From: Halopseudomonas nanhaiensis
GTDB lineage: Bacteria; Pseudomonadota; Gammaproteobacteria; Pseudomonadales; Pseudomonadaceae
Assembly: GCF_020025155.1 (NCBI RefSeq)
Contig: NZ_CP073751.1
Coordinates: 3,127,501 to 3,191,500, forward strand
Length of the DNA stretch: 64,000 bases
Direction of reading: 5' to 3'
Part shown: positions 1 through 64,000 of the stretch, one piece after another
Position numbering within the stretch: position 1 is the first letter of the stretch
Layout: every line of letters starts with the position of its first letter
The notes under the pieces: generated by a model
Told to the model about the DNA's origin: nothing
Databases searched by the model: none
What the model saw: the letters and a program-made list of their open reading frames with translations, nothing else
Program-made: the position numbers and the translations under genes

Positions 1-468
<468 letters not shown>

Positions 469-663
469 TAATACTGATCGGGTTTTGAGAAAACCCTAAA
501 CTTGGCTCAGCCTTAGCTAAAAACTCATGAATTCACAAGAGTTACTTGCTTGGCTGATAATCTTGCGATCATCAATCGTGCCCAGCAAGCACCCACACGA
601 ATTACTTGATTCATCTTGTTAAAGAGCGATTCGGTTCGCGTTTCCGCTTAACCAAGGCCGCGC
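469..663 (-). other. rRNA operon leader
   Basis: Transcribed spacer between the innermost rRNA promoter (-10 at 664-669) and the 16S 5' end. It holds the boxA antitermination element at 616-627. No protein gene is supported here; short open frames on the plus strand cross the promoter repeats and are spurious. Confidence 0.8.
616..627 (-). promoter_or_regulatory. boxA antitermination element of the rRNA leader
   Basis: On the minus strand this reads GCTCTTTAACAA, the classical boxA that recruits NusB/NusE and associated factors to make rRNA transcription resistant to termination. It lies about 150 nt upstream of the 16S 5' end, the usual place. Confidence 0.9.
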
Positions 664-691
664 ATTCTACGCTAACCTTCTATTCCGTCAA
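664..691 (-). promoter_or_regulatory. rRNA promoter, innermost of four
   Basis: -35 TTGACG (686-691), 16-nt spacer, -10 TAGAAT (664-669), followed by a GCGC discriminator. GC-rich discriminators are typical of stringently controlled, DksA/ppGpp-sensitive rRNA promoters. Confidence 0.85.
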
Positions 692-773
692 GCTTTTTCG
701 TGAAGTTTTTTACCGCCTCACTACTCGCTTGGCCGACCCGGCAAGCTCTCGCTTCTCCGTGTCAGGGAGGCGC

Positions 774-801
774 ATTCTACAGCAGCTCTCACCGCTGTCA
801 A
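774..801 (-). promoter_or_regulatory. rRNA promoter, second from the gene
   Basis: -35 TTGACA (796-801), 16-nt spacer, -10 TAGAAT (774-779) and a GCGCC discriminator. Same architecture as its neighbours, 110 bp upstream of the innermost promoter. Confidence 0.87.
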
Positions 802-877
802 CACCTTCCGAAAACCTTTGATGAGTCACCCCATCAACCCGCAAAGTCCGTTACCGCCAGCCTTCACAGAGCGGCGC

Positions 878-905
878 ATTCTACGCCTTCTCCCCAGCCT
901 GTCAA
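878..905 (-). promoter_or_regulatory. rRNA promoter, third from the gene
   Basis: -35 TTGACA (900-905), 16-nt spacer, -10 TAGAAT (878-883), GCGCC discriminator. It lies 104 bp upstream of the second promoter. Confidence 0.87.
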
Positions 906-975
906 CCTCTAAATTATCGCTAACTTATTGATTGTAAAGCGCTTTATGCAAAGCACCCCGACCAGGGAGACGCGC

Positions 976-1003
976 ATTATAGGCCCCAGAGAGATGCCGT
1001 CAA
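976..1003 (-). promoter_or_regulatory. rRNA promoter, outermost
   Basis: -35 TTGACG (998-1003), 16-nt spacer, -10 TATAAT (976-981), GCGCG discriminator. The -35 box contains the TGA stop codon of pssA (1000-1002), so the coding end and the promoter share sequence. Confidence 0.85.
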
Positions 1004-1860
1004 GGGTTTTTATCGATGCTGCTCGCATCTTTTTCCACGACAGGGGTTTCCTCCCGCTTGCGCAAGCGCCACACCGCCTGGACCGGGCCGGACAGGCTAT
1101 AAACGATAAAGATGAACCAGAGGATCCGCGAAGGATCGGTAGAGATTACCGCGAACACCAGCACGACCAGCAGGATGACAAAGAAGGGCACGCGGCCTTT
1201 CACGTCCAGGTCCTTGAAGCTGTAATAGCGAACGTTGCTGACCATCAGCAACCCACCGAGCGCCGTAAGAATCCCGACCAGCAGAGAAATATCCCCCCCA
1301 TCGATGCCGAAGTCGGACAGCGCCCAGACCATGCCGGCAACCAGACCTGCCGCCGATGGACTGGCCAACCCGGTGAAATAACGCTTGTCTTCGCTGCCAA
1401 TGTGGGTGTTGAAGCGCGCGAGACGCAAGGCTGCGCCGGCGACGTATATGAATGCGAATACCCAGCCGGCCTTGCCCATGTCGGCTAGCGCCCAGGTGAA
1501 CGCAACCAGTGCCGGGGCAACGCCGAACGCGACCATGTCCGACAGCGAATCATATTCGGCACCAAACGCGCTCTGCGTATTGGTTAACCGCGCCACCCGC
1601 CCGTCCAGACCATCGAGCACCATGGCGACGAAGATCGCGATCGAAGCATTGGCGAAATTCCCGTCCATTGCACTGACAATGGCGTAAAATCCCGAGAACA
1701 GTGCCGCAGTCGTGAACAGGTTCGGCAGCAGGTAGATCCCCTTGTGGCGCACCTTCCGCCCATCCGGACCGGCCTCTTCTTCGATATGCTCATCGATCGG
1801 CAGCAGGCTGGGAATTTCGTCTGACTGAACCTTCTGTTCGCGCTCTAGCTTGTCACTCAT
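1000..1860 (-). CDS. pssA: CDP-diacylglycerol--serine O-phosphatidyltransferase
   Basis: Makes phosphatidylserine from CDP-diacylglycerol and serine, the committed step to phosphatidylethanolamine, in the inner membrane. The protein of about 286 residues has a charged N-terminus, then several membrane segments, and the CDP-alcohol phosphotransferase signature (DGLDGRVAR followed by the spaced G, D and D of GAEYDSLSD). I chose the ATG at 1858-1860 (MSDKLERE); an in-frame ATG 17 codons upstream (1911) would add a sequence with no visible homology, and both have only modest ribosome binding sites. It lies downstream of ilvC in the same direction but behind a terminator. Its stop codon is embedded in the outermost rRNA promoter. 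Confidence 0.93.
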   Translation of the reverse strand: MSDKLEREQKVQSDEIPSLLPIDEHIEEEAGPDGRKVRHKGIYLLPNLFTTAALFSGFYAIVSAMDGNFANASIAIFVAMVLDGLDGRVARLTNTQSAFGAEYDSLSDMVAFGVAPALVAFTWALADMGKAGWVFAFIYVAGAALRLARFNTHIGSEDKRYFTGLASPSAAGLVAGMVWALSDFGIDGGDISLLVGILTALGGLLMVSNVRYYSFKDLDVKGRVPFFVILLVVLVFAVISTDPSRILWFIFIVYSLSGPVQAVWRLRKREETPVVEKDASSIDKNP

Positions 1861-1941
1861 GTTCGGACCTTTCGTGTTACCGGAACGAACAGTGTGGCAA
1901 TTCAAAGGCATTTACGCCAGCGAGGCGGCCCGGACGGACAT

Positions 1942-1968
1942 AAAAAAACGCGACCGAAGCCGCGTTTT
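1942..1968 (-). terminator. Intrinsic terminator after ilvC
   Basis: On the minus strand an 8-bp stem AAAACGCG / CGCGTTTT with an 8-nt loop (GCTTCGGT) runs straight into a T tract. It sits 19 nt past the ilvC stop and separates the ilv genes from pssA. Confidence 0.85.
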
Positions 1969-1986
1969 CTCACCACCGATTTCCGA

Positions 1987-3015
<1,029 letters not shown>

Positions 3016-3052
3016 TTACTAAGCGGGCCCATCCGGACCCGTGCTGGCAAAG

Positions 3053-3544
3053 TTAAATACTCAGGACCTTCTCGCCGCGCGCGATGCCTGAAACCCCGGT
3101 ACGAACAACCTCAAGCACTGTAGTCGGGCCGACTGCCTCGATGAAGCTGTCGAGCTTGTCGGACGTGCCCGCGAGCTGGACGGTGTACACGCTGCTGGTC
3201 ACGTCGACGATCTGCCCGCGGAAGATATCGGTGGTGCGCTTGACCTCGGCGCGCTGGGCGCCCGTGGCCTTGATCTTCACCAGCATCAGCTCGCGCTCGA
3301 TGTGCGCGCCCTCGGACAGATTCACCAGCTTGACCACCTCGATCAGCTTGTTGAGATTCTTGGTGATCTGTTCGATGACCTCGTCCTGACCGATGGTGGT
3401 CAACGTCAGTCGCGACAGCGTCGGATCTTCGGTCGGCGCTACGGTCAGCGTCTCGATGTTGTAGTTGCGCTGGGAAAACAGTCCCACCACGCGTGAAAGA
3501 GCACCCGGCTCGTTTTCCAGAAGTACGGAAATGATGTGTCTCAT
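3053..3544 (-). CDS. ilvH: Acetolactate synthase, small regulatory subunit
   Basis: Regulatory partner of IlvI; the ACT domain binds valine and gives feedback inhibition. The 163-residue protein opens with the typical MRHIISVLLENEPGAL and an ACT fold (residues about 4-78), followed by the C-terminal domain ending in GIARGEKVL. The start lies one nucleotide past the ilvI stop, so translation of the two subunits is probably coupled. Confidence 0.97.
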   Translation of the reverse strand: MRHIISVLLENEPGALSRVVGLFSQRNYNIETLTVAPTEDPTLSRLTLTTIGQDEVIEQITKNLNKLIEVVKLVNLSEGAHIERELMLVKIKATGAQRAEVKRTTDIFRGQIVDVTSSVYTVQLAGTSDKLDSFIEAVGPTTVLEVVRTGVSGIARGEKVLSI

Positions 3545-3545
3545 G

Positions 3546-5270
3546 TCAGGTGCGCTCCGTCTTGCTCAGCCACATGTCGCGCATCGAGCCGTCCTTGATA
3601 TGCATCGGATAGACGTGCTCGCTCTCGTCGACGCGGATGTCCATGAACACCAGGCGCTTGCGATTGGCGAAGGCTTCCTCCATCGCCGGCTTGAGATCCG
3701 CGACCTTCTCTACCCGCATGCCGACGTGCCCGTAGGCGTCGGCGAGCTGAATGAAATCAGGCAGCGATTCCATGTACGAATGCGAGTAGCGGCTGTTGTA
3801 TTGCATGTCCTGCCATTGCCGAACCATCCCGAGCGCCTGGTTGTTCAGGCAGATGATTTTCACAGGCAGATCATACTGCAGACAGGTAGACAGCTCCTGG
3901 ATGTTCATCTGGATACTGCCCTCCCCGGTGACACAGGCGACTTGCGCGTCAGGGTAATGCAGCTGGACGCCCATGGCAGCGGGCAAACCGAAGCCCATCG
4001 TGCCCAGTCCGCCCGAGTTGATCCAGCGGTTAGGCTTGTCAAACGGGTAATACTGCGCGGCGAACATCTGATGCTGACCCACGTCCGAGGTCACGTAGGC
4101 ATCGCCCCGTGTCACTTCGTACAGGGTCTCGATAACCGACTGCGGCTTGATGATCGAGCCGTCGCCCTTGTCATAGGGGAACAGTCCGCGACTGCCACGC
4201 CATTCGTCGATCTGCTTCCACCAGCCACTCAACGCTTCCCTGGACGGGCGCAGATTGAACTCGCGGCAGGTGGCCAGCATTTCCATAAGCACGCTGTCGA
4301 CGGGCCCGACGATCGGCACATCCGCGCGGATGGTCTTGGAGATTGACGCCGGATCGATGTCGATATGAATGATCTTGGCGTTCGGACAGAACTTGCTCGC
4401 GCCGTTGATCACGCGGTCGTCGAAACGGGCGCCGACGGCCAGGATCACATCGCTATGGTGCATGGAGACGTTGGATACGTAACTGCCGTGCATGCCCAAC
4501 CAGCCGACATACTGCGGGTCGGTACCCGGAAACCCACCAAGACCCATCAGTGTGTTGGTAACCGGCACACCCAGCTCACGCCCCAGCTCGGTAAGCTGAG
4601 TGGCAGCCTTGCCCAGGATGACCCCACCGCCGGCGTAGATGATCGGCCGCTTGGCCTCGGCGATCAGGTCCAGCGCCTTGCGGATCTGCCCGGAGTGACC
4701 GCGGACTGCAGGGTTATACGAGCGCAGCTTGACCTTCTTCGGATAGCTGTACTCGAACTTCTCTGCCGGATTGGTCATGTCCTTGGGGATATCGATGACC
4801 ACTGGACCGGGGCGACCGGTCTCGGCGATATAGAAAGCCTTCTTGATGACTTCCGGAATCTCGCGCGGGTCCTTGATGATAAAGCTGTGCTTCACGATCG
4901 GACGCGAAACACCGACCATGTCGGTCTCCTGGAACGCATCGGTGCCGACGGCAGTGCTCGGAACCTGGCCGGAAATGACGACCATCGGGATGGAGTCCAT
5001 GTACGCCGTGGCGATGCCGGTGACCGTATTGGTCGCACCCGGACCGGATGTCACCAGTACCACGCCCGCCTTGCCCGACGCGCGCGCATAGCCGTCAGCC
5101 ATATGGGCAGCGGCCTGCTCATGACGCACCAGAATATGTACGACGTCATCCTGACGAAAAATTGCGTCGTAGATATGCAGAAGGGCACCGCCCGGATACC
5201 CGTAGATATATTTAACCCCTTCGTCACGCAATGAGCGGACGACCATCTCAGCGCCGGATAAAAGCTCCAC
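3546..5270 (-). CDS. ilvI: Acetolactate synthase, large catalytic subunit (GTG start)
   Basis: Thiamine-diphosphate enzyme that condenses two pyruvates, or pyruvate and 2-oxobutyrate: the first common step to valine, leucine and isoleucine. Visible are the N-terminal PYR domain ([13 protein letters not shown]; catalytic Glu in [17 protein letters not shown]), the central FAD/nucleotide domain and the C-terminal ThDP motif starting GEGSIQMN. I start it at GTG 5268-5270 ([10 protein letters not shown]). AGAGGTGA lies about six nucleotides upstream, and this gives 574 residues, the usual family length. The longer frame from ATG 5360 adds 30 residues that resemble no IlvI N-terminus. A long, hairpin-rich leader precedes it. 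Confidence 0.95.
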
Positions 5271-5704
5271 TTTAGAATCACCTCTAGCATGCCACCCGCG
5301 CGGCGGGCAGCAGAGTACCTGTTTACTGCTCGGCAGAGCATTGGCAACGGTGGTTGCCATGCATCAGCTTGACTACGTGCATCGGAGGCTCGGTTCCACG
5401 GGTTACCGGAACCTGCCTCACCCAGCGCGAGGTAGCGCGTGCGGGTGCCTGGCCAGGAGTGGGCGGGGTCTCGCCTCCTGGAGTGAGCAACAAAGCTGGC
5501 CGTCCCGGAAGCCGTGTGGGCTCCGACAACAGCGGGCTTTTGTGAACCCCGAATTGTTTACACTCGGACCGTACAAGTCAAGCGGGTTAGACAAAAGCAT
5601 GACTGGCTCTACAGCCCCTGCAGCGGCATATACCGAGCACCGGCCGTTTGGATATAGTAGCCACACTACCGACTTCGGAAGCCCGCAACAGGGATGGGAA
5701 CAGC
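5271..5704. other. 434-bp divergent intergenic region with a structured ilv leader
   Basis: No gene is supported here. On the minus strand a possible -35 TTGACT (5576-5581) lies about 300 nt before ilvI. The stretch between is rich in inverted repeats: CCAGGAG/CTCCTGG (arms within 5453-5481), GGTTCC/GGAACC (within 5390-5414) and a GCGCG-type repeat around 5426-5441. None is followed by a T tract, so these are not obvious terminators. One short frame beginning at the ATG near 5382 (minus strand) is not rich in Val, Leu or Ile codons, so it does not look like a classical attenuation leader peptide. Confidence 0.5.
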
Positions 5705-6142
5705 ATGTACAGATTGACCCTTGCATTCGCACTGGCCTTGGCAGCTTCGCAGGCCACGGCCGAAACAATGTACCAGTGGACCGACGACCGAGGCGGCAGG
5801 CAGTTTGGCCAGCAACCGCCTGCCGACAGGCCCTTTCAGAAAGTTGATATACGTGCCGCCCCCAATCTGGGCTCCCCCGTTCGCAGCCAGCAGCCCGCAC
5901 CGGTCAAGCCGGCCGAAGCCGTCGAGCCTGACGGAGACAAGGCGAAGAGCAAGCAGGAACAGGAAGCGGTCCGGCAGGCGAACTGCGACAGGTTGCGGGA
6001 AAATCTCAAGACGCTGAGCGAGAATCCGCGCCTGAGCCGCAAGAACGAAGCGGGCGAAGTAGAGCGGATCGGAGAAGATGAACGCCAGTCGATGATCGCC
6101 GAGGCGAAGCAGAACCTGGCGACCCACTGCGTGAACAACTGA
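5705..6142 (+). CDS. DUF4124 domain exported protein
   Basis: A 145-residue protein with a signal peptide (MYRLTLAFALALAAS...ATA, cleavage about residue 19). A DUF4124 segment follows, with its characteristic YQWTDDRGGRQF signature, then a Pro- and Lys/Gln-rich linker and a short basic/acidic helical C-terminus. Members of this family are exported and their function is unknown. I chose the ATG at 5705 because it gives a proper signal peptide; the frame is open further upstream. It stands alone, divergent from ilvI. Confidence 0.85.
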   Translation: MYRLTLAFALALAASQATAETMYQWTDDRGGRQFGQQPPADRPFQKVDIRAAPNLGSPVRSQQPAPVKPAEAVEPDGDKAKSKQEQEAVRQANCDRLRENLKTLSENPRLSRKNEAGEVERIGEDERQSMIAEAKQNLATHCVNN

Positions 6143-6149
6143 GCTCCCG

Positions 6150-6482
6150 TCAAACCAGTCGCGTGGCCAGCCGGTCGATATCGCCGAGCACCTCGATAAG
6201 CCGCATATGCTGCTGGCCCAGATGGGCGAAGGCTTCTTCGCCCATTGGTCTTATATTGCAGGCGCCTGGCATTCCTTCACCCTGCTCGATGATATCGACC
6301 ATGCGGGGAATGAAAATCCACTGTAGCCACTGATCGAAGGTCAGCGTGTCGACACAGAACGGCGCGTGGCTGGACAGCGCCTCGGGCGTCGGACGCTCGC
6401 TGCGCCACATTGACAGCTCCCGCAGCTCCATTTCCAGCGCCAGCACCGCGTCGGCCAGGTCATGCCAGGCGCTGCCGATCAC
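6150..6482 (-). CDS. YqcC family protein (GTG start)
   Basis: A small cytoplasmic protein of 110 residues matching the YqcC/DUF446 family: an all-helical domain with the segments LTFDQWLQWIFIPRM and MPGACNIRPMGEEAF. Its function is not known; in enterobacteria yqcC lies beside truC. Here it starts with a GTG overlapping the stop of the preceding TPR lipoprotein (GTGA, 6479-6482), so the two are translationally coupled. Confidence 0.88.
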   Translation of the reverse strand: MIGSAWHDLADAVLALEMELRELSMWRSERPTPEALSSHAPFCVDTLTFDQWLQWIFIPRMVDIIEQGEGMPGACNIRPMGEEAFAHLGQQHMRLIEVLGDIDRLATRLV

Positions 6483-7147
6483 GAAGAAACCCGAGCGCGC
6501 TGACGTGCTTCGGCCGCTCCAGCGGCGTTGCCCTGCTTCTCACGGGCCTGCGCTATCAGCTCCCACAAGCCGGCCTGCAGCGTCGAGCGCCCTGCCGCAT
6601 AGCTCAAGCCGCGCTGCGCTAGCTGCTCCGCCTGCGCCGCGTCGCCCTGTGACAATCGCACCTGAGCCAGACGATAAAGCACCTGCGGTTCACGCGGGGC
6701 GATACGCATCGCCCGCTCGAGGCTCGCCGAGGCACTGCCCAGATCGCCACGACCCTCCTGCTCCCGCGCGGTAGTCAGAAGAGCGAGGACTGGCCCGTCC
6801 AGCTGCTCGTCTGCCTGCAGGCCACCGGAACTGGGCGCGGTCTGCCGTGCGCCATCCGACCGGGGCGCATCACTTTCGCGCAGCGGCGGCTGCGAATCGA
6901 GCGGATATGACTCGATCGCCCGGGAGCCGCCCGCGTCGTCCGGAATCATCACCACCACGCCGCTGTCGGTCGGCTGCGAGGGCGCCGAACGCGGTTGCTG
7001 CTGCCCGGCGCGTCCTGCACCAGCTCGCAACTCTTCGTTGGAGACCGCGCGGCCGGCATCGGTAACCGGTACCGAGCCGCCGGTGCCTGCACAGCCAGCC
7101 AGCGTCATCATCAATCCAGCCAGCACGGCAAGTTGTCTGCAATCCAT
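6479..7147 (-). CDS. Tetratricopeptide-repeat lipoprotein
   Basis: The N-terminus has a lipoprotein signal with lipobox LAGC (Cys about residue 19 from the chosen start). A low-complexity Ser/Gln/Pro linker follows, then two to three TPR units (GDLGSASASLERAMRIAP and PQVLYRLAQVRLSQGD, with the next helices) up to residue 222. It should sit in the outer or inner membrane facing the periplasm, probably as a protein-interaction scaffold. I preferred the ATG at 7147, with GAGGG upstream, over the ATG at 7162. It lies directly downstream of mrcB (19-nt gap), and an envelope role beside PBP1B is an inference from that position. Confidence 0.82.
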   Translation of the reverse strand: MDCRQLAVLAGLMMTLAGCAGTGGSVPVTDAGRAVSNEELRAGAGRAGQQQPRSAPSQPTDSGVVVMIPDDAGGSRAIESYPLDSQPPLRESDAPRSDGARQTAPSSGGLQADEQLDGPVLALLTTAREQEGRGDLGSASASLERAMRIAPREPQVLYRLAQVRLSQGDAAQAEQLAQRGLSYAAGRSTLQAGLWELIAQAREKQGNAAGAAEARQRARVSS

Positions 7148-7166
7148 GTTTAACGCCCTCATAAAG

Positions 7167-9494
7167 TCACTGCAGCCAGCCGCGAATGGTATCCATCACG
7201 CGGTTGGCGCCCTCTTTCACAGCCTCGGTGTCGATCAGCGACCGGCAGCCTGGCCCCGGCAACGGAGCATAGCCCGCTCGAAATGCAATCTGCACACTGC
7301 CGTCGCAGCTGGGATCACTCCCCTGTCCGGTGAGCGGATCCACCCAGGCGATCTCGATGCCATCGGGAGGCGCCGCTGACAGGGACTGCGGATGCGCCTG
7401 CCCCATGAATGTCGACCAGACCTGCAGCGCACCGGTCGCTCCGGTAAGACGCGTTTGACCGTTATCGTCGCGGCCTATCCACGCCACCGCCAGCAGATCG
7501 TCGGAAAAACCGGCGAACCAGCTGTCACGCAGATTGTTGGTCGTGCCGGTCTTCCCGGCCACGCGGATATCAGAGGGGATCTGATTATACGCCGACCGCC
7601 CGGTCCCTTCGGTCATGACCCGCATCATCGCTTCCCGGATCAGGTAAATCGAGGCGGAATCGAAGCGCTGTTGTACTTCGAACGGATATCGTTTCAACGG
7701 TTCGCCATCGGTTGCCAATACGTTGCGAATGGCCCTCAAGCGCGTACTGAAACCACCGTTCGCCAATGTCTGATACATGTCGGTGACCTGCAGCGGTGTC
7801 ATCGCTCCCGACCCCAGCAGCATTGCCGGATACGCCGGCCACCCATGCTGCACGCCCATCCGTTCGATGGTCTGCAGGACTTTGGGGACACCGACCTCCA
7901 CACCCAGGCGAACCGCGGCCTGATTGTAGGAACGGCTGAGCGCCTCGTGCAGCGGCACCAGGCCATGACTCTGCCGATCGTAGTTCTGCGGCGTCCATTT
8001 CACCCCCGGCTCGGCATCCAGCGTGATCGGCGAGTCGTCGATCGGCGTGATCAGGGAATACTTCGCCGGCTGCTCCAGTGCCGCCAGATAGATGGCCGGC
8101 TTCACCAGCGATCCAATGGGCCTCGATGCATCCAGGGCGCGGTTGAAGCCGGTGAAGCGGGGATTGCTGCCGCCGACCAGGGCAAGAACCTCACCGGTTT
8201 GCGAGCTGGTGACCACCATCGCCCCTTCCAGCGGGACGTCATCCGCCGGCGGTGCGATGCGCTTGAGCGTACCGACGACCGATTCTTCAGCCTTGCGCTG
8301 CAGCAACGGATCGAAGCTGGTGAATACGCGCAGGCCCTCGCTGGTCAGATCCTCGTCGCGATAATCGTCGCGCAACTGCCGCTTGATCAGGTCCATGAAC
8401 GCGGGATAGCTGGTGTTGGCCATGGTTCCGCGGGCAGCGACATCCAGAGGGCGAGCCTGAGCCTGCTCGGCGTGCTCGGTGCTGACCATGCCCTGCTCGG
8501 CGAGCATCTGGATCACCAGGTCACGACGTGTCTTGGCCCGCTCGGGATGACGTCGCGGGTTGTACAGCGAAGGCCCCTTGACCATCCCGACAAGCAGAGC
8601 GACCTGGTGCAGTTCCAGCTCCTGCAACGGCTGACCGAAGTAATACTGGCTGGCCAGACCAAACCCGTGGACCGCGCGATTGCCATCCTGCCCCAGGAAC
8701 ACTTCGTTGAGGTACGCCTCGAGAATCTCTTCCTTGGGATAGTGAATTTCCAGCAGGACGGCCATGATTGCTTCACGGCCCTTGCGCACCAGGCTGCGCT
8801 CGTTGGTCAGATAGAAATTCTTGACCAGCTGCTGAGTCAGCGTGCTGCCACCCTGAACGACGTTACCGGCCGTGAGGTTGACGTAAGCGGCCCGGGCGAT
8901 GCCCTTGGGCGAGACGCCGAAATGCTGGAAGAACTCGCGGTCTTCCACCGCGACCAGCGCCTCGACCAGATACGGAGGCGCCTGATCCAGCCTGACAAGA
9001 ATTCGGTCTTCGTTGTGGGACGGGTAGATGCCGCCGATCATCAGCGGCTCCAGACGTGCCATGACCGGGTCGCCGCTGCCTTCCAGCGATGCAATCTTCC
9101 GGCCGTTGAAACGAACGTTGAGATAGCGAGCAGGCTCGGCGCCTTCGTAAAAGTGGAAGCCGCGGGTATGAACGTCCACCCGGCCACTGCCAACGGCCAT
9201 CTGCCCGGGCGCACGCACACTGCTGACTGAACGATAGCCAAGCGCCTTCAACTCGGTGACGAAGTCTTCTCGGCTAAGGGATTGGCCGGCATACAACTCC
9301 AGCGGACGCGCGAACACCTTGGCGGGTACTGCCCAGCGCTTGCCGGAGAATTTCTCCTGCACCACCGCATCGAGATAAATGACCAACCCGGCGAACAATA
9401 CCAGGGCAACAAGGCCCAATTTGATCAGCCAACCTGAAGAGCGTCGCCAAAAGCCGGACTTGCGAGCGGCACGTGACCTGCGTTTCTTTCCCAT
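7167..9494 (-). CDS. mrcB: Penicillin-binding protein 1B (bifunctional transglycosylase/transpeptidase)
   Basis: Class A PBP that polymerises and crosslinks peptidoglycan. The 775-residue protein has a basic cytoplasmic N-terminus, one membrane anchor (about residues 22-44) and a UB2H-like region. The GT51 domain follows, with the catalytic Glu in EDREFFQHFG and the QGGSTLTQQLVKN motif. The transpeptidase domain carries SLVK (active Ser), SYN and KTGTTNN. All catalytic motifs are intact. In enterobacteria the lipoprotein LpoB activates PBP1B through UB2H; pseudomonads use a different activator, and the TPR lipoprotein downstream is a natural candidate to examine. Confidence 0.97.
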   Translation of the reverse strand: MGKKRRSRAARKSGFWRRSSGWLIKLGLVALVLFAGLVIYLDAVVQEKFSGKRWAVPAKVFARPLELYAGQSLSREDFVTELKALGYRSVSSVRAPGQMAVGSGRVDVHTRGFHFYEGAEPARYLNVRFNGRKIASLEGSGDPVMARLEPLMIGGIYPSHNEDRILVRLDQAPPYLVEALVAVEDREFFQHFGVSPKGIARAAYVNLTAGNVVQGGSTLTQQLVKNFYLTNERSLVRKGREAIMAVLLEIHYPKEEILEAYLNEVFLGQDGNRAVHGFGLASQYYFGQPLQELELHQVALLVGMVKGPSLYNPRRHPERAKTRRDLVIQMLAEQGMVSTEHAEQAQARPLDVAARGTMANTSYPAFMDLIKRQLRDDYRDEDLTSEGLRVFTSFDPLLQRKAEESVVGTLKRIAPPADDVPLEGAMVVTSSQTGEVLALVGGSNPRFTGFNRALDASRPIGSLVKPAIYLAALEQPAKYSLITPIDDSPITLDAEPGVKWTPQNYDRQSHGLVPLHEALSRSYNQAAVRLGVEVGVPKVLQTIERMGVQHGWPAYPAMLLGSGAMTPLQVTDMYQTLANGGFSTRLRAIRNVLATDGEPLKRYPFEVQQRFDSASIYLIREAMMRVMTEGTGRSAYNQIPSDIRVAGKTGTTNNLRDSWFAGFSDDLLAVAWIGRDDNGQTRLTGATGALQVWSTFMGQAHPQSLSAAPPDGIEIAWVDPLTGQGSDPSCDGSVQIAFRAGYAPLPGPGCRSLIDTEAVKEGANRVMDTIRGWLQ

Positions 9495-9617
9495 AATGTC
9501 CTACATAATTCCTGACGTTTTGCCCGCAGGCAGCATGACCGGCGCCGGGGTCGAGGTTGGCCTGACGGCTGCCAGGCTTCATAATGCCCGGATTGCCAGC
9601 CCAAGCAAGGATACACC

Positions 9618-11165
9618 GTGAGCCAGACCCTGTTGAACGCACTGCAAGACCCCGCGCTGTACGATCACCCGGTGACAGGATTCACTGTGATGGAAACCCA
9701 CATCTCCTGGGTACTGCTGACCGGAGACTTCGTCTACAAGATCAAGAAGCCGGTCGACTTCGGATTCATCGACTACTCGACGCTCGAGCGTCGCGCTCAT
9801 TTCTGCGACGAGGAGGTTCGCCTCAATCGTCGCCTGGCGCCGGAACTCTACCTGGGCGTGATTCCAGTCCGCGGCAGCGAGTCGGCTCCACGCCTCGACG
9901 GCGATGGCCCGGTGATCGAGTATCTGGTCAAGACCCGACAGTTTCGGCAGGAGGATCTGCTCGGCAACATGCAGCGCGCCGGCACCCTCGAACCGCAGCA
10001 CATCGACAGTCTGGCGAACCGTCTGGCGACATTCCACCGCGGGATTGACCGTGCCCCGCTCGACTCCCAGTGGGGTGAGCCCGAGCAGATCCATGCTCCG
10101 GTTGCGCAGAATTTCGACCAGATTCGTCCACTGCTTGCCGACGCTGACGATCTCGACCAGCTCAAGCAACTCGAACTGTGGGCGCATACTACATTCGAGC
10201 GGCTGATTCCCCAACTGGCACAGCGCAAATCCAATGGATTCGTGCGCGAGTGCCATGGTGACATCTATCTCGACAACGTTACCCTGGTCGATGGCGCGGT
10301 GACCCTGTTCGACTGCATCGAATTCAACGAAGCCTTTCGCTGGATCGACGTGATGAGCGATGTCGCGTTCATGGCCATGGATCTGGAAGATCGCAGCCTG
10401 CCTGGTCTCTCGCAGCGCTTCGTCAACGCGTATCTCGAGCAGACCGGAGACTACTCGGGGCTTTGCGTACTGAACTACTACAAAGCGTACCGCGCCATGG
10501 TGCGAGCCAAAGTCGCATTGCTGCGCCTGACTCAACCGGGTGTCACCGAGGCCGAGCGCCAGCAGACGATGGAGCGCTATCGCGGCTATGCGCGTCTTGC
10601 GGAAAGCTATACCGCCATACCGATGCGCTTCGGGCTGCTGACGGTGGGGATTTCCGGTTCCGGCAAGAGCACGTTGTCCGGGAAACTGGTCGAGGACTTC
10701 GGCGCCATTCGGGTGCGCTCCGACATCGAGCGCAAACGGCTGCTCACCGACACGACGACAAACGCGGCGACCACCGGCCTGTATTCGGCCGAGGCGACCG
10801 CCCAGACCTACGCCCGTCTGGGGGCGCTGGCTGCCAGCATCCTGGCCTCGGGCTACCCGGCCATCATTGATGCGACGCATCTCAAGAGCGCGCAGCGCCA
10901 GGCCATGCGCGAATGCATCGAACTGCAGGGCGCGCCTTGTCTGATGGTGCATTGCAAGGCGCCGCTGGAAACGATCGAAGGCTGGATCAAGGCTCGGCAG
11001 GCGCAGGCCGAAGACCCATCGGATGCCGATGTCGACGTCGCGCGAATGCAGCATGACGCCTTCGAGCCCTTCACCGAGCAGGAGAGGCCCTTCACGCTGG
11101 AGGTGCGCACGGATCAGCCGGAAAGTGTCGAGCAGCTGTTGCTGCAGTTACGCCAGAAGCTCTGA
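9618..11165 (+). CDS. Aminoglycoside-phosphotransferase-like / AAA kinase fusion protein
   Basis: A 515-residue fusion. The N-terminal half (to about residue 330) resembles the aminoglycoside phosphotransferase/choline kinase fold: FVYKIKKPVDFGF as ATP lid, ECHGDIYLDNV as the catalytic loop and LFDCIEFNEAFRW as the metal-binding Asp motif. The C-terminal part is a P-loop kinase (GISGSGKST near residue 343, with a later IIDATHLK strand), like shikimate/gluconate-type kinases. The family is widespread in proteobacteria and its substrate is unknown. It is divergent from mrcB. A drug-resistance role is not implied: chromosomal members of this fusion family are general housekeeping proteins. Confidence 0.85.
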   Translation: MSQTLLNALQDPALYDHPVTGFTVMETHISWVLLTGDFVYKIKKPVDFGFIDYSTLERRAHFCDEEVRLNRRLAPELYLGVIPVRGSESAPRLDGDGPVIEYLVKTRQFRQEDLLGNMQRAGTLEPQHIDSLANRLATFHRGIDRAPLDSQWGEPEQIHAPVAQNFDQIRPLLADADDLDQLKQLELWAHTTFERLIPQLAQRKSNGFVRECHGDIYLDNVTLVDGAVTLFDCIEFNEAFRWIDVMSDVAFMAMDLEDRSLPGLSQRFVNAYLEQTGDYSGLCVLNYYKAYRAMVRAKVALLRLTQPGVTEAERQQTMERYRGYARLAESYTAIPMRFGLLTVGISGSGKSTLSGKLVEDFGAIRVRSDIERKRLLTDTTTNAATTGLYSAEATAQTYARLGALAASILASGYPAIIDATHLKSAQRQAMRECIELQGAPCLMVHCKAPLETIEGWIKARQAQAEDPSDADVDVARMQHDAFEPFTEQERPFTLEVRTDQPESVEQLLLQLRQKL

Positions 11166-11340
11166 TTCCGCGGCGACTGTACGGAAACGTCGCCGCGAAC
11201 TACACTGGCTACGGGAACCAATAAAAAGAAGCCCGAACCATGCCTCAGATTATGATCGGCCGGCCGACGCGCCGGCGTCCTGTCATGTCGGCGCGGACTC
11301 AGCGTGCCGCTGCCACAGACCCCTCGCCAGCGAGGTGTCC

Positions 11341-11616
11341 ATGAGCGATGAACTGCTCGAACTTCGGAATCTCGGCAAGACCTCAGTGCAATGGCTGCAC
11401 GCAACCGGCATTCACAGCCGTGCGGAGCTGCAGCGCCGTGGTCCTGTGGGCGCTTATTGCGCCGTGCGCGCGCGCGGTTTCCGCGCGTCGAAGTCGCTGA
11501 TGTTCGCGATTGCCGGCGCCCTGCAGAATGTCCACTGGAATGATCTTGATCCGGTATACAAGGCGGAGCTGCTGCAACAGTTGCACAGTCAGGAGCAGCT
11601 CGCCCGCAGCGGATAG
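11341..11616 (+). CDS. TfoX/Sxy C-terminal domain protein
   Basis: A 91-residue protein consisting only of the TfoX C-terminal (helix-hairpin-helix-like) domain: LRNLGKTSVQWLHATGIHSRAEL and the YKAELLQQL helix. Full-length TfoX/Sxy controls competence genes; single-domain members like this have no established function. The start is the ATG at 11341. It lies between the kinase fusion and the cAMP-binding gene and appears monocistronic. Confidence 0.82.
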   Translation: MSDELLELRNLGKTSVQWLHATGIHSRAELQRRGPVGAYCAVRARGFRASKSLMFAIAGALQNVHWNDLDPVYKAELLQQLHSQEQLARSG

Positions 11617-11784
11617 TGACACGGCTCACACTCATCGCGGGGCAAAGGCAAGCGGTACATTTTCCGTTGGCGGGAAGCTGCTGCACTGCAGTATTGTATG
11701 CATGTCGCCGAGGCCTCCCTGCAACCCGCTCGGAGCGGGCATTGCACTCGGGTGAACCAGGACAATTCAAAAGGAATTCAGGAC

Positions 11785-12582
11785 ATGTACCTTTTAGGTG
11801 ACCAGCCCCTTTATGCGGAAAAACTGATCAGCACACTGCAGCGTATCCCCGAGCAACTGCTCGATGGCCTCGAACCGTGCGACGAGCCGCTGCATCTGGA
11901 GTCGGTCGATGATCTTTATGCCACCATCGGCGCCAACCGTCTCTACCTGCTCAAGACCGGTCTGCTGCATGCGCTGATCGAAGGCAAACCGCTGTTTTAC
12001 ATGCAGGAGGGCGATCTGATCGGGCTTCGCCAGGGGTTGAACACCGCGCCATGCGTGTATACCAGTGACGAGCCACTGGAACTCATTCCCTACGATCGGG
12101 AAGCGCTTTTCAAGCACATTCACGCCAGCAGCCAGCGTCAGGAGCAATTCACTCAGTACATTCTCGGCCAGGCGGCGCTGATGTCCGATGCGTTGGCGCA
12201 CAACAAGCCTGCCGAAATCCGTCCTGTCACCGGGTTCCAGCACTTTGCTCCCGGTGCCGAGCTGATTCGCCAGGGCGATGAGGCCGATCATGTGTTCATC
12301 ATCACCGAAGGCCATGCCGAGGCGTTCGTCGAGGGGATCAAGGTCGGCGACGTCCAGAAGGATGAGATTTTCGGAGCCATGGCGCTGTTCACCCGCGAGA
12401 AACGCTCTGCCACGGTTATTGCCAGCAGTCCGACTACGGTAATGATGATACCCAAGGATCAGTTCCTGGCGCTGATGCAGAGTAACCCACGCATCGCCCA
12501 CAGCCTCATCGAAAGTATGGCCCGCCGCATTGATCTGATGAACAAGGAACTGACGCATTACAAACAGCTCGCGCAAAAATAA
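11785..12582 (+). CDS. cbpA: Cyclic-nucleotide-binding domain protein (CbpA-like)
   Basis: 265 residues. The C-terminal half is a cyclic-nucleotide-binding fold of the Crp type (FAPGAELIRQGDEADHVFI, then the phosphate-binding region GDEIFGAMALF..REKRSATV), with no helix-turn-helix behind it. The N-terminal ~140 residues are a degenerate second copy or a family-specific domain. Gene order (cbpA followed by prrF and phu genes) and size match CbpA of P. aeruginosa, a cAMP-binding protein controlled by Vfr; its cellular role is not settled. The start at 11785 has AAAGGA about nine nucleotides upstream. It points toward the PrrF gene. Confidence 0.82.
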   Translation: MYLLGDQPLYAEKLISTLQRIPEQLLDGLEPCDEPLHLESVDDLYATIGANRLYLLKTGLLHALIEGKPLFYMQEGDLIGLRQGLNTAPCVYTSDEPLELIPYDREALFKHIHASSQRQEQFTQYILGQAALMSDALAHNKPAEIRPVTGFQHFAPGAELIRQGDEADHVFIITEGHAEAFVEGIKVGDVQKDEIFGAMALFTREKRSATVIASSPTTVMMIPKDQFLALMQSNPRIAHSLIESMARRIDLMNKELTHYKQLAQK

Positions 12583-12595
12583 TCCGTCGATCGCC

Positions 12596-12624
12596 TTGAC
12601 ATGCAAATGATAACGATTACTATT
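12596..12624 (+). promoter_or_regulatory. PrrF promoter with overlapping Fur box
   Basis: -35 TTGACA (12596-12601), 16-nt spacer, -10 TACTAT (12618-12623). The spacer and -10 are covered by a Fur-box-like sequence (ATGATAACGATTACTATTA, 12607-12625) that resembles the 19-bp consensus GATAATGATAATCATTATC. Fe-loaded Fur bound here would block transcription, so the RNA should appear under iron starvation. Confidence 0.85.
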
Positions 12625-12629
12625 ACCAC

Positions 12630-12736
12630 AAGTCATCGCGAGATGGCTTAGATAACGGATTGTCGCGAGGCAAGCGGTTATCTCCTCATCAGGCTAATCA
12701 CGGATTAGGCCCGCTCCCTGAGCGGGCCATTTTTTT
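12630..12736 (+). ncRNA. prrF: PrrF iron-responsive small RNA
   Basis: A roughly 107-nt RNA. It begins with a TCGCGAG-containing 5' hairpin and carries the unpaired core CTCATCAGGCTAATCACGG (12684-12702), which in PrrF RNAs pairs with mRNAs for iron-containing proteins such as sodB and TCA-cycle enzymes. It ends in a GC-rich terminator hairpin. The core sequence, the Fur-type promoter and the place between cbpA and the heme genes all match PrrF1/PrrF2 of P. aeruginosa. Only one copy fits in the 160-bp gap, whereas P. aeruginosa has two in tandem. Identity rests on recall of the PrrF core, not on an alignment. Confidence 0.88.
12708..12736 (+). terminator. Intrinsic terminator of PrrF
   Basis: Stem GCCCGCTC / GAGCGGGC with a CCT loop, followed by CA and seven Ts. 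It forms the 3' end of the sRNA and provides the Hfq-binding U tail. Confidence 0.92.
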
Positions 12737-12742
12737 GGGCGT

Positions 12743-13597
12743 CTACCAGCTTTCGCAGTAGTCCGTCGCCGGCATCGCTGGCGTCAGCCATAGGTAATCG
12801 GCCTGTTCGGCAGAAGGCAGTTCAGCGCCGGCCTCCACCAGCATGACCACCACCGGACGCGGCTCCTTCGGCCAGTGCAGCGGCAAGCCCACATCCTTAC
12901 GCGCATGAAAACTCCCGGCGATCAGCAGCGCAGGCGTCGCCGCACCAGACAGCGTTTCGGCCATGCGCCGGTCTCGGGCGTACTGAATCGCGAGCATGGC
13001 GGGAATTTGGCTGGCGGGCAGCTTCCCGCAATGGGCGTCGATGATGGTCTGCTCGAGATAGCCGCGCTGCTCGGCATCGTATTCGGGCATGGGCGGCACC
13101 GCGCCACGATATAGTCGACTGATTTCGTCTCGGTCCAGATTGGCGGGTATCAGCTGTTTCGGTTCGCGCAGCCCCCATTGGACCAGATCACCGTAAAGCG
13201 CCCACGGCCATCCAGCGTTCCAATTCAGGCGCGTCTGGAGCGCTTGCGAAGACAGCTCGGGAAGCTGCCGGGCGGCGTCCAACCCCTCCTGCTGCGCAGG
13301 CACCAGCATTTCCAGCAGCAGCGATCCCTGCGGGCGCTGGGCATGCAGTTGCTCGAGCAACCAGAGCTGCAGCGCGTGATGATCAGGGTTGTCGTGTTTC
13401 TCGCCGATCAGCACGTAAGGTTCGCCGGCCAGGCGATCCGCCAGCGCATGCGCGTCGATCCATTCCCCTGCGGCGGTATCCAGTGCCTGACCAAGCTGCA
13501 GGTGATCGCGCTCCTCGGGAGCGGACCACTGTGGCAAATCGGCGGCGAGTACGGCGAACACTGAACAGGACACTACTGCGCAGATCAGTCGTCTCAT
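12743..13597 (-). CDS. phuW: ChaN-family heme-binding exported protein (PhuW-like)
   Basis: 284 residues with a signal peptide (to about residue 19, ...AVLA). The ChaN domain follows: VLIGEKHDNPDHH near the N-terminus, then LLLEML, and IAGSFHARKDVGLPLHW near the C-terminus. ChaN of Campylobacter binds heme as a dimer. In P. aeruginosa the equivalent gene phuW ends the phu heme-uptake operon. It is last in hmuU-hmuV-phuW (6-nt gap after hmuV) and convergent with PrrF. An early Cys (residue 11) is too close to the N-terminus for a convincing lipobox. Confidence 0.85.
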   Translation of the reverse strand: MRRLICAVVSCSVFAVLAADLPQWSAPEERDHLQLGQALDTAAGEWIDAHALADRLAGEPYVLIGEKHDNPDHHALQLWLLEQLHAQRPQGSLLLEMLVPAQQEGLDAARQLPELSSQALQTRLNWNAGWPWALYGDLVQWGLREPKQLIPANLDRDEISRLYRGAVPPMPEYDAEQRGYLEQTIIDAHCGKLPASQIPAMLAIQYARDRRMAETLSGAATPALLIAGSFHARKDVGLPLHWPKEPRPVVVMLVEAGAELPSAEQADYLWLTPAMPATDYCESW

Positions 13598-13603
13598 GAG
13601 GCC

Positions 13604-14365
13604 TCACATGATGATCAAGGGGCGGTCTTCAGCCGGGTGTTGCTGCACCTGTGCGCGAACGCCGAATATCTGCTCGATGCGCTCGGCCTGCAACACCTCC
13701 CACGGCGTACCCAGCGCCGCCATGCGGCCATTGCTCAGCAGTAGCACCCGGTCAGCATAGCGGGCCGCCAGGTTCAGATCATGCAGCGTGACCAGAGCCG
13801 CGCCGCCTCGCTGCGCCACATTGCGGGCTGCGGCCAGTGCCAGATGCTGATGAGCGATGTCCAGCGCTGCTGTCGGCTCGTCCATCAACAAGCATGGTTG
13901 CGGCACATTCCACACCTGCGCCAGCACCCGCGCGAGGTGAACGCGCTGTCGCTCGCCGCCTGACAGGTGCAGATAGTTGCGCATCGCCAGATGCGTTGCA
14001 TCCGCCTGGGCCAGTGCCTCGGCCACGGCCTGATTGTCAGCGGCCAGGCCGCTGCGGTGGGGCAACCGCCCTAGGGCGACGACCTCCCCCGCGCGAAAGC
14101 CGAATGCCAGTGTGGAGGTCTGAGGGAGCACGGCCATCCGCTGCGCCCGCGCAGTCGGCTCGATCTGCGAGAGAACGTCACCGTGAAAACGAAGCTCGCC
14201 TTTACCCGGCCGGAGCTCCCCTGCCAGCGTCGCCAGCAAGGTACTTTTCCCGGAGCCGTTGACCCCGAGCACTGCGATCACCTCCCCGCTTGCGAGGGTG
14301 AAGGAGAGATCGGACAACACCCGTTGAGGCCCGCGGGAGCAGGCCACGCCGACCAGCTCAAGCAT
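13604..14365 (-). CDS. hmuV: Heme ABC transporter ATP-binding protein (HmuV/PhuV)
   Basis: ATPase of an inner-membrane heme importer. The 253-residue protein has Walker A (GVNGSGKST), the ABC signature LSGGERQRVHLARVLAQ, Walker B (CLLMDEPTAALD) and the switch His in ALVTLHDLN. Its start overlaps the end of hmuU by eight nucleotides, so the two subunits are translationally coupled. Called phuV in P. aeruginosa. Confidence 0.94.
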   Translation of the reverse strand: MLELVGVACSRGPQRVLSDLSFTLASGEVIAVLGVNGSGKSTLLATLAGELRPGKGELRFHGDVLSQIEPTARAQRMAVLPQTSTLAFGFRAGEVVALGRLPHRSGLAADNQAVAEALAQADATHLAMRNYLHLSGGERQRVHLARVLAQVWNVPQPCLLMDEPTAALDIAHQHLALAAARNVAQRGGAALVTLHDLNLAARYADRVLLLSNGRMAALGTPWEVLQAERIEQIFGVRAQVQQHPAEDRPLIIM

Positions 14366-15392
14366 GCGTCACCCCCGTGCGCATACGGTATAGCAGAACA
14401 AGAAAAAACGGCGCGCCCAGAGCGGCGGTGAGGATGCCGATCGGTAGCTCCGCAGGCGCCATCAGCAGCCGGGCAGCGATGTCAGCGAGCAGCATCAGCG
14501 TGGCGCCGAGTAGCATCGAAGCGGGCAACAGCGGGCGATGATCCGGCCCGACCATGAGCCGCGCGAGATGCGGCACCATGAGTCCGACGAAGCCGATTAG
14601 GCCGGCAGCCGCAACACTGGCAGCCACACCCAGCGCGGTGAGAATGATGAGTTCGAGTTTCAGCCGCGCAACATCGAGTCCCAGGTGATGCGCCTCCGAT
14701 TCGCCGAGCAGCAACGCGTTCAGCTCCCGGGCGCGGCGCGGCAGGCGCCACCACACCAGTGCGCAGCACAGCGCCAGCATGATCACCCGTTCGTAACTCG
14801 CGTGAGCCAGTGTCCCCATGTTCCAGAAGGTCAGGGTGCGCAGCATGCTGCTGTCGGCCAGATAGCCGAGCAGCCCGATGAGCGCACCACTCAACGTGGT
14901 GATCGCCACCCCAGCCAGCAGCATGCTGGACATGGCCCCACCCTGCAGCGCCTGACCCAGGCGATAGACGACGATGGTGCTGACCACGCCGCCAACGAAA
15001 GCACCGGATACCGTGAGGTACGGTGACAATACACGGGGCAGGAGCTCTGCCAGCCCGACTCCGAAAACAATGGCGAGCGCCGCACCCAGCGCTGCACCGC
15101 CCGAGACACCGATCAATCCCGGATCCGCTAGCGGATTACGAAACAGCCCTTGCATCGCAGCACCCGTAAGGGCGAGCGTCGCCCCGGTCATCGCTCCCAT
15201 CAGCGCCCGGGGCAGCCGTATCTGTTCGACGATTAACTGCTCGCCGGGTGCAACGCCCGTCACCTCAGCCCACGGCCACAACACGCGCAACACGTCAGCC
15301 GGCGCGATGGCCACGGCGCCGATGGCCAGCGATAACAGACATGCCAGCAGCAGGGCTGCGGCGAGCAGCGAAAACAGCAGATAGCGACTCAT
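14358..15392 (-). CDS. hmuU: Heme ABC transporter permease (HmuU/PhuU)
   Basis: FecCD-family permease of 344 residues with about ten hydrophobic segments. It has the family motifs LPRALMGAMTGATLALTGAAMQGLFRNPLADPGLIG and, near the C-terminus, GFVGLMVPHLAR (both only named here as landmarks). The start is ATG 15390-15392; the frame is open further upstream, but that extension is hydrophilic and atypical. In related species a periplasmic heme-binding gene (hmuT/phuT) precedes it; here the upstream neighbour is a divergent Rieske gene and no hmuT is present in the window. Confidence 0.93.
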   Translation of the reverse strand: MSRYLLFSLLAAALLLACLLSLAIGAVAIAPADVLRVLWPWAEVTGVAPGEQLIVEQIRLPRALMGAMTGATLALTGAAMQGLFRNPLADPGLIGVSGGAALGAALAIVFGVGLAELLPRVLSPYLTVSGAFVGGVVSTIVVYRLGQALQGGAMSSMLLAGVAITTLSGALIGLLGYLADSSMLRTLTFWNMGTLAHASYERVIMLALCCALVWWRLPRRARELNALLLGESEAHHLGLDVARLKLELIILTALGVAASVAAAGLIGFVGLMVPHLARLMVGPDHRPLLPASMLLGATLMLLADIAARLLMAPAELPIGILTAALGAPFFLVLLYRMRTGVTHA

Positions 15393-15487
15393 GGTGCATT
15401 CTGCTGAAAACAGGACGCCAGGCCAGCGCCGGCCCTGCTGTGCGTCACAGGCTGGCAAAGCACCGAGCGCCAGCGGATAATTCGCGC

Positions 15488-15826
15488 ATGCCAACCACTG
15501 CTGATACTCAACCTGTTGCCCTGTGCCGACTCGAGGATATTCCCGACCCGGGCAGCCGCGGCCTGACTCACGCCGGCGAACAACTGTTTGCCGTGCGCCA
15601 GGGTGCGGACGTCCAGGTCTTCGTCAACCGCTGTCCACACCGAGGGATTCCCCTGGAGTGGGTGCCCGACCAGTTTCTCGACAGCTCCGGCCGGCTGATT
15701 CAGTGCGCCACACACGGCGCGCTGTTCCTGCCCGATACCGGCGAATGCGTCAGCGGACCCTGCGCCGGCGAGCGGCTTGCCAGACGCGAGAGCCGCGTTC
15801 AGGACGGCCAGGTCTGGCTGGTCTGA
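15488..15826 (+). CDS. Rieske [2Fe-2S] domain protein
   Basis: A 112-residue stand-alone Rieske ferredoxin-like protein. The cluster ligands are visible as CPHRG and CATHG, separated by about 22 residues. It has no signal peptide or membrane anchor, so it is probably a cytoplasmic electron carrier or assembly-associated protein. It is divergent from hmuU with 95 bp between the starts, and ends 6 nt before the convergent sfsA stop. Its role is not known; iron supply is the obvious link to its neighbours. Confidence 0.85.
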   Translation: MPTTADTQPVALCRLEDIPDPGSRGLTHAGEQLFAVRQGADVQVFVNRCPHRGIPLEWVPDQFLDSSGRLIQCATHGALFLPDTGECVSGPCAGERLARRESRVQDGQVWLV

Positions 15827-15831
15827 CCCGT

Positions 15832-16548
15832 TCACAGGGCCACCGGTAGCTGACCGCGGACCTGCAGCCCGGCCGGCGTTGGCCACACCGACCATGCGAT
15901 CACCTCGACACCATTGGCCGCCGCCTGGCGTAAAACACGACCATAGACCGGATCGATGTGGTCGGCGGGCGCAACCTCGGCGATACCGCTGTGCATCACG
16001 CAGAACAGCATGCAGGCGCGCCGGCCCGCCGCGGCGACTTCAATCAGTTCCAGCAGGTGCTTCTGCCCTCGCGTGCTGACGGCATCCGGAAACGCGCCCT
16101 GCCCGGCCCCCAGACCGAGGGTCACGCTCTTCACTTCAACGACACATTCACCCGGATCGCTCAACAGGAAATCGAAGCGACTCTTTCCGGGACTCAGGCA
16201 GACCTCGGCGCGTTGGCTGGCGTAGCCGCTCAGCGGGGTGATCAGACCGGCGCGCAGCGAGGCAGCCACGACCTTGTTGGCCCGCGCACTGTGCACGCAA
16301 GCCAATGCCCCGTCGGGTGTCTGCACCAGCTCCCAGGTACCCGGAAGCTTGCGCCCCGGCCGGTCCTGCAAGGCGACCCAGACCGGGCTGCCGGGCTCGC
16401 CACACCGCAACATGGACCCGGTGTTGGGACAGTGCACGGTGACCTCACGGCCATCGTCAAGCACGACATCGGCAAAGAAGCGCTTGTAGCGCCTGACCAG
16501 CGTCCCGCGCTCCAGCGGAACGTCGAAGGGAATCAGCATGCCTGCCAT
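15832..16548 (-). CDS. sfsA: SfsA family protein (sugar fermentation stimulation / nuclease fold)
   Basis: 238 residues with the SfsA signatures RRYKRFFADV, VHCPNTGSM and VEVKSVTL; the last lies in a nuclease-like fold with acidic metal ligands. SfsA has been described both as a maltose-metabolism regulator that binds DNA and as a nuclease-like protein. The start overlaps the end of the upstream aminotransferase gene by 16 nt. A start three codons later (16539) is also possible but has the ribosome binding site too close. Confidence 0.92.
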   Translation of the reverse strand: MAGMLIPFDVPLERGTLVRRYKRFFADVVLDDGREVTVHCPNTGSMLRCGEPGSPVWVALQDRPGRKLPGTWELVQTPDGALACVHSARANKVVAASLRAGLITPLSGYASQRAEVCLSPGKSRFDFLLSDPGECVVEVKSVTLGLGAGQGAFPDAVSTRGQKHLLELIEVAAAGRRACMLFCVMHSGIAEVAPADHIDPVYGRVLRQAAANGVEVIAWSVWPTPAGLQVRGQLPVAL

Positions 16549-17711
16549 GACTCGAGGCCCTTGTGCAGCCGAGAAACCGCCCGCTCGAGGTTGTCCAGCG
16601 AAGTGGTATAGGCGAAGCGGACATGCTGGTCGGACCGGTGGTGGCCAAAGTCCAGACCGGGGGTGACAGCGACGTGCTCGGTCTCGATCAGGTGCCGGCA
16701 GAGTTGCGCGCTGTCACCGCCGAGCCGGCTGGTATCTGCGTATAGATAGAAGGCACCCTGTGGCGTCACCGGAATCTCCAGCCCCAGGTCACGCAAGGCC
16801 GGGAGAAGAAAATCGCGCCGCTGACCGAACGCTTCGCGCCGGGCTTCGCACAGGGCAAGCGTCTGCTCTTCGAATGCGGCAAGCGCGGCGACCTGGGCCA
16901 TGTGCGGGGCGCAGATGTAGAGATTCTGCGCCAGGCGCTCGAGATCCGGTACGGCCGCCTCCGGGGCTATCAGCCAGCCGAGTCGCCACCCGGTCATGCC
17001 GAAGTACTTCGAGAAACTGTTGAGCACGAAGGCATCCGGATCGACTTCGAGTACCGAGGATGCCCGACACCCGTAGGTCAGCCCGTGGTAGATCTCGTCG
17101 ACGATGAAGTGCCCGCCCTTGCGGCGCGTTGCTGCTGCCAGACCGGCCAGTTGCTGTCTGTCGAGCAGCGTACCGGTTGGGTTCGCAGGCGAGGCGGCCA
17201 TCACCGCAACGCAGTCGGCACGCCAATGCGCGTCGACCAGAGCCGGGGTCAGCTGATACTGCGTCTGCGCCCCGACCGGCACCAGCTCCGCCGCGCCCTC
17301 GACCAGGCGCAGGAAGTGTCGATTGCAAGGGTAGCCGGGGTCAGCCATCATCACGCGCTTGCCAGGATCGACCAGCAGCGCGCTGACCAGCAAGAGCGCC
17401 GCCGAACCACCCGGCGTGACGACGACCCGGGAAGGGTTCAGGTTCACTCCGTACTGGCGCGCATACCAGGCGGCGATGGCCTCACGCAGAGCTGGCAGCC
17501 CGAGCGCAGGGGTGTAACCCGTCCTGCCAGCGGCCAGGGCTGCCTGCCCGGCCCGGATGATCGGTTCGGGCGTGATGAAGTCCGGCTCGCCAATCTCCAT
17601 GTGAATCACGTCGTGACCCTGCGCTTCGAGCGCCCTCGCTCTGGCAAGCACGGCCATGACGTGAAACGGCTCGATATCACGGGCGCGAGCCGCCCACTGA
17701 TATTGCTGCAT
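16533..17711 (-). CDS. Pyridoxal-phosphate-dependent class I aminotransferase
   Basis: 392 residues, fold type I. The PLP lysine lies in LNSFSKYFGMTGWRLGW. The N-terminal MEIGEPDF and the substrate-carboxylate Arg near the C-terminus (VRFAYTTS region) also fit aspartate/alanine-type aminotransferases. The substrate cannot be deduced. I chose the ATG at 17709-17711 (MQQYQWAAR), with GGGAG five nucleotides upstream, over an earlier ATG at 17744. It is coupled to sfsA. Confidence 0.9.
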   Translation of the reverse strand: MQQYQWAARARDIEPFHVMAVLARARALEAQGHDVIHMEIGEPDFITPEPIIRAGQAALAAGRTGYTPALGLPALREAIAAWYARQYGVNLNPSRVVVTPGGSAALLLVSALLVDPGKRVMMADPGYPCNRHFLRLVEGAAELVPVGAQTQYQLTPALVDAHWRADCVAVMAASPANPTGTLLDRQQLAGLAAATRRKGGHFIVDEIYHGLTYGCRASSVLEVDPDAFVLNSFSKYFGMTGWRLGWLIAPEAAVPDLERLAQNLYICAPHMAQVAALAAFEEQTLALCEARREAFGQRRDFLLPALRDLGLEIPVTPQGAFYLYADTSRLGGDSAQLCRHLIETEHVAVTPGLDFGHHRSDQHVRFAYTTSLDNLERAVSRLHKGLESWQAC

Positions 17712-17935
17712 GTCGACTCCCGGTCGCAGAAAACTGCAAATCATACCGGCTGGTCAGGCTTGACGTGCCAAATTCACACCCCATGCCTGCCGTGCCGGTG
17801 GTTCTGGCGGCAAACAGTAGCGCAGCGATAAAGGTTCTGGTAGTTTTGCCGGCTTGCGGGCCACCGGGCCGCATGCCCAAGGTCAGATGCGGTGGCGCCT
17901 GGCAAAGGATGATGAGCACATAGTGAGGCGGTTCT

Positions 17936-18376
17936 ATGCCCAGCAATGCCAAAGAAAAAAGTTCAATGCTGCGCGGCTTTGTTCCCTACAAGGAGCAGAA
18001 AGGTGAAGAGTACATGAACGAGCGTCAGCTCGAGCACTTCGCCAACATCCTCAACAACTGGAAGAAGGAGTTGATGGAAGAGGTCGACCGTACCGTGCAC
18101 CACATGCAGGACGAAGCCGCCAACTTCCCCGACCCGGCCGACCGCGCCAGCCAGGAAGAAGAATTCAGTCTCGAACTGCGTGCCCGCGATCGCGAGCGCA
18201 AGCTGATCAAGAAGATTGATCAGACACTGCAGCGCATCGAAGAGGACGATTACGGCTTCTGTGACTCGTGCGGGGTCGAAATCGGCATCCGCCGTCTCGA
18301 GGCGCGTCCGACCGCGACACTGTGCATCGACTGCAAGACCCTGGCTGAAATCAAGGAACGGCAGATCGGCGGCTGA
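17936..18376 (+). CDS. dksA: RNA polymerase-binding transcription factor DksA
   Basis: Binds in the secondary channel of RNA polymerase and, with ppGpp, represses rRNA promoters and activates amino acid biosynthesis genes. The 146-residue protein has the coiled-coil tip motif DPADRA and a four-Cys zinc finger (CDSCG...CIDC). GAGG is placed before the ATG at 17936. The four tandem rRNA promoters at the left end of this window have the GC-rich discriminators typical of DksA targets. It is followed 61 nt later by gluQ, the usual arrangement. Confidence 0.98.
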
Positions 18377-18437
18377 TCGCCCCTGCCCGCAGCGGCGAGG
18401 CTGACTCGCCGCCCTCCCCTGTCGAGGCCAAGCTGCC

Positions 18438-19325
18438 ATGCATGCCCAGCCTTACGTCGGACGTTTCGCTCCTACCCCCAGCGGTCATCTGCACTTCGGT
18501 TCCCTCGTCGCTGCACTGGCAAGCTATCTCGACGCACGTCATCACCATGGAAGCTGGCTGGTCCGGGTTGAAGATCTGGATCAGCCACGGGTGGTGAGCG
18601 GTGCCACCGACCATATCCTGCGCACGCTCGAATGTTATGGCCTGGAATGGGACGGCGACATCGTCTATCAAAGCCAACGCATCGAACTGTACGAAACCGT
18701 TCTGGCACAGTGGCTGGCGAATGGCAAAGCGTATTATTGCGACTGTTCGCGTCAGCAGATCGCAGCCTATGGGGGGGTGTATCCGGGCACCTGCCGCACG
18801 CGCGGTCTGACTTCTGCCGCTGATCGCGCCGTGCGGGTGCGCGTGCCGAACACCGTAATGGGCTTTGTCGACCGCCTGCAGGGACCGATGGAGCAGGCGC
18901 TCGAATCCGAGGTGGGCGATATTGCCGTGCGCAGGCGCGACGGGGTGATCGCCTATCAGCTCGCCGTGGTCGCTGACGATATCCACCAGGGCGTCACCGA
19001 CGTGGTTCGCGGCGCAGATCTGCTGGACTCAACACCCAGACAGCTGTGGCTGTATCACCTTTTTCAGCAACCTGCTCCCAGGTATCTTCACGTGCCCCTG
19101 ATCATGCGCCCGGACGGTGAAAAGCTCAGCAAGCGGCTGGGTTCCGCGCCGCTCGAACCGAGCCTGGCCGCTGCAACGTTGTGGCGCGCGCTGGCAGCCT
19201 TGCGCCAGTCGCCGCCAGCGCGCCTGCGCGGCGCCGGTGTTCGGGAACTGCTTGCATGGGCGGTGAAGCACTGGCGCGTGGAATCCATCCCGCCGAAGCC
19301 GCATCTACTCGAGAGCAGTGTCTAG
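18438..19325 (+). CDS. gluQ: Glutamyl-Q tRNA(Asp) synthetase
   Basis: Attaches glutamate to queuosine at the wobble position of tRNA(Asp). It is a 295-residue paralog of the GluRS catalytic domain without the anticodon-binding domain. Visible are the HIGH-type motif (PTPSGHLHFGSL), the zinc ligands (YCDCS ... YPGTCR) and the KMSKS-type motif EKLSKR. It sits in the common dksA-gluQ pair. Confidence 0.96.
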   Translation: MHAQPYVGRFAPTPSGHLHFGSLVAALASYLDARHHHGSWLVRVEDLDQPRVVSGATDHILRTLECYGLEWDGDIVYQSQRIELYETVLAQWLANGKAYYCDCSRQQIAAYGGVYPGTCRTRGLTSAADRAVRVRVPNTVMGFVDRLQGPMEQALESEVGDIAVRRRDGVIAYQLAVVADDIHQGVTDVVRGADLLDSTPRQLWLYHLFQQPAPRYLHVPLIMRPDGEKLSKRLGSAPLEPSLAAATLWRALAALRQSPPARLRGAGVRELLAWAVKHWRVESIPPKPHLLESSV

Positions 19326-19426
19326 CTTGGCAATCCCGGCGCGCCTGATTACCATCGAGCCACCGCAGGCGGATCGCGTCGCCACGCCGGCTTCGTCATA
19401 CCGCTTCCAAACGATACGGAACCGCC

Positions 19427-19603
19427 ATGTATATCTACCGACTGGTACTGCTACTGGTCATCGGCATCTACCTGTTCTCTCCGGCGATCATGGATTGGTG
19501 GATCGAACCGCAGGGAGCCTGGTACCGGCCCTACGTACTCTGGCTCATCCTGATCATCGCCGGCATGCTGCTGCACAGCCCACGGGACGCCGATGAGCTT
19601 TGA
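19427..19603 (+). CDS. cbrX: Small membrane protein CbrX upstream of CbrA
   Basis: A 58-residue frame starting ATG 19427 (MYIYRLVLLLVIGIYLF) and ending TGA 19601-19603. It has two hydrophobic segments (about residues 5-21 and 36-49) separated by WWIEPQGAWYRPY, and a polar tail. It overlaps the cbrA start by 11 nt in another frame. In Pseudomonas a small gene, cbrX, is known in this place and is translationally coupled to cbrA; size, position and overlap fit it. Confidence 0.85.
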   Translation: MYIYRLVLLLVIGIYLFSPAIMDWWIEPQGAWYRPYVLWLILIIAGMLLHSPRDADEL

Positions 19604-22535
19604 TCTCGGCCTGTTGGTCACCACCAGCATCATTTATCTGCTTGCCCTGTTCGGGGTCGCCTGGGTTACCGAACGCGGCATGCTGCCGCAGGCACTGCTA
19701 CGCCACCCGGCGGTGTACACCCTGTCGCTGGGCGTCTATGCCAGCGCGTGGGCGTTCTACGGTACCGTGGGCCTGGCCTATCAGTACGGCTACGGCTTTC
19801 TGACCTACTACCTGGGTATCTGCGGTGCGTTCCTGCTGGCACCTGTGCTGCTCAATCCGATCCTGCGAATAACCCGTACCTACCAGCTTTCCTCGCTGGC
19901 CGATCTGTTCGCATTCCGCTTTCGCAGCACCTGGGCCGGCACGCTGACTACGCTGTTCATGCTGATCGGCGTGCTGCCGTTGCTGGCCTTGCAGATCCAG
20001 GCAGTCGCCGACTCGGTACAGATCCTCACGCGCGATCCCACTCAGCATTCCATCGCATTCGGCTTCTGCATCCTGATCATCCTGTTTGCCATCCTGTTCG
20101 GTGCACGTCACATATCCACGCGCGAGAAGCATGAGGGGCTGGTCATCGCCATCGCCTTCGAGTCGCTGGTCAAGCTGATCGCCATTGGTGCCATCGGGCT
20201 GTATGCGCTGTATGGCGTGTTTGACGGCCCTGCGAGTCTGGAGCTGTGGCTGAGCAACAACCAGCAAGCGCTGCGCACCTTGCATACGCCTCTGCAGGAA
20301 GGCCCATGGCGTACGCTTCTTCTGGTTTTCTTCGCCGCCGCGATCGTCATGCCGCACATGTACCACATGGCCTTCACCGAGAACCTCAACCCGCGGGCGA
20401 TGGCGACGGCGAGCTGGGGTCTGCCGCTGTTCCTGCTGCTGATGAGTCTGGCCGTGCCACCGATCATGTGGGCAGGCTTGCACCTGAACGTCTCGACCAA
20501 TCCCGAGTATTTCACGCTGGGCCTGGGGGTAGCCGCCGGGGCCCCCTGGCTGACGCTGCTGGCCTACGTGGGCGGCCTGTCTGCCGCAAGCGGACTGATC
20601 ATCGTGGTCACGCTGGCGTTGTCCGGAATGGTCCTCAACCATCTGGTGCTGCCGGTCTACCAGCCAAGCGCAGACAACAATATCTACCGCTGGCTGCGCT
20701 GGACCCGGCGTAGCCTGATTGCGGCGATCATCCTCGCCAGCTACGGCTTTTACCGCCTGCTCGGTGCCAACCAGGATCTGGCCAATCTGGGAATTGCGTC
20801 TTTCGTCGCCACGGTGCAGTTTCTTCCCGGTGCGCTGTCGGTGCTGTACTGGCCACAGGCAAACCGACGCGGCTTCATCGGCGGACTGATCGCCGGCATG
20901 ACCGTCTGGGCCGTGACGCTATTACTGCCTCTGGTCACTGAAACCAGCAGCCTGCAGCTGTTCGGCATCTCACTGAGCTTCGATCAGGATACCTGGCACG
21001 TGGCGGCGATCGCCTCGCTTGCTGCCAACATCATCGTGCTCACGCTGGTTTCGCTGTTCACCCAACGCTCCAGCGAAGAGCGCGGCGCCGCAGAAGCCTG
21101 TTCGGTAGACAACGTCAGCCGCACCCAGCGCATGGAGCTGGTCGCCAACTCCCCGCAGGAATTCGCCCAGCAGTTGGCCAAGCCACTGGGCAACAAGACT
21201 GCCCAGCAGGAGGTGGAACAGGCGCTGCGCGATCTCAAACTGCCCTTCGACGAACGCCGGCCTTATGCCCTGCGCAGGCTGCGCGACCGGCTGGAGGCCA
21301 ACCTCTCCGGATTGATGGGCCCGGCCGTGGCGCAGGAAATCATCGAGACCTTCCTGCCCTTCAAGCTTGCCCGGGACGGTTACGTCACCCAGGACATCCA
21401 CTTTATCGAGAACCGGCTGGAGGATTATCACTCCCGGCTGACCGGTCTGGCTGCCGAACTCGACGCACTGCGGCGCTACCATCGCCAGACGTTGCAGGAC
21501 CTGCCCATGGGCGTCTGCTCGCTGGCCAAGGACAACGAAGTGCTTATGTGGAACCGCGCCATGCAGTCGCTGACCGGCATCGTCGCGGACAGCGTGATCG
21601 GCTCACGGCTGGCAAACCTGCCGGAACCCTGGAATGAACTGCTGGAGCGCTTCGTCGAGGACCAGTCTGCGCACTTGCACAAGCAGAAGCTGGTGATCGA
21701 CGGTCGCACGCACTGGCTCAATCTGCACAAGGCGGCCATCGACGAACCCGGCAATGTCGGAAGCGGCCTGGTTCTGCTGATCGAAGACCAGACCGAAACG
21801 CAGATGCTGGAAGATGAGCTGATTCACTCCGAACGACTCGCATCGATCGGCCGCCTGGCGGCCGGCGTCGCGCATGAGATCGGTAATCCTATTACCGGAA
21901 TCGCCTGCCTGGCGCAGAACCTGCGAGAAGAATCGGATCAACCGGAGGCGCGTGAAATGGCCGAGCAGGTGCTCGAACAGACACGGCGCGTGTCGCGGAT
22001 CGTTCAGTCGATGGTCAATTTCGCGCATGTCGGCAGTCGTCATGCCAATGCCAACGAGGAAGTCGATCTGCAAGCCTGCGCCGGCGAAGCCATACACCTG
22101 CTGTCACTCAATCGACAGGGACCGGAGGTCAGGTATGTTAACCTGTGCAACCCCGAGCACCTGGCGGCAGGCGATAGCCAGCGACTGGTGCAGGTCCTGA
22201 TAAACCTGCTGGGTAATGCCCGGGACGCCAGTCGCGATGGCGACACCATCACCGTATCGAGCCAGGTAGACGAGCACAGGGTACTGCTGCTGGTCGAAGA
22301 TCAGGGCAGCGGCATCGACCGCGACATCATGGACCGTCTGTTCGAGCCCTTCTTTACCACCAAGGAGCCAGGGACAGGTACCGGGCTCGGATTGGCACTG
22401 GTTTACTCGATTATCGAAGAGCATTATGGGCAGATCACCGTAGATAGCCCGGTCGATCAGGCAACCATGCGGGGAACACGCTTCACTATCACCCTTCCCC
22501 GCTACAGCGTATTAGGTAACGGCACTCTGACCTGA
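19593..22535 (+). CDS. cbrA: Sensor histidine kinase CbrA
   Basis: Membrane sensor of carbon/nitrogen balance. The 980-residue protein has an N-terminal sodium/solute-symporter-like domain with about 13 membrane helices (residues ~1-500), a linker (STAC-like and PAS-like region, ~590-740), the HisKA domain with phospho-accepting His761 (AHEIGNP) and a C-terminal HATPase (LINLLGNARDASRDG; DQGSGID; GTGTGLGLAL). The SLC5-type domain of CbrA has been linked to histidine transport. Partner of CbrB, 26 nt downstream. Confidence 0.97.
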   Translation: MSFDLGLLVTTSIIYLLALFGVAWVTERGMLPQALLRHPAVYTLSLGVYASAWAFYGTVGLAYQYGYGFLTYYLGICGAFLLAPVLLNPILRITRTYQLSSLADLFAFRFRSTWAGTLTTLFMLIGVLPLLALQIQAVADSVQILTRDPTQHSIAFGFCILIILFAILFGARHISTREKHEGLVIAIAFESLVKLIAIGAIGLYALYGVFDGPASLELWLSNNQQALRTLHTPLQEGPWRTLLLVFFAAAIVMPHMYHMAFTENLNPRAMATASWGLPLFLLLMSLAVPPIMWAGLHLNVSTNPEYFTLGLGVAAGAPWLTLLAYVGGLSAASGLIIVVTLALSGMVLNHLVLPVYQPSADNNIYRWLRWTRRSLIAAIILASYGFYRLLGANQDLANLGIASFVATVQFLPGALSVLYWPQANRRGFIGGLIAGMTVWAVTLLLPLVTETSSLQLFGISLSFDQDTWHVAAIASLAANIIVLTLVSLFTQRSSEERGAAEACSVDNVSRTQRMELVANSPQEFAQQLAKPLGNKTAQQEVEQALRDLKLPFDERRPYALRRLRDRLEANLSGLMGPAVAQEIIETFLPFKLARDGYVTQDIHFIENRLEDYHSRLTGLAAELDALRRYHRQTLQDLPMGVCSLAKDNEVLMWNRAMQSLTGIVADSVIGSRLANLPEPWNELLERFVEDQSAHLHKQKLVIDGRTHWLNLHKAAIDEPGNVGSGLVLLIEDQTETQMLEDELIHSERLASIGRLAAGVAHEIGNPITGIACLAQNLREESDQPEAREMAEQVLEQTRRVSRIVQSMVNFAHVGSRHANANEEVDLQACAGEAIHLLSLNRQGPEVRYVNLCNPEHLAAGDSQRLVQVLINLLGNARDASRDGDTITVSSQVDEHRVLLLVEDQGSGIDRDIMDRLFEPFFTTKEPGTGTGLGLALVYSIIEEHYGQITVDSPVDQATMRGTRFTITLPRYSVLGNGTLT

Positions 22536-22561
22536 ACCGGTCGTCGCCGCACGAGGTATCT

Positions 22562-23983
22562 ATGTCACACATTCTGGTCGTTGAAGACGAAGCCATCATC
22601 CGCTCGGCTCTCCGTCGGCTGCTGGAGCGCCACCACTACCAGGTGAGCGAGGCAGGCTCGGTGCATGAAGCCGTCGAACGATTTGCATTGGAGGACTTCG
22701 ACCTCATCGTCAGCGATCTGCGCCTTCCCGGCGAGCCCGGAACGGAACTGATCCGCAAGGCGCCGGATACACCGGTGCTGATCATGACCAGCTACGCCAG
22801 CCTGCGCTCGGCCGTCGACTCGATGAAGCTTGGCGCAGTCGACTACATTGCCAAGCCCTTCGATCACGAGGAGATGCTCCAGGCCGTCGCGCGCATCATT
22901 CAGGATCACAGCCAGCGTCGCAGCCAGACGCCTGCAGCCCCCGTCAGCAAAGCGGAGACCGCGCAGCCGGGTCAGCCAGCCACCGGCTCCGACATGGGCA
23001 TCATCGGCTCCAGTCCCTCGATGCAGACACTGTTCAAGCGTATCAACAAGGTGGCCCCCACCGATTCCACGGTGCTGATCCAGGGCGAATCGGGTACGGG
23101 CAAGGAACTCGTCGCCCGGGCCCTGCACCAGAACTCACGGCGGACCAAAGCGCCGCTGATTTCGGTCAATTGCGCCGCTATCCCGGAAACGCTGATCGAG
23201 TCGGAGCTGTTCGGTCACGAGAAGGGCGCGTTTACCGGTGCCACGGCGGGGCGCACCGGTCTGGTAGAGGCGGCAGATGGCGGGACCCTGTTTCTCGACG
23301 AAATCGGCGAACTGCCGCTGGAGGCCCAGGCCCGACTGCTGCGGGTTTTGCAGGAAGGCGAAATCCGGCGAGTCGGCTCGGTGCAATCGCATCGCGTTGA
23401 CGTGCGTCTGGTGGCTGCTACGCACCGCGATCTCAAGACGCTCGCGCGACAGGGGCTGTTTCGCGAAGACTTGTATTACCGGCTGAACGTCATCGAACTG
23501 CGCCTGCCGCCCCTGCGTGAGCGGGGCGAAGACGTCATGCTGATTGCCGAAGCACTGCTCAAGCGCGCCGGCAAGAACATGAATATCGATGATCTGCATT
23601 TCAACCGCGAGGCCGCCGCTGCCATCCGCCGCTATCCGTGGCCGGGTAATGTCCGTGAGCTGGAGAACGCGGTGGAGCGCGCAGCGATCCTGTGCGACGA
23701 GTCGGAAATATCCACCGACCTGCTGGGGATCGACGTGGATGCCGAATACGAGCGCGCTTCTGAAGCCGCCAATGCCCTGGAGACCATGCGGCATCCGGAC
23801 AGCGACACCCAGGAGCCCACCGAAGACCTGTCGCTCGAAGATTACTTCCAGCATTTCGTCCTCGAGCATCAGGAACACATGACCGAGACCGAGCTGGCCA
23901 ACAAGCTCGGAATCAGCCGCAAGTGCCTCTGGGAGCGACGCCAGCGGCTGGGCATTCCGCGCAAGAAGACCGCCAATTCCTGA
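22562..23983 (+). CDS. cbrB: Sigma54-dependent response regulator CbrB
   Basis: NtrC-type activator of 473 residues. The receiver domain has phospho-acceptor Asp52 ([10 protein letters not shown]) and Lys in [10 protein letters not shown]. The AAA+ domain carries Walker A GESGTGKE, the sigma54-contacting GAFTGA loop and an arginine-finger region. A Fis-type helix-turn-helix ends the protein ([22 protein letters not shown]). Its best-known direct target is the crcZ promoter, which lies immediately downstream with matching sites. CbrB governs use of histidine, proline, arginine and other less preferred carbon sources. Confidence 0.97.
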
Positions 23984-24009
23984 GCCTCGCGTCAGGTGAA
24001 ACCTGTATC

Positions 24010-24093
24010 TGTTACCGCTGTTACCGCCTCGCTCGATACAAACTGTTACCCCCACCAAGCGAGGCGTAACACTTGAGCGGGGCATACGGTAAC
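24010..24093. promoter_or_regulatory. Cluster of CbrB-type upstream activating sites
   Basis: Five copies of a TGTTAC/GTAACA-like half-site: TGTTACC at 24010-24016, 24019-24025 and 24044-24050, and the inverted forms GTAACA at 24066-24071 and GGTAAC at 24088-24093. They lie about 75-160 bp upstream of the sigma54 promoter, as expected for an enhancer-type activator. TGTTAC-type half-sites have been reported for CbrB; the assignment here is from motif and position. Confidence 0.75.
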
Positions 24094-24168
24094 GAATCAC
24101 ACCCCACACCAGCCTTACGCCCCACCCTGTTTTAGACAAGCCATTGAAAAGAAACGCTTTTTCAATTG

Positions 24169-24185
24169 TGGCACGGCAAATGCTT
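24169..24185 (+). promoter_or_regulatory. Sigma54 promoter of crcZ
   Basis: TGGCACG with GG at 24170-24171, ten nucleotides, then GC at 24182-24183: a textbook -24/-12 element. The predicted start of transcription is about 24195, right at the first CA-rich block. Confidence 0.9.
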
Positions 24186-24194
24186 TATATCTGG

Positions 24195-24545
24195 CACAAC
24201 AACAATAAAAACCAGAAACGAATAACAAAAATAATATCGGCTTCACAGACAACAAAAATAAAACCGTGCAAGCGCAGCAAACTGATTTTTTTGGAGAATG
24301 GGATCGACAGTCGAACAGAAATGTTCGCGGACACGCTAAGAATAAAAGTTGCCAGAGCAACCCGACGCGTCCGAGCTTAAAGTACTGCCTGATGTCTAAG
24401 CTTCCAAAGCAATCCGTTTGTTTTTGGTAGCCCGGGATGGGCTTATACAGGCGACGCTGTCGCCTTGCCTAAAAACAACAATAGCTCGACAGACAATAAC
24501 AATAAAAAAACATCGCCATTAGGGGGAGTCGCTACTCCCCTTGAG
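24195..24545 (+). ncRNA. crcZ: CrcZ small RNA, antagonist of Hfq/Crc catabolite repression
   Basis: A roughly 350-nt RNA between cbrB and pcnB, the fixed place of CrcZ in Pseudomonas. Five A-rich CA blocks of the AANAANAA type are visible at 24198-24211, 24221-24235, 24249-24263, 24471-24483 and 24493-24510. These bind and sequester Hfq/Crc, lifting repression of catabolic mRNAs. The 3' end is set by the hairpin at 24523-24540. There is no credible protein frame in the region. Ends are approximate. Confidence 0.9.
24522..24545 (+). terminator. Hairpin at the 3' end of crcZ
   Basis: Stem GGGGAGT / ACTCCCC with loop CGCT, followed by TTGAGCTTT. The T tract is interrupted, so termination may be leaky or assisted. 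Confidence 0.65.
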
Positions 24546-24561
24546 CTTTCCCCCTCCCTTA

Positions 24562-24591
24562 TTACAATTTTCCGCGCGTTCAGGCTAGAAT
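24562..24591 (+). promoter_or_regulatory. Possible sigma70 promoter of pcnB
   Basis: TTACAA (24562-24567), an 18-nt gap and TAGAAT (24586-24591) lie between the crcZ terminator and pcnB. The -10 is good, the -35 weak and the spacing long, so this is a suggestion only. Confidence 0.4.
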
Positions 24592-24738
24592 GGTCGCCTT
24601 TAATACAGGCAGCACTGTTTGAGACAGCTTGTTGATCGCAGCGTCTCCGCGCCTATCTCCGCACAGTGAACTGCCAGACTCGCCATGGCCCTGTATCCCG
24701 TGGATATGACGGGAGCTGCCGGTGGAACACCTGCTTCT

Positions 24739-26115
24739 ATGATTCGAAAGCTACTACAGAAAATTCCCTATCCCTTTGGGCGTGCTGCCCACCGTCGAAC
24801 CACGCCCGCCATCATCCCGGCCAGTCAGCACACGCTTCGCCGTGAGCGGCTCAGCCGGAATGCCGTGAACGTGGTCGAGCGCCTGCAGCAAGCCGGCTTC
24901 GAGGCATTCGCCGTGGGTGGGTGCGTCCGGGATCTGCTGCTCGACCTCACCCCGAAGGATTTCGACGTGGCGACCAGTGCTACGCCGGAGGAAGTCCGCG
25001 CGACGTTTCGTAATGCCCGGCTTATCGGCCGACGCTTCAAACTGGTTCACGTGCACTTCGGGCGGGAAATCATCGAAGTGGCCACGTTCAGGGCGAATCA
25101 CACCGATGATGGCGACGACTCTCCCGTCAGTGAGCACTCCAGACAGAGCGAATCAGGGCGGTTGTTGCGCGACAACGTATACGGGACGCTCGAAGATGAC
25201 GCGCAGCGGCGCGACTTCACCATCAACGCACTCTACTACAACGTCAGCAGTGGGCAGATTCACGATTTCGCCAACGGCCTGCATGATATCCGCAACAGGC
25301 AGGTGCGCCTGATCGGTGACCCGGTGCAGCGTTACCTGGAAGATCCGGTGCGCATGCTGCGGGCGGTGCGTTTTGCCGCCAAGCTGGACTTCGAGATAGA
25401 GCCGCACAGCGCCGCACCGATCGCCGAGATGGCCGATCTGCTGCACGATATCCCTGCAGCGCGCCTGTTTGACGAAGTACTCAAATTGCTGATGAGTGGC
25501 CAGGGCGAGCAGACCTTCGATCTGATGCTGAAACATGATCTGTTCGGTCCGCTTTTTCCCGACACCGATGAAGCAATCGAAGCGAACCCCGAGTACACGC
25601 TCAAGCTGATACGCCAGGCTTTGCGCAATACCGATGAGCGGGTCAACGAAGGCCGTCCGGTCACCCCCGCCTTCCTGTTTGCGGCGCTGCTCTGGCCGGC
25701 GGTGCCGCAGCGCGTTGCCGAACTCGAGGAAAGCGGCATCCCGACCATCCCGGCTCAACAGCAGGCCGCGCACGAACTGCTCGCCGAGCAGTGCCGTCAC
25801 ACCGCGATTCCCAAGCGTTTCAGCATTCCCCTGCGCGAGATCTGGGACCTGCAGCCACGCCTGGAGCGACGCTCTGGTCGTCGGGCGGATCAGATGCTCG
25901 AGCATCCGCGTTTTCGTGCAGCCTATGATTTCCTGCTGTTACGAGAGACTGCCGGAGAGCAAACCGATGGTCTGGGCCGGTGGTGGACGCTGTATCAGGA
26001 TGCGAGCGAAGAACAGCGACGCAAGATGGTGCGCGAGCTGAGCGGCGACAAGACGGGAAATGCGAAGCGCCCCCGCTCCCGTGGGCGTCGCAAACCGCGT
26101 TCCCAGGCCGAGTGA
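24739..26115 (+). CDS. pcnB: Poly(A) polymerase I
   Basis: Adds 3' poly(A) tails that mark RNAs for decay by the degradosome and PNPase (pnp is also in this window). About 458 residues from the chosen ATG at 24739 (MIRKLLQKIPYPF), a start that matches the basic N-terminus of related enzymes. Frames starting at 24685 or 24706 are open too. Visible are the class II nucleotidyltransferase motifs GGCVRDLLL and DFDVATSA, then RRDFTINAL, the PcnB-type core, and a basic Lys/Arg-rich C-terminus (GRRKPRSQAE). Its last base overlaps the folK start (TGATG). Confidence 0.95.
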   Translation: MIRKLLQKIPYPFGRAAHRRTTPAIIPASQHTLRRERLSRNAVNVVERLQQAGFEAFAVGGCVRDLLLDLTPKDFDVATSATPEEVRATFRNARLIGRRFKLVHVHFGREIIEVATFRANHTDDGDDSPVSEHSRQSESGRLLRDNVYGTLEDDAQRRDFTINALYYNVSSGQIHDFANGLHDIRNRQVRLIGDPVQRYLEDPVRMLRAVRFAAKLDFEIEPHSAAPIAEMADLLHDIPAARLFDEVLKLLMSGQGEQTFDLMLKHDLFGPLFPDTDEAIEANPEYTLKLIRQALRNTDERVNEGRPVTPAFLFAALLWPAVPQRVAELEESGIPTIPAQQQAAHELLAEQCRHTAIPKRFSIPLREIWDLQPRLERRSGRRADQMLEHPRFRAAYDFLLLRETAGEQTDGLGRWWTLYQDASEEQRRKMVRELSGDKTGNAKRPRSRGRRKPRSQAE

Positions 26116-26618
26116 TGCCGGTCTGGTGTTTCATCGGGCTGGGCAGCAATCTGTCCGACCCCGAGCGGCAGCTCGACAAGGCGCTCGACGCTCTTGCGCA
26201 GCTACCGGACAGCACATTGCTCGCCCGCTCCAGCCTGTACCGCAGTCCGCCGCTTGGACCGTCTGATCAACCAGACTATCTGAACGCAGTGGCGATGCTG
26301 GAAACGCGACTTGAACCCGAGCCGCTGCTCGACCTGTTGCAGTCGATAGAGTTGACGCAGGGCCGCGTTCGCAAGGACGAGCGCTGGGGCCCCCGGTCGC
26401 TGGACCTGGACATACTGCTGTTCGGCAACCTGACACTCGACTCGGCGCGGCTGACGATACCTCACTATGACATGCACCGGCGCGCCTTCGTGCTGTATCC
26501 TCTCGCGGAGCTGGCGCCCGAACTGGCCATGCCCGACGGCACGCCGCTCGGCACCCTGCTCGACCGCTGCCCGTCAGCCGGTCTGCAGCGGCTTGACCGC
26601 ACCGTGTTGCGAGGCTGA
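26115..26618 (+). CDS. folK: 2-amino-4-hydroxy-6-hydroxymethyldihydropteridine pyrophosphokinase
   Basis: Transfers pyrophosphate from ATP to the pterin, the step before dihydropteroate synthase (folP, also in the window). 167 residues with the HPPK motifs GLGSNL and RWGPRSLDLDILLF. The ATG at 26115 shares its A with the pcnB stop. Order pcnB-folK-panB-panC is the common Pseudomonas arrangement. Confidence 0.95.
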   Translation: MPVWCFIGLGSNLSDPERQLDKALDALAQLPDSTLLARSSLYRSPPLGPSDQPDYLNAVAMLETRLEPEPLLDLLQSIELTQGRVRKDERWGPRSLDLDILLFGNLTLDSARLTIPHYDMHRRAFVLYPLAELAPELAMPDGTPLGTLLDRCPSAGLQRLDRTVLRG

Positions 26619-26665
26619 ATCATGATCCCCGGTTGCAGTCCAAACAACCAACTGACGTTCTGCGA

Positions 26666-26690
26666 GGCGGCTTGTCACGGCAAGACCGCC
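26666..26690 (+). other. Hairpin between folK and panB
   Basis: GGCGGCTTG (26666-26674), a 6-nt loop, then CAAG-A-CCGCC (26681-26690): a nine-pair stem with one bulge. It has no T tract. It could slow RNA decay or mark a transcript boundary; nothing else is visible in this 97-bp gap. Confidence 0.45.
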
Positions 26691-26715
26691 CCTTGTGCAA
26701 CCATTGGAAGCTGCC

Positions 26716-27510
26716 ATGCCTGATGTAACCCTGACCACACTGAACAAGCTCAAGCAGAGCGGCGAGAAGATCGTCTGTCTGACCGCCTACGACGCTACAT
26801 TCGCTCATCTGGAGTGCGAGGCGGGCGTTGAGGTGATCCTCATTGGCGATTCACTGGGTATGGTGCTGCAGGGCCACGACAGTACGCTGCCCGTCACCGT
26901 CGACGACATGGTCTATCACACTCGGGCGGTGAAGCGTGGCAACCACGGCGCTTTGATCATGGCCGACCTGCCATTCATGAGCTATGCGACCCTCGAACAG
27001 GCGATAACGAGTGGCGCGGCACTGATGCAGGCCGGTGCCCATATGGTGAAGCTCGAAGGCGGCGACTGGCTGGCCGACACCGTTACGACCCTCACCCGCA
27101 ACGGTATTCCGGTCTGCGCGCATCTGGGACTCACGCCACAGGCGGTGAATGTCCTGGGCGGCTACAAGGTCCAGGGACGCGAGGAGTCTCAGGCTCAGGC
27201 CTTGCTGGACAGCGCGAAGAAGCTGGAGGCGGCTGGCGCTGCCATGCTGTTGCTCGAATGTGTGCCCAGCGAATTGGGCGCCGAGCTGTCACGCTCGGTG
27301 CAGGTACCGGTAATCGGTATCGGTGCGGGGAGTGGCACGGACGGCCAGGTGCTGGTGGTCCATGATCTGCTCGGACTGTCCATCAGCGGGCGCCTGCCGC
27401 GCTTCGTCAAGAATTTCATGGTTGGCCAGCCTGATGTCCAGTCAGCCGTGCGCGCTTACGTTGAAGCGGTCAAGCGCGTCGAATTCCCTTCGGCCGAACA
27501 CGAGTTCTGA
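26716..27510 (+). CDS. panB: 3-methyl-2-oxobutanoate hydroxymethyltransferase
   Basis: First step of pantothenate (coenzyme A) synthesis: adds a hydroxymethyl group from methylene-tetrahydrofolate to 2-oxoisovalerate, an intermediate supplied by the IlvI/IlvC pathway. 264 residues from ATG 26716 (MPDVTLTTL), preceded by GGAAG. Family motifs [19 protein letters not shown] and LEGGDW are visible, as is [16 protein letters not shown] near the C-terminus. It is followed by panC after 3 nt. Confidence 0.96.
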
Positions 27511-27513
27511 GCG

Positions 27514-28365
27514 ATGAATACCCTGCATACCATTGCGCAGCTCCGCGCAGCTGTTGGCCGTGCCCGTGAAGATGGCAAGCGGATTGGTCTGGTCCCGACC
27601 ATGGGCAATCTGCATGCCGGGCATATCGCCCTGGTCGAGAAGGCCCTTCAACGTACCGATTACGTGGTCGTGACCATCTTCGTCAATCCGTTGCAGTTCG
27701 GCCCCAACGAGGATCTTGACAGTTATCCGCGGACGTTGGCCGACGACCAGGCGAAGCTGCTCGAGGCCGGAGCCCATCTGGTGTTTGCGCCCAGCGTCAA
27801 CGAGATGTATCCCGAAGGCATGCAGGGACACACCCTGGTCAGCGTTCCGGTCGTCTCGGAAGGGCTGTGTGGCGCCAGCCGTCCGGGCCATTTCAACGGC
27901 GTGTCGACCGTGGTCTCCAAACTGTTCAATATCGTCCAGCCGGATCTGGCGATCTTCGGGCAGAAGGATTACCAGCAGCTGGCGGTCATTCGCAAGATGG
28001 CTCAAGACCTGTGCCTGCCGATCCAGATCATGGGCGAGGCGACCGTGCGAGCCGAAGACGGTCTCGCCCTGTCTTCACGGAATGGCTACCTGAGCGATAC
28101 CGAGCGACAGATCGCGCCGCAGCTATACCAGACGCTCCGTCGCGTCGCCGCGGACATTCAGGCAGGCGAGCGGGACTATTCAGCGGTCATCGCCCGGGCT
28201 CGCGATACCCTGCTGCAGTGCGGCATGCGTCCCGACTACCTCGATTTGCGTGATGCCCGCTCGCTGCAGCCGGTCGATGCTGATACCCGGCACATGGTCG
28301 TTCTGGCGGCCGCCTTTCTGGGCAAGACTCGCCTCATCGACAACCTCTGCTTCGATCTCACCTGA
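27514..28365 (+). CDS. panC: Pantothenate synthetase
   Basis: Joins pantoate and beta-alanine with ATP. 283 residues with the nucleotidyltransferase motifs [10 protein letters not shown] (HIGH-like), [25 protein letters not shown] and the KMSKS-type LSSRNGYL. It is translated directly after panB. In P. aeruginosa panD (beta-alanine synthesis) and pgi follow; here acs does. Confidence 0.96.
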
Positions 28366-28371
28366 CCTCTC

Positions 28372-28392
28372 GCAGCAGGTTTACCCTGCTGC
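28372..28392 (+). terminator. Hairpin after panC (possible terminator)
   Basis: GCAGCAGG / CCTGCTGC stem with a short TTTAC loop, starting 6 nt after the panC stop. No T tract follows, so it is a weak or factor-assisted terminator at best. Confidence 0.45.
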
Positions 28393-28544
28393 CACACCTC
28401 TCCTCCTCTGCCTGTCGGCGGGCCATATCAGACCAAAGAAGGGTTGTCAGACCCGCGCTGATGATCAACGCTTAGGGCATCCCGCAGGTCCGTTTTACGC
28501 CAGCTCAGCGCTGCTCACCTACACTGTTAGGGCCTGCTTCGACC

Positions 28545-28552
28545 AATAACAA
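28545..28552 (+). promoter_or_regulatory. Hfq/Crc catabolite-repression (CA) motif at the acs ribosome binding site
   Basis: AATAACAA fits the AANAANAA motif bound by Hfq/Crc and abuts the AAAGAGGG ribosome binding site of acs. Binding here would block translation while preferred carbon is present. Acetyl-CoA synthetase is a reported Crc target in pseudomonads; the placement is seen directly, the repression is inferred. Confidence 0.7.
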
Positions 28553-28564
28553 AGAGGGCCATCC

Positions 28565-30505
28565 ATGTACAAGATCGAGAACCACAAGGTTACGGACGCC
28601 GCGCGCAGCCGCACTCATGTCGACGAGGCAGGCTACGAGAAGCTTTACCGTCAATCGATCGATCAGCCCGATACCTTCTGGGCGGACCAGGCCAAGCGTT
28701 TTCTGACCTGGGACAAGCCTTGGTCCAGGGTACATGAGAGCGATCTCTCCAAGGGTCAGGCTGCCTGGTTCATCGACGGCAAGCTGAACGTCAGCGTCAA
28801 CTGCATCGATCGTCATCTCGAGACGCGAGGCGACCAGCCAGCGATCATCTGGGAGGGTGACGAACCCGATCTGGACAAGCACATCACCTACCGCGAACTG
28901 CATGAGAAGGTGTGCCGGCTGGCCAACGTGCTCAAGCAGCGCGGTGTCAAGAAAGGCGATCGCGTCTGTCTGTACATGCCAATGATTCCCGAAGCCGCCT
29001 ACGCCATGCTCGCCTGCGCCCGAATCGGCGCGGTGCACTCGGTGGTCTTCGGTGGCTTCTCGCCTGATGCCCTGCGCGACCGCATCAACGATGCCGACTG
29101 CCAGGCGGTGATCACCGCAGATGAAGGGGTTCGCGGCGGCAAGCGCGTTCCACTGAAAGCCAACGTGGAAAAGGCACTGCAGGAGTGCCCCAACGTGCAC
29201 ACGGTGCTCACCGTTCGCCGTACCGGCGCCGACATCGCGTGGAACGCCGACCGGGACATCTGGTATCACGAGGCCTGCGACCAGGTCGAAGCGCATTGTC
29301 CGCCCGAGCCGATGGACAGCGAAGACCCGCTGTTCATCCTTTACACATCAGGCTCCACCGGCAAACCCAAGGGCGTGCTGCATACCACCGCAGGCTACCT
29401 CCTAGGTTCTGCGATGACCCATCACTACGTCTTCGATTATCAGGAGGGCGAGGTCTACTGGTGTACTGCGGATGTGGGCTGGATCACCGGCCATTCCTAC
29501 ATTGTCTACGGACCGCTGTGCAATGGTGCGACGACGCTGATCTTCGAAGGCGTGCCGACCTACCCCGACGCTTCGCGCTGCTGGCAGGTGGTCGACAAGC
29601 ACAAGGTGAATATCTTCTATACCGCGCCAACCGCAATCCGCGCGCTGATGGCGCAAGGCAACGAACCGGTTACCAGTACCTCTCGTGAGAGCCTGCGCCT
29701 GCTGGGCAGCGTGGGCGAGCCGATCAACCCGGAGGCGTGGGAATGGTATTACCACGTGGTCGGCGAAACCCGCTGTCCCATTGTGGACACCTGGTGGCAA
29801 ACCGAGACCGGCGCGATCATGATTTCCCCGCTGCCGGGGGCAACCGACCTTAAGCCGGGCTCTGCGACCCGGCCCTTCTTTGGCGTCGAGCCGGCATTGT
29901 ACGATCCCGAGGGTAACGAACTGCATGGTGCAGCCAGCGGCAATCTGGTAATCAAGCGCTCGTGGCCGAGCCAGATTCGCACGGTTTACGGTGATCATCA
30001 GCGCCTGATCGATACCTACTTCGCCACCTACAAGGGCGTCTACTTCACCGGCGACGGCGCACGCCGCGACGAGGATGGCTACTACTGGATCACGGGTCGG
30101 GTGGACGACGTGCTCAACGTTTCCGGGCACCGCATCGGAACCGCCGAGGTGGAAAGTGCTCTGGTGCTGCATGACGCCGTCGCGGAAGCAGCAGTCGTTG
30201 GCTGCCCGCACGACATCAAGGGCCAGTGCATCTATGCCTATGTCATGCCGATGCGTGGCGTGACGCCCAGCGATGATCTGGTCAAGGAGCTCAAGGCCTT
30301 CGTTGCCGAGCAGGTGGGTGCCTTCGCCAAGCCGGATTTCATCCAGTGGACACCTGGCCTGCCAAAGACCCGCTCGGGCAAGATCATGCGGCGCATCCTG
30401 CGCAAGATCGCCTGCGACGAGCTGGACTCGCTGGGCGACACCTCGACACTGGCCGATCCCGCTGTCGTCGAGGAACTGATTGCCAACCGCCAGAATCGCG
30501 GCTGA
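28565..30505 (+). CDS. acs: Acetyl-CoA synthetase
   Basis: Activates acetate to acetyl-CoA through acetyl-AMP. 646 residues. The adenylate-forming motifs are intact: [14 protein letters not shown] (P-loop), [29 protein letters not shown]. The C-terminal [15 protein letters not shown] contains the lysine that protein acetyltransferases modify to switch the enzyme off. The 199-bp leader has an Hfq/Crc motif at its end. It is followed by a thiolase in the same direction, consistent with acetate or short-chain fatty acid metabolism. Confidence 0.97.
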
Positions 30506-30514
30506 GCGCGCACC

Positions 30515-30538
30515 ATGGCGCGCCGCTCGGCGCGTCAT
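30515..30538 (+). terminator. GC-rich hairpin after acs (possible terminator)
   Basis: ATGGCGCGCC / GGCGCGTCAT, a ten-pair stem (one G-T) with loop GCTC, 10 nt past the acs stop. There is no T tract. It may stabilise the acs mRNA end rather than terminate. Confidence 0.45.
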
Positions 30539-30605
30539 CGGTTGTCCTGCATGACGGCTACCTCTATCCTTGTTTGTCTTTCGAATGAGACATGAGGAGC
30601 AGTTC

Positions 30606-31787
30606 ATGCGAGACGTCGTTATCGTCGCTGCCACACGCACCGCTATCGGCAGTTTTGGCGGCCAGTTTGCCACCCTGCCGGCCCACGAACTGGGTGCCAC
30701 GGTCATCCGCGCGCTGCTCGAAAAGACCGGCATTGATCCAGCCAGTGTTGACGAAGTGATGCTGGGACAGGTGCTGACCGCCGGCGCCGGACAGAATCCT
30801 GCGCGCCAGGCTGCCGTATTGGCTGGCCTGCCATACAGCGTCCCGTCGATGGTGGTGAGTAAGGTCTGCGGTTCGGGCCTCAAGGCTCTGCAACTGGGCG
30901 CGCAGGCCATTCGCAGCGGCGACGCCGACATCATCATCGCTGGCGGGCAGGAGTCGATGAGCCTCGCTCCGCATGTGCTGCCCCAGTCCCGAACCGGTTT
31001 GCGCATGGGGCACGGCCAGCTGCTCGATACCATGTTGCACGACGGACTCTGGGATGCCTTCAACGGCTATCACATGGGTATCACCGCCGAGAACCTGGTC
31101 GACAAGTACGGCATCACCCGCGAGGAGCAGGATGCCTTTGCGGCGAATTCACAGCGCAAGGCGGTAGCCGCGCAACAGGCCGGGCGCTTTGATGCTGAAA
31201 TCACCCCCGTGCTGGTTCCACAGCGAAAGGGCGATCCGCTAAGCGTTATCACCGACGAAGGACCGCGTGCCGAGACGACCGGCGAGTCGCTGGCGAAATT
31301 GCGTCCGGCCTTCAAGAAGGACGGCAGCGTGACTGCAGGCAATGCATCCAGCATCAATGACGGCGCTGCTGGCGTCATGCTCATGAGCGCCGAGAAGGCA
31401 GCCCACCTTGGATTGCCGGTGCTGGCCAGGATAGCGGGCGCGGCCAATGCGGGCGTGGATCCGGCGATCATGGGGATCGGCCCGGTATCCGCTACCCTGC
31501 GTTGTCTTGAGCGGGCGGGCTGGCAAGTAGCGGACCTCGATCTCATCGAGGCCAACGAAGCCTTTGCCGCCCAGGCGTTGGCGGTAGCCCACGAACTCAA
31601 ATGGGATATGGACCGGGTGAACGTCAACGGCGGCGCCATTGCGCTGGGGCACCCAATCGGCGCGTCGGGATGCCGCGTGCTGGTTACCCTCCTGCACGAG
31701 ATGATCCGTCGCGACGCCAAGAAAGGTCTGGCAACCTTGTGCATCGGCGGCGGGCAGGGGGTCGCACTGGCGCTGGAACGCAACTGA
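30606..31787 (+). CDS. Acetyl-CoA C-acetyltransferase (thiolase)
   Basis: 393-residue thiolase of the AtoB/PhaA type: nucleophilic Cys in [13 protein letters not shown], the His in [15 protein letters not shown] and the second Cys in [11 protein letters not shown]. It reversibly condenses two acetyl-CoA molecules, feeding acetoacetate/3-hydroxybutyrate metabolism or degrading acetoacetyl-CoA. Which direction dominates cannot be told. The start is ATG 30606 with AGGAGC upstream. It is probably expressed with or near acs. Confidence 0.93.
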
Positions 31788-31792
31788 TCAGA

Positions 31793-32200
31793 TCAAGGTC
31801 CGCGTTTCCGCCGCCCCCAGCGCGGCGGAAACAGCCACCAGCTGGCCAGCACCAGCGATCCGAACACGGTATAGACCAGCGTGAAGACCCAGTCCGGCGC
31901 CTGGTAATACAGTAGCCGTTGCAGCCAGTATTCGATAAACCCTCCGTCGTGCCCGTCAATTCCGGCCCTGACGCGCAACCACCGTTCGAGTGTCGTCAGC
32001 GGACAGACAATGCCCAGCCAGGCTTCCGCTACCACGATGGCAATGACAGCCAGGTGCGCCAGTCTGAATAGCGGACTGTTTACCCAGCGCCAGCCAAGCA
32101 TGTTGCCGAGTACCACCATCATCAGGCCGAGCACGACAAACGCCACCACCAGCACATGGACGGTGAGCACCAGATCGGCAAGCCCCTGGTAAAGGTTCAT
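31793..32200 (-). CDS. DUF2784 family membrane protein
   Basis: 135 residues with four hydrophobic segments (about 9-31, 46-65, 96-116 region) and the DUF2784 features VLTVHVLVVAFVVLG and CPLTTLERWLR. An inner-membrane protein of unknown function. It converges on the thiolase gene (5 nt between stops) and is followed upstream by the LprI-like gene in the same direction. Confidence 0.85.
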   Translation of the reverse strand: MNLYQGLADLVLTVHVLVVAFVVLGLMMVVLGNMLGWRWVNSPLFRLAHLAVIAIVVAEAWLGIVCPLTTLERWLRVRAGIDGHDGGFIEYWLQRLLYYQAPDWVFTLVYTVFGSLVLASWWLFPPRWGRRKRGP

Positions 32201-32209
32201 GGCGGATTG

Positions 32210-32626
32210 TCAGCGGGTGTCCGAACGCGCCGGCTCGGGCAGAATGCCCTCGGGCTTGTCCTGGGGCGCCAGATAGACACTCCAGATGTCATGGGTGCGG
32301 CGCTGCGTATGTTCAAGCAGACATGCCGCCAGTTGCGCGCCACGCAGGCTACCGTCGCCCCAGAGATCGTAGACCGCCAGACAGTGACTGTCGCGATAAC
32401 GCAGCCAGGCTCCATGGGCCGCCTCCATCGAGACCACGGCGTCAGTCGAGTCGGCTATCTGGCGGCGACTCGCTTCCAGATAGCGGTCCAGTTCGTCCTC
32501 GGCTTTGGCCACTTCCTGATGCAGACAGGCATTGCGCTCAACGGTCTCTTCGAGGTCGTCGCACGGTGCCGCAACGGCGGTACTTGAAAGCAGCACGGCG
32601 CCAAGCGCCAGCCAACGATGTTCCAT
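32210..32626 (-). CDS. LprI/DUF1311-type exported protein
   Basis: 138 residues: a signal peptide (MEHRWLALGAVLLSSTAVA|AP), then a Cys-containing helical domain with the WLRYRDSHC motif and a second Cys in LAACLLEHT. This is typical of the lysozyme-inhibitor LprI family (DUF1311). Periplasmic; lysozyme inhibition is known for one mycobacterial member only, so the function here is open. Confidence 0.82.
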   Translation of the reverse strand: MEHRWLALGAVLLSSTAVAAPCDDLEETVERNACLHQEVAKAEDELDRYLEASRRQIADSTDAVVSMEAAHGAWLRYRDSHCLAVYDLWGDGSLRGAQLAACLLEHTQRRTHDIWSVYLAPQDKPEGILPEPARSDTR

Positions 32627-32674
32627 GTGGTTTCCCCGATTCGATTGCAGGCCCTTATGCTATCAGCCGCGCAG

Positions 32675-33331
32675 TCAGACCGGCGAGAATTCGGCCAGAC
32701 GTCTCAACACCCGCTCACGGATGCGCTCTGCCAGCGGAGCCTGAAGCATGCGTCGCAACAGACGCTCGTCGGTGCCTAGCCCGTGCCAGTAACGGAACAC
32801 TTCGGCCACGGTGGGCCATGCTTCGGGAGCCGGAGATATGACGATGTCATCACCAGGCCGGATGGTCCCGGGGCGCAGCACCCTGGCATAGGCTCCGCAG
32901 CGCTCGGCCTTGATGAAGGTGCGCAGAAAGCCGGGCATTCCCACTCTTGCATCCAGCGTGGCACAAGGTGTACGCGGCGATGTGATCTCAAGCAGCACAT
33001 CGCCTACGGCGACCCTGTCACCGATGCGTGGTTTCGGCCACCAGTGACTGATCGACAGATTCTCCCCGAAAAACCCAGGGGACAACCGTTGTCGAAGCAA
33101 CCGCTCCCACCAGGCTACGTCCTCCATGCTGTAGAGGTAGATGGCCTGGTCGAGTCCGCCATGGAGCCTGGCGTTGCCTATGTAATCGCCGGGTATGCCC
33201 ACTGCAGCGATCAGCGTCGGAACATTGACCGGTTCCTTGAAGTGCCCGGTGTTGACGAGCCGTCGACCCACCCTGAGGCGGCGTGACGTGGCAGCGTTGA
33301 TCGATACCAGTACTGGTGGCGCATTGTCCAT
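32675..33331 (-). CDS. MOSC domain protein (YiiM type)
   Basis: 218 residues with the MOSC core (GDYIGNARLHGGLDQAIYLYS, FGENLSI) and the conserved Cys in SPRTPCATL that holds a sulfur or molybdenum cofactor. YiiM-type proteins reduce N-hydroxylated compounds using the molybdenum cofactor. The C-terminal 3-alpha extension is present. It is monocistronic by spacing (27 nt to the next gene upstream, DUF1622). Confidence 0.9.
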   Translation of the reverse strand: MDNAPPVLVSINAATSRRLRVGRRLVNTGHFKEPVNVPTLIAAVGIPGDYIGNARLHGGLDQAIYLYSMEDVAWWERLLRQRLSPGFFGENLSISHWWPKPRIGDRVAVGDVLLEITSPRTPCATLDARVGMPGFLRTFIKAERCGAYARVLRPGTIRPGDDIVISPAPEAWPTVAEVFRYWHGLGTDERLLRRMLQAPLAERIRERVLRRLAEFSPV

Positions 33332-33358
33332 CGGGGAAGCGTTCCTGCGGTCGAATTG

Positions 33359-33748
33359 TCATTGTTGACCGACTTCGTCGGACGGGCGCTGTTCTGCTTC
33401 GCGTCTCTTCTCCCACGGCCATTTGCCGGTGAGTTCGACCTCGAGAGTGAAGCTAAGGTAACTCCTGATCAGAACGATGACGACGAGCATGCCGACCGTC
33501 TCGAAAGATAGCTCGACGGCCACGGTCAACATGATATCGGCAGCTATGAGAAATTCCAGGCCCAGCAATATGCCACGCCCAAGTCGCTGCCGCACTTCGT
33601 TGAAGACCTCGGCCGTGTCCGCATCGTGACGAATGAGGTGCTTGCATGCAGCGAACAGCGAGTACAAGGCCATGAACAGGATGAGCGCGATACCGATGGC
33701 TGCCAGGATGCCTGCGCTCCAGTTCGCGAATGGGTGGATGTACTCCAT
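33359..33748 (-). CDS. DUF1622 family membrane protein
   Basis: 129 residues with three membrane segments (about 13-34, 62-84, 85-103) and the typical LEFLIAADIMLTV and VVIVLIRSYLSFTLEVE segments of DUF1622. Function unknown; inner membrane. The C-terminal tail is charged and cytoplasmic. Confidence 0.87.
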   Translation of the reverse strand: MEYIHPFANWSAGILAAIGIALILFMALYSLFAACKHLIRHDADTAEVFNEVRQRLGRGILLGLEFLIAADIMLTVAVELSFETVGMLVVIVLIRSYLSFTLEVELTGKWPWEKRREAEQRPSDEVGQQ

Positions 33749-33817
33749 TCCTCCTCCAGTCGGGTGAATGCGCGGATAAGCCGCTGCGATGTGCGGGCAC
33801 GCCGGCCCGCACGGTAT

Positions 33818-34807
33818 TCAGGCGTGAAGTGTCAGGGCGACGGCTGCGATGCGTTCGACTTCGCTGTAAACGGGCTTGAGCAATTCCTCGCCGAATACAT
33901 CAGGGTCAAGCTCACGATAACGCCAGGCGCAGGGCAGGCTGGACAGTCGTTGCTGCAGCGCCTGCAGAAAAGGGTCCCGGCCATTGACCATCGCAACCCC
34001 GGTGTAGAGCAGCAACGTACCACCAGGCGCGAGCCGGTTGAGCGCGGCGTCCACTATTTTCAGTGAAAGGCCCGCGCCCAGCCTCCCACCGCCATGACGA
34101 TAGGCGCGCTGTTGCGGATCGAGCATGTAGGGTGGGTTGGCAACTATCAGGTCGAAATCGCCCTCGACGTCCTGCAACAGGTTGCTGTACGCGGGCACGA
34201 CATTCTCCAGTCCGGCGAGCGCGGCATTGACCCCGGTCAGGCGCAGCGCCTGACGATTGATGTCGAGCGCAACTACTTCCGCTGCGGGGCAGGCCTGCCC
34301 AATCAGCAGTGCCCCGGCCCCCGAGCCGCAGCCGATGTCGACCGCGCGGCGCACCGTACCAGCATGGCGCTCCAGGTGGCGCTCGATGACCTGCGCGAAG
34401 CGGTAGGTGTCAGGGCCGAAAAACACAGCTTCCGCAGCGTCCGTTGGATACGCCGAATGGGCGCAGAGCAGCGTCCCCAGCGTTGACCAGCGTACCCTGC
34501 TACGCCACAGCTCACCGTGAGCAGTCAGAATTTCCGCCGACTGCATCAGTTCGAACTCGAAGGGCGTCACCATTTCCCGCCGAAACGGCCGGCTCCAGCC
34601 GAAGATATCCCGCAGATCGCGCGCCGTGCCGTTGCCGGATCGCTGGTTGTTGTGCGCGTGGCTGAGCGGCGTGATGGCTACGTGCTGATAGCCTGCACTG
34701 GAAAGATACCGCCCCAACTCGACAAGCGCCTGGTCGGCGTTGGAAGGTCCCTTGTCCCCAGGTGCATCGAACGTTGGCAAACCGGCAAGTCCTTCGGAAG
34801 TGGTCAT
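33818..34807 (-). CDS. Class I SAM-dependent methyltransferase with NPPY motif
   Basis: 329 residues. The N-terminal ~150 residues form a family-specific domain (LTPLSHAHNNQRSG region). The C-terminal methyltransferase follows with motif I VDIGCGSGAGALL, an acidic loop VVALDINRQAL and the NPPYML motif. NPPY is found in enzymes that methylate exocyclic or side-chain nitrogen (HemK/PrmC and N6-adenine types). The start lies one nucleotide past the stop of the heme-oxygenase-like gene, so the two are almost certainly cotranscribed and coupled. Substrate unknown. Confidence 0.82.
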   Translation of the reverse strand: MTTSEGLAGLPTFDAPGDKGPSNADQALVELGRYLSSAGYQHVAITPLSHAHNNQRSGNGTARDLRDIFGWSRPFRREMVTPFEFELMQSAEILTAHGELWRSRVRWSTLGTLLCAHSAYPTDAAEAVFFGPDTYRFAQVIERHLERHAGTVRRAVDIGCGSGAGALLIGQACPAAEVVALDINRQALRLTGVNAALAGLENVVPAYSNLLQDVEGDFDLIVANPPYMLDPQQRAYRHGGGRLGAGLSLKIVDAALNRLAPGGTLLLYTGVAMVNGRDPFLQALQQRLSSLPCAWRYRELDPDVFGEELLKPVYSEVERIAAVALTLHA

Positions 34808-34808
34808 C

Positions 34809-36251
34809 TCATCCTCGATCTATCATTTCTGCGAACAGGCGCGTGGCGTACAGCCCTGCCGGGGTCGCATGAGTGCCCGGTGACATGAGATCCATGAGCC
34901 GCTGCACGCGCTCGGCGGGAGTCAGCAGGGACAACTCTGCCTGCAACTGCGACACGTCCGGATCTGGTTCGGTTCCGACGCTGGTGACCGGGTCCGGGGG
35001 CGAGCTGGCCGCACTGCTTCCACCGCGTTTGCGCCGTGCCGGGCGGAAGGGCGCGGGCTTTGCACCGCTGGCCGGCCGACTGCTCGGCTCGCCGAACCAG
35101 CCGTCGGCGATCCAGTCATGAAGCAGCTGCTTCTCGAAGGGGCTGAACACGCCGAACATCAGCGCGTCCGGACCGTCAACAAGATTCCAGAAACGACTCG
35201 CGCGCGGATCCTCGCCTCGCTTGATCCAGTGGCGATTCTGCAAGGCTGCGAGGAACTGTCTGGCCAGACCTGGCTCCGACAGCCACTGGTTCACCGTTCG
35301 CCCTTCGATCCTGCAGTAATCGGAGTGCATGTGCTGACCGAATACACGCTTGCGTTCGAGCATGTCGATCAGCTCCTGATCAAGGTCGAAGCTCTCGATG
35401 ATCGCTGCAGAGCCCAGGCCGACGTCGTTCAGCTTGTAGCCATTGTTGACACGCTCGAGGAACACCTCGCTGTCACCCGCGACCGGTATGCCATCGAGCA
35501 CCGACTGAACGGCCTTGCGCGCATGGCCGGTACTGCCATTGTCGATGGTTACATGCAGCGTGAAGTAGTACGGATCGATATCCAGCTCATTGAGCTCGAA
35601 CGCGCTGATCAGCAGATGGAGCGGGAGCTGCTCGTAACCCAGGTTGTATCCGATGAGCTCGGGAAGAAACTCGTCGGCGTGGTACCCGAGCGCCAGCTGC
35701 ACGGCACCCTGCACATGGAGTTCGTCAGCCAGATCAGGCAACGGCTCGCAACCGGTAGTGGCCAGCAGCTTCCGGTACAGGACCACGTGATTCTGAGCCG
35801 GATCGCCGTCGCCCAGCTCTTCGAGGTAGGTGCGCAGTAGCGGATGAAAGCGGCTGTCCTGCCAGTGCTGTAAAACTCCATACAGCCAGGCGCCGTCGAC
35901 CAGCTTGGTCGGTGCGACCTGCTGAAGGAACCATAGGGCGTGTGAACGGCAGCTGAAAAAACGCCGTGGGTGGCCGGCCTTGCGCTGCTCCAGGTAATCG
36001 GCATACTGTTCGCCGACCCGTTGCGCGCGACTTTCCATCCAGCCCAGCAAAGCGGCCGGATCCGATGGCATATCGTCCGTCAGGTGCGCGGCGCGCTGCA
36101 GTTGCTGGTTGAGGAACTCGCGCGCTTCGTTCTTGTGTTCCGGATGATCAGGCGTCTCCAGCATCGATCGATACAGCGAGCGCACGGTACCGCTCGCACA
36201 ATCATGCGGGACCAGTTGCTGATCGCCGGGTATGGAATAAAGGCTAGACAT
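34809..36251 (-). CDS. Heme-oxygenase-like (HDO) iron-containing redox enzyme family protein
   Basis: 480 residues from ATG 36251 (MSSLYSIPGD, GGGAG six nucleotides upstream); an ATG at 36311 would give 500. The middle carries the ligand pattern of heme-oxygenase-like diiron/iron enzymes: YLEELGDGDPAQNH (Glu ~144/145, His ~155), HADEF (Glu ~194) and LHVTIDNGSTGH (His ~233, Asp ~237, His ~243). Known relatives oxidise small metabolites or amino acids in natural-product and nucleotide pathways. The C-terminal ~130 residues include a Pro/Arg/Ser-rich linker and a short helical end. It is paired with the methyltransferase downstream. The substrate is unknown. Confidence 0.78.
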   Translation of the reverse strand: MSSLYSIPGDQQLVPHDCASGTVRSLYRSMLETPDHPEHKNEAREFLNQQLQRAAHLTDDMPSDPAALLGWMESRAQRVGEQYADYLEQRKAGHPRRFFSCRSHALWFLQQVAPTKLVDGAWLYGVLQHWQDSRFHPLLRTYLEELGDGDPAQNHVVLYRKLLATTGCEPLPDLADELHVQGAVQLALGYHADEFLPELIGYNLGYEQLPLHLLISAFELNELDIDPYYFTLHVTIDNGSTGHARKAVQSVLDGIPVAGDSEVFLERVNNGYKLNDVGLGSAAIIESFDLDQELIDMLERKRVFGQHMHSDYCRIEGRTVNQWLSEPGLARQFLAALQNRHWIKRGEDPRASRFWNLVDGPDALMFGVFSPFEKQLLHDWIADGWFGEPSSRPASGAKPAPFRPARRKRGGSSAASSPPDPVTSVGTEPDPDVSQLQAELSLLTPAERVQRLMDLMSPGTHATPAGLYATRLFAEMIDRG

Positions 36252-36371
36252 CGGCACTCCCGAATCCAGGGCGTTAAGCCCGGTTGACGATGAGCCGGGT
36301 GTGGAGCTCATCAGCGCCTACGTGAGATAGCCCTGAGCGGGGAAAATTCCGTCTATCTGACGAAGCGAGCG

Positions 36372-36908
36372 TTAGGCGAGTGGGTGTCCGGCTTCATCTG
36401 GATGCCCCTTGACGTCATACAGCGTGGACAGCCCTACCGCTTCAACCTTGCCAAGTACGTTCAGACTGCCGTCGGTTTCCAGGATGACTGCGTCTACCTC
36501 CCTGAGGTCGGCGAAGCCACTCGACCGCGCGACTGCCAGCACCTCCTTCTGAGTAACTCGCTCACGCCGCAGGGCATCGTCCAGCCAGCCTCCGCGATAG
36601 TAGAGCAGCCGGGGCTCAGACTTGACGATACGCCGCACCCATGCAAAACGGACCGACAGGGCTGTGATCACGTACTGAGCGACAATCAGCACAGCGAAGC
36701 CGGCGGCGCCCTCGACCAGCGGAACGTCCTTGGAAAGCAGCACGGTTGCCAAAGTGGAGCCCAGCGCCACGGTGACGATAAGGTCGAACGCATTGAGCTT
36801 GGACAACGTTCGCTTGCCCGACACGCGCAAAAGCAGAAGCAGACTCAGGTAGGCCAGCGGCCCGACTGTAAGGGTACGAATTACCCCCTCCCATGACTCG
36901 AAGAACAT
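36372..36908 (-). CDS. DUF421 (YetF-type) membrane protein
   Basis: 178 residues with two to three N-terminal membrane helices (TLTVGPLAYLSLLLLLRVSGKRTLS, LIVTVALGSTLATVLL) and the soluble DUF421 domain (LLYYRGGWLDDALRRERVT, ...DAVILETDGSLNVL). The start at 36908 has an excellent AAGGAG seven nucleotides upstream. YetF proteins in Bacillus relate to sporulation; in pseudomonads the function is unknown. Confidence 0.88.
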   Translation of the reverse strand: MFFESWEGVIRTLTVGPLAYLSLLLLLRVSGKRTLSKLNAFDLIVTVALGSTLATVLLSKDVPLVEGAAGFAVLIVAQYVITALSVRFAWVRRIVKSEPRLLYYRGGWLDDALRRERVTQKEVLAVARSSGFADLREVDAVILETDGSLNVLGKVEAVGLSTLYDVKGHPDEAGHPLA

Positions 36909-36974
36909 GCAGCATCTCCTTTTTATGAAACGGACGCGCACACGGCGCTGGAGGACCAGATCCAGTGCACCGGT

Positions 36975-37505
36975 TCAGGCAAGCGGATAGCGACCGATGA
37001 CCGTGTACTGCGAACCCTCCGCAGTAGCGACGCTGGATATCAAGGCGAACTCGGTAATGACTGAGGGAGCCGAGCAGAGATCGGCGTAACGACGCAACCA
37101 GTCGTCCGCCGGCACGCCCTGGGGGCGAAGGCGGGCCAGCGTTACATGGGGCCGAAATTCCCGCCCATCCGAAGCCAGCCCAAGCGGCAGGGCGTCATCG
37201 ACCTGACGATGCAGCGTTTCCAACGGAGCGGTGGGGGCCACGCCGGCCCAAAGTACTCTCGGATCCTGGACGCTGCCAAAACACCCGACCCCGGCGATGG
37301 CCAGCTCAAAGCGTTCTGCTTCGATGGTCTGAAGCACGGCGTCCAGGGTCGCCGCATGGTGATCAGGAACCTGACCGAGGAACCGAAGCGTGAGGTGCAG
37401 CTGGGAGCTCTGCTGCCAGCGGGACGCCGGGTAGCCGGCGCACGCCTCCCGGACCGCGATTTTCAGAGCGTCCGGCAGCTCGATACCGATGAACAGACGA
37501 CGCAT
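36975..37505 (-). CDS. thpR: RNA 2',3'-cyclic phosphodiesterase
   Basis: Two-histidine phosphoesterase of 176 residues: HLTLRF (about residue 38) and HVTLAR (about residue 122) are the twin HxT motifs. Opens 2',3'-cyclic phosphates on RNA ends and can ligate RNA in reverse. I chose ATG 37503-37505 (MRRLFIGIELP), which overlaps the stop of the upstream cysteine-containing gene (TGATG), so the two are coupled. Confidence 0.92.
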   Translation of the reverse strand: MRRLFIGIELPDALKIAVREACAGYPASRWQQSSQLHLTLRFLGQVPDHHAATLDAVLQTIEAERFELAIAGVGCFGSVQDPRVLWAGVAPTAPLETLHRQVDDALPLGLASDGREFRPHVTLARLRPQGVPADDWLRRYADLCSAPSVITEFALISSVATAEGSQYTVIGRYPLA

Positions 37506-37774
37506 CAATCGGCTTCGGTAGCACAGGGGTCGCACACCGCTTCGATGTCCACATGCCAGGACACCCAGCCCTGCGCCTCCAGGGATCGTTGCTGCTCACC
37601 ATCGAGCTCCAGATCGCTCGCCTCTACCTGTGCTTTCGACACCGGGAACGCCTGACCCTGTTCGATCGCATCGATCTGCTCCTCAGTAAGATCGACGATA
37701 TCCAGCCTGATGCGTACATGCTCGTGGCAGTCGCGCTTGGTGGCATCGCTGCAGCAAATGTAATACTCCGGCAT
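37505..37774 (-). CDS. Small acidic protein with five cysteines, unknown function
   Basis: 89 residues from ATG 37774 (AAAGGGG seven nucleotides upstream). Cys at 7, 8 and 16 near the N-terminus and a CxxC pair (81, 84) near the C-terminus suggest a metal site or disulfides; it has no signal peptide. The centre is acidic and probably helical (LTEEQIDAIEQG). I do not recognise the family. It is translationally coupled to thpR, so a role in RNA processing is possible but unproven. Confidence 0.7.
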   Translation of the reverse strand: MPEYYICCSDATKRDCHEHVRIRLDIVDLTEEQIDAIEQGQAFPVSKAQVEASDLELDGEQQRSLEAQGWVSWHVDIEAVCDPCATEAD

Positions 37775-38066
37775 TGCATACCCCTTTAATCGATTCGAAG
37801 GCTGAGACAACGTTTAAACATTCTCTTGCAAGTCTAGAAGGTGAATGGAGGGGCTGCATGGCGAGATGACCGCGTCGTGCCCGATGGCTCTAGGACAGCG
37901 CTGCGCGATCATCGAAGGTGGGGACAATCCGGGCCATGCCGGGCGGCTTGAGCAGCGAGGAGCACGGATTGTGCGGCGTGCCGGCCCTGTTCGTGGAATG
38001 AAAGCGACCGAGCAGGGTCGAAAGCAGAACAATCACTGCTGCAGAACCATGTTCGGAGGTGATCTC

Positions 38067-38657
38067 ATGAGCACCATCATAGCGGCGCTAATGCCAGACC
38101 AGGAGCACGCCCTGGAAGCTATTGCATCATTACGCGATGCGGGGTTTCCTGAAGATCGGATGACTCATTTTTATGTCAACCCGGATGGGCAGCATGACAT
38201 CTATCCGATCGGCGGGGACGAAGCGGCTTCACCGGGCTCACGAGATTCCGGCAAAGGCGCGTTGGCAGGTGGTGGGATCGGTGCGGTAGTCGGCGCGGTA
38301 GCGGGCATCGCTGCCACGCCGGTTGCCGGCCCGCTGGGCGTCCCGATAGGCGCCGGAATCGGCGCTTACACCGGCTCGCTGATGGGCGCCATGCGGTCGA
38401 CAGACACCGACTCGGAAGCAGACGAGGTCGTTGAGGAGCACGCCGAGGTCCATGACGGTGACGTGACCGAGCGCAAAGCGGGTATACATGTCGCTGTAGA
38501 CCTCGGCAGCACCGTCCCGGAGGACGAGTTCGAGAAAGTGGTTCGCACCTTGCGCACTCACGGCGCAATCGAGCTGGAACAGGCCGACGGAACTATCCGA
38601 AACGGAAGCTGGGAAGACTTCGACCCACGCAAGGTAGTGTCGGTCCTCCCACGGTAA
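38067..38657 (+). CDS. Glycine-zipper protein, general-stress 17M-like
   Basis: 196 residues: an N-terminal ferredoxin-like fold typical of general stress protein 17M (MSTIIAALMPDQEHALEAIASLRDAGFP), then a Gly/Ala-rich zipper (GGGIGAVVGAVAGIAATP...GAGIGAYTGSLMGA, about residues 72-115), then a repeat of the small fold. Glycine zippers pack into membranes. CGGAGGTGA precedes the ATG. It likely responds to stress, by family only. Confidence 0.78.
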   Translation: MSTIIAALMPDQEHALEAIASLRDAGFPEDRMTHFYVNPDGQHDIYPIGGDEAASPGSRDSGKGALAGGGIGAVVGAVAGIAATPVAGPLGVPIGAGIGAYTGSLMGAMRSTDTDSEADEVVEEHAEVHDGDVTERKAGIHVAVDLGSTVPEDEFEKVVRTLRTHGAIELEQADGTIRNGSWEDFDPRKVVSVLPR

Positions 38658-38670
38658 ATTAGGCAGCGAA

Positions 38671-38690
38671 GCGGCGCTTCGAGGCGCCGC
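38671..38690. terminator. Hairpin between convergent genes (possible bidirectional terminator)
   Basis: GCGGCGC / GCGCCGC with a 6-nt loop, extended by an AGC/GCT pair. It sits between the convergent 17M-like and dsbA genes. No T tract on either side. Confidence 0.45.
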
Positions 38691-38696
38691 GCTGGC

Positions 38697-39380
38697 TCAG
38701 TTCTCCGCCTTCACCTTCGCCACCAGTGCGTCGACAATTTCGACGGTCCGTTCCGGCCCCTTTCCACCGACCACATAACGGCCGTCAATGACCAGCGTCG
38801 GTACGCCTCGAGCCTGTGTGGTCTGGAACGTTTTATAGGCCTTGCGAGCCAGCGCCTCGGCCGATTGCCCATGTACCCGGGCAAACGACTCCGCGGACAC
38901 CTCTACACCCTGCTCGGCATAGAACTGTCGTACTTCCTCGGCGTTGGCGAACAGGCGACGTTCCTCGTGAATAGCATGAAATACGGGACCGTGAATCTTC
39001 GCCAACGTGGCCGCATTGCCTTCCGCTTCCAGCACCTGCTGCGCAGCGTAGAACGCCGTAGTCGGAGCCACGCTGTTCTCACTGAACGGCAACGGATACC
39101 GGATCAACGCTACGGTGTCGCCAGCCTTCTCGACCCAGGCCTCCAGCGGCTCTTCAAGATGGTGACAGTGCGGGCAGCCGTAGGCAAAAAACTCCTCCAC
39201 GCGCACCACACCTTCGGTCGTTACGCCGTCGCCTGACTGGATCACCTGATAATCCACGCCTTCCTCGATGGGGTCTGCCGCCCAGGCGCCGGCGCTGATC
39301 CCGAGTGCAACCACGGCGAGCGTGCGACCTGCTCCTTTCAGCCAGCCGCTGCAGCGGAACGATTCAGATTGATTGATCAT
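38697..39380 (-). CDS. dsbA: Thiol:disulfide interchange protein DsbA
   Basis: Periplasmic oxidase that puts disulfides into exported proteins. 227 residues: a signal peptide ending about residue 34 (GAWA|AD), a thioredoxin fold with the CPHC active site (YGCPHCHH) and the cis-Pro loop GVPTLVI. I chose ATG 39378-39380 because AGGAG precedes it and the resulting signal peptide is ordinary. It is located just before the pnp terminator; in P. aeruginosa dsbA genes lie elsewhere. Confidence 0.93.
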   Translation of the reverse strand: MINQSESFRCSGWLKGAGRTLAVVALGISAGAWAADPIEEGVDYQVIQSGDGVTTEGVVRVEEFFAYGCPHCHHLEEPLEAWVEKAGDTVALIRYPLPFSENSVAPTTAFYAAQQVLEAEGNAATLAKIHGPVFHAIHEERRLFANAEEVRQFYAEQGVEVSAESFARVHGQSAEALARKAYKTFQTTQARGVPTLVIDGRYVVGGKGPERTVEIVDALVAKVKAEN

Positions 39381-39454
39381 GCTTGGTCTCCTGTTCTGTG
39401 CACCCATGCTGCCCTGTTTGGCCCAGCGCGCCAAGCGCCATGGGTACGCCGGGC

Positions 39455-39482
39455 ATAAAAAAGCCCCGGATAGACCGGGGCT
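39455..39482 (-). terminator. Intrinsic terminator after pnp
   Basis: On the minus strand AGCCCCGG / CCGGGGCT with a 5-nt loop, followed by six Ts. It ends the long rimP-to-pnp transcription unit 18 nt past the pnp stop. Confidence 0.93.
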
Positions 39483-39499
39483 CTCTTTTCAGCCAGTGA

Positions 39500-41608
39500 T
39501 CAGACGCCGCTGATTTCGGCTGCTTCAACGTCCTTCATCGACAGCTTGATACGGCCACGGTTGTCCACGTCGAGCACCAGCACGCGAACTTCCTGGCCTT
39601 CCTGCAGGACGTCGGTCACCTTCTCGATACGCTGGTTTGCGATCTGCGAGATGTGAACGAGGCCGTCCTTGCCCGGCAGGATGCTGACGAACGCGCCGAA
39701 ATCGACAATACGCTCAACCTTGCCGGTGTAGATCTTGCCAATCTCGGCTTCAGCGGTGATACCGTCTACCCGTGCCTTGGCAGCATTGGCAGCGTCCTTG
39801 CTGGCAGCGAAGATCTTCACTGTGCCGTCATCAGTAATGTCGATCGACGCACCGGTCTCTTCGCAGATCCCGCGGATGGTTGCGCCACCCTTGCCGATAA
39901 CGTCACGAATCTTCTCGGCGTCGATCTTCATGCTGATCATGGTCGGCGCGTTGGAGGACAGCTCCTTGCGCGATTCCGGCAGTACTTCGTTCATCTGCTT
40001 GAGGATGTGCAGACGGGCGTCATGCGCCTGGTGCAGCGCGATTTCCATGATCTCTTCGGTGATACCGTTGATCTTGATGTCCATCTGCAGCGCGGTGACA
40101 CCCTTCTCGGTACCAGCCACCTTGAAGTCCATATCGCCCAGGTGATCTTCGTCACCGAGGATGTCGGTCAGAACGGCGAACTTCTCGCCTTCCTTGACCA
40201 GACCCATGGCGATACCAGCCACCGGAGCCTTGAGCGGCACGCCGGCATCCATCAGAGCCAGCGAGGCACCGCAGACCGAAGCCATGGAGCTCGAGCCGTT
40301 GGACTCGGTAATCTCGGAGACCACACGGATGCTGTAGGGGAACTGGTCCATGTCGGGCATGACGGCAGCGATACCGCGACGCGCCAGACGACCATGGCCG
40401 ATTTCACGGCGACCGGTACCACCCATGCGACCCGCTTCACCCACCGAATAGGGAGGGAAGTTGTAGTGGAACATGAAGGGGTCCTTGCGCTCGCCTTCCA
40501 GCGTGTCGAGCAGCTGCGCATCACGTGCGGTACCCAGCGTGGTGACGACCAGCGCCTGAGTCTCGCCGCGGGTGAACAGTGCGGAACCATGGGTGCGGTT
40601 GAGCACACCGACTTCGATATTCAGTGGGCGCACGGTCTTGGTGTCGCGCCCGTCGATACGCGGATTACCGTTGACGATGCTCTCGCGAACCGTACGGTAC
40701 TCGATCTCGCCAAAAGCGTCCTTGACCTCGCCCTTGGACGGCTTGCCTTCCTCGTCACCGGACAGTTGAGCGATCGCCTGATCACGCAGCTCGCCCAGAC
40801 GGGTGTAACGAGCCTGCTTGTCGGTGATGGTATAGGCATCGGAAATGCCGGAGCCGAAGCCGCTGCGGATAGCATCGAGCAGGCTGGTGTTTTCAGGTGC
40901 TGCCTGCCAGTCCCATGCGGGTTTGCCGGCTTCCGCGGCCAGTTCCTTGATAGCCTCGATGGCTGGCTGGAATTCCATGTGGGCGAACAGCACGGCGCCG
41001 AGCATCTGGTCCTCGGTCAGTTCCTGCGCTTCGGACTCGACCATCAACACGGCTTCTTCGGTGCCGGCGACGATCATGTCCAGGCGCGAAGCCTTCAACT
41101 GCTCGTAATTGGGGTTGAGCATGTAGCCATTGTTCTGGTCGAAGCCGACCCGGGCTCCGGCGATCGGTCCGTTGAACGGCAGACCGGAGATAGCCAGCGC
41201 CGCCGAGGTACCGAGCAGCGCTGCGATATCGGGATCAGTGGTCTTGTCGGTCGAGACGACGGTGCAGACAACCTGCACTTCGTTCATGAAGCCTTCAGCG
41301 AACAACGGACGGATCGGACGGTCGATCAGACGCGAGGTTAGGGTTTCCTTCTCGGTCGGGCGGCCTTCACGCTTGAAAAAACCGCCGGGGATGCGGCCGG
41401 CGGCGTAGGTTTTTTCGATGTAGTGAACAGACAGCGGGAAGAAGTCGCGTCCGGCGTCGGCGTTCTTCGCGCCGACCACAGTGCACAGTACGCTGACGGC
41501 GTCATCGATGCTGACCAGTACGGCACCGGTGGCCTGACGGGCGATGCGACCGGTTTCCAGGGTAATCGTGCTGTTACCCAGCTTGAATTGCTTGATTACA
41601 GGTTTCAC
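39500..41608 (-). CDS. pnp: Polyribonucleotide nucleotidyltransferase (PNPase)
   Basis: 3'-to-5' phosphorolytic exoribonuclease of the RNA degradosome. 702 residues from GTG 41606-41608 ([11 protein letters not shown]), preceded by GAGAGAAG; the longer ATG frame (41656) adds residues unlike any PNPase. It has two RNase PH domains (second with GRRE and the metal region [19 protein letters not shown]), then KH ([19 protein letters not shown]) and S1 ([17 protein letters not shown]) domains. It lies behind rpsO with a strong hairpin in between, as in E. coli where RNase III and PNPase autoregulate the gene. Confidence 0.97.
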
Positions 41609-41653
41609 TTGTCTTCTCTCTTCTCTTGTCTTGCCTTCGGGCGGAATCCTGGG

Positions 41654-41679
41654 CATGTCCGGGTATCGGCCCGGACATG
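41654..41679 (-). other. Perfect hairpin between rpsO and pnp
   Basis: CATGTCCGGG / CCCGGACATG, a ten-pair perfect stem with a 6-nt loop, between the two genes. In E. coli this position has a terminator and the RNase III site through which PNPase controls its own mRNA. There is no T tract here, so a processing site is more likely than a terminator. Confidence 0.7.
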
Positions 41680-41697
41680 TCCAAAGGGGGCGGTCGC

Positions 41698-41967
41698 TTA
41701 GCGACGCAGACCCAGACTGCTGATCAAGCTGCTGTAACGAGCAAGGTCCTTCGACTTCAGGTAGTCCAGCAGCTTGCGGCGCTGGTTGACCATGCGAATC
41801 AGACCGCGACGGGAATGGTGATCCTTCTTGTTGTCCTTGAAGTGACCCTGCAGCTTGTTGATGTTTGCGGTCAACAGAGCTACCTGGACTTCCGGAGAAC
41901 CGGTGTCACCTTCCCCACGCTTGTACTCGTTTACGATTGCAGCTTTATCTTCGACGCTCAGTGCCAT
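41698..41967 (-). CDS. rpsO: 30S ribosomal protein S15
   Basis: 89 residues, the standard length. Primary 16S-binding protein with the family segments [17 protein letters not shown] and [30 protein letters not shown] stands before the ATG. In E. coli S15 represses its own translation through a leader pseudoknot; whether that holds here was not examined. Confidence 0.98.
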
Positions 41968-42090
41968 GACAGCTTTCCTCTGAGGTAACAGGCCGGGAGC
42001 GAAATCCCGTGTTTTAAATCGAGGTATGACCGTGCCTGTTGACAGCCACCCTCGTTGTGACCCGAACGGGTCAACTTCGTCGAGCCCCGA

Positions 42091-43017
42091 TCAGGGCTCG
42101 AATCGCATCAGACGCCGGGGCGCGACGCGGGCATCATCGGTCATCTCGCCGATACCGATGAACACATCATTCTGATCGTACAACCGCACCATGCCAAACG
42201 CCGGGCTACCCGGTACGCGGACAGCCTGACCATGATTCAGATAATACGCGGTCTGTTCCGTCAGCCTGACGACAGGCCAGTCGCCCAGTCCGCTGTCGCT
42301 AGGCAGCAACAGCTGATCGAGAGCCTCGGCGCCCCCCTCGGCATGCATCGCTTCAAGCGATTCGAGCGTGACCGAGCGGGTCAGATCGAATGGGCCGGCC
42401 TCGGTGCGGCGCAACTGTGACACATGCGCTCCGCAGCCCAAGGCCGAGCCGATGTCCTCGACCAGCGTACGGATGTACGTACCCTTGCTGCAGTGCACCT
42501 CAAGCTGCAGCCGGTCGCCCTGCAGGCCCAGCATTTTCAAGCGCTGTATGGTAACAGATCGCGCCTTGCGCTCCACTACCTCCCCCGCCCGCGCCAGCTT
42601 GTACAGCGGCTGCCCTTCATGCTTGAGCGCGGAGTACATCGGCGGAATCTGCTCGATGTCGCCGGTGAAGCGTGGTAGCACCTGTAGGACCTCCGCTTCG
42701 GTTACCGAAACCGGGCTGGTCGTCAGAACATCACCCTCTGCATCGCCGGTCGTCGTCGTCATGCCCAGGCGTGCTTCAGTCACATACACCTTGTCTGCAT
42801 CGAGCAGGAACTGGGAGAACTTGGTCGCCTCTCCAAGACACAGGGGCAGTACGCCGCTGGCCAGAGGGTCCAGGCTGCCGGTATGGCCACCCTTGCTGGC
42901 ATTGAACAGCCAGCGCACCTTCTGCAACGCCGCATTCGAACTCATGCCCAGTGGCTTGTCGAAGATCAGCACCCCGCTGATATCCCGCCGCTTGCTACGC
43001 GAACCCGCCACTGTCAC
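42091..43017 (-). CDS. truB: tRNA pseudouridine(55) synthase
   Basis: Makes the universal pseudouridine 55 in the T loop of tRNA. 308 residues with the catalytic Asp in [17 protein letters not shown] and a C-terminal PUA domain (residues about 245-305). The stop codon lies inside a GAGCCC/GGGGCTC hairpin (42081-42100). The start overlaps the rbfA stop. Confidence 0.97.
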
Positions 43018-43400
43018 TCCTTGTCGTCTTTCTGATGCTCACGATCCTCGGCGACAGCCCGATCGATCAGCGAAGACAGATGAACGCCACGACGGATACT
43101 TTCGTCGTAGTGAAAATGCAATTGCGGGATGCTGCGCAGCTTCATCACGCGCCCCAGCTGCATACGCAGGAACCCGCCAGCTTCATTGAGAATCTCGCGA
43201 TTGAGCGCGACATCCTCGTCGGAGTCATTGCCGAGCAGGGTGAAAAACACCTTGGCATGGGCCAGATCGCGGCTCGCATCCACAGCGGTCACGGTGATCA
43301 TACCCAGGCGCGGATCGCGCACTTCGCGCTGGATCAGCAGGGCCAGCTCGCGCTGCATCTGATCCGCAACGCGCTGGGTACGACTGTATTCTTTCGCCAT
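43014..43400 (-). CDS. rbfA: Ribosome-binding factor A
   Basis: 30S maturation factor, 128 residues, with a KH-type fold ([27 protein letters not shown] and [10 protein letters not shown]). It is overlapped by truB and lies 146 nt after infB, all in the conserved translation operon. Confidence 0.97.
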
Positions 43401-43546
43401 ATGTACCTCTAGCTGCAGGCTACAACCTGCAAGCCCATTGAATATTCGAGCCGACCTGGGGCCGATGCACCGGCATGGGGCTCAACAGACGACAAACGGC
43501 CCTCTCGGACCGCTTGTCGCTTCTCGCTTGGCGCTTCCAGCTGGAT

Positions 43547-46060
43547 CTAGAGCGTACGCGCTACCTGAACGCGCTCGAACACCTCGATCCGGTCACCGAC
43601 CCGAACATCGTTGTAGTTCTTCACGCCGATACCGCATTCCATGCCGTTACGCACTTCGCCTACATCATCCTTGAAGCGACGCAGCGACTCGAGTTCGCCT
43701 TCGTAGATCACCACGTCTTCGCGGAGTACGCGGATCGGTCGGTTTCGATAGACGACCCCCTCGATGACCATACAACCAGCGACAGCGCCGAACTTGGGTG
43801 AGCGGAACACGTCGCGCACTTCAGCCACGCCCAGAATCTGCTCGCGAACGTCGCTGCCGAGCATGCCGGACAGCGCTTTCTTGACGTCGTCGATGATCTC
43901 GTAGATCACGCTGTAGTAGCGCAGATCGAGGCCTTCATTCTCGACGATCTTGCGCGCGGTGGCGTCAGCACGAACGTTGAAGCCGAAGAGGACCGCATTG
44001 GACGCCAGCGCCAGGTTCGCATCGGTCTCGGTGATACCACCGACACCGCCGGAAACGATCTTGACCTGAACTTCGTCGTTGCCCAGCTCGGACAGCGAAC
44101 CCTGCAACGCCTCCAGCGAACCACGCACATCGGCCTTGATGACGATGTTGAGCGTCTTCTTCTCGCCCTGGCCCATGTTGTCGAACATGTTTTCGAGCTT
44201 CGCCGACTGCTGACGAGCCAGCTTGATCTCGCGGAACTTGCCCTGACGGAACAGGGCGATTTCACGCGCCTTCTTCTCGTCAGGCACAACGGTCAGCTCG
44301 TCACCGGCGTCCGGGGTGCCATCCAGGCCAAGGATTTCAACCGGAATGGATGGCCCGGCCTGCTTGATCTGTACGCCGTTCTCGTCATACATGGCGCGGA
44401 CCCGGCCATAGTTGACGCCGGCCAGCACGATGTCGCCCTGGCTCAGCGTTCCGTTCTGCACGAGCACGGTGGCAACTGGACCACGGCCCTTGTCCAGACG
44501 CGACTCGACGACCACACCACGGCCCGGCGCAGATGGCTGCGCCTTGAGCTCGAGAACCTCTGCCTGAAGCAGAACCGCTTCGAGCAGCTCGTCGATGCCG
44601 GTACCGACCTTGGCCGAGACATGAACGAAGATGGTGTCGCCGCCCCACTCTTCCGGGATCACGTCACGTGCAGCCAGATCGTTCTTGATACGATCCGGGT
44701 CCGCATCTTCCTTGTCGATCTTGTTCACGGCAACGACCAGCGGGACGCCGGCAGCCTTGGCATGCTGCACCGCTTCTTCGGTCTGCGGCATGACGCCGTC
44801 GTCAGCCGCGACCACCAGGATCACGATGTCAGTCGCCTTGGCACCCCGGGCACGCATGGCGGTAAACGCCGCGTGGCCGGGCGTGTCGAGGAACGTGACC
44901 ATGCCGCGGTCGGTTTCTACGTGATAGGCACCGATATGCTGGGTAATGCCGCCTGCTTCGCCAGCCGCCACCTTGGCTCGACGGATATAATCCAGCAGCG
45001 AGGTCTTACCGTGGTCGACGTGGCCCATCACGGTCACAACCGGCGCCCGGCTGACTTCTTCCCCTTCGTGCTGCATGGACTCGACCAGCGCATCTTCGAC
45101 TGCGCTTTCACGAACCTGCTTGACCTTGTGGCCCATATCCTCGGCAACGATGGTCGCGGTGTCCTGGTCGAGCACCTGGTTGATGGTCACCATGTTGCCG
45201 TTCTTGAACATGTACTTGATGACCTCGGCAGCTTTTACCGACATCTTCTGGGCCAGTTCGGCAACCGTGATCGTCTCACCAATGACTACTTCTCGCACTA
45301 TCGGTCCTGTCGGCTTCTCGAAGCCGTGCTGGTTACGTTTCTTGTGCGCCTTGAGCTTTCCACCACCGCCGCGACGGCGCGCCATGCTCTCGTCATCTTC
45401 AGTGACGCGAGGCGCGCTACGGCCCTTGTCCTTTCCGCCGCCGGCACGACGACGATTACGTTCGTCCTCATCTTCCGCACGGGTCGGCTTGCGACGATGT
45501 TCTTCTTTTTTCTTCGGATGCTCAGACGGTGGCGGCGCAGGCGCTACAACCGGCTCGGGAATGATCGCCGGCTCAGGAGTGACCGCAGCAGGCGCTGCAG
45601 GTTCAGCTGAGGCGACAGCCGCCTGCTCGGCAGCCTGGCGCTCGGCTTCTTCTGCCTGACGCGCCGCTTCCTCGGCCTGACGCCGGGCCTCGCTTTCGGC
45701 CGCAACGCGGGCCTCTTCGGCCAGACGCAATTCTTCCTGCTCCCTCTGCCGCTCCGCTTCCGCGTCTGCAGGGTCACGCTTGACGTAGGTGCGCTTCTTC
45801 CGCACCTCAACATTTACCGTCTTGCTCCCTGCGACCTTGAGCGTGCTCATGGTCTTGCGCTTGAGGGTAATCTTGCGCGGCTCGCCGCCAGCGTCGCCAT
45901 GCGCGCTCTTGAGGTAAGCCAGCAGCGCCTGCTTCTCGTCATCCGAGACCTGCTGGTCCGGGCTGGTTTGCTTCAATCCGGCTTCCTGCATCTGCTGCAG
46001 CAGGCGCTCAACCGGAGTGCCTACTACCTGAGCCAATTCTTTGACCGTCACTTCCGCCAT
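43547..46060 (-). CDS. infB: Translation initiation factor IF-2
   Basis: GTPase that brings initiator tRNA to the 30S subunit. 837 residues: an N-terminal IF2_N domain ([21 protein letters not shown]), a long charged Ala/Glu/Arg-rich linker (about 85-245), the G domain ([27 protein letters not shown]), then domains II-IV. The gene for its ligand, tRNA-fMet, is at the head of the same cluster. Confidence 0.98.
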
Positions 46061-46120
46061 TAACTTCTCTCCTCAGTCGGGTCCGTGCGTTTCCGCAGCG
46101 TGGTAGTGCTCGCCGACCGG

Positions 46121-47602
46121 TTATTCAAACCAGGGCGCCCGAGCGGCCATGATCAGCTCGCCGGCACGCGCTTCGTCCATACCTTCGATTTCCAGCAGGT
46201 CGTCGACCGACTGTTCAGCCAGGTCTTCCATCGTCACCACACCCTTGGCGGCAAGTTGAAAGGCCAACGCACGGTCCATTCCTTCCATACCAAGCAGATC
46301 TTCGGCAGGCTGGGCCTGCTCGAGCTTCTCCTCGTTGGCGATCGCCCTGGTCAGAAGGCGGTCCTTCGCCCGGGCCCGCAGCTCGTTGACGATGTCCTCG
46401 TCAAAGCCGTCGATGTCCAGCATCTCTTCCATCGGCACATAGGCGATTTCTTCGAGCGAGGTGAAGCCCTCCTCGACCAGCATCTGTGCCAGCTCTTCGT
46501 CGACATCCAGCTCTTCGACGAAGTTACGCAGGATGTCGCCGGTTTCCGCTTCCTGCTTCTCGCGAATAGCTTCTTCGGTCATCACATTCAGCGTCCAGCC
46601 GGTCAACTGGCTGGCGAGGCGCACGTTCTGCCCGCTACGCCCGATAGCCTGGGCCAGATTGTCCTCGGCAACGGCGATGTCGATCGTATGGGTGTCTTCA
46701 TCGAGAATGATTGATGCAACCTCGGCCGGCGCCATCGCATTGATAACGAACTGAGCGAGATTGTCGTCCCACAGCACGATATCGACGCGCTCACCGCCGA
46801 GCTCCCCGGATACGGCCTGAACGCGCGAGCCGCGCATGCCGATGCAGGCACCTTGCGGGTCGATACGCTTGTCCTTCGAGCGCACGGCGATCTTCGCTCG
46901 CGAGCCTGGATCACGGGCCGCACCCATCACCTCGATCAACTCTTCGGCGATTTCCGGCACTTCAATGCGGAACAACTCGATGATCATTTCCGGACAGCTA
47001 CGCGACAACACCAGTTGCGGACCGCGATTCTCCGTGCGGATATCCTTGAGCAACGCACGGATACGCGTGCCGGTACGGAATGTCTCGCGCGGGATCATTT
47101 CTTCACGCGGCAATACCGCTTCAGCGTTGTTGCCGAGATCGACGATGACGCTGTCGCGGGTGACCTTCTTCACGGTACCGCTGATGATTTCGCCAAGACG
47201 GTCGCGGTAGGCATCGACGACCTGGGCACGCTCTGCTTCGCGCACCTTCTGCACGATAACCTGCTTGGCGATCTGCGCAGCGATACGGCCGAATTCGACC
47301 GAGTCGATCTTCTCTTCGATCACATCGCCGTAGTTCAGAGATTCATCACGAGCTTGCGCCTGGTCGAGCGTCAACTGCATGTCAGGCTCTTCGAAGTCCT
47401 CGTCGCGCACCACGGTCCAGCGGCGGAAGGTGTCGTAGGCGCCGGTGCTGCGGTTGATCACCACACGAACGTCGACCTCGTCTTCGTAGCGCTTCTTGGT
47501 GGCCGTAGCCAACGCCAGTTCCAGGGCTTCGAATATCACCCCGGGTGGTACGCCTTTCTCATTGGAAACGGATTCCACAACCAGCAGCACTTCTTTGCTC
47601 AT
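46121..47602 (-). CDS. nusA: Transcription termination/antitermination factor NusA
   Basis: 493 residues with the N-terminal RNA polymerase-binding domain, S1 ([16 protein letters not shown]), two KH domains ([25 protein letters not shown]) and a C-terminal pair of acidic repeats (ARs, [17 protein letters not shown] ... [15 protein letters not shown]). It acts at terminators and at boxA-type rRNA antitermination, such as the leader at the left end of this window. Confidence 0.98.
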
Positions 47603-47654
47603 CGTATGCCTCGCCTAACGCCATCCATTGGGGCCACTGGAGCCCGAACTATGC

Positions 47655-48110
47655 TCAAAACCGCGGGATGATATTGCTCTTGTCGATCGAGTCGATGGGC
47701 AGGAGGTACTCATGATCCTCTACCTGCAATACGACTTCGTCGCCTTCTACACCGCGTATGACACCCTGAAAATTCCGCCGCCCTTCATAGGGGACGCGCA
47801 ATCTGATCTTGGCCTGCTCGCCGATACTTTCGGCGAACTGCTCAAGCGTGAACAACGGCCGATCCATACCCGGTGAGGAAACCTCAAGGGTGTAGTCGCC
47901 CGAAATCGGATCTTCCACATCAAGCACGGCACTAGCCTGGCGGCTGACCGCGGCGCAGGCCTCGACGCTGACACCTTCGGGATGATCGATATACACACGT
48001 AGCAACGTATGGCGTCCCTGGGACAGATATTCGATACCCCAACAACGATAGCCCAAAGCCTCGACAATCGGGGCCAACAAGGCCTCCAACTCGGATACTT
48101 TGCCGGACAA
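47655..48110 (-). CDS. rimP: Ribosome maturation factor RimP (TTG start)
   Basis: 30S assembly factor, 151 residues: [20 protein letters not shown] at the front and the conserved [19 protein letters not shown] in the middle. I start at TTG 48108-48110 because AAGGA lies eight nucleotides upstream and the length then matches known Pseudomonas RimP. A GTG two codons earlier has the binding site too close. The open frame runs upstream through a terminator and is not coding there. Confidence 0.92.
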
Positions 48111-48135
48111 ATTCACCGTCCTTTCATCGCATGAA

Positions 48136-48158
48136 TAAAAAATGGGCCTAAAGCCCAT
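48136..48158 (-). terminator. Intrinsic terminator just before rimP
   Basis: On the minus strand ATGGGC / GCCCAT-type stem with a short TTTAG loop, followed by six Ts, ending about 25 nt before the rimP start. It lies upstream of the gene it would serve, so it should attenuate or be bypassed by read-through. Confidence 0.78.
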
Positions 48159-48198
48159 CCTGGTTCTGGCCACTCCAAAAGGAGTCCAGACAGCTAAC

Positions 48199-48220
48199 AA
48201 AAAGCCCCTGAAAAGGGGCC
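48199..48220 (-). terminator. Intrinsic terminator after tRNA-fMet
   Basis: GCCCC / GGGGC stem with a TTTTCA loop followed by five Ts on the minus strand, directly after the tRNA 3' end. Confidence 0.82.
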
Positions 48221-48225
48221 TTGAC

Positions 48226-48302
<77 letters not shown>

Positions 48303-48374
48303 TCGAATCTAGGGCAAGAATTATACGCCCCGCTGTCGAACAAGACAACCGGCATACCTGACCCTGAAAACAAG

Positions 48375-48399
48375 CAGGGCCTGCACGAGGCAGGCCCTG
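48375..48399 (-). terminator. Hairpin terminator after tRNA-Leu
   Basis: Perfect ten-pair stem CAGGGCCTGC / GCAGGCCCTG with a 5-nt loop, followed by CTTGTTTT on the minus strand, seven nucleotides past the tRNA end. Confidence 0.82.
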
Positions 48400-48405
48400 T
48401 CTGAT

Positions 48406-48490
48406 TGGTGCGGAAGATGGGACTCGAACCCATACACCCGGAGGCACTACCCCCTCAAGATAGCGTGTCTACCAATTCCACCACTTCCGC
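48406..48490 (-). tRNA. tRNA-Leu (GAG anticodon)
   Basis: 85 nt class II tRNA with a long variable arm. The acceptor stem is GCGGAAG/CTTCCGC, the anticodon loop TTGAGGG (anticodon GAG) in a CTATC/GGTAG stem, and the gene encodes CCA. It follows secG by 13 nt, the usual secG-leu arrangement. Confidence 0.97.
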
Positions 48491-48503
48491 AAAACTGTGA
48501 GGC

Positions 48504-48890
48504 TTACTCGACGGCAGGAACATCATCCGTCGCAGGGGCCTGAGGAACCTGCTCTTCAAGAACAGGTATATCTTCGCTGACCACCGGTGCGACAGGCGCT
48601 GCCGGTGCGCTTCGCAGGGCCGGATCGGGAAGACCGGCATCACGAATCTGGTTCGCCTGGTGGCTGGCATAATAGGCCAGACCCAACGAAGTCAGAAAGA
48701 ATACAGTCGCCAGCACGGCTGTCAAGCGGCTAAGAAAAGTAGCCGAACCCTGACTGCCAAATACCGTGCCAGACGCACCGGAGCCGAAGGATGCGCCAGC
48801 GTCGGCACCCTTGCCCTGCTGCATCAGCACCAGGCCGACCAGAGCAATCGCCACCAACAGGTGCACTACAACGACTACGGTTTCAATCAT
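48504..48890 (-). CDS. secG: Protein-export membrane protein SecG
   Basis: Auxiliary subunit of the SecYEG translocon. 128 residues with two membrane helices (about 3-22 and 54-73), the conserved [16 protein letters not shown] loop and a long Pro/Ala-rich acidic C-terminus, longer than in E. coli. It overlaps the tpiA stop (TAATG). Confidence 0.96.
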
Positions 48891-49648
48891 TACACTCGTC
48901 CTGCGGCGCGAGCGATCGCGCCAAAATCATCTGCATTGAGAGAAGCTCCACCGACCAGCCCCCCATCGATATCCGGCATGGCAAACAGCGCCTCGGCGTT
49001 ATCGGCCTTTACACTGCCGCCATACACAATCTGTACGCACTGGGCCTGCTCATCATCGAGCATCGCCAATCGGGCGCGGATCATACCATGAACTTCCTGC
49101 GCCTGCTCGGGCGAAGCGGTCAGACCTGTACCGATGGCCCATACCGGCTCATACGCAACGACACCTTGAGCCAGACCACCGACACCGAACGCGTCCAGAA
49201 CGATCTGCAGCTGGCGGCCTACCACCTCGGCCGTCTCACCAGCGTCACGCTGCTCACGGGTCTCCCCAACACAGAGCACCGGGCGTAGCCCGCATGCCAA
49301 TGCGGCGGCGAACTTCTGGCGAACCTGTTCGTCAGTTTCGCCAAACAGGCTACGACGCTCCGAATGGCCAACAAGGACGTATTCACACCCGGCATCACGC
49401 AGCTGAGCGGGCGATATTTCACCGGTCAACGCGCCAGGCTCGGCCTGTGCAGCGCAACTCTGACCGGCAAGTCGAATCGGCGAACGTTCCAACGCCTCGC
49501 GGCATTGCTGGATGAACAGTGCTGGAGGAGCGATCATCAGATCGACATGTTCCGGCCAATCCTGCTGGTTAAGACCAGCGAGCAGGGACTCCACCGAGTG
49601 GCGCGTCCCGTGCATTTTCCAGTTTCCCGCGACCAGCGAACGTCGCAT
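48890..49648 (-). CDS. tpiA: Triosephosphate isomerase
   Basis: 252 residues, complete TIM barrel: Lys in GNWKMHG, His in [12 protein letters not shown], catalytic Glu in [10 protein letters not shown], phosphate loops VYGGSV and GGLVGGAS. Interconverts glyceraldehyde-3-phosphate and dihydroxyacetone phosphate. It is coupled to secG. Confidence 0.98.
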
Positions 49649-49713
49649 GCCTACCTCTCAGCCCAAGCGGGCGCCAATGTTAACCAAGTTGCCCAAGTGA
49701 AACAACGACTTTT

Positions 49714-51060
49714 TCAGGGCGCCGCAAACAGCCGTCGCACCTGTTCAGCCAACCCCTCGGCCTCGTTTCGAACCTGCTCGGCGTCCTGACCTTCGACCAT
49801 GACACGGATCAGCGGCTCGGTACCTGAAAGACGCAACAGCACCCGGCCGGTTTCCCCCAGACGCGCTTCGGTTTCGGCAACGGCCTGCTGCAGTTGCGGA
49901 TCGGTCAGAGGCGACTGAGCGCCCTTCTGATAGCGCACATTGATCAACTTCTGCGGGCACTTGCGCATCCGCTCGCAAGCCTCGTCAAGGCGAAGCCCTG
50001 AACGCTGAAGCGCCTTGAGTATCTGGAGCGCCGCGATGATTCCATCTCCTGTCGAGGTATGGTTCAGACAGAGGATGTGTCCGGAGGATTCACCGCCGAG
50101 CAGCCAGCCCCGCTCCCGCAGCTCCGACATCACGTAGCGGTCGCCGACCTTGGCGCGTACGAAGGGCACATCCAGTTCCCGTAGACCCAGCTCCAGACCA
50201 AGGTTGCTCATCAGCGTACCCACCACACCGCCGTTGAGCAGACCGCGCTCATGCATGTCACGTGCAATGATGTACACCAGCTCATCACCGTCGACTTCAT
50301 TACCCCTGCTGTCGACCATCATCACCCGATCACCATCCCCGTCAAAGGCGATACCCATATCCGCACCCGTCTCCACCACCCGCTGGCTGAGCGCGCGCAG
50401 ATCGGTCGACCCCACCTCGGCGTTGATATTCAGCCCGTCCGGCTGCGCGCCTATGACATCGACCTCTGCACCGAGTTCGCGGAACACGTTTGGCGCAACC
50501 TTGTAGGTCGCGCCGTGCGCGCAGTCGAGCACCAGCCGGAATTCACGGAAGCGCGTGCTGGTCGGCACACTGCTCTTGCAGTATTCGATGTAACGGCCCG
50601 ATGCGTCCTCGACCCGGGCAACCTTGCCCAGCTCGTCGGAGCCGACCAACTCCATCTGCGCCTCGACCAGCCGCTCGATCTCGAGCTCAAGGTCGTCCGG
50701 GAGCTTGCTGCCATCGACCGAAAAGAACTTGATGCCGTTATCGTAGTAGGGGTTGTGCGATGCACTGATCACGATGCCGGCGTCAGCCTGAAAGGTTCGC
50801 GTGAGATAGGCAATGGCAGGAGTGGGCATCGGACCGAGCAGCTGCACCTGGGCTCCGGCGGCCGAGAGGCCTGCCTCCAGTGCCGACTCGAACATGTAAC
50901 CCGAAATCCGCGTGTCCTTGCCGATCAGTACCCGGCACTGGCCGTGCCGTTTGAATGCCATGCCCACGGCCCAGCCGAGCTTGAGCATGAAGTCGGGTGT
51001 AATAGGATATTGGCCGACGCGGCCTCGTATGCCGTCGGTACCGAAATAGCGCTTTTCCAT
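49714..51060 (-). CDS. glmM: Phosphoglucosamine mutase
   Basis: Converts glucosamine-6-phosphate to glucosamine-1-phosphate for peptidoglycan and LPS. 448 residues with the phosphoserine loop [12 protein letters not shown], the metal loop DGDGDR and the sugar loop (GGESSGHI). GAAAT-type binding site upstream; downstream of folP in the folP-glmM pair common in proteobacteria. Confidence 0.97.
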
Positions 51061-51092
51061 TTCGCTGTCCTGTAATGTGTTGCTGTGGTGTT

Positions 51093-51944
51093 TTAGCGGG
51101 CGGACAGCACCGCTTCGATCATGCGCACCGCATCGACCGTTTCGGCGACATCGTGCACGCGAATAATTCTAGCCCCTTTGGCAACGGCCAGCGCTGCCAG
51201 GGCGACGCTACCGTACAGACGCTCGTTCACTGGACGGTCCAGGACCTGGCCAATCATGCTCTTGCGTGACACGCCCACGAGAATCGGTAATCCCGCAGGC
51301 TGCAGCCTCTCCAGCTCGGCGAACAGCTGCAGATTGTGATCGAGGGATTTACCGAAACCGAAGCCCGGGTCGAGTACGATGCGAGAACGGTCAATACCTG
51401 CCGTTTCGCACGCCACTACCCGAGACGCGAGGAACGCGCTGACTTCATCGAGTACCGAAGCGTAAACGGGCGCCTGCTGCATTGTCTCGGGTTCGCCCTG
51501 CATGTGCATTAGACACACAGGCAGACCGGAGTCTGCGGCAGCGAGGAGCGCACCGGATCGGCGCAGCGCCCGAACGTCGTTGATGAATCCGGCGCCGACC
51601 GCCGCGGCCTCGGTCATCACCTGCGCGGTACTGGTATCGACCGATATGACAACGTCCAGACGGCTTGCGACGGCTTCGACCACCGGCACGACCCGGTCGA
51701 GTTCCTCCTGTACCGAGACAGCCGCAGCGCCAGGACGCGTCGACTCGCCGCCCACGTCGACCATGGTTGCACCCGCAAGACACATGCGCTCGGCATGCTT
51801 TAGCGCCTCGTCAAGCCGACCATAACGGCCGCCATCGGAGAACGAATCAGGGGTAACGTTGAGGATGCCCATGACATGGGCTCTGGAAAGATCAAGCTCC
51901 CGACTGCCACACGGCAACCGGGAGCTTGCTAGGCGGGACTGCAT
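51093..51944 (-). CDS. folP: Dihydropteroate synthase
   Basis: Joins 4-aminobenzoate to the pterin pyrophosphate made by FolK. 283 residues with the two DHPS signatures [15 protein letters not shown] and [12 protein letters not shown], and the C-terminal [18 protein letters not shown]. It is 5 nt after ftsH, so translated behind it. Confidence 0.97.
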
Positions 51945-51949
51945 TTGTA

Positions 51950-53905
51950 TCAGTGCTCTCCGGCTGGCCCGCCGATGACGCCACCGTCCGAGGGCTTATC
52001 GCGGCCTGGCCGCGGCTCGTCAGCAGGATCCTCCGACTCCACCGGCGCGCTCGGACCCTGCCGGTCGTCGCCGCTCCATCCCTTCGGCTCGCGAGGCGGC
52101 CTGCCGGACATGATGTCATTGATCTGCTCGGTGTCGATGGTTTCATACTTCATCAACGCCTCGGCCATCAGATCGAGCTTGTCACGGTTTTCTTCCAGCA
52201 GCCGACGCGCGGTGGCGTAGCAGTCATCGATGATGCTGCGCACTTCCTGGTCAATCATCTTCGCCGTTTCGCCGGATATGTTGCCATTCTGGCCGCCGCC
52301 AGCGCGACCCAGGTAGCCCTCATTCTCATCTTCGCCATACATCAGCGGACCGAGCTTTTCGGACAGACCCCACTTGGTCACCATGTTCCGCGCAAGCTGA
52401 GTCGCCCGCTGGATGTCGTTCGACGCGCCGGTCGTTACACCCTCGAATCCCAGCGTCATCTCTTCGGCGATACGGCCTCCGAACAGCGAACAGATCTGAC
52501 TGTTCAGCGCACGCTTGGACAAGCTGTAGCGATCCTCCTCGGGGAGGAACATGGTGACACCCAGCGCACGGCCGCGCGGGATGATCGACACCTTGTAGAC
52601 CGGGTCGTGCTCGGGCACGAGCCGACCGACGATCGCATGCCCCGACTCGTGATAGGCCGTATTGAGCTTCTCCTTGTCCGACATGACCATGGATTTGCGC
52701 TCGGCGCCCATCATGATCTTGTCCTTGGCCATCTCGAATTCGTTCATCTCGACAAGGCGCTTGCCGGCGCGGGCAGCAAACAATGACGCCTCATTGACGA
52801 GGTTCGCCAGATCTGCACCGGAGAAGCCAGGCGTCCCGCGAGCGATATTGCCAGGCACCACATCGTCACCCAACGGCACCTTGCGCATGTGCACCTTGAG
52901 GATCTGTTCCCGACCACGGATATCCGGCAGGCCGACCACAACCTGACGATCGAAGCGACCCGGACGCAGCAGGGCCGGATCAAGCACATCCGGACGGTTG
53001 GTTGCTGCGATAACGATGATGCCATCGTTCGCTTCGAAGCCGTCCATTTCGACAAGCAACTGGTTCAGAGTCTGTTCACGCTCGTCATGACCGCCGCCCA
53101 TACCGGCGCCACGATGACGCCCGACCGCATCGATCTCATCGATGAAGATAATGCAGGGCGCGTGCTTCTTCGCCTGATCAAACATGTCGCGGACACGGCT
53201 TGCACCGACACCGACGAACATTTCCACGAAGTCAGAGCCGGAGATGGTGAAGAACGGAACCTTGGCCTCGCCCGCAACGGCCTTGGCGAGCAAGGTCTTA
53301 CCGGTACCGGGCTGACCCACCATCAGTACACCACGGGGAATATGACCACCCAGGCGCTGAAACTTGCCGGGATCGCGCAGGAAGTCGACCAGTTCGCTGA
53401 CTTCCTCCTTGGCCTCGTCGCAACCTGCCACATCGCCGAAAGTGGTTTTGACCTGATCTTCAGACAGCATGCGGGCCTTGCTTTTGCCGAAACTCATCGG
53501 ACCGCCACGGCCACCGCCGCCGCCCTGCATCTGACGCATGAAGAACATGAAAATGGCGATGATGATCAGTATCGGGAAGCTGGCTATCAGCAACTGCGTC
53601 CAGATGCTCTGCTGCTCGGGCTGCTTGCCTTCGATGATCACTTCATTGTCGAGAAGATCGCCGATCAGGCCGCTATCCTGGATTGCAGGGCGGATCGTGG
53701 TGAAATTGGTACCGTCGCGACGCTTGCCAGTGATCTCGAAGCCGTCCACCGTGACGCGCTCAACCTGACGATCCTCGACCAGTTCAAGGAACTGGGTGTA
53801 GTTGAGAGTATTGGGCTCAGCGGGACTGCTGAAGTTGTTCATGACCGTGACCAGCACGGCGGCAATGATCAACCACAGAATGAGGTTCTTCGCCATGTCG
53901 TTCAA
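51950..53905 (-). CDS. ftsH: ATP-dependent zinc metalloprotease FtsH (TTG start)
   Basis: Membrane-bound AAA+ protease, 651 residues: two membrane helices (about 7-25 and 107-127) around a periplasmic domain, Walker [13 protein letters not shown], Walker [13 protein letters not shown] region, and the zinc site HESGHA. I keep the first codon at 53903-53905, TTG, because AGAGGG is seven nucleotides upstream of it; the ATG three codons in is too far from that site. The C-terminus is Pro/Asp/Gly-rich. Confidence 0.97.
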
Positions 53906-54036
53906 ATTGCTACCCTCTTGCTTGGCCGCCTGGACGACTGAGCCTGACTGAAATCATAGAGATATGACACGTTCTACCTTACACGAGTTTCCACCCGGGC
54001 GGCAGATTCGCCTGTGTAACGCCCTGTGTCGCCGCT

Positions 54037-54657
54037 CTAACCCTTGAACCCGCGTGCCAGAAGATACGTCTCGCGCGATCGGTCCCGTGATGCACCCGGT
54101 TTGCGCGTCATCAACTTGTCGAACTGATCGCGCATCTGACGGAAATACTCGTCGAAGCCTTCGCCATGGAACACCTTGATCAGCAGATCCCCGCCAGGCC
54201 GTAGTGTTCGGGCCGCCATGTCCAGCGCCAGCTCACACAGGTACATGGCTCGGGGCTGATCTATCGCAGGCGTACCACTCATGTTGGGGGCCATATCCGA
54301 AATTACAAGGTCGACAGGCTGACCGTCGATCGCTGCCAGGATCGACTCGAACACGGCGTCTTCGGTGAAATCACCCTGAATGAAGGTGACGTCGGCAATG
54401 CTGTCCATAGGAAGAATGTCAGAGGCGATGATTCTGCCCTTTTCACCGATCAGGCGACTGGCAACCTGCGACCACCCGCCGGGCGCAGCACCAAGATCCA
54501 GCACGGTCATTCCCGGCCGCAGCAAACGGTCCTTTTCCTGAATTTCCAGCAGTTTGTAGCTGGCACGCGAACGATACCCGTCCTTCTGTGCCTGCTTGAC
54601 GTAGGGATCGTCGAAATGTTCTTTCAGCCAGCCTTTGCTGGTCTTGGATCGAGCCAC
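54037..54657 (-). CDS. rlmE: 23S rRNA (uridine-2'-O)-methyltransferase RlmE
   Basis: Methylates U2552 in the peptidyl-transferase A loop, a late step of 50S assembly. 206 residues with the SAM site [23 protein letters not shown] and [15 protein letters not shown] (catalytic Lys). It is formerly ftsJ and lies, as usual, upstream of ftsH in the same direction. Confidence 0.97.
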
Positions 54658-54736
54658 GGATTACCTCGTGCAGCGGACCTTGCCGCCGGTTAAACTAGTG
54701 CGATCACTCCATCGAACGGGAACGCATACAACCATT

Positions 54737-55051
54737 ATGGCGCTCAGCTCCGAACAGAAGAAAGCCTACAAACGTATTGGCCATCACCTCAAACCAGTGG
54801 TGCTGGTCAGTGAACAGGGAACCAGCGAAGGCGTGCTGGCCGAGATTGAACGCGCGCTCAACGACCACGAACTGATCAAGATCCGGCTGAGCGTGGCTGA
54901 CCGTGAGACCAAACAGGCGCTGATCGATGAGATCTGCGCGCAGAGCGGTGCCGAGCTGGTGCAGGTGATCGGCAAGATGGCAATCCTGCTGCGCCGCAAC
55001 AAGAAGGCCAATCCCAACCTGTCAAATCTGGTCCGTTACAAGGATTTCTGA
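54737..55051 (+). CDS. yhbY: Ribosome assembly RNA-binding protein YhbY
   Basis: 104 residues, a single CRM/YhbY domain (QKKAYKRIGHHLKPVVLVSEQG ... ELIKIRLSV). It binds pre-50S particles. Divergent from rlmE with 79 bp between starts, a functional pairing also seen elsewhere. Start ATG 54737; the upstream open frame is not supported. Confidence 0.94.
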   Translation: MALSSEQKKAYKRIGHHLKPVVLVSEQGTSEGVLAEIERALNDHELIKIRLSVADRETKQALIDEICAQSGAELVQVIGKMAILLRRNKKANPNLSNLVRYKDF

Positions 55052-55072
55052 TCGCCATCCGAACCGCCCGAC

Positions 55073-55495
55073 CTACCGGGCGGTTTCATCCGGACGCGGC
55101 TGCAGAACCAGTACAAGGCCAGCAAAACACAGCAGCAGGAAGCTGAACATCGCCCAGTATTCCGCTTGGAACCACCAACCGGCCGCTAGATGTGCAGCTG
55201 CCGACGCCAGAACAAGCCCCAATACCTGACCCCGCGTATCCCGCCACCAACCGGATCCCAGCGCGCTCCAACAGATGATCCCCTGAAGCAGCGCACATAT
55301 GGCTGCGAAGCTTGCCACCAGGGGACGCATGAAGGCGCCTATTTCCTCTACCAGAAACGGTGCCAGGCCGAAACGCTCCAGCGCGGGCAGCAGCACAAAA
55401 TGCAGCATCCAGGCCCCGCCGACCCACAACGTCTGGGCCAGCTGCCAGGCTACCCGGCCGCTACGTACCGCAGGCAGCGGGGCAGAAGCCGTCAC
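55073..55495 (-). CDS. DUF4149 membrane protein (GTG start)
   Basis: 140 residues with four hydrophobic segments (about 14-38, 54-78, 88-106, 112-131). The family-typical [23 protein letters not shown] is present. Inner membrane, function unknown. It starts with GTG overlapping the greA stop (GTGA), so it is the last gene of carA-carB-greA. Confidence 0.86.
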
Positions 55496-55968
55496 AGATG
55501 CCGAACCTCGACAACTTCGTATTCCACCACGCCACTGGGCGTGTGGACTGCCACAACATCACCCTCTTCCTTGCCGATCAGAGCGCGAGCGATCGGGGAT
55601 GTAACGTTGATCTTGCCGACCTTGATATCCGCTTCATCCTCACCCACGATCTGGTAGACAACCGATTCGTCGGTATCGACATTGGCGATCTCGACGGTGG
55701 TACCGAAGATCACCTTGCCGGTGTGCGGAATAGCTGTGACATCAATTACCTGAGCGTTACCCAGACGCCCCTCGATGTCGCGAATGCGCGCCTCGACCAT
55801 GCCCTGCTGCTCACGGGCCGCGTGGTACTCGGCGTTCTCCTTGAGATCGCCTAGCTCACGGGCTTCGGCGATCGCCTGGGTAATCTGCGGCCGCATGACC
55901 GTCTTCAGATGCTTGAGCTCGTCTTCGAGCGCCTGGGCGCCCTGCCTGGTCATTGGATATTTCATCAT
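55492..55968 (-). CDS. greA: Transcription elongation factor GreA
   Basis: Rescues backtracked RNA polymerase by stimulating transcript cleavage. 158 residues: an N-terminal coiled coil with acidic tip residues ([21 protein letters not shown]) and a C-terminal FKBP-like domain. The first ATG (55966-55968) overlaps the carB stop (TGATG). The second ATG, one codon on, may be used instead. Confidence 0.97.
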
Positions 55969-58900
55969 CAGATTCCTGCGTGCAGATCCTGAAGGCGGCG
56001 CACCGTCCGTTCAGGACCGAATTTCAGTGCCATGCAGATGGCCTGACCACCAGCGAGCGTGGTGGTCGAGTAGACCTTGTGCTGCAGCGCATTGCGACGA
56101 ATCGAATAGGAGTCGGCAATCGACTGACGGCCTTCAGTGGTGTTGATCACCAACCGTACTTCATCGTTCTTGATCATATCGACGATGTGCGGACGCCCTT
56201 CGGTGACCTTGTTCACGCGCCGAACCTTGAGGCCCGCCGCCTCGATCACCCGAGCGGTGCCACTGGTAGCCACCACCTCGAAGCCCAATTCGATCAGGTC
56301 GCGTGCCACGTCAGCGACGAACGGCTTGTCATCTTCGCGAACGCTGAGGAAAGCATACCCCCCGCTGGGCAACACTTCCCCTGCACCCACCTGTGATTTG
56401 GCGAACGCCTCGGCGAAGCTGTCGCCGACACCCATGACCTCACCGGTAGATTTCATTTCCGGCCCAAGGATCGGATCCACACCCGGGAACTTGGCGAACG
56501 GGAATACCGCTTCCTTGACGCTGAAATACGGAGGGAGCACCTCGGCAGTAAAGCCGACTTCTTCCAGCGTCTTGCCGGCCATGACCCGCGCCGCAATCTT
56601 GGCCAGCGACTGGCCGATGCATTTCGACACGAACGGCACGGTACGCGAGGCGCGCGGGTTCACTTCAATCACGTAGATCGTCTCACCCTGCACGGCCATC
56701 TGTACGTTCATCAGGCCGACCACGCCGAGCTCGAGTGCCATCTTGCGCACCTGCTCACGGATTTCGTCCTGGATTGCCGCCGGCAGCGAATAGGGCGGCA
56801 GCGAACAGGCCGAGTCGCCGGAGTGCACCCCAGCCTGTTCGATGTGTTGCATGATCGCCCCGATCACAACGGTCTTGCCATCGGATACGGCGTCGATATC
56901 CACCTCGATCGCGCAATTGAGGAAGTGGTCGAGCAATACCGGACTGTCGTTCGATACCTTCACCGCATCGCGCAGGTAGCGTTTGAGCTCGTCTTCCTGA
57001 TAAACGATCTCCATTGCCCGGCCGCCCAGAACATAGGACGGACGCACGACCAGCGGATACCCGATCTTGTTGGCCGCACGTACGGCCTCGTCTTCGCTGC
57101 GCACCGTGGCATTGGCCGGCTGGATCAGATTCAGTCGCTCGACCATCTGCTGGAAGCGCTCACGATCTTCCGCGCGGTCGATCGCCTCGGGACTGGTACC
57201 AATGATTGGCACGCCCGCTTCCTCCAGGGCGCGCGCCAGCTTCAGCGGAGTCTGACCGCCGTACTGTACGATGACGCCCTTGGGCTGTTCGACCCGCACG
57301 ATTTCCAGCACGTCTTCCAACGTAACCGGCTCGAAATACAAGCGGTCGGAGGTGTCGTAGTCAGTGGATACGGTTTCCGGGTTGCAGTTGACCATGATGG
57401 TCTCGTAACCGTCTTCACGCATTGCCAGTGCGGCATGGACGCAGCAGTAGTCGAACTCGATGCCCTGACCGATCCGGTTCGGACCGCCGCCGAGCACCAT
57501 GATCTTGTCACGGCCGCTCGGACTGGCCTCGCACTCTTCCTCGTAGGTCGAGTACATGTACGCCGTGTCGGTAGAAAATTCTGCAGAGCAAGTGTCCACG
57601 CGCTTGTACACCGGCAGCACGTTGAGCTTGTGCCGGTAACGGCGCAGGCTCTTTTCGCTGACTGCGAGCAGATGCGCCAGACGAGCGTCCGAGAAGCCCT
57701 TGCGCTTGAGGCGGTACATCAAGTCGTAGTCGATATCGCTGAGGCTGAGGGTCTTGACCCGCTGCTCATCCTTGATGATGTCTTCGATCTGCACCAGGAA
57801 CCACGGATCGATACGGGTCAGGTCGAAAATCTGCTCCATGCTCATGCCAGCGCGGAATGCATCGCCGATATACCAGATCCGGTCGGCGCCCGGTACGGTG
57901 AGCTCACGGGTCAGCGTGGTCATCGCGTCGCTGGCGTCGAGCTCGACGCGGGAGTCGAAACCGCAGGCGCCGACCTCCAGTCCGCGCAGGGCCTTGTGCA
58001 GCGACTCCTGGAAGGTTCTGCCGATCGCCATGACTTCGCCCACCGACTTCATCTGGGTGGTCAGACGGGCATCGGCATTGGGGAATTTCTCGAAGGCGAA
58101 ACGCGGGATCTTGGTCACGACGTAGTCGATCGCCGGCTCGAACGAGGCCGGGGTGCGCCCACCGGTGATGTCGTTGGACAACTCGTCCAGCGAGTAGCCG
58201 ACCGCCAGCTTGGCGGCGATCTTGGCAATCGGGAAACCGGTAGCCTTGGACGCCAGGGCAGATGAACGCGACACGCGGGGGTTCATCTCGATGACCACCA
58301 TGCGGCCGTCGACCGGATTGATGCCGAACTGGACGTTGGAACCACCGGTTTCAACGCCGATCTCACGCAGGACCGCCAGCGAGGCGTTCCGCATGATCTG
58401 GTATTCCTTGTCGGTCAGGGTCTGCGCCGGAGCCACGGTGATCGAGTCACCGGTATGCACACCCATGGGATCGAAATTCTCGATCGCGCAGACGATGATG
58501 CAGTTGTCCTTGCGATCGCGGACCACCTCCATCTCGTATTCCTTCCAACCAATCAGCGATTCGTCGATCAGCAGCTCCTTGGTCGGAGAAAGATCCAGAC
58601 CCCGGGCGCAGATTTCCTCGAACTCCTCGCGGTTGTAGGCAATACCGCCGCCCGTGCCGCCCATTGTGAACGATGGACGAATGATGCACGGGAAGCCGAC
58701 CTGGTCGAGCACGCCATAGGCTTCGCTCATGTCATGGGCGATGCCGGAGCGCGGGCACTCCAGCCCGATCGACTTCATGGCCTTGTCGAAACGCGAGCGG
58801 TCTTCGGCCTTGTCGATGGTGTCGGCGTTGGCGCCGATCATCTCGACATCATACTTGGCGAGCACACCATGGCGCTCCAGATCCAGCGCACAGTTCAGCG

Positions 58901-59183
58901 CGGTCTGGCCACCCATCGTCGGCAGTACCGCATCCGGACGTTCCTTCTCGATGATCTTGGCGACCGTCTGCCACTTGATCGGCTCGATGTAGGTGGCGTC
59001 GGCCATCGACGGGTCTGTCATGATGGTCGCCGGGTTCGAATTGACCAGGATGACACGGAAACCCTCTTCCTTGAGCGCTTTGCAGGCCTGAGCTCCGGAA
59101 TAGTCGAACTCGCATGCCTGGCCAATGACGATAGGGCCGGCACCGAGGATCAGAATGCTTTGAATGTCTGTACGTTTTGGCAT
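55968..59183 (-). CDS. carB: Carbamoyl-phosphate synthase, large subunit
   Basis: Makes carbamoyl phosphate for arginine and pyrimidine synthesis. 1071 residues: two homologous ATP-grasp halves ([17 protein letters not shown] at the front; [18 protein letters not shown] at the start of the second), an oligomerisation domain between and the C-terminal MGS-type regulatory domain ([15 protein letters not shown]). It lies 24 nt after carA; in P. aeruginosa a further gene lies between carA and carB, which is absent here. Confidence 0.98.
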
Positions 59184-59207
59184 AGTCGTCTTGGAATCCT
59201 TGGTGGC

Positions 59208-60344
<1,137 letters not shown>

Positions 60345-60669
60345 GAAAACCTCCGAAAGGCTGACACGCTTGGCTAAACGCGGGCTGCACAAAAGCGGGA
60401 ATGAGGTGCTTGAGACACTTCATCCCGCTTCAAGGCATTGTCAAATGCGCTGGTGGAAAGATTAGCGCGGTAGTCTACCGGCTAGACCCGTAAATATCCA
60501 CTGTGAGTCGCGCGGAAATCCGATAGAAGACCGCAGTTTGAGCGCTTGGTCGTATTTCAAAGTGTGCAGGAACTGTGATAAAACCGACATTGAAAAGGAT
60601 TGCAGCTGCGGCGCGGTCGACTTTCCGCAGTGGCAGAACAACAACAACAATGTAGTTAGGGACATCACC
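60345..60669. other. 325-bp divergent region between carA and an exported-protein gene
   Basis: It holds an inverted repeat (AAGCGGGATGA / TCATTCCCGCTT on the minus strand, 60393-60430) followed by TTTTGTGC, which looks like a leaky attenuator of carA. A TTGACA at 60439-60444 (minus) has no good -10. Toward the other gene (plus) it carries a CA-rich block at 60637-60650. No other gene is supported. Confidence 0.5.
60637..60650 (+). promoter_or_regulatory. CA-rich Hfq/Crc-type motif before the exported-protein gene
   Basis: Repeated AAC units fit AANAANAA in several registers. They lie a few nucleotides before the ribosome binding site of the gene at 60670 (TTAGGGA, about 60656-60662). Motif and distance resemble Crc-controlled leaders. 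No regulation is proven. Confidence 0.55.
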
Positions 60670-61431
60670 ATGAGAATGCACTTGAACCGCTTCCTCGTGC
60701 TCGCATTGCTGTGCATGGCGGCACCCTTCGCCCAGGCAGACCTGCAGCGGCTTCAGAACCTCCACGAATTTCGCAGCGAAGGCTATGTCGCGGCGACCTA
60801 CATGCTGATCGACAACAACCTCTTTGAACGGGTACGCGAACCCGGCAATCGGGAAGCTTACAACAGCGCGCTGGCCAGCATGAACACGCTGCTGCGCCAG
60901 GCTGGCAGCCCGATGGAGCTGGAATATGCCTACGACGAGTTCGTCAGGCTGATCCGCCAGCTGGAAGGCATGACGGGCGAAGAGGCCCATTACAGCCTTG
61001 CGACAGTGAACCAGATCATGCAGGCCCACGGACGGATGGACAAGATCGCCGCTCAGCTCTACCTGGAGCTGTCGACCGAGGCCCCGGAAAAGCTCCTGGC
61101 GCTTCACCAGCAGAGCCTTGAAACCCATCAGATCCTGCTGCTGTATCAAAACAACATGTTCAGCTCGGTAGGCGTGTATTTCGTTGAGACAGGCGATGGC
61201 GTCTTCGCCGCAATGAACGACCGCATCGTCAGCCGCTCGGCACAGCTGCGTAGCCTGTTCCCCGATCTGGGCGGCACCTTCAACCAGCTGGACAAGCAAT
61301 ACAGCTTCATCCAGCCACGACTGCTGAACTATGCATCGGACTGGGTTCCGACCATCGCCGCCTTCTATCTGCTGCGCAACACCGAGACGCTCGACAACCT
61401 GGCCCGCGAGCAGGTTCTCGGCGCCAGCTGA
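60670..61431 (+). CDS. Exported protein of unknown function between carA and dapB
   Basis: 253 residues: a signal peptide (MRMHLNRFLVLALLCMAAPFAQA|DL) followed by a helical domain with no membrane segment; the C-terminus is also helical (FNQLDKQYSFIQPRLLNYASDWVP). It probably acts in the periplasm. I do not recognise the family. The plus-strand gene interrupts the otherwise collinear dapB-carA order and faces dapB. A bidirectional terminator closes it. Start ATG 60670; the open frame extends 44 codons upstream without signal-peptide features. Confidence 0.75.
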   Translation: MRMHLNRFLVLALLCMAAPFAQADLQRLQNLHEFRSEGYVAATYMLIDNNLFERVREPGNREAYNSALASMNTLLRQAGSPMELEYAYDEFVRLIRQLEGMTGEEAHYSLATVNQIMQAHGRMDKIAAQLYLELSTEAPEKLLALHQQSLETHQILLLYQNNMFSSVGVYFVETGDGVFAAMNDRIVSRSAQLRSLFPDLGGTFNQLDKQYSFIQPRLLNYASDWVPTIAAFYLLRNTETLDNLAREQVLGAS

Positions 61432-61439
61432 TCGCCCAC

Positions 61440-61480
61440 AAAAAAGCCGGCGACGCGAAGAGCGCGTCGCCGGCTTTTTT
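61440..61480. terminator. Bidirectional intrinsic terminator between the exported-protein gene and dapB
   Basis: A long stem AAAAAAGCCGGCGACGCG / CGCGTCGCCGGCTTTTTT with loop AAGAG. A and T tracts flank both sides, so it works for both converging genes. Confidence 0.95.
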
Positions 61481-61491
61481 ACATCCCGCTT

Positions 61492-63446
<1,955 letters not shown>

Positions 63447-63549
63447 CGTCTCGATTTCCTTCGCTTTTGGGGGCTCGGGGCACAAACGACGACGCGGGAT
63501 TAGCTCCCGCGTCGCCTGCAGTCAACTGCCGCCGCCCACTCCCAAGGAC

Positions 63550-64000
63550 TTACTTCTTGTTGTCCTTGACCTCTTCGAACTCGGCGTCGACCACATCATC
63601 AGCGCCGTCCTGACCAGCGTCGCCACCAGCCTCTGCGCCCTGGGCGGCCTGCGCCTGCTCGGCATACATCTTCTGCACGAGCGGACCGGATGCCTCGGAC
63701 AGTGCGTTGATCTTCGCTTCGATCTCAGCCTTGTCATCGCCCTTGATCGCCTGCTCGAGGTCCGCCAGAGCGGATTCGATCGCGCTCTTCTCTGCGTCGG
63801 TTGCCTTGTCGCCCGCTTCCTTGAGCGTCTTGCGCGTGGCGTGCACCAGCTGGTCGCCCTGGTTGCGGGTGGTTACCAGCTCTTCGAAACGACGGTCTTC
63901 CTCCGCGTTCGCTTCGGCATCACGCACCATCTTCTCGATTTCATCGTCGGACAGACCAGAAGACGCCTTGATCACGATCGACTGCTGCTTGCCGGTCGCC
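63550..64000 (-). CDS. dnaK: Chaperone DnaK, C-terminal part (gene continues right of the window)
   Basis: Only the last ~149 codons are present. The frame is open to the window edge (…[13 protein letters not shown], read into 64000) and ends with a lid domain ([20 protein letters not shown]) and the acidic tail terminating [10 protein letters not shown]. The ATP domain lies outside. The dnaK-dnaJ order is standard; grpE is expected next. Confidence 0.97.

Follow-up and report, generated by a model that had tools for sequence, protein, structure and literature searches.

Between cbpA and a convergent phuW-like gene, the 64,000-nt stretch of Halopseudomonas nanhaiensis DNA analyzed here (the window) carries a gene for the small RNA PrrF (Table 1). 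In a covariance-model search, the Rfam PrrF family (RF00444) covered positions 12596–12736 of the forward strand end to end with 94.8 bits (E 3.3e-15), which is 4.8 bits above the gathering score of 90 bits. Together with Fur-box-like matches at 14–15 of 19 positions, this bears out the initial annotation, which had placed a PrrF gene with a Fur-boxed promoter, a core and a terminator between cbpA and phuW. Elsewhere the window holds the sRNA CrcZ at 24196–24572 (+) (RF01675, 134.4 bits) and a ribosomal S15 leader at 41911–42031 (−) (RF00114, 52.8 bits).

Table 1. Features of the prrF locus in the window of H. nanhaiensis
Feature	Position	Strand	Evidence or remark
cbpA, cyclic-nucleotide-binding protein, conserved upstream neighbour	11785..12582	+	PF00027; name cbpA from the initial annotation
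Sigma-70-like promoter of prrF, TTGACA-16-TACTAT	12596..12623	+	10/12 matches, predicted
Fur-box-like palindrome, overlaps promoter	12603..12627		12609–12627 14/19 (+), 15/19 (−); 12603–12621 13/19
PrrF RNA, ~110 nt, 5′ end inferred	12627..12736	+	RF00444; fold z −4.21
PrrF stem-loop 1	12630..12649	+	fold and alignment
PrrF stem-loop 2	12650..12683	+	fold and alignment
PrrF antisense core CTCATCAGGCTAATCACGG	12685..12703	+	exact match at 12685
PrrF terminator, stem 12708–12728 with T-run	12708..12736	+	terminator scan
phuW-like, ChaN-domain protein, convergent with prrF	12743..13597	−	PF04187
phuV-like heme-type ABC ATPase	13604..14365	−	NF010068, 312.3 bits, cut-off 261
phuU-like FecCD permease, start set at ATG	14358..15392	−	PF01032
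Rieske [2Fe-2S] protein, divergent from phuU	15488..15826	+	PF00355
sfsA, closes locus	15832..16548	−	TIGR00230

The Fur-box scores were obtained against a 19-position Fur-box consensus. The 15 matches at 12609–12627 were the top score of the 64 kb when both strands were scanned; first-order random sequence gave on average 0.1 sites at 14 matches and 1.3 at 13 per 64 kb, counted on the plus strand only. Only one other place in the window reached 14 of 19 (53555–53573), and it was rejected as a Fur box because it lies inside an FtsH-like gene. The site at prrF aligned across the genus. Taken alone, the terminator call is weak, because the scan gives 0.8 such sites per shuffled region; the fold of the transcript, in turn, beat 200 of 200 shuffles (z −4.21).

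The window holds a single copy of the antisense core CTCATCAGGCTAATCACGG, which was invariant in all 23 aligned Halopseudomonas PrrF rows, and at 7 of the 27 consensus pairs of that alignment both sides had changed with the pair kept. These data bear on the idea that the gene is a decayed or non-transcribed relic, which its score near the Rfam cut-off might suggest. Yet low scores are the rule in the genus (75 to 114 bits, with 10 of 37 genomes below the cut-off), promoter and terminator are intact, the core is unchanged in the aligned rows and the stems are preserved by compensatory changes, so that we regard a relic as hardly credible. The PrrFs of L145, L149, L152, L157 and L161 (G015, G019, G022, G027 and G031) carry an extra stretch of ~30–40 nt between stems 1 and 2, which includes CTCCTTCAG, reminiscent of the anti-ribosome-binding part of the core; the RF00444 match of G026 (172 nt) is of similar length.

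The initial annotation had further described the gene as single-copy, leaving no room for PrrH, and both statements held when the window and the whole genome (one contig of 3,653,147 bases, 100%-complete) were searched with the covariance model. No second prrF was found by RF00444 anywhere on the contig. The sole other match reached 20.3 bits (E 0.80); nowhere in this locus (L002, 3124 bases) did more than 12 of the 19 core bases match, and the hit was rejected as a chance match in which the core is absent. Directly downstream, where PrrH would require a second prrF, none was found, and the convergent gene lies 7 nt past the T-run. With one prrF copy, the PrrF1–PrrF2 read-through RNA (PrrH) cannot be made here.

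Pairing of PrrF with mRNA was evaluated on sodB. For sodB of H. nanhaiensis itself, the predicted duplex with the core segment has −22.6 kcal/mol (z −3.43) and spans positions −29 to −1, counted from the start codon; among the 69 ORF starts in the window just one paired as well as sodB, that of the ORF opposite PrrF itself. Across the 30 sodB loci tested, out of 39 matches in 35 genomes, z was negative in every case (−1.47 to −5.53, mean −3.0), as determined with mononucleotide shuffles and with the PrrF segment of the window used for all 30. In 8 of these 30 genomes at least 11 of the 69 background starts equalled or beat the sodB pairing energy. Duplexes of the whole PrrF transcript with sodB gave no signal over the 30 loci (z −1.95 to +0.97), and the core-segment test was run in place of this one. 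Near-complements of the core (GATTAGCCTGATGAG, up to three mismatches) were found at 101 places in the genome vs. 36 for the reversed pattern; codon usage is a possible reason for this excess, and the sodB site was absent among the near-complement places listed.

As the core can pair with the ribosome-binding region of the genome's own sodB, ordinary iron sparing is the best explanation for the gene. Fe-Fur would repress prrF from the box that overlaps the promoter, and at low iron the ~110-nt RNA would be made and would stop at its own terminator. Through its core it would then bind mRNAs that encode dispensable iron proteins, sodB being the clearest case, at their ribosome-binding region, and this pairing, presumably with Hfq, would block translation and promote decay. 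The prrF gene, its single copy, the promoter-like and Fur-box-like sites, the fold and the computed sodB pairing are direct results; for this gene we infer the iron response, the role of Hfq, the repression of targets and the 5′ end of PrrF, the mechanism itself being well established for PrrF RNAs. We thus consider it very probable that the locus encodes an ordinary single-copy PrrF, Fur-repressed and iron-sparing, whose core pairs with iron-protein mRNAs and which forms no PrrH.

Single copies proved to be widespread. RF00444 matched in 36 of 37 Halopseudomonas genomes, the one without a match being 75%-complete; 31 of the 37 have one copy and five have two, in tandem in four genomes and on two contigs in one. 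All 298 genomes of a Pseudomonadaceae sample gave a match; by a hand tally with checked sums, 161 are single-copy and 137 carry at least two copies, and single copies are the majority in 14 of the 19 genus groups. The family search used strict filters that may lose weak copies; for the 28 genomes shared by both sets it agreed with the more sensitive genus search. The PrrF of the window is an ordinary representative of an established sRNA family and shows the copy state met most often; the rarity of a single copy had been overstated by the initial annotation. Single copies are also in print: the available part of PMC6922518 describes, for P. pseudoalcaligenes CECT 5344, a single prrF beside phuSTUVW that is almost 700-fold up in a fur mutant, and that of PMC8085936 states a single prrF for Pseudomonas sp. 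ABC1, P. stutzeri, P. xanthomarina and A. vinelandii (ArrF), all of which share the single copy with the window. A literature search, made mostly without subscription papers, found no paper naming both Halopseudomonas and PrrF. In one genome, G025, a second, dispersed PrrF (L156:9095–9198) lies between a HasR-like receptor gene and a FecR-like gene. The setting is that of a has-type heme locus, where a HasA-like protein scores slightly below the Pfam cut-off and genes for type I secretion follow further out.

The gene neighbourhood of prrF is conserved. Within a named collection, the closest CbpA sequences come from Halopseudomonas and from Pseudomonas species grouped with it, and the nearest genome by CbpA (L164, 96%) has the same gene order. 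Part of the genus (L132, L138, L141, L154 and others) carries what by size, order and sequence starts appear to be an RND-type efflux operon and a TetR-like regulator between prrF and phuW. In H. nanhaiensis phuU, phuV and phuW are intact reading frames; phuT, phuS and phuR were not found beside them, with no room before sfsA (phuS and phuT were searched with one query each, from L138). Of the 34 cbpA-site regions examined in the genus, 16 retain the trio but have neither phuT nor phuS, so that it probably has some use.

These intact and recurrently kept genes, together with the conserved neighbourhood, invite the view that prrF belongs to a working heme-responsive circuit, in which PhuUVW would import heme and PrrF would answer heme as PrrH does in P. 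aeruginosa. Six Peripla_BP_2 proteins are encoded elsewhere in the genome, one of which might serve PhuUV in place of the PhuT missing at the site. Several results speak against such a circuit. The genome gave no match to the HemS family, to which PhuS belongs, and no TonB receptor above the heme-receptor cut-off, the best reaching 246.6 vs. 316.85 bits; the gene for this best match shares an operon with one for a binding protein that comes closest to a ferrichrome/ferrioxamine family, below the cut-off of that family. The only heme oxygenase of the genome adjoins a bacteriophytochrome-like gene. Upstream of phuU no Fur box was seen, as the best score, 10 of 19, equals the background level (among 200 random stretches of the window 21 scored 8, 70 scored 9, 62 scored 10, 41 scored 11, 4 scored 12 and 2 scored 15). 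A relative with phuS, L138, scores 13 of 19 upstream of that gene on each strand, and L165, a relative without phuS, also reaches 13, which makes this contrast between relatives weak evidence. With a single prrF and hence no PrrH, we judge a heme-responsive circuit very unlikely. The heme locus beside prrF is a remnant, phuUVW, and the coupling to heme uptake proposed in the initial annotation found no backing in the absence of phuT, phuS and phuR at the site, of HemS and of a receptor over the cut-off in the genome, and of a Fur box before phuU.

Like the window, P. pseudoalcaligenes CECT 5344 has one prrF beside phu, on the opposite strand and with a Fur box; in the available text of PMC6922518, however, it possesses the whole Fur-regulated phuSTUVW and phuR, whereas the window has phuUVW only, with no visible Fur box. 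PrrF1, PrrF2 and PrrH of P. aeruginosa share with the window the RF00444 family and the place between phu and cbpA (gene order taken from the papers and the initial annotation). They differ in that the P. aeruginosa genes are in tandem, PrrH is made and PhuS binds the promoter, according to the accessible parts of PMC2851614, PMC10597452 and PMC7948967, while the window has one copy, no PrrH and no PhuS. The Halopseudomonas tandems of L132, L138, L141 and L154 agree with the window in site and core; there, two prrF copies lie 237–260 nt apart in company with phuSTUVW, whereas the window has one copy and neither phuS nor phuT at the site.

P. aeruginosa is not alone in having tandem prrF, which a clade of Halopseudomonas carries as well. 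Of the 80 named cbpA loci, 16 hold tandems of two or three cores, and all 16 have phuS, 13 in the fetched DNA and three by matching genome regions (L057, whose contig breaks off too soon, was given no phuS label). The converse fails, since 18 of the 64 single-copy named loci also have phuS in the fetched DNA. For the family we used 75 multi-copy genomes, 71 from outside Halopseudomonas (of 133; the remaining 62 are all of group g14, without HemS) and four from Halopseudomonas. Pairs of prrF within 1.5 kb were present in 32 of the 75, with HemS in 27 of these close-pair genomes; five gave no HemS match, and a strict rule that tandem implies PhuS was rejected on this ground. Within Halopseudomonas, two copies occur in 5 of 12 genomes with HemS vs. 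0 of 25 without (Fisher p 0.0018, with kinship ignored), one of the five being a dispersed pair and not a tandem. A tree-based paired test offered only two supported pairs and with that number cannot be significant. Taken together, the association of tandem prrF with PhuS is suggestive. Higher numbers were also seen, with four prrF copies in tandem in G161 and three in L101.

The site shared by the window and the L132, L138, L141 and L154 tandems raises the question of secondary reduction, that is, an ancestor with tandem prrF and a complete phu locus that lost one prrF together with phuRST. These relatives have two prrF copies and phuSTUVW at the same site, which speaks for this reading. Against this, the named tandem rows L042, L044 and L045 form one supported clade (99*) amid single-copy Halopseudomonas rows in the CbpA tree, although the backbone of the tree has poor support (stars on 15 of 72 inner branches). 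Moreover, L139 and L149 are single-copy and yet have complete phuS and phuT at the site, so that the loss of phuRST can be separated from copy number. We therefore consider secondary reduction unlikely. The single copy in the window had also been called perhaps ancestral. For Halopseudomonas this is partly right, given how common the single copy is and how the tandem clade sits inside single-copy rows of the weakly supported tree; the direction for the whole family is not derivable from copy number alone.

Among the 81 CbpA rows, the tandem state needs at least five changes on this weakly supported tree. The linkers between the copies were compared as well. Those of the four Halopseudomonas tandems are mutually alike (z 7.6 to 17.1), with little or no similarity to those of 13 Pseudomonas tandems, a set without P. 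aeruginosa (z −0.7 to 3.9); some Pseudomonas linkers are unlike each other too. Such linkers would fit either independent duplication or an old linker that may have diverged beyond recognition. We tentatively entertain the possibility that tandem prrF, and with it possible PrrH-like RNAs, arose more than once in Pseudomonadaceae, mainly in PhuS genomes and with unrelated linkers, while lineages that, like the one the window comes from, have lost phuRST would keep a single, heme-blind PrrF.

The finding chiefly extends the list of single-PrrF organisms by Halopseudomonas. The comparison also corrects two printed statements, as far as the accessible text of each source goes: that only P. aeruginosa carries prrF in tandem (PMC2851614), a statement that PMC4211561 had already relaxed by naming a strain each of P. 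denitrificans and P. mendocina, and that prrF duplication goes together with phuS and is missing in other Pseudomonads (PMC7948967). If the reading of multiple origins is true, it would extend the link between prrF duplication and phuS, confined to P. aeruginosa according to PMC7948967, to further lineages. Because prrF copy number and PhuS vary among close relatives, the PhuS–PrrH idea would be testable outside P. aeruginosa.
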